Origin: Candidatus Avelusimicrobium luingense
GTDB lineage: Bacteria > Elusimicrobiota > Elusimicrobia > Elusimicrobiales > Elusimicrobiaceae
DNA length: 64,000 bases
NCBI GenBank assembly: GCA_900315845.1
Contig: OOHK01000006.1
Coordinates: forward strand, 1 to 64,000
Direction of reading: 5' to 3'
The position numbers and the translations under genes were made by a program. The notes beneath the pieces are model-generated. The model was not told the DNA's origin and did not search any database. It saw only the letters and a list, made by a program, of their open reading frames with translations. Of the stretch, positions 1 through 64,000 are shown in pieces; position 1 is the stretch's first letter, and every line of letters starts with the position of its first letter.

Positions 1-1790
1 CATTTTGTCCGAAAGCATAATACGATGTGCCTTTAGGAAGGGCTAACTCTAAGGTAGTGGCGGCTACGTCCATATGGGCGGCTGCCGCATGGGCAGGCAG
101 TTTTTTACCGGCTACCGACGGCCCTATTAACACGAGTGGTACCGCCACCCGCTCATAATCAGACGGGGAAGGATCTAACGTCCATCTATCGGCATGATCA
201 CCGGTAATAATAAATAAACTGTTAGGATATTTGGCCATCATTTTTTCCACAAACTCGGCCAAATATTTATCAGCATATGCAAAATGCCACATACGATCCG
301 CCGTCAATGATTTGTCGGCCGTTTGGGCAGGCAACATTTTTTCCAATGCATCCACAGACGGCAAATCAGGTTCGCGCGACATATCCACTTTATAGGGCGG
401 ATGATTAGAACTGGTCAAAATAAGAACTGGTCAAAATAAAGTTAAGGGACTTTTCGGGGCCTACTTTTTCGGCCACACCGTCCAAAAATTCGCGGTCGGG
501 CACTCCCCACACGCCCCCTTCTCCGCCGAAATCAGCCGCATAAAAACTATCGTCAAATTGCTGGTTTTGCATAAACAAGCCCACGTTTTCCCACGAAGGA
601 AACCCTCCGTAGAAAAATCGCGTTTTGTATCCGTTTTTACGCAGTTGCACCGACAGGGCCGTTTCATATGGTTTTTGGGCGGTGGGGCGGTTAGACGCCT
701 GCAAATTGAGTTCAGCAATGCCTAATAAAACAGAGGTCAACCCGAATATCGTACCGTTAGACGCCGGTAAGAAATCGGACATCAGCACCGCGTCTGGTCG
801 CTCCAACAGCCGCCGAACTCCTTGCGCCAACGGATAGGCCTTATATTCATCTAACAAGGGCCACATCATATACGTTTCGGCCACAAAGACAAAAATATGA
901 TCGGGCGGTTGTGTACTACCCTTTGCCGTACGCGCCAGCAACGGTAGCAAATCGGGGGCTGTATATTCGCTTTGCCCCATCAATCTAGCGGCCGCCACAC
1001 GCACATCTTGGACGTTCAAATCTGATATGGTATCGCGAATATTCCGGTAAATGCGCCGTGCCCGGTACAAGGCCTGTATATCGTCTAAAATGGCCTCATT
1101 AAGCAAATGTTGTTTCATCCGCGCGGCATTCTTCCAATAAATAGATCCGTAATAAGTAAAACTTCCCCCCTTACGCACAAACACCGCAAATGCCGCAATA
1201 AAAATACAAATAATGACTATTGCGATCCATGGACGGCGTACCTTCAAAAACGGGCGTGAGAGTAACGGCGTCAGTTTTTTAAGCCACAGACGACATAATA
1301 CACACAACACGGCTGTGCAGACAAATGCACCTATCGTACGCCATACGGCATTGTATTGGCTGATAGAGGTGCTGACAATCGCGCCCACATCATCATGAAA
1401 TGTATTAAAAATAAACGGGCTAAACGCGTTATGAAATTCGTGGTAATACGGGATACGCATTTGAAACAATATAGACAAGATGAGTAACACCACGCACGTC
1501 CAAGCGAAGCGCACTTTCGGGCCGGGATATTTTAGAAAAGCCGCTTGCGCCAACGTAGCAAATACAAACGACGGCAAGATACACGCACCCGCCGTTTTTA
1601 GGCTAATACGCAACCCATACCACATAGTCAGCGCAATATCTCCTACCGGAGTATTAGGCGTCAGCAAATCAGCAAACACCCACAAGAATGCGGCACGGAA
1701 AACAGATAATACAACGAGCAAAAATACAAATATAAGCCCGTCTTGCACGAGATTTTGGATAAATAAAGAATAGCGGGAATTTTTCATCAT
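1..1790 (-). pseudogene. membrane-anchored sulfatase (LTA synthase/phosphotransferase-like), frameshifted
   Basis: The 5' part encodes several N-terminal membrane helices followed by an alkaline-phosphatase-superfamily domain with a FVFVAETYMMW motif that should carry the metal-binding and nucleophile region. The frame closes at 405 with a TAA lying exactly on a 16-bp tandem duplication (407-439). Deleting one copy restores an open frame that reads through to the window edge and contains the conserved FIITGDHADRW motif of the sulfatase core. The family builds or modifies cell-envelope polymers at the outer face of the inner membrane. As read, the product lacks the second metal-binding half and is probably inactive. 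An ATG at 1790 is preferred to the TTG at 1811, although neither has a strong Shine-Dalgarno. The gene runs out of the window. An assembly or sequencing error could give the same picture. Confidence 0.8.
407..439. repeat. 16-bp tandem duplication causing a frameshift
   Basis: The unit AGAACTGGTCAAAATA occurs twice head to tail; period-16 identity spans 33 bases. Sixteen is not a multiple of three, so the duplication shifts the sulfatase reading frame. Confidence 0.95.
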
Positions 1791-1814
1791 CTTAAAACCG
1801 CAGCGTGGCAAGTG

Positions 1815-3020
1815 TTAGCAATTTTCCTTAATAGTTTGGGCCAAACGTTTCAAGCCTTCTACAATTTGCTCGTGAGTAGCGTACGAGAAATTAAGCCTCA
1901 AATCATTTTTGACGTTGGTATCCGGATAAAAATCTACCCCCGCCACATAAGCGACTTTACGTTCAATGGCTTTTGAAAGTAGGGCCATGGCGTCCATATG
2001 TTTGGGAAGTGTCAACCACAAGAAAAGTCCCCCTTCCGGGCGCGTCCATGAAACGCCTTTGGGCATTACTTCTTGCAAAGTTTTAAGCATTAAATCGCGT
2101 TTTTGGCGATAGGCCGCAATCAAGTCTTTAATATGCGCTTGCAAATGTCCGTTACGCAAGTAGGCGGCCGTAGCCACTTGCAACAGCGGCGACGTGCACA
2201 AATCAATGGCTTGTTTCAAAATCACAAATTTGCGGATAACTGTTTCCGGCCCGACGATAAAACCCAACCGAAAACCCGGCACAAGTATTTTGGAGAACGT
2301 AAACATAGTAATTACATTCCCGTTTCCGTTATCCAACGCGTAAAAAGTACGCGGAGATTTGCCTTCAAAACGAATTTGACGGTAAGGGGAGTCTTCCAAA
2401 ATAAATGTATTGTATTTACGGGCAAGGGCTAAAATTTGCACGCGGCGTTCTTCAGGGATAGTCGTGCCGGTCGGGTTTTGGAAATCAGGCACGAGATAAA
2501 TAAATTTACAGGGTTTGCCTTCTTTTTGCAAAAAGCGCAGTTTATTTTCAATATCTTCGGCAATGACTCCGTTTTCGTCGCTAGCGGCCCCTAAAATTTT
2601 AGCACCCGCGGCGTGAAAGGCTTGCAACGCCCCCAAATACGTTGGAGAAGCGGTAATAATATAATCACCCGGATTAACAAACGCACGAGAGGCCATATCT
2701 AACGCTTGTTGGGAAGCGGATACAATTAACAGTTGTTCGGGCCGCGCCGTAATATTTTCAGTTTCTAAAAGCAATTTAACAAGTTCGGTTTTGAGTTCGG
2801 CTTGCCCTTCGGTAGCCCCGTATTGCAACGAAACTTTGGGATCTGTTCCTACCACATCTTTCATAATCGCGGCAATTTCTTGCGCCGGGAACAAATCGGG
2901 CGACGGTAATCCTCCCGCGAATGAAATAATATCCGGTTGGGCAATCACCTTTAATAATTCACGTATTGCAGACGCTTTGGAACGACGCACGGCATCCGAA
3001 TACAAAGAGGTATAATCCAT
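1815..3020 (-). CDS. PLP-dependent aminotransferase, fold type I (LysN/MocR-like catalytic domain)
   Basis: At 401 residues this is a full-length class I/II aminotransferase, close to the 2-aminoadipate/aromatic aminotransferase (LysN) group. These resemble the catalytic half of MocR regulators but lack the HTH domain. The PLP lysine is expected in TFSKILVPGFRLGF near residue 245, and DFQNPTG and DSPYRQIRF are typical cofactor-pocket motifs. It would transfer an amino group between an amino acid and a 2-oxo acid in the cytosol; the substrate cannot be read from sequence. A GGAAG Shine-Dalgarno lies before the ATG. It follows nadC by 15 bp, so it is probably co-transcribed with the NAD genes. 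Confidence 0.9.
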   Translation of the reverse strand: MDYTSLYSDAVRRSKASAIRELLKVIAQPDIISFAGGLPSPDLFPAQEIAAIMKDVVGTDPKVSLQYGATEGQAELKTELVKLLLETENITARPEQLLIVSASQQALDMASRAFVNPGDYIITASPTYLGALQAFHAAGAKILGAASDENGVIAEDIENKLRFLQKEGKPCKFIYLVPDFQNPTGTTIPEERRVQILALARKYNTFILEDSPYRQIRFEGKSPRTFYALDNGNGNVITMFTFSKILVPGFRLGFIVGPETVIRKFVILKQAIDLCTSPLLQVATAAYLRNGHLQAHIKDLIAAYRQKRDLMLKTLQEVMPKGVSWTRPEGGLFLWLTLPKHMDAMALLSKAIERKVAYVAGVDFYPDTNVKNDLRLNFSYATHEQIVEGLKRLAQTIKENC

Positions 3021-3035
3021 TTTTTCTACTTCCTT

Positions 3036-3869
3036 TTACTTGATATATTCTACAATTTTAAGACTTAAATCTTTCGCGGGCACCGAGTGCGTAAGCGCAC
3101 CCATAGAAATAACATCTACACCCGTTTTACAATACATTTCTAAATTCGTTTTATTGACGCCGCCGGATACTTCTATTAAAGCCCGCCCGGCGATTTCTTC
3201 TTTGCAACGCATAATCTCTTGCGGAGTCATATTATCCAACATAATAATATCAGCCCCGGCGGATAAAGCCTCTTTTACTTCATCTAAATTGGTTGTTTCC
3301 ACTTCTACTTTAGGCGTATGCCCGATAACGGCTTTGATTTTGGCTACGGCTTTAGTAATAGAACCGGCAGCCGCAATGTGGTTATCTTTAATCATCACAC
3401 TATCGGCTAAACTGATACGATGGTTACGCGCCCCGCCAATGCGTACGGCATACTTATCCAAACGGCGCATACCGGGTTGTGTTTTGCGGGTATCGGCAAT
3501 CATTACCCCGTATTTGTTACCGATAGCGGCATATTCACGGGATGCCGTTGCAATACCGCTTAAGCGTTGCATAAAGTTTAAGGCAGTGCGTTCGGCTTTC
3601 AAAATAGAAAGCACCGGGCCGGACAATTCCAATACTTTTTCACCCTTTTTTACTTGATCGCCTTCTTGTTTAAGCGGCGTAAAAATGACTTGCGGATCCA
3701 CGGCATTAAATACTTCTTTGGCCGTAGGCAAACCGCACAACACTAAATCTTCTTTAGCGGTAATTACCGCGCGGGCCTTGTCGGCGGGAGTAAAAATCGT
3801 ATCCGAGGTAATATCTCCCAAACTTAAATCTTCTTCTAAAGCAAGTTCAATTATTTTGTCTAAAATCAT
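3036..3869 (-). CDS. nadC: nicotinate-nucleotide pyrophosphorylase (carboxylating)
   Basis: The 277-residue protein has the expected length and motifs of quinolinate phosphoribosyltransferase. LNFMQRLSGIAT and ADTRKTQPGMRRLDKYAV form the phosphoribosyl/quinolinate site, with KDNHI and EVSGGVN in the barrel. It converts quinolinate and PRPP to nicotinate mononucleotide, CO2 and pyrophosphate in de novo NAD synthesis. Its ATG overlaps the nadA stop by 4 bp (ATGA type), so the two are translationally coupled. No nadB is present in the window, so the aspartate-oxidising step must be encoded elsewhere. Confidence 0.96.
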   Translation of the reverse strand: MILDKIIELALEEDLSLGDITSDTIFTPADKARAVITAKEDLVLCGLPTAKEVFNAVDPQVIFTPLKQEGDQVKKGEKVLELSGPVLSILKAERTALNFMQRLSGIATASREYAAIGNKYGVMIADTRKTQPGMRRLDKYAVRIGGARNHRISLADSVMIKDNHIAAAGSITKAVAKIKAVIGHTPKVEVETTNLDEVKEALSAGADIIMLDNMTPQEIMRCKEEIAGRALIEVSGGVNKTNLEMYCKTGVDVISMGALTHSVPAKDLSLKIVEYIK

Positions 3870-4909
3870 TGGGCTAACTCAAACATTTTTTCAATAGATT
3901 TCCGGGCTTTGGCAGCAATCGTTTCGTCCACCTTGACGATTTGCTCCGCCCGCGGCTCCACCAATACTTCTAGCGTATTGATTAGCGAATTTTTCTTCAT
4001 GTAAGCGCACATTCCAAACGGCCAAACGAATTGTTTATCCGGATGTTCCGCTTCCAACCGGTTCACTAAGCCTTGCTCGGTCAGCAAACCGAAAATCTTA
4101 TCTTTTGAGGCGGCTACGTACGACGCCATTCCTTTGGTACTGCCCACATAATCACAAAGCGCACATACTTCGGGCGCACATTCCGGGTGGGCCAGCACGC
4201 GGATAGACGGATAATCTTTACGCAACCTTTCCACGTCGCCGGGGCGGAATTTATCATGCACACAGCACGAACCGCCGTCTGCAATAATTTTTTTAGGTGT
4301 ACCGCGGCGTTTTAACTCAATAGATAAATTTTCCGCCATGAGCATATCGGGAACAAAAATCAGTTCGTCACCCGGCATCTTTTGGGCAATATCAAATACA
4401 TTCCCCGATGTTACACACGCATCACACGCGGCTTTGACTTCGGCAGAACTGTTAATATAACACAACGCCGGCACACCGGGATGTTTAGCCCGTAGCGCAC
4501 GCACTTGTTCCCCCGTAAGCGAATCGGCTAGCGAACAACCGGCTTTTCCCGCCGGAATAAGCACTTGTTTAGACGGGTTAATAATTTTAGCCGTTTCCGC
4601 CATAAACCATACGCCGGCAAACACAATGGTATCTGCCGATGATTCACGTGCTTTTAACGCGAGTTCGTATGAATCGCCCCGGAAGTCTGCCACACCGTAC
4701 ACCAAATCGGGCGTGGTATACGAATGGGCAAGAATCACCGCATTTTGCTCTTGTTTGAAACGGTTAATAGACAACGTGTACGGAGCGGCGGCTATACAGT
4801 CGTCAAGCGACCATTTTTCCGCCTTGGTTTTAGACACATTACGCAAAAGCCCATACAAACGTTGGGCTTCTTGCATAACAACTGCCTGTTTTTCCACCGT
4901 ACGAAACAT
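3866..4909 (-). CDS. nadA: quinolinate synthase
   Basis: At 347 residues this matches NadA, the [4Fe-4S] enzyme that condenses iminoaspartate with dihydroxyacetone phosphate to quinolinate. Signature segments are AHSYTTPDLVYGVADFRGDS, CYINSSAEVKAACD, AHPECAPEVC, VGSTKGM and WPFGMCAYMKKN. The cysteines in the middle, in APEVC and in FGMC are the likely cluster ligands. It lies 8 bp downstream of a lipoprotein gene and overlaps nadC, giving the operon order lipoprotein-nadA-nadC-aminotransferase. Confidence 0.96.
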   Translation of the reverse strand: MFRTVEKQAVVMQEAQRLYGLLRNVSKTKAEKWSLDDCIAAAPYTLSINRFKQEQNAVILAHSYTTPDLVYGVADFRGDSYELALKARESSADTIVFAGVWFMAETAKIINPSKQVLIPAGKAGCSLADSLTGEQVRALRAKHPGVPALCYINSSAEVKAACDACVTSGNVFDIAQKMPGDELIFVPDMLMAENLSIELKRRGTPKKIIADGGSCCVHDKFRPGDVERLRKDYPSIRVLAHPECAPEVCALCDYVGSTKGMASYVAASKDKIFGLLTEQGLVNRLEAEHPDKQFVWPFGMCAYMKKNSLINTLEVLVEPRAEQIVKVDETIAAKARKSIEKMFELAQ

Positions 4910-4917
4910 AGCGTCTC

Positions 4918-5391
4918 TTATTTCGTCGTTGTGCTGATGACAGAACCGTCTTTGGCGTAGGTGGTTGTAGTCGTAGTAGTGCTAGCCGGAATATTCGGCG
5001 CGGAATCTACGTAGTAAATGTTCGTTGTGTTGGTAACTTTTTTCTGTCTGGTGACTTTGCTGTTTGCAGCCACATCTGCCGATTTAGCAACAGCAGCAGC
5101 CGCTACTTTGGCTTGCGGTTTTTTAAGTTTTTCCGCCGGCGGCAAATAGGAAGAACCACAGGCTTGCAATTCATAATCGGATAAGGAATCGTAGTCGGAA
5201 TCCGGGGCTAACATATTGTCAAATTCTTGGTCAATGATTTGGTATTTACCGTTTTTAGCATTAGCGGCATCGGCTTCGGACATGGTATAATAAACCGTTT
5301 TTCCGTCGGCAGAAGTACCGATAACATTGTTTGATTTAGCGCAAGCGGCTACACAAGCGGCGGCTGCGAGTAAAACGAAAACTTTTTTCAT
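4918..5391 (-). CDS. small lipoprotein of unknown function
   Basis: The 157-residue product begins with a lipoprotein signal (MKKVFVLLAAAACVAAC, lipobox VAAC, Cys17), so it should be lipidated and exported. The mature part has a short conserved-looking stretch (SDYDSLSDYELQACGSSYLP), then Ala/Lys-rich and Thr-rich low-complexity segments ending in a poly-Thr patch. I do not recognise a family. An AAGGAG Shine-Dalgarno precedes the ATG and an extended -10 lies about 45 bp upstream. It appears to be the first gene of the NAD operon, although a functional link is not obvious. Confidence 0.75.
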   Translation of the reverse strand: MKKVFVLLAAAACVAACAKSNNVIGTSADGKTVYYTMSEADAANAKNGKYQIIDQEFDNMLAPDSDYDSLSDYELQACGSSYLPPAEKLKKPQAKVAAAAVAKSADVAANSKVTRQKKVTNTTNIYYVDSAPNIPASTTTTTTTYAKDGSVISTTTK

Positions 5392-5435
5392 AAGGCTTTT
5401 CTCCTTAACACTAATTTATCCAACTATACAAATTT

Positions 5436-5441
5436 ATTATA
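5436..5441 (-). promoter_or_regulatory. extended -10 promoter for the lipoprotein-nadAC operon
   Basis: TGGTATAAT reads toward the lipoprotein gene about 45 bp before its ATG. The -35 at 17-bp spacing is poor, so the TGG extension is the main support. Confidence 0.5.
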
Positions 5442-5490
5442 CCATATTGGGCCCCTTTGGGATAACCCAAATCTCACTATATATTTAGTA

Positions 5491-5526
5491 AAAAGAACGT
5501 CACCCGAACAAGGGTGGCGTTCTTTT
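5491..5526 (-). terminator. intrinsic terminator downstream of lon
   Basis: A 15-bp stem with one G-T wobble and a 6-nt loop separates the lon stop from the nad operon promoter. The minus strand reads GGTGACGTTCTTTTT at its end. Confidence 0.85.
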
Positions 5527-5543
5527 ATCCGAATATATATCGT

Positions 5544-7997
5544 TTATTTACGTTTAACGCTTTTCTTTTTGGCGGGTTTTTTTACCGCTTTTTTGACGGC
5601 CTTTTTCGGTGCTGACTTTTTGGCCGTTTTTGTTCCCGTTGCTTTAGACTGTTTAGCCGCAAATTGCGCCCACCCTTCTAACGCCAACGGCAACACTTCA
5701 TCCATATGTTTAACAGGAATGAGCGTTAAATCCTTGCGTACGCGCTCCGGAATTTCCGACACGTCTTTGGCGTTGGTGTGCGGGTACAAAATAGTTTTGA
5801 CACCTTCGCGGTAGGCGGCTAAAAATTTCTCTTTAATTCCCCCCACCGGAAGCACGCGCCCCGTGATCGTTACTTCACCCGTCATGGCTAAATGTTTTTT
5901 AACGGGAAGTCCGGTCAGCAAACTCGTCAGAGCCGTTGTAATCACGCTACCTGCCGATGGGCCGTCTTTCGGTACAGCCCCTTCGGGGAAGTGTATGTGA
6001 AAGTCGGTCTTGTCAAAATCTACTTTTCCGCCGTACCCGCGGCTGCGTGCATAGGTAAGCGCGGCGCGGACAGATTCTTTCATCACGTTGCCGAGCATAC
6101 CTGTTAAAATCAGTTGGCCTTTACCGGGCAATTTGGTGGCTTCAATAGACAGCGTTTCGCCGCCCACACTCGTCCAGGCCAGCCCCGTAGCAATACCGAC
6201 ACCGTTTTCTTCGGTAGCAAAATTAGCATACCGCGGCACACCCAAAAAATCGTGTAAGTTTTCTTTGGTTACCGTGACTTTCTTTTTGCCTTCCACAATC
6301 AGTTTGGCGGCTTTGCGGCAGAGCGAGCCGATTTCGCGGTCCAAATTACGCACGCCGGCCTCACGCACATACTCACGCATTAAAAGCGCTACGGCGTCGT
6401 GTTCAATTTCCACTTGCCCCGGTTTCAGTCCGTGCATTTTAAGTTGCTTGGGCAACAGATAATTTTTGACAATATCGTGTTTTTCATACTCGGTGTATCC
6501 GTCAAAATCAATAATTTCCAACCGGTCGCGTAGCGTAGACGGAATAGCCCCAAGCGAATTGGCCGTCGTAATAAACATCACTTTAGACACATCAAACGGC
6601 ACGTCTAAAAAGTGATCGGTAAATTCTTTGTTTTGTTCGGGATCTAATAACTCCAGCAACGCCGCAGCGGGGTCTCCGCGCCAGTCCGAGCCCATCTTAT
6701 CAATTTCATCCAACAAGAAAACGGGGTTGGAACTTTTGGCTTTGCTTAACCCTTGAATAATGCGACCCGGCATAGACCCGATATACGTGCGGCGATGGCC
6801 GCGGATTTCGCTTTCATCACGCACACCGCCCAAAGACATACGCACGAATTTGCGTCCGACTGCACGCGCAATAGACTTGGCGAGCGACGTCTTCCCCACG
6901 CCGGGTGCACCGGCAAAACATAACACCGGGCCGCGCAGGCCATTGGTCAGTTTGCTAACGGCCAAATACTCCAAAATACGGGTTTTCGGTTTTTCCAAGC
7001 CGAAGTGGTCTTCATCTAAAATTTGTTTGGCTTTTTTAAGATCCAGCACATCCTCGGTCGTTTTGTTCCAAGGCATATTGAGCAGCCAATCTAAATACGT
7101 GCGCGAAACCGTTGCTTCCGGCGAGAACGGTGCCATTTTGGAAAGGCGGTCTATTTCTTTTTCGGCCGCTTCTTTGGCGTGCAAAGGCAACCCGTTTTTT
7201 TTGATTTTGGCGCGCATGGCATCTAATTCTTTTTGGAAATCGTCCTTTTGGCTCAGTTCCTTTTGAATAGCCTTCATCTGCTCATTGAGATAATACTCTT
7301 TTTGGTTTTTTTCAATTTGCGCGCGGACTTTAGAATGGATTTTTTCTTCCAACCCCAAAATTTCCACTTCGCTGGTAATCAGTTTTAAGATTTTTTCCAA
7401 ACGGTCTTTAACGTGTACGGCTTCCAAAATTTCTTGCCGTTTAGCGGTTTTGACCACCATATTAGAGGCAATCGTATCGGCCAATTTAGACGGATCATTG
7501 ATTTGCCGCAAGAACGATACCCCTTCCACCGCAATCCGGCGTGAAACACGTGCATAGTGATCAAACTCATCTAACACTTTGCGCATGAGTGCTTGCACGA
7601 CCGGCGAATTATCGTCTTCTTCTTCAATATATTCCACGTTGGCAAACCAGGCGCCGACGGCATTATTTATTTCCAAATGATTGACGCGCGCACGCACTAA
7701 CCCTTGCAAGAAAATCTTTAACGAACCGTCGGGCATTTTCAAACTTTGCGTGACTTGTGCCATCACCCCGAAATGATAAATATCTTGTGCGCGGGGATCG
7801 TCAATTTCCGCGTCTTTTTGGGAAACGGCTAAAATGTATTTTTCGGGCGTGTTTAACGCAAGTTCCACCGCCGCTACCGATTTAGCGCGGTCTACCGATA
7901 AAGGCAAACTCATCCCGGGAAACATCACCACATCACGAATAGCAACCGCCGGAACGACCGTCGGCAAAGAAAGCGTTGTTTTTTTAATCTCTTCCAT
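5544..7997 (-). CDS. lon: ATP-dependent Lon protease
   Basis: The 817-residue protein has the standard LonA order: N-terminal substrate domain (VVPAVAIRDVVMFPGM), coiled coil, AAA+ module with Walker A GAPGVGKT near residue 364 and Walker B PVFLLDEIDKM, then a Ser-Lys peptidase domain. The nucleophile Ser is in KDGPSAGS near 679 and the dyad Lys in GGIKEKFLAAYREG near 722. It degrades misfolded and regulatory proteins in the cytosol. The last 35 or so residues are an Ala/Lys/Pro-rich basic tail (APKKAVKKAVKKPAKKK) absent from typical Lon and reminiscent of DNA-binding tails. The start has a strong AAGGAG Shine-Dalgarno, with a sigma70-type promoter and an inverted repeat upstream. Confidence 0.97.
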   Translation of the reverse strand: MEEIKKTTLSLPTVVPAVAIRDVVMFPGMSLPLSVDRAKSVAAVELALNTPEKYILAVSQKDAEIDDPRAQDIYHFGVMAQVTQSLKMPDGSLKIFLQGLVRARVNHLEINNAVGAWFANVEYIEEEDDNSPVVQALMRKVLDEFDHYARVSRRIAVEGVSFLRQINDPSKLADTIASNMVVKTAKRQEILEAVHVKDRLEKILKLITSEVEILGLEEKIHSKVRAQIEKNQKEYYLNEQMKAIQKELSQKDDFQKELDAMRAKIKKNGLPLHAKEAAEKEIDRLSKMAPFSPEATVSRTYLDWLLNMPWNKTTEDVLDLKKAKQILDEDHFGLEKPKTRILEYLAVSKLTNGLRGPVLCFAGAPGVGKTSLAKSIARAVGRKFVRMSLGGVRDESEIRGHRRTYIGSMPGRIIQGLSKAKSSNPVFLLDEIDKMGSDWRGDPAAALLELLDPEQNKEFTDHFLDVPFDVSKVMFITTANSLGAIPSTLRDRLEIIDFDGYTEYEKHDIVKNYLLPKQLKMHGLKPGQVEIEHDAVALLMREYVREAGVRNLDREIGSLCRKAAKLIVEGKKKVTVTKENLHDFLGVPRYANFATEENGVGIATGLAWTSVGGETLSIEATKLPGKGQLILTGMLGNVMKESVRAALTYARSRGYGGKVDFDKTDFHIHFPEGAVPKDGPSAGSVITTALTSLLTGLPVKKHLAMTGEVTITGRVLPVGGIKEKFLAAYREGVKTILYPHTNAKDVSEIPERVRKDLTLIPVKHMDEVLPLALEGWAQFAAKQSKATGTKTAKKSAPKKAVKKAVKKPAKKKSVKRK

Positions 7998-8024
7998 AAA
8001 AAATCTCCTTATGCGTCTGGGATA

Positions 8025-8051
8025 CGCAAACGATTTTTCCCCCCGTTTGCG
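8025..8051. promoter_or_regulatory. inverted repeat in the lon 5' UTR
   Basis: Perfect 8-bp arms CGCAAACG/CGTTTGCG are separated by 11 bp between the lon promoter and its Shine-Dalgarno. It could be an operator or an mRNA hairpin. It does not match the CIRCE element. Confidence 0.5.
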
Positions 8052-8061
8052 CGTTTAACAT

Positions 8062-8090
8062 ATTGTAACAAATTGTGTGAAAACTAGCAA
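8062..8090 (-). promoter_or_regulatory. predicted sigma70-type promoter for lon
   Basis: The -35 TTGCTA (8085-8090) and -10 TACAAT (8062-8067) are 17 bp apart on the minus strand and read into lon. Confidence 0.6.
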
Positions 8091-8149
8091 GATTTTACCT
8101 TGATTGCTAATTTTAATTTATAAAGCAACACTTTTTCCGTCAATCATTT

Positions 8150-9304
8150 TTATTTATACAACAGGGCGCGGAATTGTGCTGTTTGATTTAGGCCTTTGAA
8201 CATCCAACCTTTTTTGTCTTCTTGGTAGAGAGATTCCACATCTTTGAAATTGCGTTTAAGGGCTTTATCCAAATTGGCGTAGGCTTGTTTGCGGTCTTTT
8301 TTCCCTAACCAATATACTCCGGCCAAATTGATGTACGGCGTCGGCACGGAAGGTTCTAACGAAATAGCCGTTTCCAAATCTTTTTGGGCCGCGTTCCACT
8401 CTTTTAGGTGCATACGCACAAAGCCGCGGTTATTATACGGAATAGCCCATTTGGAATTGAGTTCTATGGCGTGGGTATAATCTTCTTCCGCGCGGTCATA
8501 TTGACCAAGCTCTTCGTAGATAAGACCGCGGCGGTTATAAAAAATTGCCTCGGGCTGCAGCGAAAGCAACACGGTATAATCAGCCAACGAGGCTTCCAAT
8601 TCGCCCATATCCTTATAGGCATTAGCACGGTAGCGGTACGCCGGAGCGAATGAATCGTCACGGTTGATAGATTTACTGAATGCGGAAACGGCTTCATCCA
8701 ATTCGTTACGACCCAGATACACACGTCCGCGCCAATAATGTCCGGCAGAAGTATCCGCATCGGCGGAAGAATCTAATAAAGTGAGTGCTTTATCGTATCG
8801 ATAAGCCCCAATATACGCAGGCATCATTTCCAATACGGACGCATTTTTCGGCAAGGTTGATCGCCCTTTTTCGTAATCAGATACGGCGGCTTCAAATTTG
8901 CCCAAGCGGAGTTGAACGCGTGCCCGTTCCAAATAAAATTTTTTATAAGAAGGTTTGAGCGAAATGGCCGTATTCAAATCGGTTAGTGCGGCTTGCCAAC
9001 GCTGCATATCTTCATATAATAGGGCACGCGCATAATAGCGAAAGGGTTCTTTTGGACGCAAGTTAATTGTGCGGGTATAGTCATCCAAGGCGGCTTTATG
9101 TTTCCCAAGTGCTCGGTAAGCGTCCCCACGGTAATGGTAAGCATCCGCCAGTTTAGGCGATTTTTCTACCGCTTTGGTGAGAAGTTTAATTTGTTGTTGC
9201 GGATCGGGTTGGCGTTTTGCTTGCTTAAGTAACGCGACCCCACTTTGTCCCCAAAGTAGCGGTGAAATACTTAACAAGAAAAATATACCCAACAGTTTTT
9301 TCAT
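8150..9304 (-). CDS. secreted TPR-repeat protein
   Basis: A cleavable signal peptide (MKKLLGIFFLLSISPLLWGQ) is followed by about ten tandem tetratricopeptide repeats over nearly the whole 384 residues, with typical signatures such as ADAYHYRGDAYRALGKHKAA and AIPYNNRGFVRMHLKEW. TPRs form a superhelical protein-binding surface, so this is probably a periplasmic scaffold rather than an enzyme; the partner is unknown. The downstream neighbour on the same strand is lon, separated by lon's own promoter. Confidence 0.85.
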   Translation of the reverse strand: MKKLLGIFFLLSISPLLWGQSGVALLKQAKRQPDPQQQIKLLTKAVEKSPKLADAYHYRGDAYRALGKHKAALDDYTRTINLRPKEPFRYYARALLYEDMQRWQAALTDLNTAISLKPSYKKFYLERARVQLRLGKFEAAVSDYEKGRSTLPKNASVLEMMPAYIGAYRYDKALTLLDSSADADTSAGHYWRGRVYLGRNELDEAVSAFSKSINRDDSFAPAYRYRANAYKDMGELEASLADYTVLLSLQPEAIFYNRRGLIYEELGQYDRAEEDYTHAIELNSKWAIPYNNRGFVRMHLKEWNAAQKDLETAISLEPSVPTPYINLAGVYWLGKKDRKQAYANLDKALKRNFKDVESLYQEDKKGWMFKGLNQTAQFRALLYK

Positions 9305-9323
9305 AGTTCTATTATATAAACTC

Positions 9324-9992
9324 CTACGACAACATAAAACCTAACATTAAAAATAGGAGGATTCCCCCCACCCCATAAATCACCCATAATAAAAGTGTAG
9401 TGAATAAACGTAAATTCAAAAATACCGCCCCGACGATGCTGGCTTTACCTGCAAAAATTTTACTCACTTTAACGGTAGCCCCCGCCAGTTTGATAATACG
9501 CGCCGTCAATACTGCGCGCACTATTAACATAAGTACCCCCAAACACAGCACCATAAACCATCTGGGAAGTGCGGTAGGCGTACGCCTAGCCGATTGAAAA
9601 ACTTCACGCACGCTTCCGCGCACGAGCACTTTGGCTTGATCTTTGGCGATGCCGTCTTGCAAATTTTCCACATGCGCGAGCAGATTGGCTTGCACCTTAT
9701 CAATAATATCATCAATAAAATCTTCCCACGCTCCGCACGCCAAGTGTATGGCGTATATAAATGATGCAAGCAGCGCATAACCGAAACAAAATCCCCCTAC
9801 CGTCACAAGTACCAGTAGAGACAAAACGGTTTTAACCGTTGAAGAAAAAGAAGATAACCATGAGAAGTACAGGGCCAAGCCACACAACAAAAAAAGTCCC
9901 AACCCGGCGACAACATGCGGTAAAAACACCCGGCGGAAAATTTGAACGGCGTAAAGAATGCCTTGGGTAAAGGCGGATGGGTTAGTCGTCAT
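9324..9992 (-). CDS. integral membrane protein, unknown function
   Basis: The protein (222 residues from the ATG) has two hydrophobic helices near the N-terminus (GLGLFLLCGLALYFSW and VLSLLVLVTVGGFCFGYALL), a soluble amphipathic middle (DFIDDIIDKVQANLLAHVENLQDGI) and two or more C-terminal helices. I recognise no family. A GTG at 10001 could also start it, but the ATG at 9992 overlaps the stop of the upstream 49-aa gene and suits translational coupling. Its stop lies 19 bp before the TPR gene, so the small Cys-rich gene, this gene and the TPR gene may form one transcript. Confidence 0.7.
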   Translation of the reverse strand: MTTNPSAFTQGILYAVQIFRRVFLPHVVAGLGLFLLCGLALYFSWLSSFSSTVKTVLSLLVLVTVGGFCFGYALLASFIYAIHLACGAWEDFIDDIIDKVQANLLAHVENLQDGIAKDQAKVLVRGSVREVFQSARRTPTALPRWFMVLCLGVLMLIVRAVLTARIIKLAGATVKVSKIFAGKASIVGAVFLNLRLFTTLLLWVIYGVGGILLFLMLGFMLS

Positions 9993-10131
9993 GACAACCA
10001 CAATGCCCGCAACAGCCGTTGCACACGTGACCTTCGGCTTTGTGAACGCCGGGCACGCGGTCGGAAATTTTGACGACTTTGCCTAATTTTTTATCGTAAA
10101 TATAAGTACCCGTAGTATTATTTTGGCTCAT
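9982..10131 (-). CDS. 49-aa cysteine-rich small protein
   Basis: This short ORF reads MSQNNTTGTYIYDKKLGKVV, then a basic stretch, ending in CNGCCGHCGCHDD. Five Cys and several His in 12 residues suggest a metal-binding tail. The N-terminal half resembles the small FmdB/zinc-ribbon-like proteins only loosely, so no family is claimed. It overlaps the next gene by 11 bp. The -10 TATAAT lies six bases before the ATG, and no Shine-Dalgarno is present, so it may be translated from a leaderless mRNA. Confidence 0.65.
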   Translation of the reverse strand: MSQNNTTGTYIYDKKLGKVVKISDRVPGVHKAEGHVCNGCCGHCGCHDD

Positions 10132-10137
10132 ACGGGT

Positions 10138-10165
10138 ATTATAGCAAGTTTAGAACACTAGACAA
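10138..10165 (-). promoter_or_regulatory. promoter implying a leaderless transcript
   Basis: The -35 TTGTCT (10160-10165), a 16-bp spacer and the -10 TATAAT (10138-10143) place the expected start site on or next to the A of the ATG at 10131. Confidence 0.6.
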
Positions 10166-10246
10166 AAAATCAATATTAAATTTCATCAACAAAAGATTAT
10201 CTTGTTAGTAAAAACAAGAAGGAATTATTGAGTAAAAAAATATTTT

Positions 10247-10275
10247 TTGAAAAGATTTAGAAAAAATGTTACAAT
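10247..10275 (+). promoter_or_regulatory. promoter for tRNA-Arg
   Basis: The -35 TTGAAA, a 17-bp spacer and the -10 TACAAT lie about 66 bp before the mature tRNA 5' end. Confidence 0.65.
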
Positions 10276-10341
10276 AATTAGGTAGTAAAAAATGAGTTGT
10301 AAATTTTCCGCGCAAATGCGGCGAATAAAAAACTGATTTCC

Positions 10342-10413
10342 GCGCCCATAGCTCAATGGATAGAGTGTCAGCCTGCGGAGCTGAAGATACAAGTTCGATT
10401 CCTGTTGGGCGCA
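10342..10413 (+). tRNA. tRNA-Arg(GCG)
   Basis: It folds as a standard cloverleaf: perfect 7-bp acceptor GCGCCCA/TGGGCGC, D arm GCTC/GAGT, anticodon stem TCAGC/GCTGA with loop CTGCGGA (anticodon GCG, reading CGC), 4-nt variable loop, T loop TTCGATT and discriminator A. The T stem ACAAG/CCTGT has one A-C mismatch. CCA is not encoded. The acceptor sequence is typical of bacterial tRNA-Arg. Its last 11 bases plus 8 downstream recur exactly at 13919 and 17416, marking it as an integration target. Confidence 0.9.
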
Positions 10414-10421
10414 CGTCTTAA
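10403..10421. repeat. att-like core, copy 1 (overlapping the tRNA-Arg 3' end)
   Basis: TGTTGGGCGCACGTCTTAA covers the last 11 bases of the tRNA and 8 bases downstream. Identical copies lie at 13919-13937 and 17416-17434 in the same orientation. Confidence 0.85.
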
Positions 10422-10427
10422 GAAATT

Positions 10428-10457
10428 TCCGCTCTCTTTTTGAGAGCGGATTTTTTT
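10428..10457 (+). terminator. terminator of tRNA-Arg
   Basis: A 9-bp stem TCCGCTCTC/GAGAGCGGA is followed by seven T. Confidence 0.85.
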
Positions 10458-10849
10458 ATCATTTATCGACGACAAATCCCCAATTTTTACTCACTTTCCT
10501 AAAACCCGAAAAATCGCTCATTTTTGGCACAAAATGGCAGAATTTTGGACACTATAATTTTGCCATTTTCTCGACGAGGATTTCTAATTTGTCAGGCAAA
10601 AATGGTGTACAATTTGGACACTAAAAAAGAGCACAAAGCCAAAAGTTCGATTCCCAGTATAAATATAGAATTGTTTTAGTTCTCGACGAGAGCGTTAGCA
10701 ACATAAGCAACATTATGTATCAAAAACTATAAAACCGCTCGGCAGAAAAATGGCAGAAAAATTCTTAAAGTTCTATGCCTATTATAGGAATCGAACTTGG
10801 TATTTTATTCTGCCATTCTACATACTTTTGGCAGAATAATTACTCTAGT
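10458..10849. other. gene-free att-like debris region
   Basis: No gene is seen. The stretch carries TCTCGACGA-type motifs (about 10571 and 10681), TTTTGGACACTATAA (10543) and a shorter variant (10612). It also has an inverted tRNA T-arm-like piece AGGAATCGAACTTGG near 10786 and a hairpin with arms ATTCTGCCA/TGGCAGAAT near 10807-10838 downstream of the 108-aa gene. It resembles the repeat regions at 13.9 and 17.4 kb. Confidence 0.6.
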
Positions 10850-11176
10850 TTAGGATTGGCTCTCCCTATGAATATCATATTCGGGGTGATGTTTTTTCAT
10901 GCGTTTCTCATAATAAAATTTACCGATGTTGGAACCACCGCATACTTTCCGTATAAGATAATCCCACTCTTTTTCCGTAAGTGTCGCTTCCAACCTGTCT
11001 CGCTCTCTCAGGAACTCTTTGGTACTTAAAATAGGGCTAATGAATTGCTCTAGCACGAAGTGTTTCCTAACCCGCCATGGAGCATTATTATAAACTTCTT
11101 GCCAATACTCACTCCACTCCGGACCTAAACGCATTCTAGCCATTTTGTTTACTATCTTCTGTATTCTTGTGCTCAT
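10850..11176 (-). CDS. 108-aa orphan protein controlled by a SAM-I riboswitch
   Basis: The charged, aromatic-rich soluble protein (MSTRIQKIVNKMARMRLGPEW at the N-terminus, IGKFYYEKRMKKHHPEYD near the C-terminus) matches no family I know and has no signal peptide or membrane helix. In particular it lacks the motifs of Vsr endonucleases, which might be expected beside a C5-methyltransferase. An ATGGAGG Shine-Dalgarno lies ahead of the ATG. The only gene-proximal regulatory element upstream is a SAM-I riboswitch with terminator, so it should be made when SAM is scarce. It follows the methyltransferase-endonuclease pair on the same strand but appears to have its own promoter. Confidence 0.7.
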   Translation of the reverse strand: MSTRIQKIVNKMARMRLGPEWSEYWQEVYNNAPWRVRKHFVLEQFISPILSTKEFLRERDRLEATLTEKEWDYLIRKVCGGSNIGKFYYEKRMKKHHPEYDIHRESQS

Positions 11177-11218
11177 AAAAATACCTCCATGTGGTTGTAT
11201 TATTTATCCCACAGAGAG

Positions 11219-11347
11219 GCAAAAGAAAACCCATCGTAAAGATGGGCTTAAATTCGTATATTCCCATCTTCCAAGCATTAGCACCTTGCCTTGCGGTAGG
11301 TTGCTGTGTAGTCATCGGGCTTGTCCCTCGTACACTCTCTATGGTAA
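11219..11347 (-). promoter_or_regulatory. SAM-I (S-box) riboswitch with expression-platform terminator, copy 1
   Basis: Read on the minus strand, the element has the S-box core blocks GAGGGACAAGCCCGATGA, CAGCAACC and AAGGTGCTAA in the right order. P2 (GTGT/ACAC) and P3 (ACCU/AGGU, with inner CC-GCAA-GG) are formed. The 3' flank AAGATGGG can close P1 or pair perfectly with CCCATCTT. CCCATCTT is also the 5' arm of a terminator hairpin (11227-11249) followed by TTTTCTTTT. That is the classic SAM-off arrangement: SAM stabilises P1 and lets the terminator form. A TATACT -10 lies just upstream. Confidence 0.88.
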
Positions 11348-11381
11348 GTATAGTATAGCAATTTTTAGTATCGCTTTGGTT

Positions 11382-12374
11382 TTATCCTTTAAAAACTGAT
11401 TTCCTATGAAATTCGAGATATACTTTCCTGGCTTCAGTAATTGGTAATGCCTGAAAAAAATCATTGTCATGAATTCCTATACGTTTCCAATTTTGTGCAG
11501 AAATCCAGTTGGAAAGTTGGACATGTTTATCATCGGTAAAAGTGATAAATCCTCGATCAAACAATTTGTCATAAAGAGGAGAAAGCATAAAACCATTTTG
11601 TGGATCTATTTTTTCTTTATCGGTTGAAACAGCCCAGGGTTTAATATGGCTGGCAATCAATAAGCGGTCGTCGCTAATCATAGTAATTGGGCAGAAGGGG
11701 CATTCTTCTAGCAATAGCTCTCTGTACTTCCCCTGCCCAATGCGTGCTTTTCGGATTTCTTGATTTTTAGGACTTTCTTCTTGCTCATTCTCTTGGCCTT
11801 TATTAGCTACACCCTTTCCATAAATAAAAACCAAAGGCCCATTCTTCTTTTCCGCAATAGCATCAAAATCCACAAATAATTTCCAGTAAAAGAGTGAATG
11901 TCCACTGGAATCTTTAATTTCCATGGCGGAAATATAGCTTACTAAAGGAAGAGATAGTTCACGTATTAACTGATACCCAAAATCTGACGAGTTAATGTAC
12001 CCCCGAGGACCTTGTATTTGAGTCTGATCGGTAACATTAAATGGAATGACTTCTGGTAAGGTTTGCACTTTCTTCATGCGCTCAGCCCATAACGTAGGAA
12101 ATTCCTTTGCACCACGATAAGGTTGAGAAGGATGCATATATTCTTCTTTGAGTGTCTCCAAATACGTAATTAAATCTTTCTTCAAAACGAAACAAGGAGC
12201 CACAAATCCTGCTTTTCCAAAAAAGGATCGCATTTCTTCTTTGGTTCCAAAATAGAGTTTGCTTTCTCCATGGCCGCCACCTAATTTATTGTCTCCCAAT
12301 ACTATACAATCAGGAACAGTTACGATATGATCAAATAAATTTTCGACTTTAAAATTTTGTCCGTTTATTTGCAT
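11382..12374 (-). CDS. HNH restriction endonuclease (type II)
   Basis: The 330-residue protein has a C-terminal HNH_2-type nuclease domain: CPFC, then LLIASHIKPWAVS (first His of the motif), then DPQNGFMLSPLYDKLFDRGFI (Asn and last metal ligands). This arrangement is common in restriction enzymes encoded beside C5-methyltransferases. The N-terminal 200 residues are unrecognised and probably handle target recognition and dimerisation. It would cut unmodified DNA in the cytosol. It overlaps the 3' end of the methyltransferase by 10 bp, so the methylase is translated first. Its recognition site cannot be predicted. Confidence 0.8.
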   Translation of the reverse strand: MQINGQNFKVENLFDHIVTVPDCIVLGDNKLGGGHGESKLYFGTKEEMRSFFGKAGFVAPCFVLKKDLITYLETLKEEYMHPSQPYRGAKEFPTLWAERMKKVQTLPEVIPFNVTDQTQIQGPRGYINSSDFGYQLIRELSLPLVSYISAMEIKDSSGHSLFYWKLFVDFDAIAEKKNGPLVFIYGKGVANKGQENEQEESPKNQEIRKARIGQGKYRELLLEECPFCPITMISDDRLLIASHIKPWAVSTDKEKIDPQNGFMLSPLYDKLFDRGFITFTDDKHVQLSNWISAQNWKRIGIHDNDFFQALPITEARKVYLEFHRKSVFKG

Positions 12375-13603
12375 GATTCTACCCCATATTTGGTAATATC
12401 CATTTGTTTTAGTAAAGCTATTAAGACATCTACCACGATACTATTACCTGCTTGTTGATACATGGAAGTATCAGAAACCGCAATTTTGAACGAATCTCGG
12501 AAGCCCATTAGTCGCAAGCATTCCCGAGGAGTTAATTTGCGGATACGTCCCGTATGGGTAACATAATTATCAACGCCCGCACGATGCATTTTATGCATAG
12601 TTTGTAGCAGGGGGCGAGCGATATTCAAATCGGTTTTAACCGGAGTGCTGAAATTTTTGGTACCAGTGGACAGCACATATTTTTTCACTTTATCGGACAA
12701 ATAGTATTTTTCTTCTACTTTTCTCACATCAAACACAAATTCATCGCTATCAATTTTTTCCTTGCCAATAGAGGGATGAAAAACAAAATCTCCATGCCAA
12801 TTAAATTGCTGATTTCGTTTTTGGCAGAGTGCGATATCCCCATTTATTTGTGTATAGCGTTTATTGCGATTTTTATGACTTGTTACAAATTTGACTCCTT
12901 TATCTTTGAGAAAATATTTAGTGTCTATATAATCTTCCAAGAAGTCATACATTTTATATTTCAATGGAATCGGGGCTGGGTATTTAAATTTTGTGTCTTT
13001 GAGAAAACCAATACAGAAAACTCTTTCTCTATGTTGAGGAATGCCATAATCTTTGCTATTTAGAACTTGATAATATACATGGTATCCGCAGTATTCGGTA
13101 AATGTATTATATATTACATCCCAAGTGGTCCCTTTATCATGCGTTAGAATTCCTTGCACATTTTCAAAAATGAACACTTTAGGTTGACATTCCTTAACCA
13201 CACGTGCAAATTCTCGAAACAAAGTACCTCTAGTATCTGCAAATCCTCTTCGTTTACCTACCATAGAAAACGCCTGACATGGGGCTCCACCAACGAATAT
13301 ATCAACTTTTCCACGGAAAGGTTTGGCATTAAAAGAACAGATATCTGAATGCCATTGTTTCTCAGTAATAGGGTAATTGGCGAAGTATGAAGTTTTACAT
13401 TTCTCGTCAATATCTCCAGCAAATACAATTTCCGTAGATAATCCCAAGCGTTGAAATGCATGTTCTATAGCTCCGATACCACTGAACGATGTCGCCAAAC
13501 GGATAGTCCGATTAGGATATTTGAAAGTTTTCTGCGTCCATATCGGTTGATTTGTATCAAGATTAGCGGGTGTATTTTGGATCATTTTCAATTTATTGTT
13601 CAT
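12365..13603 (-). CDS. DNA (cytosine-5) methyltransferase, type II R-M
   Basis: At 412 residues, all main C5-MTase motifs are visible in order: motif I (ATSFSGIGAIEHAFQRLG), IV with the catalytic Cys (GGAPCQAFSMVGKRRGF), VI (FENVQG), VIII (GIPQHRERVFCIGF), a target-recognition region of about 110 residues, IX (LTPRECLRLMGF) and X (QAGNSIVVDVL). It transfers a methyl group from SAM to cytosine C5 and protects host DNA from the coupled HNH enzyme. Codon use looks more AT-rich than in the housekeeping genes at 1-10 kb, consistent with acquisition. Confidence 0.93.
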   Translation of the reverse strand: MNNKLKMIQNTPANLDTNQPIWTQKTFKYPNRTIRLATSFSGIGAIEHAFQRLGLSTEIVFAGDIDEKCKTSYFANYPITEKQWHSDICSFNAKPFRGKVDIFVGGAPCQAFSMVGKRRGFADTRGTLFREFARVVKECQPKVFIFENVQGILTHDKGTTWDVIYNTFTEYCGYHVYYQVLNSKDYGIPQHRERVFCIGFLKDTKFKYPAPIPLKYKMYDFLEDYIDTKYFLKDKGVKFVTSHKNRNKRYTQINGDIALCQKRNQQFNWHGDFVFHPSIGKEKIDSDEFVFDVRKVEEKYYLSDKVKKYVLSTGTKNFSTPVKTDLNIARPLLQTMHKMHRAGVDNYVTHTGRIRKLTPRECLRLMGFRDSFKIAVSDTSMYQQAGNSIVVDVLIALLKQMDITKYGVESCK

Positions 13604-13916
13604 ATGATAACGGGTCTCTGTTTGTATTTTAGCAATTTAGCAGTATGAAAGAAAACATATTGCTGGACAATTAATCTTAATGTCAGGGAGAAAAGGGCAC
13701 TAAATGCCCCAAAATCGGCCCACAAACGGGTTTTAGAGTCTCCCGCATTTGGCCCTTTTCAAACTCGTAGGGCCGAAATAGCAATACTTCGATGCGCTGT
13801 TGAAACTCGAACTATAAGACGATGGTAATATTTTCTCTGCCAAGGTCTAGATTACTATTGGCAAAGCAGGAAAATATATGGCAGAAAATTCGTACACGTC
13901 CGTCGGTAGTACGAGG
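13604..13916. other. intergenic region upstream of the R-M operon
   Basis: No gene is seen. There is an imperfect inverted arrangement GAAAAGGGC...GCCCTTTTC (13691-13759) and a GAAACTCGAACTA piece near 13801 that also occurs before repeat B (about 17309-17321). Confidence 0.5.
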
Positions 13917-14343
13917 CTTGTTGGGCGCACGTCTTAAAATATACCCGTTCTCCGTCGAGAGCGGGTTTTTTTCTTATACTTTTCCGACGACGTTCCCAAA
14001 AGCAAAAAACGCAAAAAAAGCAAAAAAGTGTATATTCTTAGTGGACCCTGTATGGTGTACAGTAAACGCTAAAATTCTTCTTTTTCTCGTCGAGAAAAGT
14101 GTAAATATACACGATTTTTCTGCAAACTATATCCGCACAACCTAAATTCCCGAAAATTTTTGTCATACTATAATTATTAGTTCTCGTCGAAGAAGTATAA
14201 AAACTACTAAAAAATTTTTCGAAAACTATGAATATACTGGGCACAGTTTGGACACTATAACGCTACGCTTTTCTTTGTTGTCCTGCAAAATCCTTGCGGC
14301 TTTTATTATGCCCAAACTACATACTTTTGGACACTATAAAACC
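13917..14343. repeat. long direct repeat A (att-like core copy 2 plus about 410 bp)
   Basis: It begins with the 19-bp tRNA-Arg 3'-end core at 13919. A hairpin-terminator CCCGTTCTC...GAGAGCGGG follows, then AT-rich sequence with several TCTCGTCGA motifs, ending at GGACACTATAAAACC. Most of its length is closely matched by repeat B at 17414-17842. Confidence 0.9.
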
Positions 14344-14366
14344 TGCCAAAGTAAAGTGCGTTTACT

Positions 14367-15140
14367 CTAAAAAGAAAGTACCTCGTTATCTTCCGGGACA
14401 TGTACATTAGACAGGCCCAAAGAACGGATATCTTGGCGCGTAACCGTTAAATGGCTGACGGTATCCATATGGCTGGCAATAATTTGTGCTTGCGGTATAT
14501 AGGAGGCAAGATCTTCTATATCTTGCTTGTGCATAATCAAGCGTTCTCCATTGCCCACAAGTAAACTCGCTCCGCAGGCGTTAATAAGCACCACTTGGGG
14601 CTTGTAAGTGTCTAATGTATGCTTTACCTCTTCGCACCAAATTGTGTCGCCTGCCACGTAAAGCGTTTTTTCCGCAGAGTTCTTAAATACGATTCCCATG
14701 GCATCATAAGGCATGCCCATTTTTTCGCACATGGGTTTTACAATTTCTTTTCTCCCATGTTGACAAGGCGTTTTATAAAGAGTGATGCCTTCAAATAGAG
14801 TGCCTGACTCGGACAAAATACACACATTGGTAAATCCGTATTTTTCAATAATGGTTTTATCGGTTTGTGACTGCACAAAAAAGGGGATTTGCTTTTGGAT
14901 ATGATTGGCGGCCATCTCATCCCAATGATCGGGATGAACATGGGTCAAAATAACTGCATCTGCTTTTACAATTTCCGCTACCGGCAAAGGTAGTTCTACA
15001 CGGGGTTGACGAACCTCACTATGAAAAGCCCCTGCAAAACCGGGCATGGCTTCTTTGGGTAGTAGCCAGGGATCCACTAAAAAAGTTTTTCCTGCATAGG
15101 TTATTTTAACGGTGGCATTGCGAATCTGATGAATTTGCAT
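14367..15140 (-). CDS. MBL-fold metal-dependent hydrolase (UlaG-like)
   Basis: The 257-residue protein has the metallo-beta-lactamase metal signature LTHVHPDHWDE near residue 65, with later ligands expected in CQHG, AGDTIWCEEV and ASHMDT. The opening MQIHQIRNATVKITYAGKTFLVDPWL is typical of the UlaG/beta-lactamase_2 hydrolases, which cleave lactones or phosphoesters. No signal peptide, so cytosolic. The substrate is unknown. It sits alone between two copies of the TACATACTTTTGGACACTATAA-type motif and inside the island bounded by repeats A and B. Confidence 0.85.
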   Translation of the reverse strand: MQIHQIRNATVKITYAGKTFLVDPWLLPKEAMPGFAGAFHSEVRQPRVELPLPVAEIVKADAVILTHVHPDHWDEMAANHIQKQIPFFVQSQTDKTIIEKYGFTNVCILSESGTLFEGITLYKTPCQHGRKEIVKPMCEKMGMPYDAMGIVFKNSAEKTLYVAGDTIWCEEVKHTLDTYKPQVVLINACGASLLVGNGERLIMHKQDIEDLASYIPQAQIIASHMDTVSHLTVTRQDIRSLGLSNVHVPEDNEVLSF

Positions 15141-15187
15141 TACAATCTCCTTTATTTTATTGTAGCAATTATGGGGTTAATTAACTT

Positions 15188-15228
15188 TTTATTATGCCAA
15201 CCTACATACTTTTGGACACTATAAAACC
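15188..15228. repeat. extra copy of the repeat A/B tail
   Basis: TTTTATTATGCC followed by ACATACTTTTGGACACTATA matches the last 40 or so bases of repeats A and B without the rest of the repeat. Confidence 0.8.
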
Positions 15229-15275
15229 ACGATTATTTTGGTTAACTTTGACAACTTATGTATCCAATAGCGTAT

Positions 15276-15340
15276 AAGTATTTGCAGAAAAGAAAATATT
15301 AATTTAACTTGGCTTTGAAGTTTTTATAGGCAGTGGCGGC
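15276..15340 (-). repeat. copy of the ABC-permease 3' end (copy 1)
   Basis: About 65 bp match the last codons and downstream flank of the permease gene at 41427-41492, in the same orientation, with a few substitutions. Confidence 0.85.
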
Positions 15341-15415
15341 GAAAAGTTTGGCGTTTTGCCATTTTTCGGCCAGTTTTTTTTCTACTTCCTGCGGTTCATA
15401 CGCTTTGGGTAACAT
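15299..15415 (-). pseudogene. chimera: valyl-tRNA synthetase N-terminus fused to an ABC-permease C-terminus
   Basis: The 38-codon ORF reads MLPKAYEPQEVEKKLAEKWQ, then NAKLFAATAYKNFKAKLN and stop. The first part is a convincing ValS N-terminus, while the last 12 residues equal the tail of the ABC-2 permease at 41450. A GAGGAA Shine-Dalgarno precedes the ATG. A product this short cannot be a synthetase. It is best explained as a recombination scar that joined the start of a valS gene to a copy of the permease 3' end, in frame by chance. Confidence 0.75.
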
Positions 15416-15495
15416 GTTTTTTATTCCTCGGTTTTTTAAATTGCGTGATGTGACTTCACGCGTAACCTATCTATATTTTATCAATTATAAAGGGT

Positions 15496-15527
15496 AAAAA
15501 AACGCCCCGGCTTGTTGAGGCCGGGGC
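15496..15527 (-). terminator. terminator of the eptA-like gene
   Basis: An 8-bp GC-rich stem GCCCCGGC/GCCGGGGC is followed on the minus strand by GTTTTTTT, 8 bp after the stop codon. Confidence 0.88.
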
Positions 15528-15534
15528 TAAACGG

Positions 15535-17184
15535 TTAGTTTTTGCGGGGAAGCGGGTCAATGCGGCATTCTTCAAAGAAGTCTAAGTTTTTATCGTATGC
15601 CGTGCTGTCTACTTCCATTAACGAAAGAAGCGAGTGGGAGATGTTGTCGTGCGAGAACTGGCCTTTCGCCGCTTTTTTCTTTAAACATTCGTAATCCAAA
15701 TGGTCGGACTTTTTCATAACGTCGCTCATCCAAATCACCATGGGGACGGCCGTCTGTTCTTTAGGGGCGATGAAATACGGCAGACCGTGCAGGTAAACGC
15801 CGTTTTCACCGAGCGATTCCCCGTGGTCGGACACGTACATCATGCCGCTTTCGTATTCGGGGAACTTTTTGAGAATATCGATTACGCTCGCGGCGATGTG
15901 GTCCGCGTACAGAATGGTGTTGTCGTACGTATTTTTGATTTGTTCCTGCGTGCAGGTTTGGATTTCTTCCGTATCGCAGGTGGGGGTAAATTTCTTAAAT
16001 TCCGGCGGATAGCGGCGGTAGTACGTCGGGCCGTGGCTGCCGATGGTGTGCAGAACGATAAATGTGTGGCCTTTGATGTTTCTTAAGTATTCTTCCAGGC
16101 CGTCGAGCAGAATTTCGTCTTTGCAGTAGGTGCCGTCGCAGAAGCGTTTGTCTTTCAAATCCATTTCCACATTGGGCACGCGCTGGCAGACGCCTTTGCA
16201 GCCGTTGTCGTTTTCTTTCCACAAAATTTCATACCCGGTTTGCTGTAAGAGGTCCAGCAGGTTTTCGGTGTATTTGGCGTCGGTGGGGCTGAAATCTTTG
16301 CGGGACGTAAACGAGAAAATCGCCGGAACCGACACCGCCGTTGCCGTGCCGGCGGACTGGACGTTTCTAAAGTTGACGATATCGTGTTTTTTAAGTTCCG
16401 GGTTGGTTTCTTTTTCGTATCCGTTTAACGAAAAATTCATTGCGCGGGACGTTTCGCCCAGTACTACGATAAATACCGTTTTTTCTTCGTCCGGGTACGG
16501 TACGTGTTCCGCTTCTTCGTCGAGTTTGATAAACGGACGTTTCTTTTGTTGTTCAATCTGGAAATAGCGGATGGTGGCGTACACGTAGTTGTGCGGGTTT
16601 ACCAGGCGGCGTACTTCGCGGTTGTTGCGGCCGAACGAGGCGTATTCTTTATACACAAACGGCGCTAAAACAAGCACGCACAGCAAAAGGATACCGCAGC
16701 GCGCCAGGCGGGCGGTAACTTCTTTCCAGAAAGGTCTAAAAACGATTTTTACGCGCGCCAGCCACACGGCGGGTACAATACCGCCCAGCGTCAGCCATAA
16801 TACGGACAGGGGCGTGATTAAATCTTTCACTTCGCCGGGGTGCGTTTCAAACGTGTTGCGGATCATATCCGCGTCGATAAACGTACCGAATTGGAACATC
16901 AGGTAGTTGGTCGCGCCGGAAATGATAAGCAAAAGTATCATCAGCGGTTTGCCTACATACGGAAGGAGCAGCAGGCTGAACGCCAGATACATCAGCGTAA
17001 ACACTGCAAGTGGGATGGACAGCATGAACAGTGTGTTCGTAAAACCGGAAACTTCGGTATGCGTCCACACAAAACGCCAGAAACTGCAGTTTAAGAACAG
17101 CAAGAACCAGGCGGACAGTAACGCCGTCACGCGGACAGCGGGAATTTCGGGCCTTTTTGCCAAAAGGGAGAATAGTTTTTTCAT
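15535..17184 (-). CDS. lipid A phosphoethanolamine transferase (EptA/MCR-like)
   Basis: The 549-residue protein has about five N-terminal membrane helices followed by a periplasmic sulfatase-fold domain. The catalytic Thr lies in LGETSRAMNFSLNGYEKETNP (near residue 245), and metal-binding SDHGESLGE appears near 452. Several Cys pairs (GCKGVC, DGTYCKDE, CDTEEIQTC) fit the disulfides of the family. It transfers phosphoethanolamine from phosphatidylethanolamine to lipid A phosphates, which lowers polymyxin affinity in characterised homologues. Its GC content looks clearly higher than that of flanking genes, and it sits between direct repeats, suggesting transfer. There is no strong Shine-Dalgarno. 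It could modify another envelope glycan instead. Confidence 0.88.
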   Translation of the reverse strand: MKKLFSLLAKRPEIPAVRVTALLSAWFLLFLNCSFWRFVWTHTEVSGFTNTLFMLSIPLAVFTLMYLAFSLLLLPYVGKPLMILLLIISGATNYLMFQFGTFIDADMIRNTFETHPGEVKDLITPLSVLWLTLGGIVPAVWLARVKIVFRPFWKEVTARLARCGILLLCVLVLAPFVYKEYASFGRNNREVRRLVNPHNYVYATIRYFQIEQQKKRPFIKLDEEAEHVPYPDEEKTVFIVVLGETSRAMNFSLNGYEKETNPELKKHDIVNFRNVQSAGTATAVSVPAIFSFTSRKDFSPTDAKYTENLLDLLQQTGYEILWKENDNGCKGVCQRVPNVEMDLKDKRFCDGTYCKDEILLDGLEEYLRNIKGHTFIVLHTIGSHGPTYYRRYPPEFKKFTPTCDTEEIQTCTQEQIKNTYDNTILYADHIAASVIDILKKFPEYESGMMYVSDHGESLGENGVYLHGLPYFIAPKEQTAVPMVIWMSDVMKKSDHLDYECLKKKAAKGQFSHDNISHSLLSLMEVDSTAYDKNLDFFEECRIDPLPRKN

Positions 17185-17194
17185 ATATAATATT

Positions 17195-17317
17195 TTACAT
17201 TTTTTCCTTCTCGTAGCCGTTATTTACGTCTTCTCCGGCTTCTATAAGCATTTTTACGCATTCGGGGCAGAATTTCCAATAGTCACTAATCCTTGCTATG
17301 CACTTGTGAAACTCGAA
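17195..17317 (-). pseudogene. C-terminal fragment of a small zinc-ribbon-like protein
   Basis: An open frame without a start codon reads HKCIARISDYWKFCPECVKM and ends EAGEDVNNGYEKEKM before a stop 10 bp upstream of the eptA-like start. The CPEC pair looks like half of a zinc knuckle. Repeat B lies directly upstream, so the gene was probably truncated at the island junction. Confidence 0.45.
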
Positions 17318-17413
17318 CTAGCCAAAGTGCCAAAATAATAATGGGGAGTGCTAAAACTGAGTATAAGAACTATGGTACACTATAATGGACACGCTCTCGT
17401 CGAAGGTTCTGTG

Positions 17414-17842
17414 CTTGTTGGGCGCACGTCTTAAAACATACCCGTTCTCCGTCGAGAGCGGGTTTTTTTCTTATACTTCCTCGTCGGTGTTCCCAAAAGC
17501 AAAAAACGCAAAAAAAGCAAAAAAGTGTATATTCTTAGTGGACCCTTTATGGTGTACAATAAACGCTAAAATTCTTCTTTTTCTCGTCGACAAAATCTAA
17601 ATTATACGCTCTTTTTCTGCAAACTATATCCGCACAACCTAAATTCCCAAGATTTTTTTACATACTATAATTAGTACTTCTCGTCGAGGAAGTATAAAAA
17701 CTACTAAAATTTTTTGCGAAAACTATGAATATACTGGGCACAGTTTGGACACTATAAACTATAAATTTTATGGTACACTGCGAAGCGATTTTTCGTGATT
17801 TTTATTATGCCAACCTACATACTTGTGGACACTATAAAACCT
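17414..17842. repeat. long direct repeat B (att-like core copy 3)
   Basis: It starts with the 19-bp tRNA-Arg core at 17416, has the same hairpin-terminator and TCTCGTCGA-rich body as repeat A, and ends at GGACACTATAAAACC. Differences from A are scattered substitutions and a divergent stretch near 17758-17795. Confidence 0.9.
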
Positions 17843-17870
17843 CATTTGATTCTGCATACATACTTAAACA

Positions 17871-20800
17871 CTATTTATCAAAAATTCTCTTGATATAGTT
17901 CTTGTCACTTTGAAATAGAAAATGTCGTTCGCCAAAATCTTCCACTTCCCAGTCTAAAGCCCAATTAATTAGTTCTTTATCGGTAACAGATAAGATGAAG
18001 GAATCTAAAGTAATAGAAGAATCTTTTAATTGCCTTTCTATCTCTTTGATTCGTTGATAGAACATAATTTTAGGATCTTTTTTACCGTTTAAATTACGCG
18101 TACCTTTAGGGTCAATAAACACAACACGTTGTGCATTGCCTTTAATAATCCAAAGTATGAAATCCGGGAAAAAGCCACCTTCTTCAAAAAAACCTATACC
18201 CACTTTACTACGGTTACGCAAAAGGTATACTTCTTGATCTTTTAGCTCTTCCTTATGGGATTGGCAATACCCTCGTAAATCCGTAACAAATTTTCCTTCT
18301 CCTTCATTTAGAGGCACTGGTTTTACTTCTAACAGCTCATTTTTATTGGTTTTTAGAAGCAACGGATTATATAGATGTTTATCGAAGTATATTGCGGAAG
18401 CTAAAGTCATATCAAAATCCTTAAATTGCTTGGATTTGATAAGGTTTTCCAATTCTTTTATCCGCGCAATTACATCCTGCTCGGAATCACGCACATAAAT
18501 CTTATATTCTTCAATAAAATTATTATCATCCGGCTTGATCTCACAATATTCTAATTTATCCTTTTCCCAATCGGATTTTTTGTAAGTATAAAATTTATCG
18601 CAATACTTCTTTACCAACGTTAGGGAAATATCATACACTTGCTCAAAATCAGCAAAAGAAGTAATTCTTAAATCTTCTCGTGGAATATATAATTCATACC
18701 AGTCATTATGCTTATTAAATAATTGCTTGATATCTTCCACATTCAGGTTTAAATTGTACCACGATTTTTCGGCCTTATATTCTTCCAATTCCAAATATAA
18801 CCGCTCCCAATCCATAAACGCTAAATGAGCCGGCGTCAAAAGATTTGTTTCTTTTTTCAAATCTCGCTCACTATCCTTAATCTCCTCGCTCTTTAGCGCT
18901 TGTATTTTAGGATACCAATCTACCTGTACTTTGTTTTGTTGTATGTATGGGACATATTGCAAAGTCGGTTTTTCTCCATTTTTCTTAAAATCTACTCCGC
19001 TTTTTAGACGAACAATTTTCAATTTTTTATTAGGCAAATTTTTAAGAACAGGTATAACGAACTCTATTTTTCTTCCTGTCGGCATACCCTCGCGCTTTAA
19101 ATAATCCTCAAATTTTTCCATATAATTGGCCTTCACACCAAATATATTTAAGGTTTCCATGCAGTTTACTACCTCTTTGTGGTAAGGCCCCCCCCGATAT
19201 TCCGATCTAGAAGTCCTCTTTAAACGTTTTTGGTATCCTTTTAAGCGCACACCACGACCAAAAAGTTGAATGATTTGGGAACCTTCCTGCTGGCCGACAT
19301 GCATAAGCCCCATCGTGCTTACTCTAAAACAATCCCATCCCTCCATAAATTTCTTTGAACCGATTAAAACATTTACCTCAGAATCTTGCTCTTTTATGGT
19401 ATCAAACAAAGACGTTGAGAAATTTTCCTCCCCCAACACAAACAACCCGGTATTTTGGCACTTTTCCAATAACATTTCCGGTTCCCCTACGTTAATGACG
19501 CCGAACGGTGGATTGTTTGCTATCCTCATGGATATTTCTCCTTCTATGCTTTTTAATTTATTTAAGTGCAGTGCGCCCGACGCCTGTGATTTAAAGATTA
19601 ACCGCAAAATATCGTTATACACATCTTCCCCTCGTTTGGTAATAAGCGTAAACGTATTGGCAAACACATCTCCTCCAGATTTGAATTTATTTTCCAGTAA
19701 TTGGTTGATATGGTCTATACTTTGTTGTTTATTGTGTACAAAATCAGCCAAAAAATGCAGAATATCCATCGCATCAGATATTTGTTCCGCCTGATTATTT
19801 TTATTTTGGCGTCCGACGACGGTAGCCCCTACAAAGACCAACAAAGGTTTTTCCCAATTAAACTGCTTATATTCTGCGGAATGATTATCCCATGTTAGTA
19901 ACTGTTGGTAGAAAGCGAGCAAACATCCCGTTAAATAAATTTTGCGATACTCCTTATTCGTATCGTCTTTCAAGTTCATGATACGATAATCTTTGCCATA
20001 GCCGTCCTTATAAAACCACGAATAGGAATAGTCAAACAGCGTGCATTTACAATACTCATAACGCATATCTTTCTTGTCGGCTGCTTCCACCGCTTGTCCC
20101 AGTGTAGCGGAGTACTCAAAGGCAAATCCTTTAGAAGACAACTTGTCACGTGTATTTTTAGTAATTTGTTCATCACTGCGTGCGCCTTTATGGGCCTCAT
20201 CCACAAAAACCAAATTATTATTTTCAAAAGAATTAACGTCTATTGTTTTAGCATCTTTTCCTTTCCCTACTTTCCCCTCTTCTTTTAACTTATTGATATC
20301 AATAATTTGTATCGTATCTTTGGCAAACAAACTACCTGCATTTTTATCAAAAAACTCAGCAGAAATTTGTGATAAATTAAAATTATCTAAATGCTGTCTA
20401 GAAAGCCCTTCGTTAGGGGTAATTAGCAAAATCTTATTCAAACTATCTTCTTTGTGGTGTTTTGCTAAATAATACTTGTATTGCAGTAAATTAACATGCA
20501 TGAGGAGTGTTTTGCCCGAACCAGTAGCATTCCAAACAGCCACTTTATTGATGTCTTCTAGCGTGTATGGTGGAATATGGTTCCATTCCGCATGGCTTTG
20601 TTTAAAAGCATTTAAATCTTGGAGTAATTTTTTGCTATCCGTAAAAAATTTGTCCAAAAATATCTCCGTAAACAATAAGCATGCCCATTGGAAATACTTC
20701 CATACAATAGGATCTGGCCGTTTACCTTGCATGGCTTTGGTATGACGGGCTATGTTCATATCATAGCCGAGTAAGGTGTCTTTATCTATTTGAGCATTTG

Positions 20801-20993
20801 AGAAAAAGGATGAATTGATTAAAAAGTCATAAAAATAACTGCTTCCGTCTTCTTTCCATCCTTCTTTGGCGGGTTTTAAGGTATTAGACAAGTCTTTAAA
20901 ATCCTCAAAACCGATTTGATTTAATAAAAAGCGGTTTAAGATTAGCTCATCTGCAAAACGGATTTCATTTTTCTTTGTCGTTTTTCTAGCCAT
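17871..20993 (-). CDS. type III Res-like DEAD/DEAH helicase with PD-(D/E)XK nuclease end
   Basis: The 1040-residue protein has Walker A NATGSGKTLLMH near residue 158, DEAH box VFVDEAHKG near 264, and a helicase C-terminal segment with LFGRGVRLKGY. The end carries FFPDFILWI and VVFIDPKG (about 943-960), which fit a PD-(D/E)XK endonuclease motif. This is the layout of the restriction subunit of type III systems, which translocates or slides on DNA and cleaves when its partner methylase finds unmodified sites. It begins 2 bp after the Mod-like stop, so it is the last gene of a tightly packed three-gene operon. The length fits a Res subunit. Confidence 0.87.
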   Translation of the reverse strand: MARKTTKKNEIRFADELILNRFLLNQIGFEDFKDLSNTLKPAKEGWKEDGSSYFYDFLINSSFFSNAQIDKDTLLGYDMNIARHTKAMQGKRPDPIVWKYFQWACLLFTEIFLDKFFTDSKKLLQDLNAFKQSHAEWNHIPPYTLEDINKVAVWNATGSGKTLLMHVNLLQYKYYLAKHHKEDSLNKILLITPNEGLSRQHLDNFNLSQISAEFFDKNAGSLFAKDTIQIIDINKLKEEGKVGKGKDAKTIDVNSFENNNLVFVDEAHKGARSDEQITKNTRDKLSSKGFAFEYSATLGQAVEAADKKDMRYEYCKCTLFDYSYSWFYKDGYGKDYRIMNLKDDTNKEYRKIYLTGCLLAFYQQLLTWDNHSAEYKQFNWEKPLLVFVGATVVGRQNKNNQAEQISDAMDILHFLADFVHNKQQSIDHINQLLENKFKSGGDVFANTFTLITKRGEDVYNDILRLIFKSQASGALHLNKLKSIEGEISMRIANNPPFGVINVGEPEMLLEKCQNTGLFVLGEENFSTSLFDTIKEQDSEVNVLIGSKKFMEGWDCFRVSTMGLMHVGQQEGSQIIQLFGRGVRLKGYQKRLKRTSRSEYRGGPYHKEVVNCMETLNIFGVKANYMEKFEDYLKREGMPTGRKIEFVIPVLKNLPNKKLKIVRLKSGVDFKKNGEKPTLQYVPYIQQNKVQVDWYPKIQALKSEEIKDSERDLKKETNLLTPAHLAFMDWERLYLELEEYKAEKSWYNLNLNVEDIKQLFNKHNDWYELYIPREDLRITSFADFEQVYDISLTLVKKYCDKFYTYKKSDWEKDKLEYCEIKPDDNNFIEEYKIYVRDSEQDVIARIKELENLIKSKQFKDFDMTLASAIYFDKHLYNPLLLKTNKNELLEVKPVPLNEGEGKFVTDLRGYCQSHKEELKDQEVYLLRNRSKVGIGFFEEGGFFPDFILWIIKGNAQRVVFIDPKGTRNLNGKKDPKIMFYQRIKEIERQLKDSSITLDSFILSVTDKELINWALDWEVEDFGERHFLFQSDKNYIKRIFDK

Positions 20994-20995
20994 AA

Positions 20996-23746
20996 TTATG
21001 CTTCCTGCACATCAAACATGCGTTTTAAGAATTCCGCTTCTGTTAGGCGAACTTTCCACGTTTCATCTTCTTTGCGGAGGTTTTCTAGGTTATTGTCGCC
21101 ATTTACATAGATGATGTCAAACTCGTGATCTTGTGTGGAATAAGCACGTTTTTCAAACCATGTGTTTAAGGCCTCATTGTTTGTTTTGGCTACATCACGC
21201 CATAAAACGAGCACTTTTTCCCCATTGCGCGTAACACCTTCTACGGACACTACTCCGCGCGATTCTTGTATATTGTGCACTTCTAAGCCAATCAAGTAGT
21301 TAAAAGTTTCCACTAAATCAACGTTTACACGTTTGGTTTCACCGTTACGGGTAATATTTAGTGAATAATCAAACGGATGGTTAAAATCGTGTACCGTCAA
21401 TAGAGAGCTCTTGGTTTCTAAATCCATCATATACTTGAGCGTATATTCTTCTTGGATGGATTTGTTTTCGGAAAATAACTGCTTTTGGGCAGCTGTTCTC
21501 TCAAATGACAAATTATCTAACGCATCTTCGTAAGATTCCAAACGAATATATTTAAATAAACCACCATATTGATAATCACTTATTCCACATTTTTCTCCAT
21601 GCAATGCTTTTTTAATACGCTGAATAACAATATTATCAAAGTATTTCCCCATTTCCACCAATATTCCTTTCCGGCGAAGTTTATAAGCAGCAGCAAGAGT
21701 CGTCCCGCTTCCCCCAAAAAAATCTAAGATCAAGTCATTTTGATTAGATGATGCTTCTATAAAAAATTTTAATAGAGCCTCAGGTTTTTGGGTCTTAAAT
21801 TCTGGAATTCTCTCCGGATTTGTCGACGCCATTGTTGGAATATGAGAAATGACATCATTGGCATGTTTACCACCTTCCTTTGGATAAACTTTTCCATAAT
21901 ATACTTCTCCATTGGTTCTAGTGCGTTTTACCAAAGCAAACTTCTTCCCATTTTCATCAATTTGATTGTACCTTCCTAAATTTTCGTCTTTATATGGTTG
22001 TGCTGGATTGTTCCATATAGCATTATCAATATTATTTTTTAAGTAAAAAACAGTGTCATGAGAATGTTGATAAATATTTTTAGATTCTGTGCCTCTAAAA
22101 CCTTTATTCCAAATTATTTCGTTGGTCACGTCGGTAAATATGTTCTCTAACAACAATCTTCCCAGGAAATCAGCGTTTTCATCTAAATGAAGGTAACAAG
22201 ACCCTTGCGTAGTAATTAAAGGTTTCATTAACTGAAAACGACTACACATAAGGGAGAGCCACGAAGATGTTTGATAATTATCCTTATACAAAAAATCAGT
22301 ATCATTCTCCGTGTTAAATGGCGGATCTATATAAATACACTGCACTTTTTCACGGTATTTTTCTTGCAGCAAGTTTAATGCTTGGAAGTTTTCACTATGA
22401 ATGAGTAAGCCGTCGCAATTTTTGTCCAAATCATCAATACGAGCAAGCAGCTTATACTTGAACTCTATACTAAAGAATGCTGTGTCTAGCACCAAAAATG
22501 GGTTTTCCTTCAAAAATTGAATGGTCAAGGGCACGCTATAGCCCACATGGGTAGTATCTTGTTCAATTTCATTAATGGCAAACAGTTTTACCCATTCTTC
22601 ACGTTGGGCATCATTTTGGGCAATTTCTTCGTATAGCTCTTCGGGTACACGGTCTAGGGTAATACAATAGTTTGTCTCTAGTACGAACTTCTTTTTAAGC
22701 CATAATTTCTTTTGGAAATCTTCCAAACTGGCCAAAAAGGTAATAATTTTACCCGCAATTTTGCGGAAAACCTTAATTTTAGCCAAATACTGCTCTACAC
22801 GCAGAGCATTTTCGGTTTCTATATCGTCCAAGTGCATCATTTCATTCTTGATATAGAAGTCTAACTCTCGCCGCAAAAATTTACCCAAATTCTTGTGGAT
22901 AAAATAGTCAAAAGTATTTTTGGCTGTAAAATCATCTAAATGCTTACCCAATAAGGTACTTTTGGCCTTTCCAGCCCCTCTTTCCGCACGCAACTCTTCC
23001 CGACAATCAGCCAATACACTATTTTGTAATAGTGCTTGCGCGGCTTGCTCATTAAGTCCTTTTTGATTGGGTTTCTGCGGGTCTGACAAATACGAAAAAG
23101 AGATAATATACTCCCCGTTTTCCTTGCGTACAGGGTTGGTTTCCAACAGTTTAAATCGTCGGTCATCTTTTCCTTTATTGTTATTTTGTTCAGTAGTGGC
23201 ATCGGTTACTTCAAAGCGGATTTTATGTGGACCCGCCTTAAACGTATAATTGGTCAAAGTTTCGCTGGATTTTATATAGTATTGGTCCGCATTAGCCCAA
23301 TACAATTTAACTTCTTCGCCTTCATACGGCAAGGCATATACACCCTCTTTATAACGGCGCAACGATAAAAAGTCACCTTCTGAATAATAGCGTTTAAAGA
23401 AGTTATACAAATCAGAGTAAATTTCAGTTTCCGTCTTTTTAGCATCAAAAGATTGCGCAAGTTTGGCACGTAATTCCTTAATTTTGGGAAGTTCCTCAAT
23501 ATTTTTCACCCCAGTTTCTTTAAGCGTGGCAATTGTTTTTTCAAGTTGTTCTTTAATCTCTTTGTTATCATTTGCCGTATAATTTTCCAACTCGCTTTTT
23601 ACCTGGGCAAGTAAATCATTGTCGATAAAAGAGGCAATTTCATCCGCTTTTAAGTTCATAATGCGGTAAATACCAAAATCAAGTTCCCGTTTGTCCAACT
23701 GGAAAATCTCGTGTAGTTTTTGTTTTAACTGCTCAAATGCGGTCAT
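20996..23746 (-). CDS. Mod-like adenine-specific DNA methyltransferase (beta class)
   Basis: Motif IV DPPFNTENDTDF (about residue 474) precedes motif I LDFFGGSGTTLAA (about 672), the beta-class order of type III Mod proteins. The region between them should hold target recognition. Unlike standard Mod (about 600-650 residues), this protein is 916 residues with a 450-residue N-terminal extension, partly coiled coil, that I do not recognise. It would methylate adenine N6 using SAM and guide the Res partner. The ATG at 23746 is chosen over one at 23770 because TAGGAGA is correctly spaced before it; that leaves an 8-bp gap after the SNF2 stop. Confidence 0.85.
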   Translation of the reverse strand: MTAFEQLKQKLHEIFQLDKRELDFGIYRIMNLKADEIASFIDNDLLAQVKSELENYTANDNKEIKEQLEKTIATLKETGVKNIEELPKIKELRAKLAQSFDAKKTETEIYSDLYNFFKRYYSEGDFLSLRRYKEGVYALPYEGEEVKLYWANADQYYIKSSETLTNYTFKAGPHKIRFEVTDATTEQNNNKGKDDRRFKLLETNPVRKENGEYIISFSYLSDPQKPNQKGLNEQAAQALLQNSVLADCREELRAERGAGKAKSTLLGKHLDDFTAKNTFDYFIHKNLGKFLRRELDFYIKNEMMHLDDIETENALRVEQYLAKIKVFRKIAGKIITFLASLEDFQKKLWLKKKFVLETNYCITLDRVPEELYEEIAQNDAQREEWVKLFAINEIEQDTTHVGYSVPLTIQFLKENPFLVLDTAFFSIEFKYKLLARIDDLDKNCDGLLIHSENFQALNLLQEKYREKVQCIYIDPPFNTENDTDFLYKDNYQTSSWLSLMCSRFQLMKPLITTQGSCYLHLDENADFLGRLLLENIFTDVTNEIIWNKGFRGTESKNIYQHSHDTVFYLKNNIDNAIWNNPAQPYKDENLGRYNQIDENGKKFALVKRTRTNGEVYYGKVYPKEGGKHANDVISHIPTMASTNPERIPEFKTQKPEALLKFFIEASSNQNDLILDFFGGSGTTLAAAYKLRRKGILVEMGKYFDNIVIQRIKKALHGEKCGISDYQYGGLFKYIRLESYEDALDNLSFERTAAQKQLFSENKSIQEEYTLKYMMDLETKSSLLTVHDFNHPFDYSLNITRNGETKRVNVDLVETFNYLIGLEVHNIQESRGVVSVEGVTRNGEKVLVLWRDVAKTNNEALNTWFEKRAYSTQDHEFDIIYVNGDNNLENLRKEDETWKVRLTEAEFLKRMFDVQEA

Positions 23747-23754
23747 ATTATCTC

Positions 23755-26517
23755 CTATTGTAACTTCCATTTAAATGTGAATAAATGTTGCGTTGTCATT
23801 TTTGAAACAAGACGTTTTTTAAGTGTGTCTATTAATTGCTGACGCTCTTCCATAATCTTGTCTTCTATGTCTTCAGCTTCACGGCGCAGGCGGCGTTTCT
23901 TACGCTCCAAGGTAATGATTTCATCTTGCAGGGCTGCCTTACGAGTCATATTATCGGCTTGAGTTTCTTCCCTAAGGAGCACCTTTATACGCTTTTTGAC
24001 ATCATCTAATTCCTTGTCCACCATGTACAATTTGTCTTCTATATACTTGTTAATCTTTTCAGTTTCTTCTTTAAAGAAGCTCATGTTTCGATTTTCGGAT
24101 TGCTGTTTGGCATGTTCCAAATTTTCCTTTTCTAACTTGGCAAGCAAATCCTTTTCTACGGGTTGCGGAATTTTTTCTTCATAAACATCCGCAGCCGATA
24201 AACGAAGCATTTCTTCTAATGTTTCTTGGTCTACGGACTTTTGATAATTATCAATTCCTGTAAGTACGATATATTCTTCTTGTTCGAAACTGTGAATGGT
24301 TAGCAACTGGGCCGAGCACCATCCAAACAAACGGTCTTTTTGCATTTCTTCCAAATACTTGTGCCGTTGCTTGGCATGTGAAACGTCAAAAGTTATCTCT
24401 GCTAGGTGGCTGGTATCCAAATCTTTAGCCGTTTTAACAATATATTCTCCTAACGGAGACGATAAACGGAAAATAAAGGAAGATTCTATATCTTGGTGTT
24501 TATCGGTTTGTGTTAAGAAATAATATTTGCCACACTTGCCTAAAGAAGGGTTTTCTAACGTGAAAGAGAACTCCTGCTCGTCAAACACACCATCCTTTTT
24601 TAGGATTTCCTTAGCCAATGCCCAAAATAGTTTTTGGCGATCCGTTAATTGTATTTTGGTTTGTTCCAAATTAACTTTTAGACGTCGGTGAACGTCAGCA
24701 TCAAAATTGCGTAATAATTCCTGTTTAGTACGACGAAGTTTTTGATCAATCGTACTTTCCATTTCTTTTTGTAAGTTATCAAATGCTTTGTCTATTTCTT
24801 CCGGTGTACGGCAGGTTTGATAAATATCTAAAATCTTATTTTCAAAGTCTACACCATCTTCAATAGACCCCAAAATTTCATCAGAAGCTCCAAACACGCC
24901 TTCAAACAATTGGAATTTTGAGGATAATAATTCAAACACGCGTTTATCAGCTGCATTTTTTTGATTTACAAAGTTAATAACAACTACATCGTATTTTTGA
25001 CCATACCTATGGCACCGCCCAATACGTTGTTCCACACGTTGAGGATTCCACGGCAAGTCATAGTTAATAACCAAAGAGCAAAATTGCATGTTTAACCCTT
25101 CGGCGCCCGCTTCGGTGGCAATCATAATACTGGCATCATTTTTAAATTGCTTTATAAGTTCATTACGCTGTAAACGATTTCCACCGTGAAATAGCACTAT
25201 TTGGTGTGCATATCCGTGAGCAGACAGGTAATCATATAGATATTTTTGTGTTCTACGGCTTTCTGTAAAGATAAGTGCTTTTTGGGGAGCCCCCATCTTT
25301 TGCATTTCAGCAAAACCAGTTTCTAATGCTTTCACTAATTCTTCAGTTTTGTTATCTGTGCCTACTTCTTTGGCTAAAGCGATGTAAGATTTAATCTCGG
25401 CTATTTCCTTGTCTAATACTTCTGTGTCTACATTTTGGTTTTCTTTATCTGAAATAGCAATATCTTCCTGTTCATCTTCTAAATCAGCTTCTATGATCAG
25501 ATCATCAAATTTTTGATCTTCGACGACAGTACTTTGCCCCGCTTTAATTTTTTCCATGCGTTCTAACATGGTAGAAAGGGTACCGCAAATAGCCAAAGAC
25601 GAAGATGCCAACAACTTATATAAAATCAGTGAAATTAAGTGTTTTTGACGATGCGGAATAGCATACACACTTTCTTTTTGTAAGAATTTTGAAACCTTTT
25701 CATAAAGGATCTGCTCTTTTGTAGAAGGCACAAAAGGAAATGTAATGGGTTTGCGCTTCGTGTAGCGTATGTACTCTAATACATCAGAACGAAGTGTACG
25801 TTTACAAAAAGCAGCCAAACGTTCTTTTAACTCCTTATAGTACCCTTGGGTAGTTGTGTATTGAGCACGGAAGGATCTGTCGTCTCCGAAAATATTAGGG
25901 TCTATTAGCAAACTAAGGCCATATAGTTCCATCAAGGAGTTCTGTAACGGAGTCGCTGTGAGCAAAATCTTTCTACGCCCATTTAATGCTCTTTCAAGTG
26001 CCCGACCGATTTTATTGCTTTCACGATATACATTACGTAATTTATGGGCTTCATCCAACACAACCAAGTCCCACGATACTTTAACAAGTTCCAATTCTTG
26101 CTTAGCGGCAAAATTGTACGACACAATAATAACTTTGTCGGTTAAATTAAAAGCACCAGTAAAATATGTCTTGGAATCTAAAATAATGGCGGGCAAATTA
26201 AATTTTTCTTCTAATTCTAGTTTCCATTGCTCTCGCAAAGCAGCCGGACAAATAACCAATAAATGACGTTTCCTTTCAGCCCAATACTGACACAATACAA
26301 TTCCTGCTTCAATAGTTTTTCCCAAACCGACTTCATCAGCGAGCACAACCCCTTTTGTTAGAGGGGACTGTATGGCAAATGAAGCCGCTTCTATTTGATG
26401 CGGATTGAGATCTACTTGGGCATCAAGCAATGCTTGGGAAAATCCGCCTAATTTTCCCGTTTTATCTAATCTTGTAAGTTCGTAAGCAAAATATTTACTT
26501 TGTTGTTTAGACAACAT
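23755..26517 (-). CDS. SNF2-family helicase/translocase
   Basis: The 920-residue protein carries a Swi2/Snf2 ATPase: LNPHQIEAASFA, Walker A DEVGLGKTIEAG near residue 60, DEAH box VVLDEAHKLRN near 155, and the C-terminal helicase lobe with EAGAEGLNMQFC and QRVEQRIGRCHRYGQ. A long charged coiled coil occupies about residues 790-900. SNF2 translocases accompany methylases in several defence systems (for example DISARM DrmD), where they move along DNA without unwinding it. This is the first gene of the operon with the Mod-like and Res-like proteins. The start has a poor Shine-Dalgarno and follows a long structured leader. Confidence 0.88.
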   Translation of the reverse strand: MLSKQQSKYFAYELTRLDKTGKLGGFSQALLDAQVDLNPHQIEAASFAIQSPLTKGVVLADEVGLGKTIEAGIVLCQYWAERKRHLLVICPAALREQWKLELEEKFNLPAIILDSKTYFTGAFNLTDKVIIVSYNFAAKQELELVKVSWDLVVLDEAHKLRNVYRESNKIGRALERALNGRRKILLTATPLQNSLMELYGLSLLIDPNIFGDDRSFRAQYTTTQGYYKELKERLAAFCKRTLRSDVLEYIRYTKRKPITFPFVPSTKEQILYEKVSKFLQKESVYAIPHRQKHLISLILYKLLASSSLAICGTLSTMLERMEKIKAGQSTVVEDQKFDDLIIEADLEDEQEDIAISDKENQNVDTEVLDKEIAEIKSYIALAKEVGTDNKTEELVKALETGFAEMQKMGAPQKALIFTESRRTQKYLYDYLSAHGYAHQIVLFHGGNRLQRNELIKQFKNDASIMIATEAGAEGLNMQFCSLVINYDLPWNPQRVEQRIGRCHRYGQKYDVVVINFVNQKNAADKRVFELLSSKFQLFEGVFGASDEILGSIEDGVDFENKILDIYQTCRTPEEIDKAFDNLQKEMESTIDQKLRRTKQELLRNFDADVHRRLKVNLEQTKIQLTDRQKLFWALAKEILKKDGVFDEQEFSFTLENPSLGKCGKYYFLTQTDKHQDIESSFIFRLSSPLGEYIVKTAKDLDTSHLAEITFDVSHAKQRHKYLEEMQKDRLFGWCSAQLLTIHSFEQEEYIVLTGIDNYQKSVDQETLEEMLRLSAADVYEEKIPQPVEKDLLAKLEKENLEHAKQQSENRNMSFFKEETEKINKYIEDKLYMVDKELDDVKKRIKVLLREETQADNMTRKAALQDEIITLERKKRRLRREAEDIEDKIMEERQQLIDTLKKRLVSKMTTQHLFTFKWKLQ

Positions 26518-26998
26518 AACGATTCCTTTGAGCCGTTAATGTTGTCAAATTGGATTTGTAAACAAAAACGGCTGAAGTCGGTACTCCAAAGGCGGGTATA
26601 CCAACAGCAGCCGTGTCACATAATCTTAAATAGAAGATTCTATATCAAGAATATGCGAACATTTGGCAGAAGATAGAAGGGCTCATGACTTCCCAAATAT
26701 CTTCTACCGAAATGGCCGCTTTTGGACGCCTTTGGACATTGAGTGTACTCAACAACCATCCTATTCTACATAGGATTCCAAAAACAGTACTAATTGTTTA
26801 TAAGCCACATTTAAGGCTTATTTTAAGTTAAAGTCTCCTTTAAAACTGATACTTTTATTTTAGCAAACCTGCGGTAATAAACGTAAAAAAATCCCTAAAA
26901 TGGGAGATTAACATTAAATTATTCTTCTTTTTCTATACGACAATGATAAATTTTCTACAATATATATAGATTTTCTAAGAGGAGATTTTTCAAGAACT
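26518..26998. other. gene-free divergent region with multiple hairpins (leader of the SNF2 operon)
   Basis: No convincing gene fits this 480 bp. On the minus strand toward SNF2 it can form at least four hairpins: ATCCTAT/ATAGGAT (26758-26776), GAAGATA/TATCTTC with an inner GGG/CCC (26669-26704), AATCTT/AAGATT (26622-26639), and ACGGCTG/CAGCCGT with inner GGTA/TACC (26568-26614). The last is followed by TTTTTG, so it may be an attenuator. A 39-codon ORF starting MVVEYTQCPKASKSGHFGRR lies inside. A function as a regulatory or free-standing RNA is possible but unproven. Confidence 0.5.
26568..26614 (-). terminator. possible attenuator hairpin before the SNF2 gene
   Basis: The outer stem ACGGCTG/CAGCCGT and an inner GGTA/TACC are followed on the minus strand by TTTTTGTTT, about 50 bases ahead of the SNF2 start. 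Confidence 0.45.
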
Positions 26999-27439
26999 AT
27001 GTGTGTATTAACTTTCTTACAACAAAATGCAGAATGGATGTGTGCAATCGCAATTGCTTATTTCGCTTGGAAACAGTATGCCATCACACAACTCCAAATT
27101 CAACAAGATTTGCGCATGCGCCGTTTGGAATTGGCGCAAAAGCTAGATGAGGCATGTAAGGAGTTCCCTCAAGATAAAACGTCTACAGACAAACTACTGG
27201 AATGGTGCATGTCACATCAAAGCGAATTTATTTTTCTTCTGCAAGGAAAAGATGGTGTTCCTTTCGCTCGATTAATGAAATTGGCTATTGATTTGCGACA
27301 AAAATATATGGCAAATTCATCTGTAGTAACTGAGTCTGATGTCAAACAATTGTATACATTGGTTGAACAACTAGACTATGCTTTAGGGAACGCTAGCTAC
27401 GGTTTAACCGAAATCAAACAAAACAAAAGACAACAATAG
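26999..27439 (+). CDS. small single-pass membrane protein near the defence operon
   Basis: The 146-residue product has one N-terminal hydrophobic segment (WMCAIAIAYFAWKQYAI) followed by a predicted coiled coil (LQIQQDLRMRRLELAQKLDE) and a helical cytosolic domain. I do not recognise it. GAGGAGA lies about 13 bases before the ATG, further than usual. It is divergent from the SNF2-Mod-Res operon and leads a + strand trio with a DUF3800 gene and another membrane protein. The one-TM plus coiled-coil shape is like small effectors of defence loci, but that is only an analogy. Confidence 0.65.
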   Translation: MCVLTFLQQNAEWMCAIAIAYFAWKQYAITQLQIQQDLRMRRLELAQKLDEACKEFPQDKTSTDKLLEWCMSHQSEFIFLLQGKDGVPFARLMKLAIDLRQKYMANSSVVTESDVKQLYTLVEQLDYALGNASYGLTEIKQNKRQQ

Positions 27440-27462
27440 ATTTGTTGTAAGATAGAACAAGT

Positions 27463-28374
27463 ATGAAAATTTGTTATATTGACGAAAGTTATGATAAAAA
27501 TAAACGAATTGTGGTAGTGGCAGCAATTATGTTTGATATTACCCGCATGAAAAAAACAAAAACTGAATGGAATGCCTTGCGGACAATTCTATCTAAACAC
27601 TTGGAGCATAATTTAGAAGAAATACATACTACTGATTTGTATAGAGGTCTCAATATATGGAAAAAAGTTCCAAGGGAACGACGATTTAAACTAATAGATG
27701 AAATCATTAAATATATCAACGAGAGAAAACATAAGATTTTGTTTTCTGCGGTTGATTCGGAAAAGTTAAGCGCCGTTGAGCAGAATGAAAATTTTAAGAA
27801 ATTATTAAAATGTAAAGGATTGCATGATAGCACGGCAAAAATTGAAATATATCGACTAGCAGCCATGCATTTGGCCCTTTGCGTACAAAAATTAAATATG
27901 AATGAGAAAAACAACAAGGGAGACTCTCTGTTGGTTTTTGATGAGAAAGATAACACCATTATTGATTTAATATGGAATCTTCCGACTTGGGCTCATGAAT
28001 ATTATCTAACGGGGGAAAAATATAAAAAAATGGCATCAACAAATTCTTTTCACTTGCCCAATATTGTAGATGTTCCATACCATGCGGACTCTAAGAAAGT
28101 ATTAGCTATCAACATTGCAGATTTTTATGCTTATTTTCTAGCTTTATATACTTCTCTAAAGGAGGGTATACAGAAACCCGATTCTCGATTTGATGAAATT
28201 AAACAAGTAACAAAATGGATACAGCAAATGACCATATCTTTCGTAGATGACAGCAACCGGTGGGTTATAAAAGGTAGGAATAATTGTGAGGATTTTTTTT
28301 ACCAAATTGCACCTGATGCACTTAGAACCATTAAAAAAGATATGAAGATGAAAACTGTTACTTATACAGAATAA
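27463..28374 (+). CDS. DUF3800-family protein
   Basis: At 303 residues, the protein opens with MKICYIDESYDKNKRIVVVA and later has LLVFDEKDN and LAINIADFYAYFLALY, the layout of DUF3800 proteins. Those are thought to have an RNase H-like fold with acidic catalytic residues (here Asp7/Glu8 and the Asp of VFDEKDN), and they are frequently found next to defence and mobile genes. No experimental activity is known to me. It lies 23 bp downstream of the small membrane protein gene and is probably co-transcribed with it. Confidence 0.78.
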   Translation: MKICYIDESYDKNKRIVVVAAIMFDITRMKKTKTEWNALRTILSKHLEHNLEEIHTTDLYRGLNIWKKVPRERRFKLIDEIIKYINERKHKILFSAVDSEKLSAVEQNENFKKLLKCKGLHDSTAKIEIYRLAAMHLALCVQKLNMNEKNNKGDSLLVFDEKDNTIIDLIWNLPTWAHEYYLTGEKYKKMASTNSFHLPNIVDVPYHADSKKVLAINIADFYAYFLALYTSLKEGIQKPDSRFDEIKQVTKWIQQMTISFVDDSNRWVIKGRNNCEDFFYQIAPDALRTIKKDMKMKTVTYTE

Positions 28375-28425
28375 ACACTAGAAACTTCCCAAGCATAATA
28401 AAGAAGGAAAGTGAGGAATATTTTT

Positions 28426-29142
28426 ATGAAAGATATTTTAATAGCAATTTTTTCGGCATTAATTGGAGCCATTTTACAAAAAAGGCATCGTGGTAAACTC
28501 CTATGGTTGCTGAAAAATGAACGTTTAATTACCCCAGATATTGGAGATCCTGCAATCAAGATATACTATAAAACAAAAGTTATTAAAGGCTTGTCTATTG
28601 CTAAGATATTAGTTGTCAACGATGGACAGGTTCCATTAACTCAGCAAGATTTTGTAAATGGAAAAGGAATTGTTATCGAAGGGAAAGAACATTGCCGTCT
28701 GCTACGAATTGATGTTATTGAACACACCGATACAGGCAATGTTTATACTACCTGTATTAGTAAAGATCGCAAGAGCGCTATTATTAAATTTCATCACTTC
28801 AATGCCGGAGATGCTTTCTTGTTACAAATTTTTCATACAGGAAAGCAGGGAAAAGATTTGGAATGCTCGTGTTCAGCAACAGGAATCTCTGCAACAGAAA
28901 GGATTTCTATTATTGGACACACCTACTGCGATCTTATAGTTACTACCATACTACAAAGCGTATTTTGTATAGGGATATTTGGCCTAAGCGTATCGTGGAT
29001 TGCACAAGGAGGAATAAAGTTATGGTTGAGTCCAATTCTATTTCTTTTAATTATACTTGTTGTCATGGGATCGATTGCATCTTGGGAATTCGAATATCGT
29101 TTTAAAGGTTGGTATAAGATAGCAAGAAAAAACGGGTTTTAG
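28426..29142 (+). CDS. membrane protein of unknown function
   Basis: The 238-residue protein has an N-terminal hydrophobic stretch (ILIAIFSALIGAIL), a beta-rich soluble middle, and two adjacent C-terminal helices (TTILQSVFCIGIFGLSV and LWLSPILFLLIILVVMG). No family is recognised. The ATG at 28426 with GTGAGG upstream is preferred over the GTG at 28411, which is part of that Shine-Dalgarno. It is the third gene of the trio divergent from the restriction operon and is closed by a strong terminator. Confidence 0.68.
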   Translation: MKDILIAIFSALIGAILQKRHRGKLLWLLKNERLITPDIGDPAIKIYYKTKVIKGLSIAKILVVNDGQVPLTQQDFVNGKGIVIEGKEHCRLLRIDVIEHTDTGNVYTTCISKDRKSAIIKFHHFNAGDAFLLQIFHTGKQGKDLECSCSATGISATERISIIGHTYCDLIVTTILQSVFCIGIFGLSVSWIAQGGIKLWLSPILFLLIILVVMGSIASWEFEYRFKGWYKIARKNGF

Positions 29143-29168
29143 AAGGTATAAGCAAATTCTATAACCCG

Positions 29169-29194
29169 TCCCCGGTCACAATCCGGGGATTTTT
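29169..29194 (+). terminator. terminator after the DUF3800 trio
   Basis: A 7-bp stem TCCCCGG/CCGGGGA with a 7-nt loop is followed by TTTTT. Confidence 0.85.
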
Positions 29195-29292
29195 AAATTA
29201 TTTCTTTTCGAAAAAATTCAAATACAACTTGACTTCTCTCCCTATAAGAAGCGTGAATGTGTATGTAAAAACACTTCTTACAGGAGAGAATT

Positions 29293-30399
29293 ATGAGTGT
29301 ACACAAAATCAAAAAAGGGCCGTACTATTACGCAGATTATTACGATTTTAATGGGGTTAGAAGACGTCTCTCGCTCCAAACTGAAAATAAACAAGTAGCC
29401 CTGCTAAAATATCAGGAACTTATTCGCCGCCGGAATGCTGTTAAAGAGAGGATGCCTGTACATATTACTTGGGATGCATTTAAGGCCAAATTACTCTATC
29501 ACATGTCTATTGATAAGGCCCGTAATACGTGTAACCGTATGAAATTGGCTATCCGCTATTTGGAAGAAATGAAAAAGCCTCGTTTTTTACAGGATATTAC
29601 TCCCGAGTTACTACAAACCTATAAAGAGCATCTTATTAAGAAAAACATCAGTGCCAGGCATATCAATAGCTTAGTGATATGTATTAAAACCGCTATGCAT
29701 AGGGGTGAGAAATGGCAATATGTGCCCAAGCGAGATTGGACTACTGTCACAAAGATTAAGACAGCCCGGGGTAGAGTTGTGTTCCACACCCCGGAAGAAA
29801 TAGACAAACTATTAGCCGCTTGCCCCTCTGAAGCGTGGAAGATTGTGGTGCTACTAGGGGCAGATGCCGGACTACGCAGAGGAGAAATGTCTAATTTAAA
29901 GTGGGAAGATGTTGATTTTGCCAATAACCAACTGTATATTGCCCCTAATAAGACAGAAAACCACCGCTTTGTACCCATGACACAAGACCTTAGAAATGCC
30001 CTAGAAAAGGCCCATAAACGCGCCAAACACGAATACGTGGTCACTGTATGCCAGCCCATGAAAGGGAACCGCTGTAACCCCGATTATTTAACAACCTTTT
30101 ATCAAGAAGTAGCCAAAGCGGCAGGAGTGGATAGTTTCCTGCACAAACTGCGCCATACATTCGCCAGCCAACTCGTCCAAAACGGGGTGGAACTCTATAC
30201 GGTATGCAAGTTACTGGGCCACCGGACCATCCAAATGACCGAGATTTATGCCCACCTAGCCCCCGACAACTTACACAAAGCAGTATTTAACCTGCCCAAG
30301 CATGGCATGCAACTGGTTGGCATGGAAGAAAAGACTGTATGCGAAGGAAACAAAGCATGCAGACAAATAGGTGTGGACTTTGGGGATTTGATGAAATAA
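29293..30399 (+). CDS. tyrosine recombinase / phage-type integrase
   Basis: The 368-residue protein has an N-terminal SAM-like core-binding domain, then the catalytic domain with Arg in DAGLRRGEMSNLKWEDVD, the HKLRHTFASQL box (His-x-x-Arg and His), LLGHRTIQMTEIYAHL and the nucleophile Tyr. It breaks and rejoins DNA at attachment sites. The closest candidate att sequences are the tRNA-Arg cores 12 kb away and the permease 3'-end repeats; neither lies beside the gene. A GGAGAG Shine-Dalgarno precedes the ATG, and an imperfect hairpin (TAAGAAGCGTG/CACTTCTTA) lies upstream and could be an operator. Confidence 0.93.
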   Translation: MSVHKIKKGPYYYADYYDFNGVRRRLSLQTENKQVALLKYQELIRRRNAVKERMPVHITWDAFKAKLLYHMSIDKARNTCNRMKLAIRYLEEMKKPRFLQDITPELLQTYKEHLIKKNISARHINSLVICIKTAMHRGEKWQYVPKRDWTTVTKIKTARGRVVFHTPEEIDKLLAACPSEAWKIVVLLGADAGLRRGEMSNLKWEDVDFANNQLYIAPNKTENHRFVPMTQDLRNALEKAHKRAKHEYVVTVCQPMKGNRCNPDYLTTFYQEVAKAAGVDSFLHKLRHTFASQLVQNGVELYTVCKLLGHRTIQMTEIYAHLAPDNLHKAVFNLPKHGMQLVGMEEKTVCEGNKACRQIGVDFGDLMK

Positions 30400-30416
30400 A
30401 AAATTCTCAAAAAATA

Positions 30417-30448
30417 ATGTTGTATATAAAATTCTAAGCATACAACAT
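30417..30448. repeat. perfect inverted repeat between convergent genes
   Basis: The 9-bp arms ATGTTGTAT/ATACAACAT with a 14-nt spacer lie between the integrase stop and the ankyrin-gene stop. It may be a weak bidirectional terminator or a recombinase-related site. Confidence 0.6.
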
Positions 30449-30449
30449 C

Positions 30450-31580
30450 TTACTTCATCATTTGTTCCATAAGATGCGTATATCCCTTCTTCATAGATAA
30501 CAATTTTGTTTTTTCATCATAGATTTTGCGGTCAACAAACCATTTCGCAGTTTCGCAATAATTATTTTGCAAAGCAACGAATAAAATATTAAGACAATCT
30601 TCGACGTATTGATTCAAAAAAGTGTCCTGCATTTTGCTCAACAACAATAATACATATTTTTCTTCATACTGATTGGAGATAATGAGATTCAAGGATGAAA
30701 AAATATTTTGATCTAACGGTATATTATCAATGATTTTTTTAGCAACGTCAGCCAAATTCTTTTGTATTGCAAGTAACAAAGCCTGTTGCCCATAAGCACC
30801 ATTTTCAAGAAGAAGTTTTGTCATTTCGTCGTACTTATTTGATATTGATAAAAATAATTCAGAATGTTTTTTTTCTTCATCAACAGAAGAATTCCCACAA
30901 AAATTAAATAATGCGCCTTTTTTAAGTAATTGTTTAGCGATCTCTAAACAATTACTTCTTACAGCGCACTCTAATGGAGTAGTAATTAACATAGAGGTAT
31001 AATTGAGAGGATTTATTTCACCGCCTCTATCTATCATGAGATCAACAACTCTAATAAAATTCTTACTAATAGCTTCAAGTAAATTTTCCCCCGTAAAGCT
31101 TGCTCCCCGTGTCAAAAGCAATTCCAGCATTTTTTCATTTTCACATTGTAAAGCAATGTCTACGGGAGTTTTGCCATCTATATCCGTTACTGTTAAATTT
31201 ATATTCCTATTTGTATTCAAATAAGATTTAACTGTGTCAAAATTTTGGCTACTCAACACCGCCCATAATTCTTCATTTTTTTTATGCCTACGTCCATCAA
31301 CAATCCATAAATAACGAGCCAGCCCTATTACTGTTCCACACAGTAATCCTACACACCAAAAAGGCACCTTACCCTGAATGACCGGATACAAGAACCCAAA
31401 AAGGACACAGAGTGCCACACTGGTATAACGATGGACGAATTGTATTCGTATTTTTTTAGAAAAGATATCCATAAATATAAAAATTACGAATACTACAAGG
31501 ATATAAATCCCTAAACAATACATCCCAACTTCTTGAGAAAATGTCCCCGGGTTACCCCATGAATATAAATTATTTTCCAT
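30450..31580 (-). CDS. membrane-anchored ankyrin-repeat protein
   Basis: The 376-residue protein starts with three hydrophobic segments (about residues 14-100), then about six ankyrin-like repeats with clear examples such as DIDGKTPVDIALQCENEKMLELLLTRGAS and ATTPLECAV-type motifs. Ankyrin repeats bind proteins; here they would face the cytosol or periplasm next to the inner membrane. It is convergent with the integrase gene and may belong to the same accessory region. The partner and function are unknown. Confidence 0.78.
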   Translation of the reverse strand: MENNLYSWGNPGTFSQEVGMYCLGIYILVVFVIFIFMDIFSKKIRIQFVHRYTSVALCVLFGFLYPVIQGKVPFWCVGLLCGTVIGLARYLWIVDGRRHKKNEELWAVLSSQNFDTVKSYLNTNRNINLTVTDIDGKTPVDIALQCENEKMLELLLTRGASFTGENLLEAISKNFIRVVDLMIDRGGEINPLNYTSMLITTPLECAVRSNCLEIAKQLLKKGALFNFCGNSSVDEEKKHSELFLSISNKYDEMTKLLLENGAYGQQALLLAIQKNLADVAKKIIDNIPLDQNIFSSLNLIISNQYEEKYVLLLLSKMQDTFLNQYVEDCLNILFVALQNNYCETAKWFVDRKIYDEKTKLLSMKKGYTHLMEQMMK

Positions 31581-32172
31581 TATTGGCTCCTTTTAACGCT
31601 ATTCTACAATATTTGCATGATTATAACACCTTCAAATATCTCGCTAATTGCGGGGTTTTTTATCACAAAAATGTTAAGATTTATAAAAACCTATCTTAGA
31701 CGATAAATAAGCATAAATGTTAAGATAAAAATTCCCGAACGGGAATATTTTTCCAAATTTCCGCCATTTCTCTTAAAATATTCCCGAGCGGGAAAAAATT
31801 AACAAAATTATCTGCTCTACATACTCTTACTGTTTTATAAAAATCCTTAAATTTTAAGCATTTTAGTAGTTTTTGTATAAGAAATAGGGGATGGAACGAG
31901 GACTAACTTGTCTTTGTATCGCCGAGACGTTGGGCGGGATTTTGATATGCCTATTGATTAGTACATTAACATTATGCGTATTCTTGTCCTTGAATTTCAC
32001 ATTAGCCAAATATCCTTTGAATTGGAACGTATTGATTATAGTATAATAATATTAAAGACGAGATGTGAATATGCTTCAGCATTCAAGGTCCGGCATTAAA
32101 ATACCGTGCAACCTCGTGCAACAATTCACACAATCCATGTCCCTCTGTAAATTTTTGGAGATATGGTATTTT
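31581..32172. other. long intergenic region before the autotransporter
   Basis: No supported gene. It holds the two palindromes annotated separately, a TATAAT (about 32038-32046) that may serve the autotransporter, and a 25-codon ORF (from about 31976) without a Shine-Dalgarno. Confidence 0.5.
31731..31794. promoter_or_regulatory. pair of TTCCCGNNCGGGAA palindromes
   Basis: TTCCCGAACGGGAA (31732-31745) and TTCCCGAGCGGGAA (31781-31794) are centred 49 bp apart. They look like binding sites for a dimeric HTH repressor, but no regulator gene is adjacent in the window. Confidence 0.6.
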
Positions 32173-34884
32173 ATGAAGAAAACAATATTACTTACTTTTT
32201 CACTCTCCCTTGCTTTGCTAATTATGAATGTATCCGCTTTTGCAGCGGACGTCAATTCCTTCTCGGATTTGGCTGCCGGCGGTGATTTGACCTTTGCGCA
32301 AGACATTGTGGTTGAGTCCGCCACCCCCTCTGTTACGTTGCCAGATGGAACTGTGGTAGACGGAGCCCATCACTCCTTAACGGGCGTACAGGGGACCTAC
32401 CTAAATATCGGTTCAAACACTTCCACGGTCACACTCAAAAACGTAGGAGCCATACAGGACGGATCCAGCACGGATAATACCTTTTCTTATCAAAATGCCG
32501 CCGGTGATACCGTGTATAAAAAAATTACAAATTCCTTTAACGGATTTCACAAAACAGGATGGAGCCAAAATAAACTTCTGGGCACTGTAAATATAGACAA
32601 TTCCGTTTTTTCCAACAATGTGTCTGACGAAGATGCCGGGGTATTTTTTGATTCAAATGCTTTGCTAACTATTACCAATTCCACTTTTTATGATAACCAT
32701 GCAGCCGCAAACTGGTATGGCGGCGGAGTGACACAGACACTCACTAACTCACAACCGATTACCATAGATTCTTCCCTTTTTGTCAATAATACCGCTGGGG
32801 AAGGCGGCGCCTTGGATACCAGCGTACAAACCTATATTTCCAATTCCGTATTTGCCAATAACCAAGCAATCGGGCTTGATGGCGGCGCTATTTGGTATGG
32901 TATGGCAGCCGTTGCCGCCCACTATGTTAATTATCTCATCAATTCCGAATTTGTTAACAATACGGCTACCGGACTTGGGGGTGCTTTGTCTTTGGACGGT
33001 CTAAATGACGGGATGAACATCATAAACACTTCGTTTAGAGGCAATCAGGCCGCATATGGCGGAGCCATTTATGCCATCAAGTTTCGCGACGGTATTCCCC
33101 TCTCCGTGGTGGATTCTTCTTTCACAAACAATACCGCTAATGAAGGGGCCGGCATTTACAGTAAAAATATTGATTTGAACATTTTTGCCGTCAATAAAGA
33201 TGTTGTTTTTGACGGAAACACAGCCACTAACGAAACAGCCAGTTATAATGCGGGTAGTGATATTTATTTTGACGCGAGCGGAAATGATGCTACTTTATTC
33301 TTGAATGCGGCTAGCGGTAAAAAAATTATTTTTAACGGTAGCATTGCTTCCTACACGGATAATACCGTAGCATCCATTGATATCAACAAATCAGGTTTGA
33401 CTTATTCCCCCGATACAGGCATCACGACCGAAATGGTCTCAGATGCAAGCAGCCAAATTCAATTCAATAACCGAGTGGGAGATGATACCTATAATTTTGA
33501 TATCAACTTGTACAACGGCGTACTGGCTATCGGGCAAAATCCGACCATCAATGCCGGTGTAGATAACCCGGACGGTTTTATTGATGGCAACAACTTACAT
33601 GTAATGGCAGAGTCCACCCTTTACACTATCAATAACGTCATCGGCTCTGTCAATTTGAAACAATTAGATCTTTCTTCTAATCTCAACATCCAAGCTGATG
33701 CAGATTTAGCTACCTCTACGATGGACACCATCCATGTTGACACCGTGACAGGCACAGAGAAAATCGTTTTATCCGGTGTCAATGTATTATCCGATACGAC
33801 GGGAGATAGTACCGTAGTTCAATTTACAGACACCAATTTGGCCGACTACGTAGCGGTGAAAGATGATTTGCAGGCCGTCTCTCCCGTCTACAAATATACG
33901 GTAGCCAATAATGGGGATGGCTCCTTAACATTTACCCGCTTTAACGATAATCCGGACCCCGACGACCCGAGGAATTATAATCCGGCCGTCTTTGAGCCGA
34001 CCATTACGGTAAACACCGTTTCAAACGTCCAGGATTATATCAATAGTTTAGTGTTTCGCGATTTCACTTTATTTGAATATAATGACTTCAAACAACAGGG
34101 CAAAGCAGCCGGAGATTTTGGAGAAGGAAGAAATGTCTGGCTCAAGGCATATGGCTACAATGACAGAACGGATTACAGACATTTTTCCGACGTCAAAACC
34201 AGAATGGCCATGTTCTTTTTAGGGTTAAGCCAAGACATCAATTTCTTTGAATCCGATGACTCCAAACTCAACGTTTATACCGGTTATCTGAACGGAAACA
34301 TCCGCTATGATGATATCCGCGTAGATCAACCCGGAGAGTATTTGGGTGCCAACATTGCCACCAAATATGAAAACTTTATGGTAGCCCTTAATATGACTGG
34401 CGGATACATCCATCCGAAAACGTACGATATGTATGGCAAACACCGCACGAACAATCCTTGGGGCGGTATTGCCGCAGATATCGGCTATCAAATAGAAGTT
34501 TCCCCTTCGCTGATGCTGATGCCCAGTTTTGTCACTTCCTACACGTATGTCCACGGGGATGATTACACCAATTCTGCCAATATCCGTGTAAAATCTGATG
34601 ACCTGCAAGTGTTTGAATTTGTGCCAAACCTGCGTGGGGATTACCGCTTAAACCAACGCTGGGAACTCTTTGGAGATGTGCGCTATTCCTTCAGTCACAA
34701 AGACGGTGGAAACTCCCGCGTTGAAGGCGTGGCGATTCCTACGCTCAACATGGCCAGATTCGTAGAGTATGGTTTGGGAACAACCGCTCATTTCAATGAT
34801 TACGCGTTTGAAATTGCCCTCTATCGCAGAGATGGCAGACGCGAAGGTTGGAACGGATACATCAACCTACGCTATCACTTTTAA
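32173..34884 (+). CDS. autotransporter with Pmp-like beta-helix passenger
   Basis: From the ATG at 32173 the protein has 903 residues and starts with signal peptide MKKTILLTFSLSLALLIMNVSAFAA. The passenger has repeated FxNN...GGA(I/L) motifs (NNTAGEGGALDTS, NNQAIGLDGGAIWYG, GNQAAYGGAIYAI) typical of right-handed beta-helix polymorphic membrane proteins. The last 270 or so residues form an autotransporter barrel ending in the OmpA/AT-type aromatic C-terminus (YINLRYHF). It should display an adhesin-like stalk on the cell surface. The frame is open from 32065, but the signal peptide fixes the start at 32173, with GGAG upstream. A terminator follows. Confidence 0.9.
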   Translation: MKKTILLTFSLSLALLIMNVSAFAADVNSFSDLAAGGDLTFAQDIVVESATPSVTLPDGTVVDGAHHSLTGVQGTYLNIGSNTSTVTLKNVGAIQDGSSTDNTFSYQNAAGDTVYKKITNSFNGFHKTGWSQNKLLGTVNIDNSVFSNNVSDEDAGVFFDSNALLTITNSTFYDNHAAANWYGGGVTQTLTNSQPITIDSSLFVNNTAGEGGALDTSVQTYISNSVFANNQAIGLDGGAIWYGMAAVAAHYVNYLINSEFVNNTATGLGGALSLDGLNDGMNIINTSFRGNQAAYGGAIYAIKFRDGIPLSVVDSSFTNNTANEGAGIYSKNIDLNIFAVNKDVVFDGNTATNETASYNAGSDIYFDASGNDATLFLNAASGKKIIFNGSIASYTDNTVASIDINKSGLTYSPDTGITTEMVSDASSQIQFNNRVGDDTYNFDINLYNGVLAIGQNPTINAGVDNPDGFIDGNNLHVMAESTLYTINNVIGSVNLKQLDLSSNLNIQADADLATSTMDTIHVDTVTGTEKIVLSGVNVLSDTTGDSTVVQFTDTNLADYVAVKDDLQAVSPVYKYTVANNGDGSLTFTRFNDNPDPDDPRNYNPAVFEPTITVNTVSNVQDYINSLVFRDFTLFEYNDFKQQGKAAGDFGEGRNVWLKAYGYNDRTDYRHFSDVKTRMAMFFLGLSQDINFFESDDSKLNVYTGYLNGNIRYDDIRVDQPGEYLGANIATKYENFMVALNMTGGYIHPKTYDMYGKHRTNNPWGGIAADIGYQIEVSPSLMLMPSFVTSYTYVHGDDYTNSANIRVKSDDLQVFEFVPNLRGDYRLNQRWELFGDVRYSFSHKDGGNSRVEGVAIPTLNMARFVEYGLGTTAHFNDYAFEIALYRRDGRREGWNGYINLRYHF

Positions 34885-34898
34885 GCAAACTTCGTATC

Positions 34899-34933
34899 AA
34901 AAGGCCCTTACTAACCAAGTAGGGGCCTTTTTT
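34899..34933 (+). terminator. terminator of the autotransporter gene
   Basis: A 12-bp stem AAAGGCCCTTAC/GTAGGGGCCTTT with one wobble and a TTTTTT tail. Confidence 0.88.
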
Positions 34934-34947
34934 GTAGAATAACAGAT

Positions 34948-35664
34948 ATGAAAAAATTATTCTTACTAGGATTATTTTTGCTAACTTCTTGCGCTACGGT
35001 GCCTGTGCCCCGTGAATTTGCCTACAAACCGATGCAAACCAATCAATACCTGTTGGCCTCTTGGCAAAAAATAACCGATTCGTCCTCCCCCATCCGCATT
35101 TACCTGGAAGGAGATGGCAAGGCTTTTGATTACAGAGGGATACCCACTCAAAATCCGACTCCTAAAAATAAATTTTTACGCAACATGGCATTTAGCGATC
35201 CCCACGCTAATGTGGTTTATCTGGCTAGACCCTGTCAATTCGTCCAAGATCCTCACTGCAAGGTGGAGGATTGGACTGTGGGCCGCTTTTCCGAGCAAAT
35301 TGTGGAAGACACCGCCTTGGCTATTAAACAAATTTCGCAGGACAGAGAAATTGTTTTAATTGGATATTCTGGGGGAGCGCTTTTGTCTGGTCTTCTCATC
35401 ACCAGGCATCCCGAATTAAAAATACAAAAGTGGATTACGATTGCCGGCTTATTAAATCATACCGATTGGACACAATATTGGGGAGATACGCCGCTCTACT
35501 TATCATTAGACTTACAAACACTTCCTTCCGTAGAGCAACAACATTTTGCTGGAGCTAGAGATAAAGTCATTCCGCTGGAACTATCTAAGAAATGGGTAGG
35601 TAAAAATAATTTGGCAATCTTGCCCCATGCGACACATAACAAAGGTTTTGCCTGTAATTTCTAA
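34948..35664 (+). CDS. lipoprotein with alpha/beta-hydrolase fold
   Basis: The 238-residue protein has a lipoprotein signal (MKKLFLLGLFLLTSC, Cys15). GYSGGALLSGLL matches the nucleophile elbow GxSxG, and a late His in LPHATHNKGF could complete the triad, with Asp in GARDKVIPLE. It would act as an esterase or peptidase at the periplasmic side of a membrane; the substrate is unknown. No Shine-Dalgarno is visible; TAGAAT lies seven bases before the ATG, so the message may be leaderless. Confidence 0.78.
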   Translation: MKKLFLLGLFLLTSCATVPVPREFAYKPMQTNQYLLASWQKITDSSSPIRIYLEGDGKAFDYRGIPTQNPTPKNKFLRNMAFSDPHANVVYLARPCQFVQDPHCKVEDWTVGRFSEQIVEDTALAIKQISQDREIVLIGYSGGALLSGLLITRHPELKIQKWITIAGLLNHTDWTQYWGDTPLYLSLDLQTLPSVEQQHFAGARDKVIPLELSKKWVGKNNLAILPHATHNKGFACNF

Positions 35665-35758
35665 TCGTTAGCGGCAAGGTTGCGAGTAGTAAATGTTCCT
35701 TCAACGAAACACCCCTTCAATTGTTTAGAGCTAGTAGCAATAAAGATAATACCCTTGT

Positions 35759-35867
35759 TATAAAGGAAATGCTAATTTAATTTGGCTTTGAAATTTTTAT
35801 AAGCAGTGGCGGCCAAACAAGATACTGAAATATTGCCAAAATCAACGAATCTCGCCGTAAGGTATCA
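35759..35867 (-). repeat. copy of the ABC-permease 3' end (copy 2)
   Basis: It matches the end and downstream flank of the permease gene at 41450 for over 100 bp, with an internal 16-bp deletion between CAAG repeats and a few substitutions. Same orientation as the original. Confidence 0.85.
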
Positions 35868-35947
35868 AATTCGGGGCTGTTATCCACATTAGGCAGATAT
35901 AACCCCGTATGCGGCATCCAAGCAATAATTTTTTCAAATTTGTTCAT
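35777..35947 (-). CDS. 56-aa chimeric ORF ending in permease-repeat sequence
   Basis: The ORF starts MNKFEKIIAWMPHTGLYLPN, one base after the stop of the 155-aa gene, and its last 25 or so codons run through permease-repeat copy 2 in a different frame. Only the N-terminal 33 residues are unique. It may be the truncated remnant of a larger gene of the same operon, cut when the repeat was joined. Expression is plausible by coupling; function is unknown. Confidence 0.45.
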   Translation of the reverse strand: MNKFEKIIAWMPHTGLYLPNVDNSPEFDTLRRDSLILAIFQYLVWPPLLIKISKPN

Positions 35948-35948
35948 C

Positions 35949-36416
35949 TTATTTGCTCTTTACTAAAAAAATGCGATTGGATGGGAACACCTTAAATAGC
36001 ACATCTGTATCCCATTGGTTATGCGCAATATCTTTAGCAATTTCAGTAATGCGTTCTAGGGACATATTGGCAATATCCAGGGTTAAAGACTCCACATTAT
36101 AGACATTATCCCGATATGGAAACTTGCCTCCAAAACCTCTATTCCACGCATATTCCACGTTGTACTGGTCCACAAAAGATAAGTCCCGAAGTCCCAGTTT
36201 AATGGTGCGAGGAAATACTATCATCCCGCCGCCATAAAACCCAACTTGCCGATAAAAAGACTCCGCATTTTTGCCTGTGTTATATGCCATCATCCCATAC
36301 ACACCCGGATAATGAGGCCCACACGCAAAGAAACATTTGGTTATTTCTTCTATGTCTTTATCTATTTTAAAGGGGCCGTAACATCTTTTAAATTTCTGAT
36401 TATTTGTTTCAAACAT
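35949..36416 (-). CDS. 155-aa protein of unknown function (ClpX-like operon)
   Basis: A soluble protein without signal or membrane segment; notable stretches are FFACGPHYPGVYGMMAYNTG and GGGMIVFPRTIKLGLRD. No family is recognised. It follows the 263-aa gene by 3 bp and so belongs to the riboswitch-led operon. Confidence 0.6.
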   Translation of the reverse strand: MFETNNQKFKRCYGPFKIDKDIEEITKCFFACGPHYPGVYGMMAYNTGKNAESFYRQVGFYGGGMIVFPRTIKLGLRDLSFVDQYNVEYAWNRGFGGKFPYRDNVYNVESLTLDIANMSLERITEIAKDIAHNQWDTDVLFKVFPSNRIFLVKSK

Positions 36417-36419
36417 TGC

Positions 36420-37211
36420 TTACCTCTTAAAATAACTCCATATAGAATCTACATAGCCCTCTTTATTTCCCTCTTTTTTGAACCATTTCTGCCACCACGG
36501 TTTTCTATAGGCATTCGGGTTTTGTAAATAAATATCCAAACTAGCCCACTCTTCTCTCTCTAGCCCAAAATACCGAGATGAAGGACAAATTTCCAATTTT
36601 TGTTTCTGCATTGTGAAACTGGGGCGTAATTTTACCGCGCAACCATTACGTTTTAATAAGTCTGCCACAAAAGATAATACGTGCTTATGACTATAGTGCG
36701 CCCGCAAATAAATCACGTTTTTACATGCTTGGGCCGTCCGTATGTTAATTTTCCACGTAGCATCTTGAGCGGGAACGAGCGGATAAGGGCCAAATTGCGT
36801 AGTAATACTTTTAATGGCGCGGGTAGGCAAGGCATAGGGGCCGTCCTTTAACTCTTCCGTCTTAAATCCTTCAGTTACTTTGTAGCGTTCATTGGTTACG
36901 TGATTACTAAAAGGCGTGTGAATAGAATATTCAATTTCTTTATCCCGAAACGGCATATAACTTACCAGTTTATCTACTTGCTTAAATAAGTTGTTAAACC
37001 ACGGATGCACGTTAATTTTACCGGGAACCCACACGGTATGTTGTGGCGGCACAACAGTGCGGTGGTCTTTGAATTTCTTGCGTTGCACGAGTGGATCTTG
37101 TTCCGTGATATGATAGGGGCTCTCCACTATGGTACGGTAGAGAAGTGTGTCTCCCTCATAAAAAGACACATAACTTCTTTGTTCATCTACAGATACTTTT
37201 ACTTGATACAT
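36420..37211 (-). CDS. 263-aa protein of unknown function (ClpX-like operon)
   Basis: The protein begins MYQVKVSVDEQRSYVSFYEG, a beta-rich start with no signal peptide, and is rich in aromatic and basic residues (WKINIRTAQACKNVIYLRAH, KLEICPSSRYFGLEREEW). The C-terminus is basic (KPWWQKWFKKEGNKEG). I recognise no domain. It lies between the TM-TPR gene (10-bp gap) and the 155-aa gene (3-bp gap), so it is co-transcribed with the ClpX-like and LemA-like genes. AGGAGGA precedes the ATG. Confidence 0.62.
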   Translation of the reverse strand: MYQVKVSVDEQRSYVSFYEGDTLLYRTIVESPYHITEQDPLVQRKKFKDHRTVVPPQHTVWVPGKINVHPWFNNLFKQVDKLVSYMPFRDKEIEYSIHTPFSNHVTNERYKVTEGFKTEELKDGPYALPTRAIKSITTQFGPYPLVPAQDATWKINIRTAQACKNVIYLRAHYSHKHVLSFVADLLKRNGCAVKLRPSFTMQKQKLEICPSSRYFGLEREEWASLDIYLQNPNAYRKPWWQKWFKKEGNKEGYVDSIWSYFKR

Positions 37212-37221
37212 AGTTCCTCCT

Positions 37222-38805
37222 CTAGCTAAAAATCTTCCTCAATATCCGCTCAAAACCGCGCCCGGTGAACATATCTGCGCCATCGTATATATAGGTCAAA
37301 GAATCTCTATAATCTCTACAATCTTCATTAAGCGGACTTCGCACATGATTGTTATACTCTTCTTGCAAAGCCCACATTGATTTTTTATAACCGAGCGTTT
37401 TGTATAAGCTGTATAGAGCGCAATAAGACTTAGTGCCGTATTCCTCGTATTCTATGGCTTTTTTCATATCGGCAATAGCATGCTTGTTTTGTTTCAAATC
37501 CTTGTAACAAATGCCACGATTTACATAGAGGTCTTTGACATCTCCTCTGCTTAGAGAATACGAATTACGCAATGCTTGCGAAAACAGTTTTTCGGCCTCT
37601 TCCAAATTATTCTCTCTCCAGTAAATCACACCTAAATTATTAAGCGCATATACATCATCCGGCACGCGGTGAAGATATTCCTGAAAGTTGCTTTTGGCTA
37701 ACGAATATTGCCTTTGCTCTAAATATTTTTGAGCACGAATATTGTATTGGGGCGGCCTGCTAAAAAGTCCGCAAAATAACCCCAAGCATATCGTTAAAGC
37801 AATAAGTGTTCCTTTGAGCGGGAATGACCCTTTCCCCAAATCATATTCGCTCAAATTAGGCAGTTGGTAGTTTTCTTTTAAGATTTCTTCCACTTGGCTA
37901 AAATGAGACGTAATATCCGCTATCGTACTTAGCCCAACGATAAAATTACGTAGTTTAATACACGTAGCTTCGTTTTGCCAACCAAATACGTGGGCCCACT
38001 CAATTTTATGATCAGGGGTTACACCTACAACGGCATTTATTGTGTTACGCTTACCGTTTTGCCAATATTGTTGCCAATATATGCCTTGCGCGGATGTGGC
38101 ATTTTCCAGCAAGATGAAATTTAGTTTTATGTTTTTTTCACGACTCCAACAGTTATAGTCCCGAATTTCATCTTCTAATTGCTCCGCGTCTTCGCCCTTT
38201 ACGGTGCCGTATAATCCCTTGCGGCCATAGGACTGCAAGTGATACGTTTTAATGGTTTGTTCATCCAATTTTTCGCTTGCATATACGTTGGAAGAACGCA
38301 AGGTAGGGTTTTTGTACGAGCGGTACACATACTCGTAACTTGCGGTTTCATACGTACCGGGCCACGTAGTATATGTGCTATATCCAGGGTCTATAATTTC
38401 TCCTTCTGCTTCGCCTTCGTGGTCGGCTTCTTTCTCGTCTTCGTTGCCAAAGAGGGCTACATATTCCTGATATTCTTCCTCGTCAATCGAAAACGTATCC
38501 CCTTCGGCCACGGTTATTTCCCACTCTTCATCGTGCTCTACGGTTTCATATGTTTTTTTGCCTGTTTCTTCATCCTCGTGTTCTATTTTCTCAGTCCACG
38601 GTTCGTAATAGCGGGCCTCGGTTACGTACGTGCCCAAGATTTCTTCGTCTTCCGTTTTGCCCGATTCGCACACTTTGGCAAGGCCGATAACCATCCACGC
38701 CCCCAGGCAGCCCACCACTATCCCGAATATACCAAAGGACTCATAGCCCATTACGTGCGGCACTACAAGCAAAAAGCCAAGCGCATATAAGAACGCTATG
38801 GACAT
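37222..38805 (-). CDS. membrane protein with acidic middle domain and C-terminal TPRs
   Basis: The 527-residue protein has two N-terminal helices (about 3-20 and 24-43). Next comes a strongly acidic segment (about 50-130) that opens with a YVTEARYYEPW block, then a globular region (LKLRNFIV-type, about 180-300) and a third helix (LIALTICLGLFCGLF, about 348-363). TPR-like repeats follow to about 480 (YALNNLGVIYWRENNLEEAE). The topology puts the middle domain and TPRs on opposite sides of the membrane or in a hairpin. The YYEPW block has a feel of proteins encoded beside LemA genes elsewhere, but I cannot name the family. Its ATG coincides with the stop of the LemA-like gene, implying coupling. 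Confidence 0.7.
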   Translation of the reverse strand: MSIAFLYALGFLLVVPHVMGYESFGIFGIVVGCLGAWMVIGLAKVCESGKTEDEEILGTYVTEARYYEPWTEKIEHEDEETGKKTYETVEHDEEWEITVAEGDTFSIDEEEYQEYVALFGNEDEKEADHEGEAEGEIIDPGYSTYTTWPGTYETASYEYVYRSYKNPTLRSSNVYASEKLDEQTIKTYHLQSYGRKGLYGTVKGEDAEQLEDEIRDYNCWSREKNIKLNFILLENATSAQGIYWQQYWQNGKRNTINAVVGVTPDHKIEWAHVFGWQNEATCIKLRNFIVGLSTIADITSHFSQVEEILKENYQLPNLSEYDLGKGSFPLKGTLIALTICLGLFCGLFSRPPQYNIRAQKYLEQRQYSLAKSNFQEYLHRVPDDVYALNNLGVIYWRENNLEEAEKLFSQALRNSYSLSRGDVKDLYVNRGICYKDLKQNKHAIADMKKAIEYEEYGTKSYCALYSLYKTLGYKKSMWALQEEYNNHVRSPLNEDCRDYRDSLTYIYDGADMFTGRGFERILRKIFS

Positions 38806-39302
38806 TAGATATTCTCCTTGCCGGTGGCATATACGTCGGCTGTATGGTCCGACTTAATGACCGTAATTTTGATTTCCTGCGCGTTAGGCAATAATACACA
38901 CGCGGGAAAACTTTGGATAAACGTTTTATGTTCATTATGGCGGGCTACCAGTAACCGCTGATGACTGAAAAACTGTTCACGGTTAATTTCAATAGCCGTG
39001 GCTAATTGACGCAAAACAGACGTATCAAGCGGCGGGTTATGCTCTACAATAAACCGTATATCCTTGCTTTGGTAACGTCCGGAAATAAGTTTGGGATAAA
39101 TCTCCTTAAACGTCTCTAAGTACGTATCGGACACGTGCGTGATTTGCTTAATAACCTTCCACATTTTGTCAAAGTTGGCCTCGCACACTTCCTGTTGCGC
39201 TTTGACCAGATTGCGAAGGCGGATTTCCGTGTTGCTCACGGAAATGAAATACCCAAGTGCTACTACTGCGACTAATAAAACAACTACCATTGTTGCTGTC
39301 AT
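38805..39302 (-). CDS. LemA-like membrane-anchored helical protein
   Basis: The 165-residue protein has one N-terminal helix (VVVLLVAVVALGYFISV) followed by NTEIRLRNLVKAQQEVCEANFDKMW, which mirrors the LemA signature of an N-TM protein with NxLVxxxxxVxxxxxxI. Later RLLVARHNEHKTFIQSFPACVL matches the LemA box with Arg, Asn and FP. LemA proteins form elongated helical bundles outside the inner membrane, with poorly understood roles. This one is diverged and slightly short. It lies 11 bp after the ClpX-like gene and shares one base with the TM-TPR gene. Confidence 0.7.
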   Translation of the reverse strand: MTATMVVVLLVAVVALGYFISVSNTEIRLRNLVKAQQEVCEANFDKMWKVIKQITHVSDTYLETFKEIYPKLISGRYQSKDIRFIVEHNPPLDTSVLRQLATAIEINREQFFSHQRLLVARHNEHKTFIQSFPACVLLPNAQEIKITVIKSDHTADVYATGKENI

Positions 39303-39313
39303 TTTGTTTCTCC

Positions 39314-40687
39314 TTATATTTCAATTTGAACTTTATTTTCCAAAAACTGTGCTTGAAATAACTGCCCCACTTGCTGATGTAACCCGCGGGCCCCCAAGTG
39401 CCGCTCATAAGCCTCATTGAGGAGGTTTTCAATGATTGTAGGCGACACTTGGGTGGAGGTATGCAACAATTCTTTGTATTGTTGCAAAGGCCCATTATGC
39501 GGGTTGAGTAGAATTTGACGCAAATCGTCTTTTTCAAGCCCCTTTAACTGCACAAAGTACGAAAACCGCCCAATCAGTTCCGGCATCATTCCATAGGCAA
39601 TATAGTCCTCGGCGGTCAATTTGCGACCTTTGGTAACAGGTTCTTGTGTAAAACCAACCGATTTATCCGCGTGTTTTACTTGTAAGTTTTCAAACGCACC
39701 TCCTACCACAAAGAGCACTTGGGAAATATCTAGTTTATGAATAGATTTCCCTAATGAAAGTTTGGTTTCTAATCTGTAAAAATTGCTTTCTATTAACCGT
39801 AACAGTTCGGCCTGCACATTGGTGGAGGCCGCTCCGCCTTCCCGTTCACTTCCCTGACGGATCTTATCTATCTCATCAATAAAGACAATAGAAATGGGTA
39901 ATTTGCCCGCTTTGGCTTCTTTGGCTAACGGACGCAACACATCGCTTACATCCATTCCCACATATCCTGTTTGCGTGTATTGGCTAGCATCGGCGTGCAC
40001 AAAAGGAATGTTTAAGATTTTTGCCAAGCACTCACACATATAGGTCTTTCCCGTTCCCGTCGGGCCACTGATAAAGATGTTGCTCTTGTTAAAAGTTTTT
40101 CCGTTTTTGGCACTAGCACACTTGACTAAATGCTCAAAAACGCCCGCCACTAATTGTTTTTTGGCCTCATCCTGCCCGATAACATACTTGTTTAATTGGG
40201 TTAGCACGCGCTGTGGGTTTAACGTGCGTTTCTTAGTTTTACGCTTTTGAGAAGTTGCCAGTGCTAAAAAGTTCTTTTTTAAGTCAATCCGTCCACCTAT
40301 GGCGGCAAATATTCCTTCTGTAAATAACGCGCTTTTACGGTCTATCAAAATGGAGAGTAGTTCTGCACGTTTACCGATTATTTGCCCTTTTTCCAAGAGC
40401 GTATTTACTTGATAATTGCCAGCTACCATTATTCGTTGCAAGTCCAAGGCCGACAAGCGCAAGAGTAAAAATACTTCCGTCTGTGATAATTTATGCTTTT
40501 GAATAAACTCTACTAATGGGAATTTATCCGCATTAGAGCGTAAAAGACGTGCGTAGATATCCTTAAACGTTTGCACATATTGGGCCTCCCGCGTGGGTAA
40601 GCCTGACCAATCATTCCAGGCCAGTATATTTTCCACCAGTTGGGCTCGGGAAGTGTATTTTGTTAGTTTTTTAGTTGTTTCTTGCAT
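39314..40687 (-). CDS. ClpX-like AAA+ ATPase without the zinc domain
   Basis: The 457-residue protein has a ClpX-type AAA+ core from about residue 165: VIGQDEAKKQL, Walker A GPTGTGKTYMCE near 212, Walker B IVFIDEIDKI near 270, sensor 1 around VLFVVGGAF, and the C-terminal GARGL box. SVGF near 344 sits where ClpX has the IGF loop that docks ClpP. The N-terminal Cys4 zinc domain of ClpX is replaced by an unrelated helical domain of about 160 residues, so substrates should differ. It may unfold proteins alone or with ClpP. GAGGT precedes the ATG; the 41-aa riboswitch-controlled ORF ends 50 bp upstream, suggesting one transcript. Confidence 0.85.
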   Translation of the reverse strand: MQETTKKLTKYTSRAQLVENILAWNDWSGLPTREAQYVQTFKDIYARLLRSNADKFPLVEFIQKHKLSQTEVFLLLRLSALDLQRIMVAGNYQVNTLLEKGQIIGKRAELLSILIDRKSALFTEGIFAAIGGRIDLKKNFLALATSQKRKTKKRTLNPQRVLTQLNKYVIGQDEAKKQLVAGVFEHLVKCASAKNGKTFNKSNIFISGPTGTGKTYMCECLAKILNIPFVHADASQYTQTGYVGMDVSDVLRPLAKEAKAGKLPISIVFIDEIDKIRQGSEREGGAASTNVQAELLRLIESNFYRLETKLSLGKSIHKLDISQVLFVVGGAFENLQVKHADKSVGFTQEPVTKGRKLTAEDYIAYGMMPELIGRFSYFVQLKGLEKDDLRQILLNPHNGPLQQYKELLHTSTQVSPTIIENLLNEAYERHLGARGLHQQVGQLFQAQFLENKVQIEI

Positions 40688-40737
40688 AATTTACCTCGTA
40701 ATATAAGTTCAAAAATCTTATTTTGTATACGGAGCTT

Positions 40738-40863
40738 TTATCCGTGATAAATCTCCCAATCACTATATCCAAAAGAATCTTCCTTCATCGGTTCTGTCTC
40801 TAACTGCGTATAAGGAACCACCCATACTGTTACATTGCGATTTTGCTTACATTTTTTTGCCAT
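40738..40863 (-). CDS. 41-aa small protein directly behind a SAM-I riboswitch
   Basis: The ORF reads MAKKCKQNRNVTVWVVPYTQ and ends SFGYSDWEIYHG. The start at 40863 is chosen because GGAGAGG is well spaced before it; a longer frame reaching 40929 would start inside the terminator and is rejected. The Shine-Dalgarno is locked in a 9-bp hairpin. No family is recognised. It may be a leader gene whose translation opens the way to the ClpX-like gene. Confidence 0.6.
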   Translation of the reverse strand: MAKKCKQNRNVTVWVVPYTQLETEPMKEDSFGYSDWEIYHG

Positions 40864-40869
40864 AAAAAA

Positions 40870-40902
40870 CACCTCTCCTTTGGATTTCCCATTGGAGAGG
40901 TG
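40870..40902 (-). promoter_or_regulatory. SD-sequestering hairpin
   Basis: CACCTCTCC pairs perfectly with GGAGAGGTG over 9 bp around a 15-nt loop, hiding the Shine-Dalgarno of the 41-aa ORF. The loop contains another AATGGG, related to the riboswitch P1 strand. Confidence 0.7.
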
Positions 40903-40905
40903 GAT

Positions 40906-41048
40906 AAAAAAAGAACCCATTGTCTCCAATGGGTTCTAACATACTTCAAATTTATTCTAGCTCCCATTGTGTTCGAGCTTTAGCACCTTGCCCTTTGGTA
41001 GGTTGCTGTGTAGTCAACGGGCTCGTCCCTCGTACACTCTTAATGGAA
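40906..41048 (-). promoter_or_regulatory. SAM-I riboswitch with terminator, copy 2
   Basis: Read on the minus strand: P1 TTCCATT/AATGGGA (7 bp), P2 GTGT/ACAC, S-box core GAGGGACGAGCCCG, CAGCAACC, P3 ACCU/AGGU and AAGGTGCTAA. The P1 3' strand CAATGGG can pair with CCCATTG, the 5' arm of an 11-bp terminator stem (40912-40937) followed by TTTTTTT. The aptamer closely resembles copy 1 at 11.2 kb, while the flanking genes differ. Confidence 0.88.
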
Positions 41049-41236
41049 TTTCCGTTATTTTCGGAAGTCCCCTTATCCTATTCTTACGTCGGTATCTATC
41101 AAGATACCATCTCTGTCTTTTGTTAGGATTTGGGGAACCTTATAACTGTGCAGTCGTCTGCACTATAAATCTTCCTCAAAATAACACTAATTTTTTGATA
41201 AAACGACCTATTTCTGCCGTCTTATCTTATAGTAAT
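41049..41236 (-). other. long 5' leader between promoter and riboswitch
   Basis: The 180-nt leader has hairpins GTGCAG-ACGA-CTGCAC and GGTATC-TTGATA-GATACC. A GAGGAAG is followed by a 7-codon GTG ORF (MQTTAQL) in the same stretch as the first hairpin. Significance unknown. Confidence 0.45.
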
Positions 41237-41265
41237 AATATAGCAATTTCGTCGATATTTGTCAA
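41237..41265 (-). promoter_or_regulatory. strong sigma70-type promoter of the riboswitch-ClpX operon
   Basis: A consensus -35 TTGACA, a 17-bp spacer and -10 TATATT read toward riboswitch copy 2. Confidence 0.8.
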
Positions 41266-41449
41266 TACCTCAATCTTGCAAACAATGTCCAAACCGCCGC
41301 CATTTCACTAATTTCCTTTGGCATATTATCCATCCTTGATACTTATAGTATATTATACGAAAGCGACAACATGTTGTCTAATCGGCATATTTCCTTATAA
41401 TGCCCCCATATTCATAATTTCTTCAGAAGTATTTGCAGAAAAGGAAATG

Positions 41450-42565
41450 CTAATTTAATTTGGCTTTGAAATTTTTATAGGCAGTGGCGGCCAAAACAAG
41501 TGCCATCCCCAGCAAGATACTGAAATATTGCCAAAAGAACGAATAATCGCCACCTTTTAAGATGATGTTGCGGAAATTGGTACAGGCATACATGAGCGGG
41601 TTGAGGTAGCATAGCCACCGGAAGCCTTCCGGGATGTTGGCTACCGGGAAAAACACGCCGGACAGTAAAATAGCCGGCAGTAATATCAATACTCCCCCCA
41701 TCATGGCTTGTTGTTGGGTGTTGGCAATGGTACTGATGAGGGTAGCCACGGATAACGCACAAGCGGCCAACGCTATACCGTTAAGGGCGAATTGCCAAAC
41801 CGTTCCTCGGTATGCAATGCCAAATCCTAACACGCCTATAGATAGCATTAGCATTACTACTCCAATACCGATAAAGAAGTACGGTAACACTTTCCCTAGC
41901 AAAATATCTGCCGTAGAAGCCGGAGAGGATATCAGTTTTTCCATGGTTCCCATTTCTTTTTCTTTGGTAATGGCCATGCTCCCTACAATCATCAAAATAA
42001 TAAAACTGGTCATGACAAGAAGTGCCGGCACCATAAAAGCCGCCGTGCTCATTTGCGGATTAAACAAAATACGTGTATCTAATACAAGCCGCGGCTGCTC
42101 GCCCAACCGGTACCCGTGGCTGGCCGCTACACGCGCTAAAATTTGGCTAATATACGCATTTACCTGTTGAGCACGCTGGGCGTTGGTAGCATTGATAAGC
42201 AGTTGAATAGGTTTATTTTGCCGCTCTAAGGCATATTCAAATCCTTGCTCGGGGGCCACCAATACCGCTTCTGCCTTGTAAGTGGTAAGCAGTGCGGTAG
42301 GATCAGAAACATTAGTTCCGTCTATGTGGTGCACTTGCTTAAACCAACGGGAAGCAACTGCCCGCGTTTGCACTTCCCGTGCAATCGCAGACGGTTTGCT
42401 GACAATCACCATTTCTATATTTTTTACTTCACTGGTTAGCGCAAGCCCAAACATGGTTAGTTGAACTATCGGAACAAAAAAGATAGCCACAATCATCTTA
42501 GGATCACGAAAGATTTGCACAAATTCTTTGCGAATTAGCCCTCTTATAATGCGTTTGTGTATCAT
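41450..42565 (-). CDS. ABC-2 type exporter permease (YbhR/YhhJ-like)
   Basis: The 371-residue protein has the ABC-2 layout: one N-terminal helix (MIVAIFFVPIVQLTMFGLAL), a large periplasmic domain (about 45-170), then five C-terminal helices including the AITKEKEMGTMEKLISSPAS coupling loop. It forms half of the membrane channel with the preceding permease, powered by the two ATPases. It overlaps the upstream permease by 4 bp. Its last codons and flank are the source of repeats at 15.3 and 35.8 kb. Confidence 0.93.
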   Translation of the reverse strand: MIHKRIIRGLIRKEFVQIFRDPKMIVAIFFVPIVQLTMFGLALTSEVKNIEMVIVSKPSAIAREVQTRAVASRWFKQVHHIDGTNVSDPTALLTTYKAEAVLVAPEQGFEYALERQNKPIQLLINATNAQRAQQVNAYISQILARVAASHGYRLGEQPRLVLDTRILFNPQMSTAAFMVPALLVMTSFIILMIVGSMAITKEKEMGTMEKLISSPASTADILLGKVLPYFFIGIGVVMLMLSIGVLGFGIAYRGTVWQFALNGIALAACALSVATLISTIANTQQQAMMGGVLILLPAILLSGVFFPVANIPEGFRWLCYLNPLMYACTNFRNIILKGGDYSFFWQYFSILLGMALVLAATAYKNFKAKLN

Positions 42566-43677
42566 GGCTCCACATCCGTTTTAAAGTTTCGTACGGCTAG
42601 CGTAATCATTCCTGTCATAAACAGAAACAATGCAATAAAAGGAATCAGCAAACCACGTAGTCCCGCCCCGCTTAAAAATAAGGCACGGCTGATTTGTAAA
42701 AACCACCGTTGCGGAAATAACATGGTTACATATTGGAAGAATGCGGGCATATTTTCAATAGGGAAAATAAATCCCGAAAACATAAAAGAAGGGAGCAATC
42801 CTATGGCGAACCCAAACTGAATGGCGGATTGTTGTTGGCGCGTTATGACCGATATAAGCAACCCCAGCGCCAGCGCGCCCATAATATAAAACAAACAGGC
42901 TGTTAAATAGAGCACAAAACTGCCGTGAAACGGGATGCGAAACACCAGTAATGCCAGCGCAAATACAAGCAGTACATCAAAGAAGGTAAGCAGAAAATAC
43001 GGCAGTAACTTGCCGACTACAATCTCTAGCGGACGTAACGGTGTAGAAAGTAGTAGTTCCATAGAGCCGTTTTCCCATTCCCGCGCTACTGTTAGGGCCG
43101 TTAAAATAATGGCTAGAAATCCAATAATAACGGTACTCAGTGCCGGAACAATAAACCAACGGCTGTTCAGTTCCGGATTAAACAAATAACGCGTGCGTAT
43201 TGCGGCAGAAGGCGGCTCGTGCGAAGATAAAATAGATTGTTGGGTGGTCTGCACAATACCTTGCATATAGGTAGTGGCTAAGGCGGCCATCGTATTATCT
43301 GTACCGTCTATCAAAAGTTGCGCGCGGGCAACCTCTCCGTTTGTAAAGGCAGCATGAAATCCGGGCGGGATAATCAGTAAGCCGCGCATACGGTTTTGTT
43401 GGAGTTGTAATTCTGCCTCTGACGGAGTATGCGCGGCGATGATGTCAAAATACCCGGCCGCGCTGGCTTGCGTTAAGAGTTCTCTTGAGGTGTGGCTTTG
43501 GTCGTTATCGCGCACGGTAAGTGGAATATGATGATAATCTAGGTTAATCACAAACCCGAAAAATACCACAAACACCATAGGGAGCACCAACGCTACTGAT
43601 AACGTAAAAATATCACGTTTAATATGCTTTGCCTCTTTGCTGGCAATAGCCATAATGTGTTTGACTAAGGTGTTCAT
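42562..43677 (-). CDS. ABC-2 type exporter permease (YbhS-like)
   Basis: The 371-residue protein has the same architecture as its downstream partner: an N-terminal helix (LSVALVLPMVFVVFFGFVI), a periplasmic loop, then helices with the TVAREWENGSMELLLSTPLR coupling motif and FSGFIFPIENMP. It probably forms a heterodimeric pore with the next permease. Its start overlaps the ATPase gene by 4 bp, typical of a coupled operon. Confidence 0.93.
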   Translation of the reverse strand: MNTLVKHIMAIASKEAKHIKRDIFTLSVALVLPMVFVVFFGFVINLDYHHIPLTVRDNDQSHTSRELLTQASAAGYFDIIAAHTPSEAELQLQQNRMRGLLIIPPGFHAAFTNGEVARAQLLIDGTDNTMAALATTYMQGIVQTTQQSILSSHEPPSAAIRTRYLFNPELNSRWFIVPALSTVIIGFLAIILTALTVAREWENGSMELLLSTPLRPLEIVVGKLLPYFLLTFFDVLLVFALALLVFRIPFHGSFVLYLTACLFYIMGALALGLLISVITRQQQSAIQFGFAIGLLPSFMFSGFIFPIENMPAFFQYVTMLFPQRWFLQISRALFLSGAGLRGLLIPFIALFLFMTGMITLAVRNFKTDVEP

Positions 43678-44591
43678 TTCGCCCCCGATATGGCCTTTAA
43701 AAACACGTCATCAAGCGTAGGTTCCACCGTGCGTGTGGTAAAATCAGCGTGATGCTTTTGGCAATATTTTTCAAATGCCGTATTATCCGTAACATTTACA
43801 CGTAATTTGCTGCCAAAAACGGATACTTCCCCCAAGGACAAACTACGCATTTCTTGAGAGATAATTTGTTGATTACCTTGCGTAAAAGTAAGTTCCACGG
43901 GTTTTTGCGGAAAATAAGTTTTCTTTAAGTTATCGGGGGTATCTGTTGCCAAAATATGCCCGCGTTCCATGAGCACAATGCGGTGGCAGTACTCGGCCTC
44001 GTCCATATAATGCGTGGTTACAAATATCGTTTTACCTTGCGAAGATAAACGACGAATAAGTTCCCAAAAGGCCTGACGTGTTTGGGGAGAAGTCCCCGCA
44101 GTCGGTTCGTCTAAGAAGATAAGTTCCGGATCGTGCAAAATAGAGGCCGCTAGCGCAATCATCTGTTTGGTTCCGCCCGAAAGTTGCCGCACAGGCCCTT
44201 TCGGAACGTTTGTAAGCCCGATAAATGAGAATAATTCATCTCGGCGTTGGTTAATTTGGGCCCGAGATAATTCATACAAACTGCCTGCAATATCCATATT
44301 TTCTTGTACCGTCAAATCCGGATATAGCGTGAATTTTTGAGACATATACCCAATATGCGGTTTGAGCACCGAGATAGAAGCCGCCACATCGGTTCCGTTT
44401 ACAAACACTTGCCCGGATGTCGGATTTAAAATACCGCACAAGGTGCGTATGGTGGTTGTTTTTCCGGCGCCGTTAGCCCCTAAAAAGCCAAAAATTTCTC
44501 CGCGGCGAACTTCAAAAGAAATATCGTTCACCGCTTTAAAATCTCCAAACGCAATGACAAGATTTTTTACTTGTATAATCGTATCATTCAT
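43674..44591 (-). CDS. ABC exporter ATP-binding protein
   Basis: The 305-residue NBD has Walker A GANGAGKTT, Q-loop GYMSQKFTLYPDLTVQEN, signature LSGGTKQM, Walker B LIFLDEPTAG and the switch His in VTTHYMDE. It matches the C-terminal half of the fused YbhF ATPase of drug exporters. A C-terminal extension of about 80 residues is usual for this type. It overlaps the second ATPase gene by 8 bp. Confidence 0.94.
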   Translation of the reverse strand: MNDTIIQVKNLVIAFGDFKAVNDISFEVRRGEIFGFLGANGAGKTTTIRTLCGILNPTSGQVFVNGTDVAASISVLKPHIGYMSQKFTLYPDLTVQENMDIAGSLYELSRAQINQRRDELFSFIGLTNVPKGPVRQLSGGTKQMIALAASILHDPELIFLDEPTAGTSPQTRQAFWELIRRLSSQGKTIFVTTHYMDEAEYCHRIVLMERGHILATDTPDNLKKTYFPQKPVELTFTQGNQQIISQEMRSLSLGEVSVFGSKLRVNVTDNTAFEKYCQKHHADFTTRTVEPTLDDVFLKAISGAK

Positions 44592-45300
44592 GTTTCAAAA
44601 ATAGTTCTGCAAAATTCGTAACGTGTAAATTTTCCATGACGCTTTGCGGTTGGCCGCTGGCAAGCAATTTCCCATCTTGCAGCACATGTACCTTGGCGCA
44701 ACGTTCGGCCTCATCCATATAAGACGTGCTTAAAATGACGGTCATTTCCGGGCCGGCCACACTATAAACGATGTCCCATAACTCTTGGCGCGAAACAGGA
44801 TCTACGCCGATTGTGGGCTCATCTAATAGCAACAGAGCCGGATGGTTTAACAGTACGCACATCAGCCCTAATTTTTTGTACATTCCCCCCGACAATTTTC
44901 CTGCCGGGCGGTCCTTAAACGGAGTCATGCCGGTGGCGGCTAATAATTCTTCTGCCCGCTTATGAAAATCAGACTCGTCCAAATCGTATAAATCGCGGAA
45001 AAACTCTAAATGCTCCCACACGCTTAAATCGGGATATAAACTAGGTTCTTGCGGAAAATATCCTGTGCGGCTTATGGCTTCTTGCGCCGGGCATGCCTTG
45101 TCACGATAGGTAAAGTTAAAAGTGCCTTTGTTGGGTTTTAACAGCCCTTTAATTAAGCGTAGCAGCGTGGTTTTTCCGGCGCCGTTCGGGCCTACAACGC
45201 CATGCACGATACCGGCTTCAAAAACAGTGCTTACATCTGTCAAAGCCACCGTCGTATTGAGCGTTTTGGATATATGTTCTGCCCGAACTTCAATAGACAT
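44584..45300 (-). CDS. ABC exporter ATP-binding protein (second NBD)
   Basis: The 238-residue NBD has Walker A GPNGAGKTTL, GYFPQEPSLYPDLSVWE, signature LSGGMYKK, Walker B LLLLDEPTIGVDP. The H-loop region reads STSYMDEAERC, where Ser replaces the usual switch His (STSYM versus TTHYM), so this site may be catalytically degenerate. Together with the partner NBD it corresponds to a split YbhF. It shares one base with the HlyD gene upstream. Confidence 0.93.
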   Translation of the reverse strand: MSIEVRAEHISKTLNTTVALTDVSTVFEAGIVHGVVGPNGAGKTTLLRLIKGLLKPNKGTFNFTYRDKACPAQEAISRTGYFPQEPSLYPDLSVWEHLEFFRDLYDLDESDFHKRAEELLAATGMTPFKDRPAGKLSGGMYKKLGLMCVLLNHPALLLLDEPTIGVDPVSRQELWDIVYSVAGPEMTVILSTSYMDEAERCAKVHVLQDGKLLASGQPQSVMENLHVTNFAELFLKHE

Positions 45301-46025
45301 TATTTTACAAACTCCGTTTCCAACGTCATGCCGGGTTTAATGGTTAAATTTTCATCATTCTCAAAACGTGTTTTCACCCCATATACAAGCCGGGTGCGTT
45401 CATCCCGTGTTTGTACGTTTTTGGGAGTAAATTCGGACTGGTCGTTAATCGCCAAAATGCGACCCTTAAACGTTTTATCTGCTTCCGGCAAATAGCCGCT
45501 TACTTCTTGTCCGACAGACAAATTGGCCAGTTCATCATGCGGCACATACACCCACACATCAAGTTCTTTCAAATTGGCTACGGTAAGCATTTTTTTACCC
45601 GCGCTGATAAATTCATGGGGCTCATAGTATTTATAAAGCACTTGCCCGTTAAGAGGGCTGGTAAGCGTGCACCAACTTTGCTGAAGTGCGGCTTCGTCAT
45701 ACTGATGTTTTTTGATATCATAGTTCTCTTGCGAACCGGCCGTCGTTTTCAAAAGTTGTGCTGCCCGGTTAAATTCTGTTTGCGTAATTTCTTTTTTAAG
45801 GTTTGCCGCGTCACACGTCAAACGTGCTACTACTTGTCCTTGCGTTACCGGGGATCCCTCTTCCACTAAAATTTCTTGAATGGTATCACTCAAACGGGCA
45901 GAAATATCTACGGAAATAGCCTCGGCCACTCCGCTATAATGAAACGGCGTACTGCGGAAAAACGTCAACGCCACGATTACTAAAATTAAAAGTACCACTA
46001 CGGCTATGATAATTCTCTTTTTCAT
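45300..46025 (-). CDS. HlyD-type membrane fusion protein
   Basis: The 241-residue protein has one N-terminal helix (IIIAVVVLLILVIVALTFF), a biotinyl-lipoyl-like half-motif (ISARLSDTIQEILVEEGSPVTQGQ), a short helical hairpin and the matching half (GQVLYKYYEPHEFISAGKKM), then a beta-barrel domain. It links the inner-membrane ABC pore to the TolC-like channel across the periplasm. It is shorter than most family members because of a short hairpin. It overlaps the TolC gene by 4 bp. Confidence 0.92.
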   Translation of the reverse strand: MKKRIIIAVVVLLILVIVALTFFRSTPFHYSGVAEAISVDISARLSDTIQEILVEEGSPVTQGQVVARLTCDAANLKKEITQTEFNRAAQLLKTTAGSQENYDIKKHQYDEAALQQSWCTLTSPLNGQVLYKYYEPHEFISAGKKMLTVANLKELDVWVYVPHDELANLSVGQEVSGYLPEADKTFKGRILAINDQSEFTPKNVQTRDERTRLVYGVKTRFENDENLTIKPGMTLETEFVK

Positions 46026-47365
46026 AAGGTCTCCTTGCTTAAACTATTTAAAATGGCTAATTGATTGAGTTGCTCTACTTGCACATCTGCCAAAGAAAGT
46101 TGGCTTTCGAGCAAATCTAAATTGGCCCGATCTACTTCAAAAAAAGTAACGGCCCCGGCTTTATAGGCCTGATACGTAAGGCGTGCCGTTTCACTGGTTT
46201 GTTTAATAGTATCTTTGAGTAAATTTTCTTGCACTTGTAAACCGTACAAGCGATCTTTGGCCGATAAAAACAAGGCCGTCAATGTTTCTTGTGTATCCTG
46301 TTTTTCATAGGTTTTGGCGCGGGACAGTTCCTGTTGTGCCTTGGCTTGCTGACGGTCTTTGCCGCCTTCAAATAATGGGATAGAAACAGCCGCTCCCGCA
46401 CGCCCTAAAAATACATGTTCGCGGATGGCTCCGTTGGGGTATTCAAAGTAAGCACCGCCTTGAAGTGCCACGCGCGGATAGAGCGAAGATTTATAACTGT
46501 CGGCCAAATAATCATAATACTGGGCCATTTCATCCAAAGCGGCCAATTTAGGAGAATTTTCATCAAACTCACTTTGCCCGTATAGGCGGAACAATTGAAG
46601 CGTATTTTCTAACGGATCCGTATCTAATACGGCGGAGGTTTTATTTTCTTCTTTAGCGTTAGCAAGGCGTTTATCTGTTGGGTATGAGGGGTCAATGTTG
46701 TAATCAGTTCCGGTCAACTTAAACAGCGTACGTAATTGCCCGGCCAAGGCACTGCGTGCCCCACTCATAGCCGTTTGTGTTTTTAATACTTGTTTGCGGG
46801 CGATAGAAACGTCTAAATTACTTTTAGAACCGGCTTTGTAAGCGGACTCCACGTCGGAAAGTTGCTTTTGCACCACTTCCAATTGTCCGTTCAACAGCAC
46901 CAATTGTTGTAAAAGTTGTTGCACCGCAAAATACGATTGGCGCACTTGCAATAAAATTTGTTTCCGGGCAAATTCATAGGACTGTTCTTGCGCGCTGGCC
47001 GCTTTAGAAGCACTTTTTTTAAGAGAACTGCGTGCCCCGTTATCAAATAGCACCCAACTGGCAGTCGGCCCGACAGAATACCCCCAAGTATCGCCAAATT
47101 TTAACTCTTGCCCACCGAACTTGAGCGTGGGAACTTCCGATACCCAAACTCCCTTTGCATCTAATGACAAAGACGGATAAAGAGACGACGACACGCTTTT
47201 TTCCTGTGCTTGTGAAGAACGGACTTGTGCTTCTAAACCTTGCAGTTGGGCGGAAGATTTAAGCGCATCCCGCTCACAATCAGCCAAGGACAAAGAAGAA
47301 ACATCCAACCCATAAAGTACGGTTGTGATAGTAAATAGTACCAGTAACCCGAATAGTTTTTTCAT
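46022..47365 (-). CDS. TolC-family outer-membrane efflux protein
   Basis: The 447-residue protein has a signal peptide (MKKLFGLLVLFTITTVLYG) and two internally related halves of long helices with outer-membrane efflux motifs (YPSLSLDAKGVW, YKAGSKSNLDVSIARKQVL, YPRVALQGGAYFEYPNG, YKAGAVTFFEVDRANLDLLES). It trimerises into the outer-membrane exit duct of the exporter. It is the first gene of the six-gene operon TolC-HlyD-NBD-NBD-permease-permease; all internal junctions overlap. Confidence 0.93.
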   Translation of the reverse strand: MKKLFGLLVLFTITTVLYGLDVSSLSLADCERDALKSSAQLQGLEAQVRSSQAQEKSVSSSLYPSLSLDAKGVWVSEVPTLKFGGQELKFGDTWGYSVGPTASWVLFDNGARSSLKKSASKAASAQEQSYEFARKQILLQVRQSYFAVQQLLQQLVLLNGQLEVVQKQLSDVESAYKAGSKSNLDVSIARKQVLKTQTAMSGARSALAGQLRTLFKLTGTDYNIDPSYPTDKRLANAKEENKTSAVLDTDPLENTLQLFRLYGQSEFDENSPKLAALDEMAQYYDYLADSYKSSLYPRVALQGGAYFEYPNGAIREHVFLGRAGAAVSIPLFEGGKDRQQAKAQQELSRAKTYEKQDTQETLTALFLSAKDRLYGLQVQENLLKDTIKQTSETARLTYQAYKAGAVTFFEVDRANLDLLESQLSLADVQVEQLNQLAILNSLSKETL

Positions 47366-47442
47366 ATTTTCTCCCTATTATTATTTTATCACATTAAGAG
47401 AGAACACTCTTCGGAGATTGGATACATATTATTAGACATTAA

Positions 47443-47470
47443 AAAGCCTCTTACGCTTATGTAAGGGCCC
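47443..47470 (-). terminator. terminator after the 52-aa ORF
   Basis: GCCCTTAC/GTAAGAGGC with one bulge, followed by TTTTTAA on the minus strand. Confidence 0.65.
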
Positions 47471-47483
47471 AAAACCAACTCTG

Positions 47484-47642
47484 CTAACTTTCGCTTTTAA
47501 TCGGCAAGTCGTAATCTACAATACGCACGTTTTCTTTTTGCTCTTGCCACACGGTAACAATGTCACATACCGAAGTACCGCCAAAAGTGGAATATGCTTT
47601 AAGCAAAACCGGGCACTCCCTTAAACCTGTACTAGATGCCAT
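47484..47642 (-). CDS. 52-aa hypothetical protein
   Basis: The ORF reads MASSTGLRECPVLLKAYSTF and ends EQKENVRIVDYDLPIKSES. It has no good Shine-Dalgarno but is followed directly by a terminator on its strand. It could be the tail of a larger lost gene. No family is recognised. Confidence 0.4.
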   Translation of the reverse strand: MASSTGLRECPVLLKAYSTFGGTSVCDIVTVWQEQKENVRIVDYDLPIKSES

Positions 47643-47956
47643 GGCTACTTGGGGCGAAAAGTATAGGAAAACCCTTACAAAATAAAAACCCTAGTAAAGG
47701 TCACTAGAGTAGAAACTGAACACAGATTGACACTGTATCCGCGTGATTTTCCAGGTGTTATGCGGTTAAATTTCGCGCTTTTATTATGTCTTGTGCGCCT
47801 TTGGGGCACAGTATTTTGCGGTCGTGACTAAGCAAGATAAAGCAGATAAACTATACCAAGCAAGGACAGAGTTTGGACACTATAATCTTAAAATTCGATG
47901 CGCTAAATATAAATCGTATCTGCCCAAATAAGTGTCCATTCTATATACTTTTGGCA
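47643..47956. other. intergenic region with dispersed-repeat fragments
   Basis: No gene is seen. It holds GCGCTTTTATTATG followed by TTTGGGGCACAG, GTTTGGACACTATAA (47871) and TATATACTTTTGG (47942), all pieces of the motif family seen at the tRNA-Arg islands. Confidence 0.55.
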
Positions 47957-47991
47957 GAAAAAACCACCCTCTAGTTTGCGCTAAAGGGTGG
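47957..47991 (-). terminator. terminator of the secreted ankyrin gene
   Basis: CCACCCT/AGGGTGG extended by further pairs, followed by TTTTTT on the minus strand. Confidence 0.82.
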
Positions 47992-48016
47992 CTATCTAAC
48001 AGAGGATTTCTATCCC

Positions 48017-49399
48017 CTAAAACTTTCCTGCGTTCTGTATGGCAAAATTAGCGGTGTCCTGTGCGGCATTGGATAATCCTTGTAAAAGAATCTGACCGAG
48101 ACCACCGCTATTTTTGTTTTCGGCTGCTTGTTGAGTTGATTCTGCTCCACTGGGCTCTAAGTTGAGTTGCATTCTCTGCTGCATAATTGGCAAGAGCCGC
48201 TTTTCGTATGGCGTTAGCTTTGCTCCATGCATTTGTAAAAGTTTTACACAAGGACCCATATATGGGTTAACACTTGCATGAAACAACGCACTCAACCCTT
48301 CATAATCACGCACATTTACGTCCGCTCCAGCACTTATATACAGTTTGATTTGTTCTTCTTTAGCCCCGAATAACGGAGTTCTACCGTACATGTTGCGAGC
48401 ATTTACATCTGCCCCGGATTGGATAAGTAATTTTAACTTTTCTATGCTGTCCTTATAAAAGTTGTAATGTAAAACGGTAGAATAAGAACGGTTACGAGCA
48501 TTAACATCCGCTCCAGCTTTTATCAATGCTTCTATCATCTCCACACTTGCATGACGATCTATTGCGACCATTAAAATGGTTTCGTAATGTTTACTGTTAT
48601 GAAAATTTGGATCTGCTCCTTTCTCTAAAAGGGCATTTACTACGTCTATATTTGCCTTTTTTGTTGATATTGCTTTTGCTAGTGGCAAGAATCCATCACT
48701 ACCTCTACCGTTCGGATTAGCCCCTTGTTCCAGTAATTTCTTTACTTTTTTTACATTTCCTTGTTCTGCGGCAGCACACAACTTGTCATTTAATTTTTGT
48801 TGGGCTTTGTCCGGTTTATTCCATGCCTCTAAACGGCCGAAATTCTCATCTGCGCCATTTTTAAGTAGCATTTCTACTGCACTTGCGTCATTAGAATCGC
48901 GTGCAAAAGATAAGGCAGTAGCAGGATTAGGCTCGTCACATTTTGATTTATTATGCCAAAATTGGTCTTCGCCCCACAAGTAAGATCCCCATAGGCGGTC
49001 TTCCGATTTACAACGCGGTAAATTCATCACCGCATTTACGTCCGGTTTGGCTTTGAGTAAGCGTTCACGGATTTTTTTTGCTTCCGGTGTAACGATAGAG
49101 AAACTGTTAATTAAAGCGGTAATCCCGTTCTCGCCTCTAGCATTTACATCTGCACCTGCAAAAAGTAGCATATCCACAGACGCTAGGTTTTCTTTGGCTG
49201 CATAGATTAAAGGTGTGTTTCCGGCCTCATCCGTAACATTGGGGTCCGTACCTGCCTCTAATAAACCCCTAACTTGGGAGGCGTTTCCGTCTTTAGCGGC
49301 GTTAATTAAAGCACGCTCGTACTGTGTGGTAGCTTGCTTGGCCTGTGCTAACCCCACGAGAAAGAGTACGGCAAATAAACTGGTTACTATTTTTTTCAT
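48017..49399 (-). CDS. secreted ankyrin-repeat protein
   Basis: The 460-residue protein has a signal peptide (MKKIVTSLFAVLFLVGLAQA) and about ten ankyrin repeats with consensus elements (DEAGNTPLIYAAKENLASVD, LLFAGADVNARGENGITAL, LIQSGADVNARNMYGRTPL). The tail is Gln/Ala-rich. Ankyrin repeats mediate protein binding; a periplasmic or exported location suggests an envelope or host-interaction role, not proven. It lies 19 bp downstream of the Cys-rich secreted protein gene, so the two form an operon. Confidence 0.88.
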   Translation of the reverse strand: MKKIVTSLFAVLFLVGLAQAKQATTQYERALINAAKDGNASQVRGLLEAGTDPNVTDEAGNTPLIYAAKENLASVDMLLFAGADVNARGENGITALINSFSIVTPEAKKIRERLLKAKPDVNAVMNLPRCKSEDRLWGSYLWGEDQFWHNKSKCDEPNPATALSFARDSNDASAVEMLLKNGADENFGRLEAWNKPDKAQQKLNDKLCAAAEQGNVKKVKKLLEQGANPNGRGSDGFLPLAKAISTKKANIDVVNALLEKGADPNFHNSKHYETILMVAIDRHASVEMIEALIKAGADVNARNRSYSTVLHYNFYKDSIEKLKLLIQSGADVNARNMYGRTPLFGAKEEQIKLYISAGADVNVRDYEGLSALFHASVNPYMGPCVKLLQMHGAKLTPYEKRLLPIMQQRMQLNLEPSGAESTQQAAENKNSGGLGQILLQGLSNAAQDTANFAIQNAGKF

Positions 49400-49418
49400 T
49401 TATTCTCTCCTTGTAAAT

Positions 49419-50939
49419 TTAAAAGTTATATCCGGACGTTGGACCGAATCTGCAAAGACAACCTGCAGGTCTGCCACCCGACGAGAAAGCACTATAGCTT
49501 GCGGGTTGCATTAACGGACGACCGAAAGATTGACAGCATTGGTTACATTCCATAGAGTTACTGGGTTTATGGTTCACACAATACTTACAGGTGTTCCCTC
49601 TAAAGTATGTACCCATGTAAGAACAAGTCAAATTGGCGGCATTTTGTTGTTGTTTGGCTTGATTCTTTGCGGCTTGTGCTTGCGCTTTAGCCTGCTGAGC
49701 AGCGGCTTGGGCCTTGTTGTATTCCATCTCCGCTAACAATTGCTCGGCTTCCATTTCCGCTCTTGCTCTGGCATCCATCTCGTCTAATTCTGCCTCACTT
49801 GGCAAACTAGCTTCGGGTATTTCCACGTTCCCATACATTGTAGGAACACCACCATAGCCATTTAACAAATTCTTGCCTTTGACAAATTCCTTATTAGCAC
49901 CAAAGTCCTTACGTTTGGGAGTGTCCACCGTATCTAACTTTGCGGTTCCTTGCTTGGCAGGGGTTGCAGTTGCCTTCACACCTTCCGGAATAGTAGCTTC
50001 CGGTAACTCTACACCTGCACTGGGTTTATAACCTGCCAACTTATTCGTGGGCTTTGTTTCCGTCTTTTCTTCTTCGCAGGTGGTCTTCCCAGGCAAAGGT
50101 ACGCACTTGGTTTTAATTCCATATTTAAGCGGTTCTGCAGGGATAATTACGCCATTGCCTGTCATGGTCGGCCCTGTGGGAGTAGAAACCTTTACGGAAG
50201 TACTACCTTTACCCGTTCGAGTAGGTTTGGTAGCTTTAGCAGGCTTTGGGGCTTTCTTGGCTTCTTGCTCTTTATTCCATTCCGCTTCCGTGCATCTTAC
50301 TTGCTTCCCGTTTTTATCGCAAAAGAATTCTACTTGATAATCTTTTAAATGCACCTTCTTGGGTCTAGCATATTTCTCGTCCTGAATAGGAGCAGGGGCT
50401 TGCGTTACAGCCGTGGGATGTATTTTCTTTACTTCTTCCGCTGTAAGTTTCTGTTCCTTGGGTGCAGGAGTTACGGGAGTTGTGGCTTTTACTTGTGTGG
50501 TTTCCGTTTGTGTCTTGGCTTTTACTTCCACCGCAGGTTGTGGCTCGGGTTTGCTAGAGGGTACCATAGGCATAGGTTTCCCTTTAGGCATAGCGACCTT
50601 CGGGGAAGAATTGTGCGGAGTAACCACTTTGGCCCCACCTTGTAATTGCACTTCCTTGGGGTTGTTAGTAGGGGTTACATTGGTAGGGACTCTTTGTGCA
50701 GGGACAACGGCTTGGGTCTTGGGCTTATTTACTTTTGTGCCCTTAGTACCACCGCCAACATCCACCGCATCCCTATAATCTGCATCTACAGGGTCACTTA
50801 CTTTGGGGACTACAACGTCCTCTTTGTAATATCTCTCGTCTCCTGCTTGGAAGTATTGCACTTTATCGGCAGGATTATTTGCCGCCCACATACAAATAGG
50901 CAGGAAGAATAAAACGGATAGTTCTAGTGTCTTACGCAT
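49419..50939 (-). CDS. secreted low-complexity protein with Cys-rich C-terminus
   Basis: The 506-residue protein starts with a signal peptide (MRKTLELSVLFFLPICMWA). The bulk is Pro/Thr/Lys-rich and probably disordered, with several repeated (A/V)ELPEATIPEG-like blocks, then an Ala/Gln coiled coil (AQAAAQQAKAQAQAAKNQAK). The last 75 residues hold nine or more Cys (CSYMGTYFRGNTCKYCVNH, MECNQCC, CLCRF), likely disulfide-bonded. No family is recognised. Domain order suggests an envelope-spanning or surface-attached protein. Confidence 0.72.
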   Translation of the reverse strand: MRKTLELSVLFFLPICMWAANNPADKVQYFQAGDERYYKEDVVVPKVSDPVDADYRDAVDVGGGTKGTKVNKPKTQAVVPAQRVPTNVTPTNNPKEVQLQGGAKVVTPHNSSPKVAMPKGKPMPMVPSSKPEPQPAVEVKAKTQTETTQVKATTPVTPAPKEQKLTAEEVKKIHPTAVTQAPAPIQDEKYARPKKVHLKDYQVEFFCDKNGKQVRCTEAEWNKEQEAKKAPKPAKATKPTRTGKGSTSVKVSTPTGPTMTGNGVIIPAEPLKYGIKTKCVPLPGKTTCEEEKTETKPTNKLAGYKPSAGVELPEATIPEGVKATATPAKQGTAKLDTVDTPKRKDFGANKEFVKGKNLLNGYGGVPTMYGNVEIPEASLPSEAELDEMDARARAEMEAEQLLAEMEYNKAQAAAQQAKAQAQAAKNQAKQQQNAANLTCSYMGTYFRGNTCKYCVNHKPSNSMECNQCCQSFGRPLMQPASYSAFSSGGRPAGCLCRFGPTSGYNF

Positions 50940-51101
50940 ATATGATTCTCCCTTTTGTTCCTACTTAAAGGTATTGTAGCACATATTGCGTATAGGCGAC
51001 TAAAAAGCCGCCCCTATTGCTAAGATCGCTGTTCATGGCTTTTATTATGCCTTGTGCTCTTTTTGGGCACAGTAGTTCTGTAAATATTTTATAATGAAAG
51101 T

Positions 51102-51752
51102 ATGAAAAATATACCGGATTCCAACAAAGTGTTCCCGAACGAGAAGCTCCCCGACCTTTGCTATATTAAAAATGTAGTAAAGAACCCGAATATCATTATC
51201 GGCGACTATACCTACTATTACGGTGACGACGCCGACCAATTTGAAAAACACGTCACCCACCACTATCCGTTTATCGGGGATAAACTGATCATTGGCAAAT
51301 TCTGCGCGATTGCTAAAGGCGTGGAGTTTGTGATGAACGGCGCTAATCACCGGATGAACTGCGCAACTACTTATCCGTTTTATATTATGGGTGGAGATTG
51401 GGGCAATGCGTTGGCGCCCGTAACCAAAGAACTCCCTTTAAAGGGCGATACCGTCGTTGGAAATGACGTATGGATTGGGCAGAACGTTACGATACTCCCA
51501 GGCGTGCATATTGGCGATGGGGCGATTATCGGCCTAAACAGCGTGGTAACCAAAGATGTGCCGCCTTACACCATTGTGGCCGGAAACCCTGCTAAAGCCG
51601 TCCGCAAACGCTTTGATGATGAATTGATTGACCTGCTGCTCAAACTTAAATGGTGGGATAAGAGTGTAGAAGAAATCAATGCACTTATTCCGCTTCTCTC
51701 TTGTAGTGATTTAGCCAAAGTAAAGCAAGAAATTAAAGTCCTTGTGCATTAA
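51102..51752 (+). CDS. xenobiotic acetyltransferase, Vat/CatB type (left-handed beta-helix)
   Basis: The 216-residue protein contains hexapeptide repeats (IGKFCAIAKGVEFVMNGANH, VVGNDVWIGQNVTILPGVHIG, GAIIGLNSVVTKDVPPYTIV) and the C-terminal KWWDKSVEEIN typical of streptogramin A (Vat) and CatB chloramphenicol acetyltransferases. The His in MNGANHRMN is the expected catalytic base. It would acetylate a hydroxyl on an antibiotic or related compound with acetyl-CoA in a trimer. It is a lone + strand gene. TATAAT lies six bases before the ATG, with no clear Shine-Dalgarno. Substrate remains to be shown. Confidence 0.88.
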   Translation: MKNIPDSNKVFPNEKLPDLCYIKNVVKNPNIIIGDYTYYYGDDADQFEKHVTHHYPFIGDKLIIGKFCAIAKGVEFVMNGANHRMNCATTYPFYIMGGDWGNALAPVTKELPLKGDTVVGNDVWIGQNVTILPGVHIGDGAIIGLNSVVTKDVPPYTIVAGNPAKAVRKRFDDELIDLLLKLKWWDKSVEEINALIPLLSCSDLAKVKQEIKVLVH

Positions 51753-51776
51753 AGCTACCCCGCCTGCTTTTGGACA

Positions 51777-51808
51777 CTAAAAAAGCCCCCTACACTTAAG
51801 TAAGGGGC
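51777..51808 (-). terminator. terminator of the flavin-reductase gene
   Basis: A 9-bp stem GCCCCTTAC/GTAGGGGGC is followed on the minus strand by TTTTTT. Confidence 0.8.
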
Positions 51809-51834
51809 AAACGAAATACAAATATAACTTGTAT

Positions 51835-52398
51835 TTATTTAACTAATTTTTTGCCACTATTCCATGCTTGACCTACTTTTTCACCAATTTTGTAATAACC
51901 GCCTTGGAACTGGTCAAACACAAAAGCGTTTAATTTCGTAGGATCTACGGTACCCTTATCAGTTACCACCTTTTCATCTGCAAGCACATTGACAATTTTA
52001 CCCACCACACGGAATCCATCCGGTTGGATTTCTGCGACTTCGCATTCCAACGTAAGCGGAAATTCCTCTACAATGGGGGCATCTACCCGTGTACTTTTAA
52101 CCGCATGCAAACCTGATTTCTCAAATTTATCTTTGACAGTATTAGCAGAAACGATACCAAAATAGTCCGCCGCTTCCAAATGCTCCGTATCGGCGATACT
52201 AATTGTAAATGCCTTACGTGCTTTAATGTTGGCTACCGTTTTATGGCTTTCTTCTAAGTTAAGAGCTACTTTGTCATGGTCACAAATGCCACCCCACGCC
52301 ATGTTCATTACATCTACGGTGTCATCCTCGTTATACGTGGCTATCAGCAGTACCGGCATAGGGAATAAAAATGGTTTTACACCAAGTTCTTTTTTCAT
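51835..52398 (-). CDS. flavin reductase / flavoredoxin-like FMN-binding protein
   Basis: The 187-residue protein has the split-barrel flavin-reductase fold signatures PMPVLLIATYNEDDTVDVMN, NLEESHKTVANIKARKAFTI and DYFGIVSANTVKDKFEKSG. It probably binds FMN and transfers electrons in the cytosol. It ends the redox gene cluster headed by the MerR regulator, though a 118-bp gap from the DUF362 gene may contain its own promoter. Confidence 0.87.
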   Translation of the reverse strand: MKKELGVKPFLFPMPVLLIATYNEDDTVDVMNMAWGGICDHDKVALNLEESHKTVANIKARKAFTISIADTEHLEAADYFGIVSANTVKDKFEKSGLHAVKSTRVDAPIVEEFPLTLECEVAEIQPDGFRVVGKIVNVLADEKVVTDKGTVDPTKLNAFVFDQFQGGYYKIGEKVGQAWNSGKKLVK

Positions 52399-52516
52399 AT
52401 TTCCTCCATATAAAATTATTGTAGCAATTATGAGACAAATCGCCTTTAGTATGCTATCTACTTTTGGAAATTAAAAACCTGCTCCATACAAGTATCTTCC
52501 GATAATTTCTTTCTCA

Positions 52517-53467
52517 TTATTTATCCATATCTACCAAGGTATATTTGCCCGTTCCCATACCTAATTTTTTCATATACGGAATTTGATGCAACCCTTTGCG
52601 CGATTCAATACGTTCCTTCAAATCGTGTGATTCTTCTTCCGGCAACGCATACACCATATCCAAAGAGGCTTGGTCCACGGCCACAATATTCGTAGAGGCC
52701 AAAATGCCGATATCACGCGCTTTGGGTGTGGCGGCGGAAGTCCCCGCACAATCGCAATCAACCGACATGCGGCGCAAGACGTTAATGTACACAATCTTCT
52801 TGCCGAAGTGATCTACCGTGGCTTTGGCAGATTCAGCCATGTTCTCTTGGAAACGGGCTCCCGTATAGCCCCATTGCTTATCGCCTTTTTGGTGGATCAT
52901 CTTTTTGCCGATTTTGCCGTCAGCCATACCGATAGCAATATTTTTCATACTGCCGCCGTAACCGCCCATGGTGTGACCCTTAAAGTGAGTAAGCACTACC
53001 AGCGAGTCATAATTTAATACATGGCTGCCCATGGACATTTCTTTGAAGTGTTTGCCGCCTTTTACAGGGAGCATAACCGTACCGTCTTCGTCCAAGATAT
53101 CCACTTTGGAAAATGTCCATCCGTTGGTTTTAAGCGTTTCGCGGTGGCCTTCGGTCGTTTGGCGCGGAGAATTGTAAAATACATTCGTTTCCACGAGCGT
53201 ACTGTTGGGGATATGTTTCCACAGGGCTTTTACCATCGGAACCGGTAAAATGTTCGGGCCGTGCGGCTCGCCCGTATGGAACTTAATAGCCACTTTCCCG
53301 TCAATGTTGTTAGAGATTTTGTCATAGATTTTAACAAGACCTTCGGGGCTGATATCCCGCGTAAAATACACCACATCTTTGTCTTGCGAAGTTTTTTGTG
53401 TCGTTTGCACAGTTTGGCAAGCGGACAATGTTACGGCTCCTAATAATACGACAAGTAATTTTTTCAT
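52517..53467 (-). CDS. DUF362-family lipoprotein
   Basis: From the ATG at 53467 (AAAAGGAG before it) the protein has 316 residues with lipobox LSAC (Cys18). The rest matches DUF362, including VAIKFHTGEP, THFKGHTMGGYGGSMKNIAIG and VYINVLRRMSVDCDCAG. DUF362 proteins often carry iron-sulfur clusters or occur with ferredoxins; here only the DCDC pair is suggestive. An upstream in-frame ATG at 53488 lies in the preceding gene and is rejected. It follows the oxidoreductase gene in the MerR-headed operon. Confidence 0.82.
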   Translation of the reverse strand: MKKLLVVLLGAVTLSACQTVQTTQKTSQDKDVVYFTRDISPEGLVKIYDKISNNIDGKVAIKFHTGEPHGPNILPVPMVKALWKHIPNSTLVETNVFYNSPRQTTEGHRETLKTNGWTFSKVDILDEDGTVMLPVKGGKHFKEMSMGSHVLNYDSLVVLTHFKGHTMGGYGGSMKNIAIGMADGKIGKKMIHQKGDKQWGYTGARFQENMAESAKATVDHFGKKIVYINVLRRMSVDCDCAGTSAATPKARDIGILASTNIVAVDQASLDMVYALPEEESHDLKERIESRKGLHQIPYMKKLGMGTGKYTLVDMDK

Positions 53468-53481
53468 TATGTTATCTCCTT

Positions 53482-54021
53482 TTAGCATTTTTTGCCCATT
53501 TCATAGGCTTTCTTATAAGCGGGCAGTTCTTTTACCTCGCCTATTTGCCAAGCCCCTGTACCGTAAATAATGCCTTTTTCGTTTGTACCGTCCAAACAAT
53601 CGCGCGTAAAACCGCGTAGGCCTTCTATCGTAGGAGCCAAATTGTTTTTGTCGGTATCGGCGGCAGAAACAATAAAATAGACATCTTTATCGGAAATTTC
53701 CGTGTACCGGGGTACGCAACGGTCAATAAACGTTTTAAGTTGTCCGTCCATGGTGTAGAAATAAACCGGCGTGGCAAGTACAATTACATCGGCCTCCACC
53801 ATTTTACCCAATAACGCTTTCATATCATCTTTTTGCACACATTGGTGCGTGTTATTACACACACCGCAACCCAAACAATAGTTAATTTTATGATTGCGCA
53901 AAAAGATTTTTTCCACGTCGTACCCGGCTTCTTTAGCGCCTAACAGAAACTGGTCACACAACAAGTCGGAATTGCCCCCTTTGCGAGGCGAAGCAGATAT
54001 AATTAATACTTTTTTAGTCAT
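53482..54021 (-). CDS. NADPH-dependent FMN reductase / flavodoxin-like oxidoreductase
   Basis: The 179-residue protein has the flavodoxin-fold phosphate loop ISASPRKGGNSDLLCDQF, the CLGCGVCNNTHQCVQKDDM segment of iron-sulfur flavoproteins, and VLATPVYFYTMDGQLKTFIDRC. It binds FMN and reduces small substrates in the cytosol. The ATG at 54021 has TAGGAGA before it and is preferred to an upstream one at 54048. It overlaps neither neighbour and lies between the anchored flavodoxin and the DUF362 gene. Confidence 0.87.
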   Translation of the reverse strand: MTKKVLIISASPRKGGNSDLLCDQFLLGAKEAGYDVEKIFLRNHKINYCLGCGVCNNTHQCVQKDDMKALLGKMVEADVIVLATPVYFYTMDGQLKTFIDRCVPRYTEISDKDVYFIVSAADTDKNNLAPTIEGLRGFTRDCLDGTNEKGIIYGTGAWQIGEVKELPAYKKAYEMGKKC

Positions 54022-54029
54022 ATTTTCTC

Positions 54030-54644
54030 CTATAAATTGTTTAGCCAATGCACAATTTTGTTGTGTACGGCTTGGTTATACTCCGGGCCGACATTATTAA
54101 AATTGGCATACGTGCCCACTTGAGCATTTTGAACACCGGACGTAAAATCTTCCAAAAATGACCTGGGGTTACTGCCTTGCGTGGAAAACGGTATTACTTT
54201 CTTATTCTTAAAATCCGTTTGATCCAAAAAGGAATATAAGGGAGTAGCCATGGTGTACCACCACACCGGTCCTCCTACAAACACCACGTCGTAATTACTC
54301 ACATCCGGCAAATTACCGGCTAAAGCGGGATAAATTTTGTGGTTAAGTTCTTTTTTAATGCGTGCATAAAAAGCCGGAGAACTCTTAAATTCTTCCTGTG
54401 TTTGAATACGGTAAGTGTCCGCTTGTGTGATGGCGGCAGTTTGCTCGGCAATGTCTTGCGTATGGCCTGTCCAAGAATAGTAAATTACCAACACTTTACC
54501 CAACTTGGCGGTATAAGGAATTTCTTGCGTAAAATTGGCGAGTTCTTTTTTATTGCGCTGGGCTACCCGTACATGGTGTACCAGTGCCATTATTCCGCCG
54601 ATAACTGCTAAAATAAGCAAAATAATAAGTATCTTTTTAATCAT
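54030..54644 (-). CDS. membrane-anchored flavodoxin-like protein
   Basis: The 204-residue protein has an N-terminal helix (ILIILLILAVIGGIMALV) followed by a flavodoxin fold: FMN phosphate loop YYSWTGHTQDIAEQ, VFVGGPVWWYTMATPLYSFL and IPFSTQGSN. The anchor suggests electron transfer at the inner membrane. It starts 8 bp after the MerR stop, so it shares the MerR promoter. Confidence 0.87.
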   Translation of the reverse strand: MIKKILIILLILAVIGGIMALVHHVRVAQRNKKELANFTQEIPYTAKLGKVLVIYYSWTGHTQDIAEQTAAITQADTYRIQTQEEFKSSPAFYARIKKELNHKIYPALAGNLPDVSNYDVVFVGGPVWWYTMATPLYSFLDQTDFKNKKVIPFSTQGSNPRSFLEDFTSGVQNAQVGTYANFNNVGPEYNQAVHNKIVHWLNNL

Positions 54645-54652
54645 ACACCCCC

Positions 54653-55030
54653 CTAGAATTTAAGTTCCTTGTCTTTAGATGCAATTGCTTTATCGTATAC
54701 AGAGATTTTATAATCTAACCGTTTAAGCGTCTCTTGCATTTCTGTCAAACGTGCTTGCAGGGCTTTACGCTCGGTAACTAACAAGTCCCGCCGGGCCTTA
54801 AGCGTACGTTTGCCGCGCTTAAAGAGTTCAAAATACTTTCGCAGTATTTCTATGGAAAGTCCGGCACTACGCATGCATTTAATAAACGCTATTTGCACGC
54901 AGTCTTGCTGCGTATAATTTCTTATTCCGCCGGGCGTACGGCTTACATTAGACAGCAATCCCTCTTTTTCATAATAGCGTAACGTATCGGGCGAAATGTC
55001 ACATTGTTTACTTACTTCGGAAATAGTCAT
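54653..55030 (-). CDS. MerR-family transcriptional regulator
   Basis: The 125-residue protein has the winged-helix start MTISEVSKQCDISPDTLRYYEKEGLL followed by a long dimerisation coiled coil (RRDLLVTERKALQARLTEMQ), matching the AdhR/NmlR group of MerR regulators that sense reactive electrophiles. No Cys-pair metal site is seen in the C-terminus. It heads the flavoprotein operon and is autoregulated through a dyad in its own promoter. A strong CAGGAGAG precedes the ATG. Confidence 0.92.
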   Translation of the reverse strand: MTISEVSKQCDISPDTLRYYEKEGLLSNVSRTPGGIRNYTQQDCVQIAFIKCMRSAGLSIEILRKYFELFKRGKRTLKARRDLLVTERKALQARLTEMQETLKRLDYKISVYDKAIASKDKELKF

Positions 55031-55048
55031 AATCTCTCCTGTAAAGAT

Positions 55049-55079
55049 ATTGTAGCAGTTGGAGTCAACTCCAAGTCAA
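55049..55079 (-). promoter_or_regulatory. MerR-type promoter with operator dyad
   Basis: The -35 TTGACT and -10 TACAAT are 19 bp apart, the long spacing typical of MerR-activated promoters. The dyad TTGGAGT/ACTCCAA (55059-55074) fills the spacer. Confidence 0.9.
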
Positions 55080-55173
55080 GTTAAAAATTCAACCGATCTT
55101 CTATATAAATAGGGCCATATAGGTCGCCCCGTAAGAGAATGGTGTGTTATAATATAACATAAGGAGATGAATT

Positions 55174-55857
55174 ATGAAAATAACAAAATTAGCAGTCCTA
55201 ATTGCCCTATTGGGGACTTGTGTTTTCGTTGAAGCACAAGAGTACAAAACGCGCGAAGTACCAAATGCGCCCGCTTTTTCCGCCATTGAAGTGAACGGTG
55301 GAGACGTAAATGTGTCTTTCTCACAAGGGCCAAACCACGCTTTTGCCATCAGCGGACAAGCCAAACTGGTAAAAGCCACCAAAATAAAAGTAAAAGATAA
55401 TACCCTTATTATCGAATATAACGAACCTTTCTTTACGGGGGACGATAATGATGTCAACATTCGTGTAACGGCCCCGCAATTGGTTCGCATACGTGTGGCC
55501 GGAGAAGCGGATTTTGAATCTAAAACTCCTTTTCAAGGGCAAGACTTAACTATTAAAACCCGTCAAAACGGCGAAGTATCCATGAAAAATGTTTCCGTTT
55601 CTAATCTCAACTTGGATGCGAAAGGAAGTTCCTCGATTGATATGGACTATATCAACGCTAACAAGGTTCGTGTTTCTTCGTTAGACCGCGCGGAAGTGGA
55701 ACTTTCCGGTAACACCGAGGTGTTTGAAGTAGCCAAAAAAGGCATGTTTGCGGAAATTGACACCAAAAAACTGATTGCCAAACAAACAAGTGCCGCCGAA
55801 AACGGTGCAGCCGGGCAAGTAACCAAAGCAGACGGAAGTGTTGAATTTAATTTTTAA
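55174..55857 (+). CDS. DUF2807 (GIN-domain) secreted protein
   Basis: The 227-residue protein has signal peptide MKITKLAVLIALLGTCVFVEA and a beta-solenoid-like DUF2807 region: FSAIEVNGGDVNVSFSQG, IKVKDNTLIIEYNE, VRIRVAGEADFESKTP, and a run of short beta-strands (SSIDMDYINANKVRVSSLDR). The domain was named a putative autotransporter head, but its role is unknown. An AAGGAG Shine-Dalgarno precedes the ATG, and TATAAT lies about 20 bp upstream. Confidence 0.85.
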   Translation: MKITKLAVLIALLGTCVFVEAQEYKTREVPNAPAFSAIEVNGGDVNVSFSQGPNHAFAISGQAKLVKATKIKVKDNTLIIEYNEPFFTGDDNDVNIRVTAPQLVRIRVAGEADFESKTPFQGQDLTIKTRQNGEVSMKNVSVSNLNLDAKGSSSIDMDYINANKVRVSSLDRAEVELSGNTEVFEVAKKGMFAEIDTKKLIAKQTSAAENGAAGQVTKADGSVEFNF

Positions 55858-55875
55858 TACGTTCACGTGATAATC

Positions 55876-55903
55876 AAAGCCCCGCAAGCAGCGGGGCTTT
55901 TTT
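55876..55903 (+). terminator. terminator of the DUF2807 gene
   Basis: A 10-bp stem AAAGCCCCGC/GCGGGGCTTT followed by TTT; it may also work on the minus strand. Confidence 0.9.
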
Positions 55904-55908
55904 CTAGT

Positions 55909-56589
55909 CTATTTTCTAGTTGTTTTTTGACTTTCTTCTCTAGATTGTTGTATGTTTTCTAGTTGTTCTTTATCTATAATTTTTGGTATGAATACCAATA
56001 TTGGGACCACATGATTCATTTCGTTTTTACTTTCATACTCAAAAACCCCAACATATGTAGAGCAGGTACCACTTGGCGGAGTTAAAATCTTTTTATCAAA
56101 GTACAGCTCATCTTTTTGTTTCGGATACATGAAGATTTTGCTATTAATTGTCTTGCATTTATCATATTCCGTAATCTCACAACCATTTGCTAAAACAAAA
56201 TCTGATAATACTTGAAATACTACATAGGACTTATATTCACTTTCGCAGTATGGATTTTTAACATATAATCCTAAATTTAGAAATTTATCTATTTCTTTTT
56301 CAGTATATCCAAATTGACTTGCGATTCCCATTGTTAGAACATCTACATAGTTAATATCCCGTTCCGCGTATTTTAGTAGAATCTGTATTCCTTCGTCCTT
56401 TTCGAGATCTTTTAATTCTTTAAGCGTGGCCTCCTCTTCTTTTGTGAGAGTTTTCTTTTCTTCTTTTTCTTGTAAATCTTTTATCGTCGCAATCGCATGC
56501 TTTTGGATTTGATACAAACTTGGACGTTGATTAGAAGCACAAGCTCCTAAAAATAATCCTAAACATAAAATACAAATCAATTTTTTCAT
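55909..56589 (-). CDS. lipoprotein of unknown function
   Basis: The 226-residue protein has lipobox LGAC (Cys17), a charged coiled coil (about 38-75, LQEKEEKKTLTKEEEATLKE), then a globular part with several Cys (NPYCESEY, NGCEITEYDKCKTI, SGTCST). No family is recognised. AAGGAGA precedes the ATG. It stands 60 bp downstream of the SurA-like gene and may be co-transcribed. Confidence 0.72.
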   Translation of the reverse strand: MKKLICILCLGLFLGACASNQRPSLYQIQKHAIATIKDLQEKEEKKTLTKEEEATLKELKDLEKDEGIQILLKYAERDINYVDVLTMGIASQFGYTEKEIDKFLNLGLYVKNPYCESEYKSYVVFQVLSDFVLANGCEITEYDKCKTINSKIFMYPKQKDELYFDKKILTPPSGTCSTYVGVFEYESKNEMNHVVPILVFIPKIIDKEQLENIQQSREESQKTTRK

Positions 56590-56650
56590 AATTTCTCCTT
56601 TTGCGTAATAAGAATATCAAACCGTATCCTAATCACATTGCCCAAAGCGT

Positions 56651-57778
56651 CTAATGGGCAGCCGCTTGGGTATTATTTACTTTATATTGCGGTAAAAAAA
56701 TTTCTACTTTAGATTTTTGTACCAAATCTTTCACTTGTTGTTGTATTTTTTGTTGCAACGCTACCGATATCAGATAGTTAATGATATCCTGACGGAGTTG
56801 CCCGTATGTTAACGTATGGGCGGCCCGTTTTTCATTCACGCGTAAAATATAAATTCCTGCCTGATCGGTAATAGGGCCAAACACCTCGCCCAAACGCGCT
56901 TCAAATATTTTTTTATCTATATCTTTGGGTAATGTCCCGCGTATTAAAATCTTTTCCCCATTTGTTTGTAAGGCACTTTTATCGTCGGAATAGGCTTGTA
57001 TGGCTTGTGTAAAAGCAATTTTATTATCCTTTAATTCTCGGGCGATTTTATTAGCCAAATCTTTTTTATTCGCAATCATTTTTTCATCCATATCATCGGA
57101 AATCGCTAAAAACACAATGGAAGCAGCCACCCGTTCCGCACTAGCCTTTTCCACGCCCGCCGCAAAGGGAGCAATTAATGCCAAATCTTCCTTTGATAAA
57201 GAGGTAATTTTATGTTGATTTTTAGATACAACCGCCATGGTATCGTCATAAAATTTTTTTAAGGTTTCTTCACTCAGTTCTATTTTCTGTTTATTTGACA
57301 AATCTTTCAAGAAAAGTTGCACGCTTAACTCTTTACGTATATTGGCTTTTAATTGTTGTAATGTAACACCGTCCGCTTTCAATTTTTTATTAAATTTATT
57401 CTCTATTTGTCTTTTATCGGTAATGGCCTTGCCGTTTTCGTCAACGGCAAGAAGTTGTTTAAGATTATTGATGCTTTGATTTACGGCTTCATTTTTAACG
57501 GTAATGTTTGCCTTGCGAGCTTCTTGGGCCAATACTTCATTGGTAATAATTTGATCTAAAGCGATTTGCCCCAATAATAAACGAGTCTGCTCATTATCGA
57601 CGAAAGCAGGATTGTTTTGTGTTTGCTGTAATATCAAATTATCCAACGTACTTTCATAGGTTTTCCGGGTTATTTTCGTCCCATTTACGGTAGCAACGAC
57701 ATTTGTAGAATCAGAACAAGCGACTATCCAAAAAGCCAAAACAGTAAATAACAGAATTGCATTTTTATGTATTTTCAT
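56651..57778 (-). CDS. SurA/PpiC-like peptidyl-prolyl isomerase lipoprotein
   Basis: The protein (375 residues from the ATG at 57778) has lipobox IVAC and a SurA N-domain pattern (VVATVNGTKITRKTYESTLDNL, IALDQIITNEVLAQEARKAN). A parvulin-like PPIase domain follows (VAASIVFLAIS, IARELKDNKIAFTQAIQAYS, GPITDQAGIYILRVNEKR) with a C-terminal helix. It would chaperone outer-membrane proteins in the periplasm, which fits its place next to a giant autotransporter. GAGGT precedes the chosen ATG; the frame is open further upstream but without a signal. Confidence 0.87.
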   Translation of the reverse strand: MKIHKNAILLFTVLAFWIVACSDSTNVVATVNGTKITRKTYESTLDNLILQQTQNNPAFVDNEQTRLLLGQIALDQIITNEVLAQEARKANITVKNEAVNQSINNLKQLLAVDENGKAITDKRQIENKFNKKLKADGVTLQQLKANIRKELSVQLFLKDLSNKQKIELSEETLKKFYDDTMAVVSKNQHKITSLSKEDLALIAPFAAGVEKASAERVAASIVFLAISDDMDEKMIANKKDLANKIARELKDNKIAFTQAIQAYSDDKSALQTNGEKILIRGTLPKDIDKKIFEARLGEVFGPITDQAGIYILRVNEKRAAHTLTYGQLRQDIINYLISVALQQKIQQQVKDLVQKSKVEIFLPQYKVNNTQAAAH

Positions 57779-57958
57779 GATTATAATACCTCTTTTCACC
57801 AACCTATAAAACTTATATATATTATATCCAAATCCGACTGACAACAAATACATTGGGCACTATAACGTATGAAGTTCTATATGCTAAACCCAAATCTCAT
57901 TGATACGTATAGTGCCCAAAAAATTATATGGTATTTCGTTGATTCGTTGCGGCTATGT

Positions 57959-60900
57959 TTATTTCCCTTTTCTTTGTTGCATGACTATAATGAGTAATAA
58001 AATCATACCGCATACAAGCACCATCGGCCAATTGCTACCGTTTTTCGTCCCGGTGGCAGGTTCTTCTGCTTGGGAAGCCGACGGTTCTTGATTGACATCC
58101 TGTTCTTTGGCAATCGGCTGTTCGGCCTTCGCAACTTTTTGGTCTTTATGGATGTCCTGTTCTTTGGCAATCGGTTGTTCGGTCCGGTTTTCTTTCTGCT
58201 CTTTACCGACCACCGCATTTACAACCGGCTTTTCGGTTTTTATATTTTGTTGTTGGGCAACACTCCCCTGTTCAACCGTTTCCGGCGCTTGGATATCTTT
58301 CGGTGTTTGCTGCATTTCACCAATCGCCACGACCGGCCCTTCGGCTTGCGGTTCTTGCCTATTTTCGCTCACGGTCTCATTTTCAACGGCAGGGTTCATC
58401 TGTACAGCCCCGGCATTGTGGCCGCCTTTACCGAAGGCCCAGCGGATACCGCCGACCACATCTATACCGTTTCTGCCACCGTTGTAGCCCATGGCTTGTA
58501 CAAATGCGGAGAATCTGTCATTAAATGCTTTTTGCACACCCACATCATACCGCATATACGGTTTGATGCTCATTTCAGGCAATTCCACCTCATTAGCAAG
58601 CACAGATGTCTTATTCATTAAGTTATAGACCATTCCCACGGAGGCATACGGTTGCCAACCCTTTACATTACCTACTAATCTCAAGGTGGGATTTAATTGG
58701 ACGGTATGTAACGGTTTAGGAGCAATCTTTACTCCCGCGGCATTGGTATAATCAAACGTCTTAATCATACTGTAATTCATCAACCAAATAGGCTGAATGA
58801 TAAAATTGCCGTCGCCCAGTTCAATATTATAACCGGTTTGAGTACCCACTCCGGTGGCAAACAAGGTGGAATTTTCGCGCCCGTACATGGTACGCGTGTC
58901 CACAAAACTGGTTCCCACATTAGCGGTAACACCTGTCCAGAAATTATTTTTGTAGAACGTTTGGGTCAAGCCGAACATTCCGCCGTCCATAGAGGAACTA
59001 ACTTCCGGATAATCCGTATTAGCACCGTTATATCCGACGTACCCGGTGGTAATTCCATACCAATCGCGGCCCCAATCTTGGAAAGTAGAATCAATTCCCA
59101 CCAAAGACCCATACGATTTGACATCGGCTTTCGGCCCTTTGCGTAGCGGGACATCTTCAAAAGCCGCATACGATTTAAACCATATCGCCAATTTATCTTT
59201 ATCTTGACCGGTCAAAATCCTTTTGCCATAGTTTTCTCCCTGTGCCACCGCATGGGAAGTTTCATCAGACATAGAGAATCTTTCATCCGCCGGGAATTTG
59301 GTGTACCAATCCGCATGTTCGTAAGCATGTTGGAAAGTATTAGCCATGATGGTCTGCATGCCGGCCTGTGAAATCACCGGCGTAGCCAATACAGCCGGGT
59401 TAAAATCAGATACATCCGTTCCGGATCCGCCCGAGTAGGTTAACCAACCGTTTGCGATGCGTCCGTAAATTCTGCGAATAGGTGTCATAATAGACGGTAA
59501 TTCAAACGTTTCGGAAGTCACATTGGCTTGACCTAATTGTGTCATATCACCCAAATGGATGTTGATGTTGTCTTGAGTGGTAGTGCCAAACACATTGACC
59601 TGATTTACATTAAAGATACCGCCATTATTAGTAACCGTTGCACTAAAAGAATCGGAAGTTAAGGTACTTAAATCTAAATCAATACCGATATTGGACAGAG
59701 CATTCAAGTTGACCGTTCCGAGGTTGGTAGAAGTAATACTTCCGTCAATCATATCCATTCCGCCGCCGTTGACATTGAACGCCGTAGCGCCCGAAATATC
59801 ACCGTTACTACCGAATCTCACGGTTGAATTATACAAGTCAACATACGTGTTTGTAATCGTATTATCAATGGTGAACGGTGCATTGGTTGTTAATGCTACA
59901 CGAGAGCCGGCACTGCCATCACCCGTAATATCACTGACAGTTTGACTTCCGGCATTATACACCAAGGATCCGTTATTAGTAATACCGCTCGTCGCTACCA
60001 AATTCTCTGAATTGGTAGTGATGGTGCCGGTATTGGTAATCGTATTTTGGGTGATAGTATTGCTATTGGTAAAATTACCACTATTAGTAAACGCTCCGCT
60101 TCCGGTAATGGAGCCTGTATTATTACCACCGGCTACCGAAATCGTACCGTTATTTGCCACGGTTCCGTTGTTTTGAAATCCGGCCGCAGCGGTAATAGTA
60201 GTGCTGCCGTTATTGGTTAACGTTTGGCCGCTATTAACCGTTAAGGAACCTTGTGTTATATTGGCTGAATTTTGAACACTGTTCGTAACGGTTAACGAAC
60301 CGGATCCCAAAATGTTTGCTGCCAAAGTACCACCCGTTAATTCCAATGTGCCATCGTTATTGGTGGCATTCGTCAAGGCAGTCGCATTCGTATTTAATGT
60401 AGCCCCGTTTTTTACATCCACCGCGTTAGCAATGGTATGATCGGCACTGTTGGTTACATTACCGGTGATATTGGTCGTTCCGCCGCTACTCAATATGTCA
60501 CTGGAGATATTCCCGCCGGTTAAATTCAAGGTACCGTTGTTGGTAATTCCGTCCGTTGCCGTAAGCGTACTTGCATCAGACGTCAAAGCACCGCCGGCGG
60601 ATACGCTTACTTCTTTTTGAGAAATGGTACCGCTATTGGTTAAGGTGCCGGTGATGTTGGTCGTTCCGGCCGTATTGCTTATAGTGCCGGCATTAGTCAT
60701 ACCGGTGCCGGCTAACGTCAACGTGTTGCTATTATCAATGGTGCCGTTATTGGTGAGCGTGGTCTTTACCGTGATATCACCCGTATTAGTCAACGTGGTG
60801 CTTGCAGCAGTTGCCAACGTTCCTTGAGAAATCGTTCCGGCGTTACTCGTGGTAGCATTGATGTTTAACGTGCCCGAATCTCCGACAATAGAGCCGTTAT

Positions 60901-63900
60901 TATTCAAGGTACCGTTTACAGTAACTGTTCCGCTATTAGTCAACGTAACCGAGGCGGCTGTGGTAATAATTCCTTGCTCGATAGTCCCTGTGTTGGAAGA
61001 ATCACCGTTTATCACCAAGGAACTCGTTCCGGTACCCGTTATGGTTCCCGCGTTAGTTAAGTTCGTATTGGCGGTAATGGTGGCATTATTGTTCGTTAAA
61101 GTATTTTCGCTTGCTACGGTAATATTATCTTGTTCTAAACTATTGTTTACCGTTACAGAAGACGCATTTCCGGCGGTATCTTTCGTGATATTTACGGTAC
61201 CTGTTCCTTGGGCATTATCCAATATAACCGTACCGGACATATTGACGGTGCCATCGTTATCAATATCCGTCGTATTACCGCTTAACTTCGTGTTATAGAG
61301 ATTGATTGTTCCGCCCGTGGCATTGGTCAGCGCGGTGGAAAAATTATTCAATCCGGCTCCGGTCACATTGCCGGAACTATCTACCCCTATGTCGTTTAAG
61401 GACAAGGTTTGGCCGCTTCCGACCGAGATCCCCGCACCGGTATCGCCGGTGATAGAATATCCATTTGTGTTTCCGTTTACGGTTAAATTGGTACCGCCTA
61501 ATGCCGGGGTACTTGCCAACGCCGCATTATTACCCAGCGTATAGGCTTTTTCCGTTACCGTAGAGGCAATGGCATTTGCCAAGGAGTCATATTCAAACTT
61601 CAAGAAACCCGCATTTACACTTTCGTGGGATGTTTCATACGTAACAAGATAACTTTCCGTGCCCGTTATCGTTATATTTGCATTGCTTCCTAACCCCGCA
61701 TTATTGCGTAAATATTCATCGGTCACTTGAACCCATAAAGGTATTTGAGTATCGGCATCATTCATCAGGTTGATATTTGCCGATGAAAATACAAAACTGC
61801 CTGTTCCGCTAACGGCTCCGGCTGCGCTGATGATATCCGCTACCGGGGTGGCCCCCGCTAAATTAACATCTATCGCCAAATCTACCGTACCGTTTATGGT
61901 GGTGCTTTGCCCTAATTGATAGGTTTCTGTCGCGCTGTTGCGTAAATCTAACAATCCGCCGCTAGCCGTAAAATTCGTCGCGTCTTCTACACTATTAGTC
62001 GCACCCAGTTTTAACGTGCCCGAGTTTAACGCCACGCTATTGCCGGCCACGGTATCATTAAACTCCACAATGCCCGCACCACCCAACACAATCGCGCCGT
62101 TTGATCCGGTGATTTTATCGTCAAATGTAATAGAACTATTCGCCCCGGCGTTCATATTAACGGTTCCGCTGTTGTACAATGCATTTGAAACGCTGTTGGC
62201 TTGGTTGCCGCTAAATACGGTGTCTGCGCCATTGGATGAGGTAATAGTTACGGTGCCTGTATTGTAAATAGCGCCCCCGGCGGTTGTAGCACTGTTGGAA
62301 GTATAGGTGCCTGATAAGTCGCTGATGGTTCCGGTATTATAGATAGCGCCGCCGTTTGCCGCATTGTTAGAAGTATACGTACCCGCCAATGCGGTAATCG
62401 TGCCGACGTTGTTTATCGCACCGCCGTTGCCCGCAGCGCTATTGGAAGTATATGTACCTGCTAAATCTGTAATCGTTCCGGCGTTATAAATAGCACCGCC
62501 GTCGGTTGTTGCACCGTTATTTTTAAATGTTGAAGCGGTGTCTACGGATACGGTTTGCCCCGCGGTGTTATAAATAGCCCCCCCATAATCGGCCATGTTA
62601 CCGTCAGACGCATTATCTCCGCCGAAAGTAGCACTTATGGCATTAGTAATCGTACCGTTATTATATAAGGCGCCACCGTTACCCGTAGCGCTGTTAGCGG
62701 TATAAGTACCGGCAAATGTAGTGATTGTTCCTGTATTGTTTATTGCACCACCGTTACCCGTAGCGCTGTTAGTAGCATACGTACCCGCTAAATCGGCAAT
62801 CGTTCCGGCGTTATAAATAGCACCGCCGTCGGTTGTAGCCGTGTTGTTCTTAAATATGGAAGCGGAATCTATGGATACGGTTTGCCCAGCGGCGTTATAA
62901 ATAGCACCACCTAAATCGGCAACGTTACCGTCGGCTGCATTATCACCGCCGAACGTCGCACTAATGGCATTGGTGATTACACCGTTATTATATAAGGCAC
63001 CGCCGTTACCCGTAGCGCTGTTAGCGGTATAAGTACCCGCTAAATCTGTAATCGTACCCTCGTTATAAATAGCACCGCCGTTACCTGTGGCTGTATTAGC
63101 AGTAAAAAGGGAATCTGTTATTGCCCCTATGCTTGAACCGCTTGCATTGATGATGGCCGCACCGGATGTATCGGTAGTATTTTGGACAAAGGTTGAACCA
63201 GAAATGGTGTTTACGGTGCCGCCGCTTATGTTATTTAGGGCAGATCCGCTTTGGTTATTATTGTTATAAAATATAGAATTTAATATGGTGCCGATCGTTC
63301 CACCGTTATATATTGTTCCCGTTTGCTGACCGCTAGCTGTAGAAACTGTATTGTTACCGATAAACTGAGAACCGGAAATAAGGTCTATCGTTGTGGTGAT
63401 TTTATTATAAATAGCACTGCCACCGCGATTCTTCACTTCGACTGAGCCGGAAGCCGGAGCGGTGGCTATATTATTATAAAATATAGAATTTAATATTTGA
63501 GTTATTTTATTTGTGCTATCGTTATGAACTGTACCTTGCGGCGAATTGTTCGCGACAAAAACAGAACCGGTGATAGACATGGTCCCTTCTTCTCTGTTTT
63601 GTAATACGCCGTATTGACCGCGGTTATTAAAAAAGACAGAATCAGTAACGGATGTAGTCCCCGCTGATCTGATAAATCCGGCTCTGTCAGTTGTTTTGCC
63701 AAAATTGTCCACGGAATTTCCTACCGCAACGCTGGTAATAATATCCATCCCATCGACGATAGAACTTGAGGTGGTTGTAGTATAAGTGCCGAGATTTTGC
63801 AAGTTAAGAGTTTGGGGATTGTCTACAAAAATTCTTACTTCGTTGGCTGTTGAAGTATTATGTATTCCATAGTGTCCGGTTCCACCATCGATAGTGAGAA

Positions 63901-64000
63901 CAGAATTCGTTCCCCCAATATCTCCCAAGACAGTTGAGGATGTTTCGTTGGCATCAAGCGTGTATGTTCTCGGCGTATCTGTTGCTTTTATTGCGTCCAA
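57959..64000 (-). CDS. giant autotransporter with post-barrel extension and C-terminal TM anchor (N-terminus outside the window)
   Basis: The visible 2013 residues start inside the passenger. Pmp-like repeats (NSATGNGGAIYNAGTITDLAG) fill about residues 100-600, and Thr/Asn/Gly-rich beta-solenoid repeats (LTNSGTITQ-type) run to about 1500. A typical autotransporter barrel covers about 1570-1855 (WFKSYAAFEDVPLRKG to VVGGIRWAFGKGG). Unlike known autotransporters, which end at the barrel, about 135 residues rich in Gln/Glu/Pro/Lys follow (with a near-duplicate EQPIAKEQD block), then a hydrophobic helix and basic end (VLVCGMILLLIIVMQQRKGK). It should be a surface adhesin whose periplasmic tail reaches the inner membrane. 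Confidence 0.9.
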   Translation of the reverse strand: MDAIKATDTPRTYTLDANETSSTVLGDIGGTNSVLTIDGGTGHYGIHNTSTANEVRIFVDNPQTLNLQNLGTYTTTTSSSIVDGMDIITSVAVGNSVDNFGKTTDRAGFIRSAGTTSVTDSVFFNNRGQYGVLQNREEGTMSITGSVFVANNSPQGTVHNDSTNKITQILNSIFYNNIATAPASGSVEVKNRGGSAIYNKITTTIDLISGSQFIGNNTVSTASGQQTGTIYNGGTIGTILNSIFYNNNNQSGSALNNISGGTVNTISGSTFVQNTTDTSGAAIINASGSSIGAITDSLFTANTATGNGGAIYNEGTITDLAGTYTANSATGNGGALYNNGVITNAISATFGGDNAADGNVADLGGAIYNAAGQTVSIDSASIFKNNTATTDGGAIYNAGTIADLAGTYATNSATGNGGAINNTGTITTFAGTYTANSATGNGGALYNNGTITNAISATFGGDNASDGNMADYGGAIYNTAGQTVSVDTASTFKNNGATTDGGAIYNAGTITDLAGTYTSNSAAGNGGAINNVGTITALAGTYTSNNAANGGAIYNTGTISDLSGTYTSNSATTAGGAIYNTGTVTITSSNGADTVFSGNQANSVSNALYNSGTVNMNAGANSSITFDDKITGSNGAIVLGGAGIVEFNDTVAGNSVALNSGTLKLGATNSVEDATNFTASGGLLDLRNSATETYQLGQSTTINGTVDLAIDVNLAGATPVADIISAAGAVSGTGSFVFSSANINLMNDADTQIPLWVQVTDEYLRNNAGLGSNANITITGTESYLVTYETSHESVNAGFLKFEYDSLANAIASTVTEKAYTLGNNAALASTPALGGTNLTVNGNTNGYSITGDTGAGISVGSGQTLSLNDIGVDSSGNVTGAGLNNFSTALTNATGGTINLYNTKLSGNTTDIDNDGTVNMSGTVILDNAQGTGTVNITKDTAGNASSVTVNNSLEQDNITVASENTLTNNNATITANTNLTNAGTITGTGTSSLVINGDSSNTGTIEQGIITTAASVTLTNSGTVTVNGTLNNNGSIVGDSGTLNINATTSNAGTISQGTLATAASTTLTNTGDITVKTTLTNNGTIDNSNTLTLAGTGMTNAGTISNTAGTTNITGTLTNSGTISQKEVSVSAGGALTSDASTLTATDGITNNGTLNLTGGNISSDILSSGGTTNITGNVTNSADHTIANAVDVKNGATLNTNATALTNATNNDGTLELTGGTLAANILGSGSLTVTNSVQNSANITQGSLTVNSGQTLTNNGSTTITAAAGFQNNGTVANNGTISVAGGNNTGSITGSGAFTNSGNFTNSNTITQNTITNTGTITTNSENLVATSGITNNGSLVYNAGSQTVSDITGDGSAGSRVALTTNAPFTIDNTITNTYVDLYNSTVRFGSNGDISGATAFNVNGGGMDMIDGSITSTNLGTVNLNALSNIGIDLDLSTLTSDSFSATVTNNGGIFNVNQVNVFGTTTQDNINIHLGDMTQLGQANVTSETFELPSIMTPIRRIYGRIANGWLTYSGGSGTDVSDFNPAVLATPVISQAGMQTIMANTFQHAYEHADWYTKFPADERFSMSDETSHAVAQGENYGKRILTGQDKDKLAIWFKSYAAFEDVPLRKGPKADVKSYGSLVGIDSTFQDWGRDWYGITTGYVGYNGANTDYPEVSSSMDGGMFGLTQTFYKNNFWTGVTANVGTSFVDTRTMYGRENSTLFATGVGTQTGYNIELGDGNFIIQPIWLMNYSMIKTFDYTNAAGVKIAPKPLHTVQLNPTLRLVGNVKGWQPYASVGMVYNLMNKTSVLANEVELPEMSIKPYMRYDVGVQKAFNDRFSAFVQAMGYNGGRNGIDVVGGIRWAFGKGGHNAGAVQMNPAVENETVSENRQEPQAEGPVVAIGEMQQTPKDIQAPETVEQGSVAQQQNIKTEKPVVNAVVGKEQKENRTEQPIAKEQDIHKDQKVAKAEQPIAKEQDVNQEPSASQAEEPATGTKNGSNWPMVLVCGMILLLIIVMQQRKGK
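62481..63060 (-). repeat. 327-bp tandem duplication inside the autotransporter passenger
   Basis: Two adjacent units of 109 codons, from GTYTANSATGNGG to the next GTYTANSATGNGG, are nearly identical at DNA level, including their ISATFGGDNA and TASTFKNN segments. The period measured between GCGTTATAAATAGCACC copies is 327 bp. Confidence 0.85.

Follow-up and report, generated by a model that had tools for sequence, protein, structure and literature searches.

A predicted SAM-I riboswitch with a terminator and a Shine-Dalgarno hairpin in series upstream of a ClpX-like operon in Elusimicrobiaceae

SAM-I switches are textbook regulators of methionine genes, and by their standard logic they are OFF at high SAM. 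What, then, could such a switch regulate upstream of a short open reading frame and a ClpX-like AAA+ gene, with two further hairpins between the aptamer and the start codon? We considered a locus of this kind in Candidatus Avelusimicrobium luingense. The window, that is, the whole stretch of DNA analysed, comprises 64,000 nucleotides, and positions are counted from its first letter. The reading that we favour, with a probability of about 0.64, is that a SAM-I OFF switch, equipped with two serial locks, stands before a 41-aa ORF and a ClpX-like operon.

According to the initial annotation, a ClpX-like gene is preceded by a second SAM-I site whose controls are stacked, and this site was borne out by the RF00162 search: the aptamer of the reported copy (copy 2) scores above the gathering threshold (Table 1; E 2.5e-11) and covers model positions 1-108 of 108. 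The promoter, the 180-nt leader, the aptamer, the terminator and the Shine-Dalgarno (SD) hairpin follow each other in series where they had been annotated. The AATGGG of P1 is repeated in the loop of the SD hairpin, as had been noticed earlier, and CCCATT occurs also in the 5' arm of the terminator. The latter is the sole terminator-like site within 40700-41460 (0.4 +/- 0.8 in shuffles).

Table 1. Positions of the features of the two switch copies of the window and of the genes behind them
Feature	Position	Strand	Evidence or remark
Upstream promoter-like site TAGACA-17-TATAAT	41352..41380	-	11/12 consensus positions
Palindrome GACAACATGTTGTC	within 41364-41379		overlaps the upstream promoter-like site
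Main promoter-like site TTGACA-17-TATATT	41237..41265	-	11/12 consensus positions
Stem-loop at the leader 5' end, GATAAGACG...CGTTTTATC	41197..41228	-	leader fold
Conserved structured leader element	41041..41188	-	12-sequence alignment, pair counts, model match
SAM-I (S box) aptamer, copy 2	40961..41049	-	RF00162, 59.8 bits (gathering 44.4)
Intrinsic terminator T of copy 2	40912..40937	-	11 pairs and T tail; 5' arm complementary to P1 3' strand
SD hairpin H2 of copy 2	40870..40902	-	9 outer pairs, -19.1 kcal/mol; SD GGAGAGGTG in 3' arm
41-aa ORF	40738..40863	-	C-terminus FGYSDWEIYHG here, FGYNDWDIYHG in several relatives
ClpX-like AAA+ protein, 457 aa	39314..40687	-	own N-terminal domain
165-aa protein	38805..39302	-	N-terminal hydrophobic segment; phrog_1383 family
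527-aa protein	37222..38805	-	TPR repeats
263-aa protein	36420..37211	-	no family match over cut-off
155-aa protein	35949..36416	-	no family match over cut-off
SAM-I aptamer, copy 1	11261..11347	-	RF00162, 53.8 bits; type B wiring
Terminator of copy 1	11227..11249	-	
SD hairpin H2 of copy 1	11182..11221	-	5' arm complementary to P1 5' strand and J1/2
108-aa ORF behind copy 1	10850..11176	-	no family match over cut-off

The region 41060-40860 folds with a z-score of -5.5, none of 200 shuffles being as good, and the entire 391-nt leader with a z-score of -10.2 (0 of 100 shuffles). A start-proximal hairpin of -9 kcal/mol or lower was found in 5 of the 32 ordinary ORFs of the window (best -17.7), compared with 16 of 19 switch sites of type A and 12 of 17 of type B (the types are defined below), the search ranges in the two groups being similar, not identical. 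A chance hairpin was rejected in view of the shuffle folds and of this control with ordinary ORFs.

Upstream of the aptamer, six promoter-like sites were counted on both strands of 40700-41460, compared with 2.8 +/- 1.4 in shuffles. Palindromes similar to the stem-loop at the 5' end of the leader are seen by eye in other type-A leaders. Palindromes with TGTCG half-sites were observed by eye at or near promoters, at 41364-41379 and upstream of the aptamers in L003, L011, L040 and L045; a possible interpretation is the operator of a shared regulator. A regulator-like gene, forming one BLAST cluster, is the nearest larger upstream gene on the same strand in 14 of 19 type-A sites, and the two members tested match HTH_11 or WYL. 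In the reported locus an ORF of 20 codons (MPKEISEMAAVWTLFARLRY, 41324-41262, minus strand) runs into the main promoter; by eye it resembles the start of the regulator gene elsewhere and may be its remnant.

The other SAM-I site of the window is copy 1 (Table 1), and a search of the whole assembly (G000; 1.46 Mb in 8 contigs, 94.5% complete) with RF00162 yielded copy 3 at C7:155661. The aptamers are 83.5% identical between copies 1 and 2, 91.6% between copies 1 and 3, and 80.7% between copies 2 and 3; judging from these pairwise identities, a shared ancestry of the three switches is likely.

RF00162 matches were found in 10 of 61 genomes in one search, in 29 of 90 genomes of the family (35 sites, 34 of them above the cut-off), and in 32 of 149 genomes of the order, the filters in searches of more than 40 genomes being stricter, so that weak sites can be lost. 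Since 61 of the 90 family genomes have no site, the switch looks sporadic. The analysed set comprises 36 sites from 30 genomes, namely the 35 sites of the family genomes, among them one just below the cut-off (G027, 43.5 bits), and one site of another family from the search of 61 genomes (G052). Three hits lie outside this set. Two sites in G115, read by eye, have the same layout as the analysed switches. The third is a sub-threshold SAM-I-like hit in G148 (31.4 bits; L191:2452-2557), where no such expression platform was found. By eye, the gene that follows it is a MoxR-like AAA gene, and the 3' end of P1 carries an SD-like stretch; the hit may be a translational SAM switch.

The layout is conserved throughout the set. 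Behind each of the 36 aptamers stands a terminator hairpin whose tail is T-rich, with at least four T among the first six positions in 35 sites. A hairpin adjoining the start was found in 35 of 36 sites, the exception being the type-A site of G072, where the 5' arm is missing. The SD core lies inside the stem, in the 3' arm, in 33 sites. In two type-B sites (G000:C7 and G084:C1) the hairpin found leaves a part of the SD outside, and in G015 the hairpin is present with no ATG behind it. The antiterminator duplex has a mean energy of -11.9 kcal/mol in type A and -14.0 kcal/mol in type B (-12.5 in the reported copy). At the level of the sequence, the aptamer, the terminator, the SD hairpin, their complementarity and their conservation are established.

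The sites were typed by the sequence of the 5' arm and loop of the terminator, which gave 19 sites of type A, including the reported copy, and 17 of type B, including copies 1 and 3; for G067 and G070 the final typing by the terminator loop replaces an earlier type-A call. The mean aptamer identity is 87.5% within type A, 88.7% within type B and 84.3% between the types.

The proposed mechanism is as follows. We infer that the aptamer binds SAM and that the response is a closing one. Binding would close P1 and set free the 5' arm of the terminator, which then forms; a polymerase that reads through the terminator would meet the hairpin hiding the SD. At low SAM the 3' strand of P1 would pair with the terminator 5' arm as an antiterminator. 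In that state the SD would also stay open, since the 5' arm of its hairpin would find a partner upstream. The aptamer, the antiterminator formed by the P1 3' strand and the terminator 5' arm, the terminator and the predicted OFF state at high SAM are those of SAM-I switches with an intrinsic terminator (RF00162). Unlike in the standard arrangement, here the terminator is followed by an SD-hiding hairpin with a 5' arm complementary to the aptamer or to the terminator, and none of the examined genes behind the sites is a sulfur-metabolism gene.

In type B the upstream partner at low SAM would be the aptamer's own P1 5'/J1-2 strand, to which the SD-hairpin 5' arm is complementary. The mean energy of this duplex is -16.8 kcal/mol, versus -5.6 for shuffled letters (standard deviation of the shuffle means 0.6) and -15.9 when strands are crossed between sites (own versus crossed, permutation p 0.016; this and the other permutation p values for arm pairing ignore kinship among the sites). 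When the stem letters are fixed and the unpaired ones shuffled, the energies are -15.9 versus -12.3, with 4 of 17 sites at or below 2.5%. A part of the arm complementarity arises because J1/2 and the terminator loop resemble an SD. In all 17 sites the 5' half of the aptamer, taken against the terminator 3' arm together with the SD-hairpin arm, does better than at least 99 of 100 shuffles (mean z -5.0). In G052 fourteen matching bases are found despite a changed P1/P2 sequence.

Two-state folding was modelled in ensembles where four forced P1 pairs stand in for SAM, and where ligand energy, Mg2+ and pseudoknots are left out. In these type-B models forcing P1 raises the mean probability of the terminator from 0.22 to 0.98 and lowers the mean SD exposure from 0.51 to 0.01; in copy 1 the respective changes are 0.00 to 0.96 and 0.40 to 0.01. 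Without constraint, the P1 5' strand and the hairpin arm pair with a mean probability of 0.70, and at least 0.74 in 13 of 17 sites. Several sites deviate in the folding model: G027 and G070 switch neither lock, G052 switches the SD only, its terminator probability being 0.99 both ways, and G109 and G096:C6 have little pairing between the P1 5' strand and the arm. Transversion of the RTGG of the loop lowers this pairing from 0.65 to 0.23. The mean ligand-free terminator probability then rises only from 0.22 to 0.44, and it is still at most 0.03 in 6 of 17 sites, copy 1 included.

In type A the arm of the SD hairpin best matches the 5' arm and loop of the terminator, and the P1 5' strand is second. 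In the proposed mechanism these would be, in this order, the partners of the arm, with co-transcriptional release of the SD. The duplex of the terminator arm and loop with the hairpin arm has an energy of -17.7, versus -4.6 in shuffles (standard deviation 0.6) and -16.4 when crossed between sites (permutation p 0.003, 17 non-identical sites). Seven contiguous positions pair in all 19 sites, and one column contains T-A in 11, C-G in 5 and T-G in 3 of them; this covariation is not independent, because the same terminator letters pair with the terminator 3' arm. Shuffling of unpaired letters gives -17.9 versus -12.4 for the 18 sites with the hairpin, 9 of them at or below 5%; for the terminator-arm match of the reported copy, 8% of such shuffles equal it. 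Between the arm and the P1 5' strand the duplex is weaker, at -10.4, own strands being no better than crossed ones (permutation p 0.61). The 5' half of the aptamer against the terminator 3' arm and the hairpin arm beats 99 of 100 shuffles in 4 of 19 sites (mean z -2.0).

At the modelled equilibrium, type-A sites stay largely closed. The mean ligand-free probability of the terminator is 0.97, the SD hairpin stays formed in most sites, and the mean SD exposure is 0.08 ligand-free and 0.07 with P1 forced. For the reported copy the ligand-free terminator probability is 0.99, and the SD exposure is 0.00, unchanged with P1 forced. Since both locks of this copy stay shut at equilibrium, release of its SD would have to be kinetic. 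One possibility is that SAM acts on the terminator alone and that the SD hairpin of the reported copy is always formed and sets a low translation rate. We consider this rather unlikely, although the equilibrium folds of type A do retain the hairpin with or without P1, and there is a precedent in Bc1, where, according to the available part of PMC11218506, terminator T2 is formed whatever the ligand. Against it, the match of the hairpin loop to the terminator 5' arm is kept in 19 of 19 type-A sites, and in the nascent chain of copy 2 the arm is paired upstream. At 172 nt, when the SD is not yet made, the minimum-energy fold has this upstream pairing; the arm pairs with the P1 5' strand with probability 0.70 and with the terminator arm with probability 0.11, the terminator probability being 0.46. 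For all 19 type-A sites at the nascent stage the respective values are 0.55, 0.12 and, on average, 0.79. We regard SD release in the reported copy as a plausible proposal. The suggestion in the initial annotation that one switch may control both termination and translation finds support at the family level in sequence and folding, with type B as the clearest case; for the reported copy the support is indirect, as its ligand-free equilibrium keeps both locks shut.

The second hairpin might also be a second intrinsic terminator, with transcription control alone and with the SD falling into the stem through the nearness of the gene start. Indeed, at least four T directly follow the stem in 15 of 19 type-A sites. 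However, 10 of 17 type-B sites have the hairpin with no T run behind it, and in 8 of these 10 the SD is in the stem. The terminator scan passes over the hairpin as well, though the hairpin may be excluded in any case by the scan's maximum loop of 8. On balance, this explanation is improbable, and we retain the reading with two different locks in series.

Between the promoter and the aptamer, 12 type-A leaders have a structured element in common (Table 1), with 20 pairs and 94.6% of cells paired. Five pairs are changed on both sides, compared with 2.1 +/- 0.9 in shuffles (none of 500 as many), and further pair types are no more numerous than in shuffles (86 of 500); these counts are favoured because the structure came from the same alignment. 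The model of the element has 13 matches in 90 genomes, every one directly upstream of a type-A aptamer: the 12 used to build the model and G080, a copy of G077, so that no new member was gained and the element was seen nowhere else in these genomes. No Rfam family matches it above the cut-off. In a relaxed Rfam scan of the leader, beyond SAM, four matches far below the cut-offs were obtained, the best being PyrR (21.3 of 54 bits), which covers the part with the terminator and hairpin. By eye, a different hairpin occurs in the leaders of G024, G096:C32, G081 and G034, and the outer stem alone in those of G098 and G111. Covariation models for whole riboswitches have been described (PMC13273304, available part). 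The leader element could be a second regulatory RNA.

In the proposed mechanism the switch would gate the 41-aa peptide and, through its expression, the ClpX-like operon. The C-terminus GYNDWDIYHG or a close form of it is encoded in 12 of 19 type-A sites, and the median pairwise dN/dS of these 12 ORFs is 0.32 (49 usable of 66 pairs). The ORF is cut short in G019 and G068 and lacks the ATG in G015; the other four type-A sites have ORFs of 39-50 codons without the C-terminal motif. Coupling of the AAA+ gene to the peptide is something that we infer. Its association with the switch is close: 17 homologues with E < 1e-140 were found in the 90 genomes (those of G077 and G080 are nearly identical), and all 17 are preceded by a type-A switch. 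The contigs of two further matches (36% identity) are without an RF00162 match, and G024 and G111 have type-A sites without the AAA+ gene. A 170-aa protein, forming one BLAST group, is encoded at 11 loci of type A and also behind a single switch of type B.

The name ClpX given in the initial annotation stands as a likeness of the AAA+ core. A 12-sequence alignment contains what we take to be the Walker A and B motifs, the GYxG pore loop, [VI]GF in the position of the IGF loop, and GARGL, and the best 50 structural matches listed for the model (pLDDT 73.9) are ClpX chains or ClpXP complexes. It does not stand as a family assignment: the cut-offs were missed (220 of 359 and 190 of 370.75 bits, NCBIfam equivalog). 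The protein differs from the ClpX unfoldase also by its own N-terminal domain, the absence of a match to the ClpX zinc domain, and its occurrence in 17 of 90 genomes. No protein of the same genome scores above the ClpX cut-off in the assembly at its 94.5% completeness. One ClpP-like gene is present there, at C2:137646 (270 of 308.6 bits), and 5 of 14 control genomes pass that cut-off. Among the matches listed for the AAA+ alignment against genome contigs are ClpX-type proteins of unrelated phyla, the best at 36% identity; against viral contigs there were four weak relatives (28-35% identity).

The 165-aa protein had been labelled LemA-type, and this label was not upheld, as no PF04011 match was obtained at E <= 10 in the Pfam scan and the genome search. 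Two other genes of the same genome exceed the LemA cut-off (200 and 81 bits), and the profile of the 165-aa protein gave no alignment with these LemA proteins, the profiles being shallow. In structural matching of its low-confidence model (pLDDT 61.6) LemA 2etd ranks second, with E 0.65, which is not significant. The best family in the libraries scanned is phrog_1383 (E 4.8e-27). The protein has no match among plasmids at E 1e-3, and its family has nothing below E 0.2 among PDB sequences and no relatives among the viral contigs searched; the family also matches Lak phages. In the Tenacibaculum jumbo phage PTm1 two near neighbours, gp155 and gp157, are homologous to the 165-aa protein and to residues 11-344 of the protein that follows it. 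A phage operon was considered and rejected: no AAA+ gene is annotated in the 12.4-kb PTm1 stretch shown, where most genes are 'hypothetical'.

The genes adjoining the switches vary between sites. A 304-aa family (L019:12571-13482 and seven homologues), with sub-threshold DnaA-like (E 0.07) and zinc-ribbon (E 0.04) matches, is found in 8 of 149 genomes of the order, two of the matches being partial, and in all 8 cases beside a SAM-I switch: seven of type B and one in G115, which was not typed. By eye, a formylglutamate-amidohydrolase-like gene lies behind a G115 site. A SAM-I switch of the ordinary kind, serving methionine or SAM metabolism and standing here by happenstance, would agree with the aptamer, a standard member of its family. 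However, none of the three sites of the genome is on the contig of metK (C8:146211), and the genes examined are small proteins without known role, the AAA+ operon, the 304-aa family and the amidohydrolase-like gene of G115. We consider such an origin highly improbable. A metK or methionine operon as the target was rejected, as none of the three sites of the genome is near metK.

The window carries type III and type II restriction-modification genes, and type I restriction, GmrSD-like, Fic and IetA-like genes lie near some switch sites elsewhere. Of 10 hand-picked proteins that were tested, 9 have a hit, and the remaining one, without a hit, is integrase-like by eye; a link of the switch sites with defence, drawn from such hand-picked neighbours, is a lead only.

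Other systems with double control provide a comparison. According to the available part of PMC11218506, the c-di-GMP-I riboswitch Bc1 of Bacillus thuringiensis likewise has a long expression platform with serial hairpins, two in series, and double control of transcription and translation. It differs in its ligand, in that its control is incoherent and in that one terminator is unresponsive, whereas coherent closing of both locks is predicted by the model here, in type B. The same part cites ribB and lysC of E. coli as examples of coherent dual control, again with one ligand and two control levels; there the second level is Rho (ribB) or RNase E (lysC), as opposed to an intrinsic terminator and a separate SD hairpin here.

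The initial statement that no SAM riboswitch leading such an operon was known is uncontradicted: in the accessible text of the open-licence PMC literature no SAM riboswitch was found before a ClpX-type operon. Texts that name both a SAM riboswitch and ClpX do not, in their accessible parts, place such a switch before clpX, and the open-licence PMC texts on riboswitches with Elusimicrobia or anti-phage defence contain, as far as accessible, no description of such a system. The site is confirmed as a real SAM-I site, and its layout as one without a description found in this open-licence literature.

Phage enzymes that destroy SAM are known (PMC7877911, available part). A more speculative suggestion, which we regard as unlikely, is that within one bacterial order the SAM-I family came to serve as a low-SAM alarm for sporadic accessory islands. 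The two-lock switch would keep the ClpX-like operon and several unrelated cassettes of small genes shut and open them when SAM falls, for example when an invading phage destroys or consumes SAM to escape methylation-based restriction.

The expression platform appears to join intrinsic termination and hiding of the SD in one fold, and a natural two-lock design with many variants would help to test why tight OFF states evolve. The switch family, with its 36 sites, precedes sporadic genes, none of those examined belonging to the methionine pathway, and the two gene families tied to it (17 of 17 and 8 of 8 found) point to functions that matter at low SAM.
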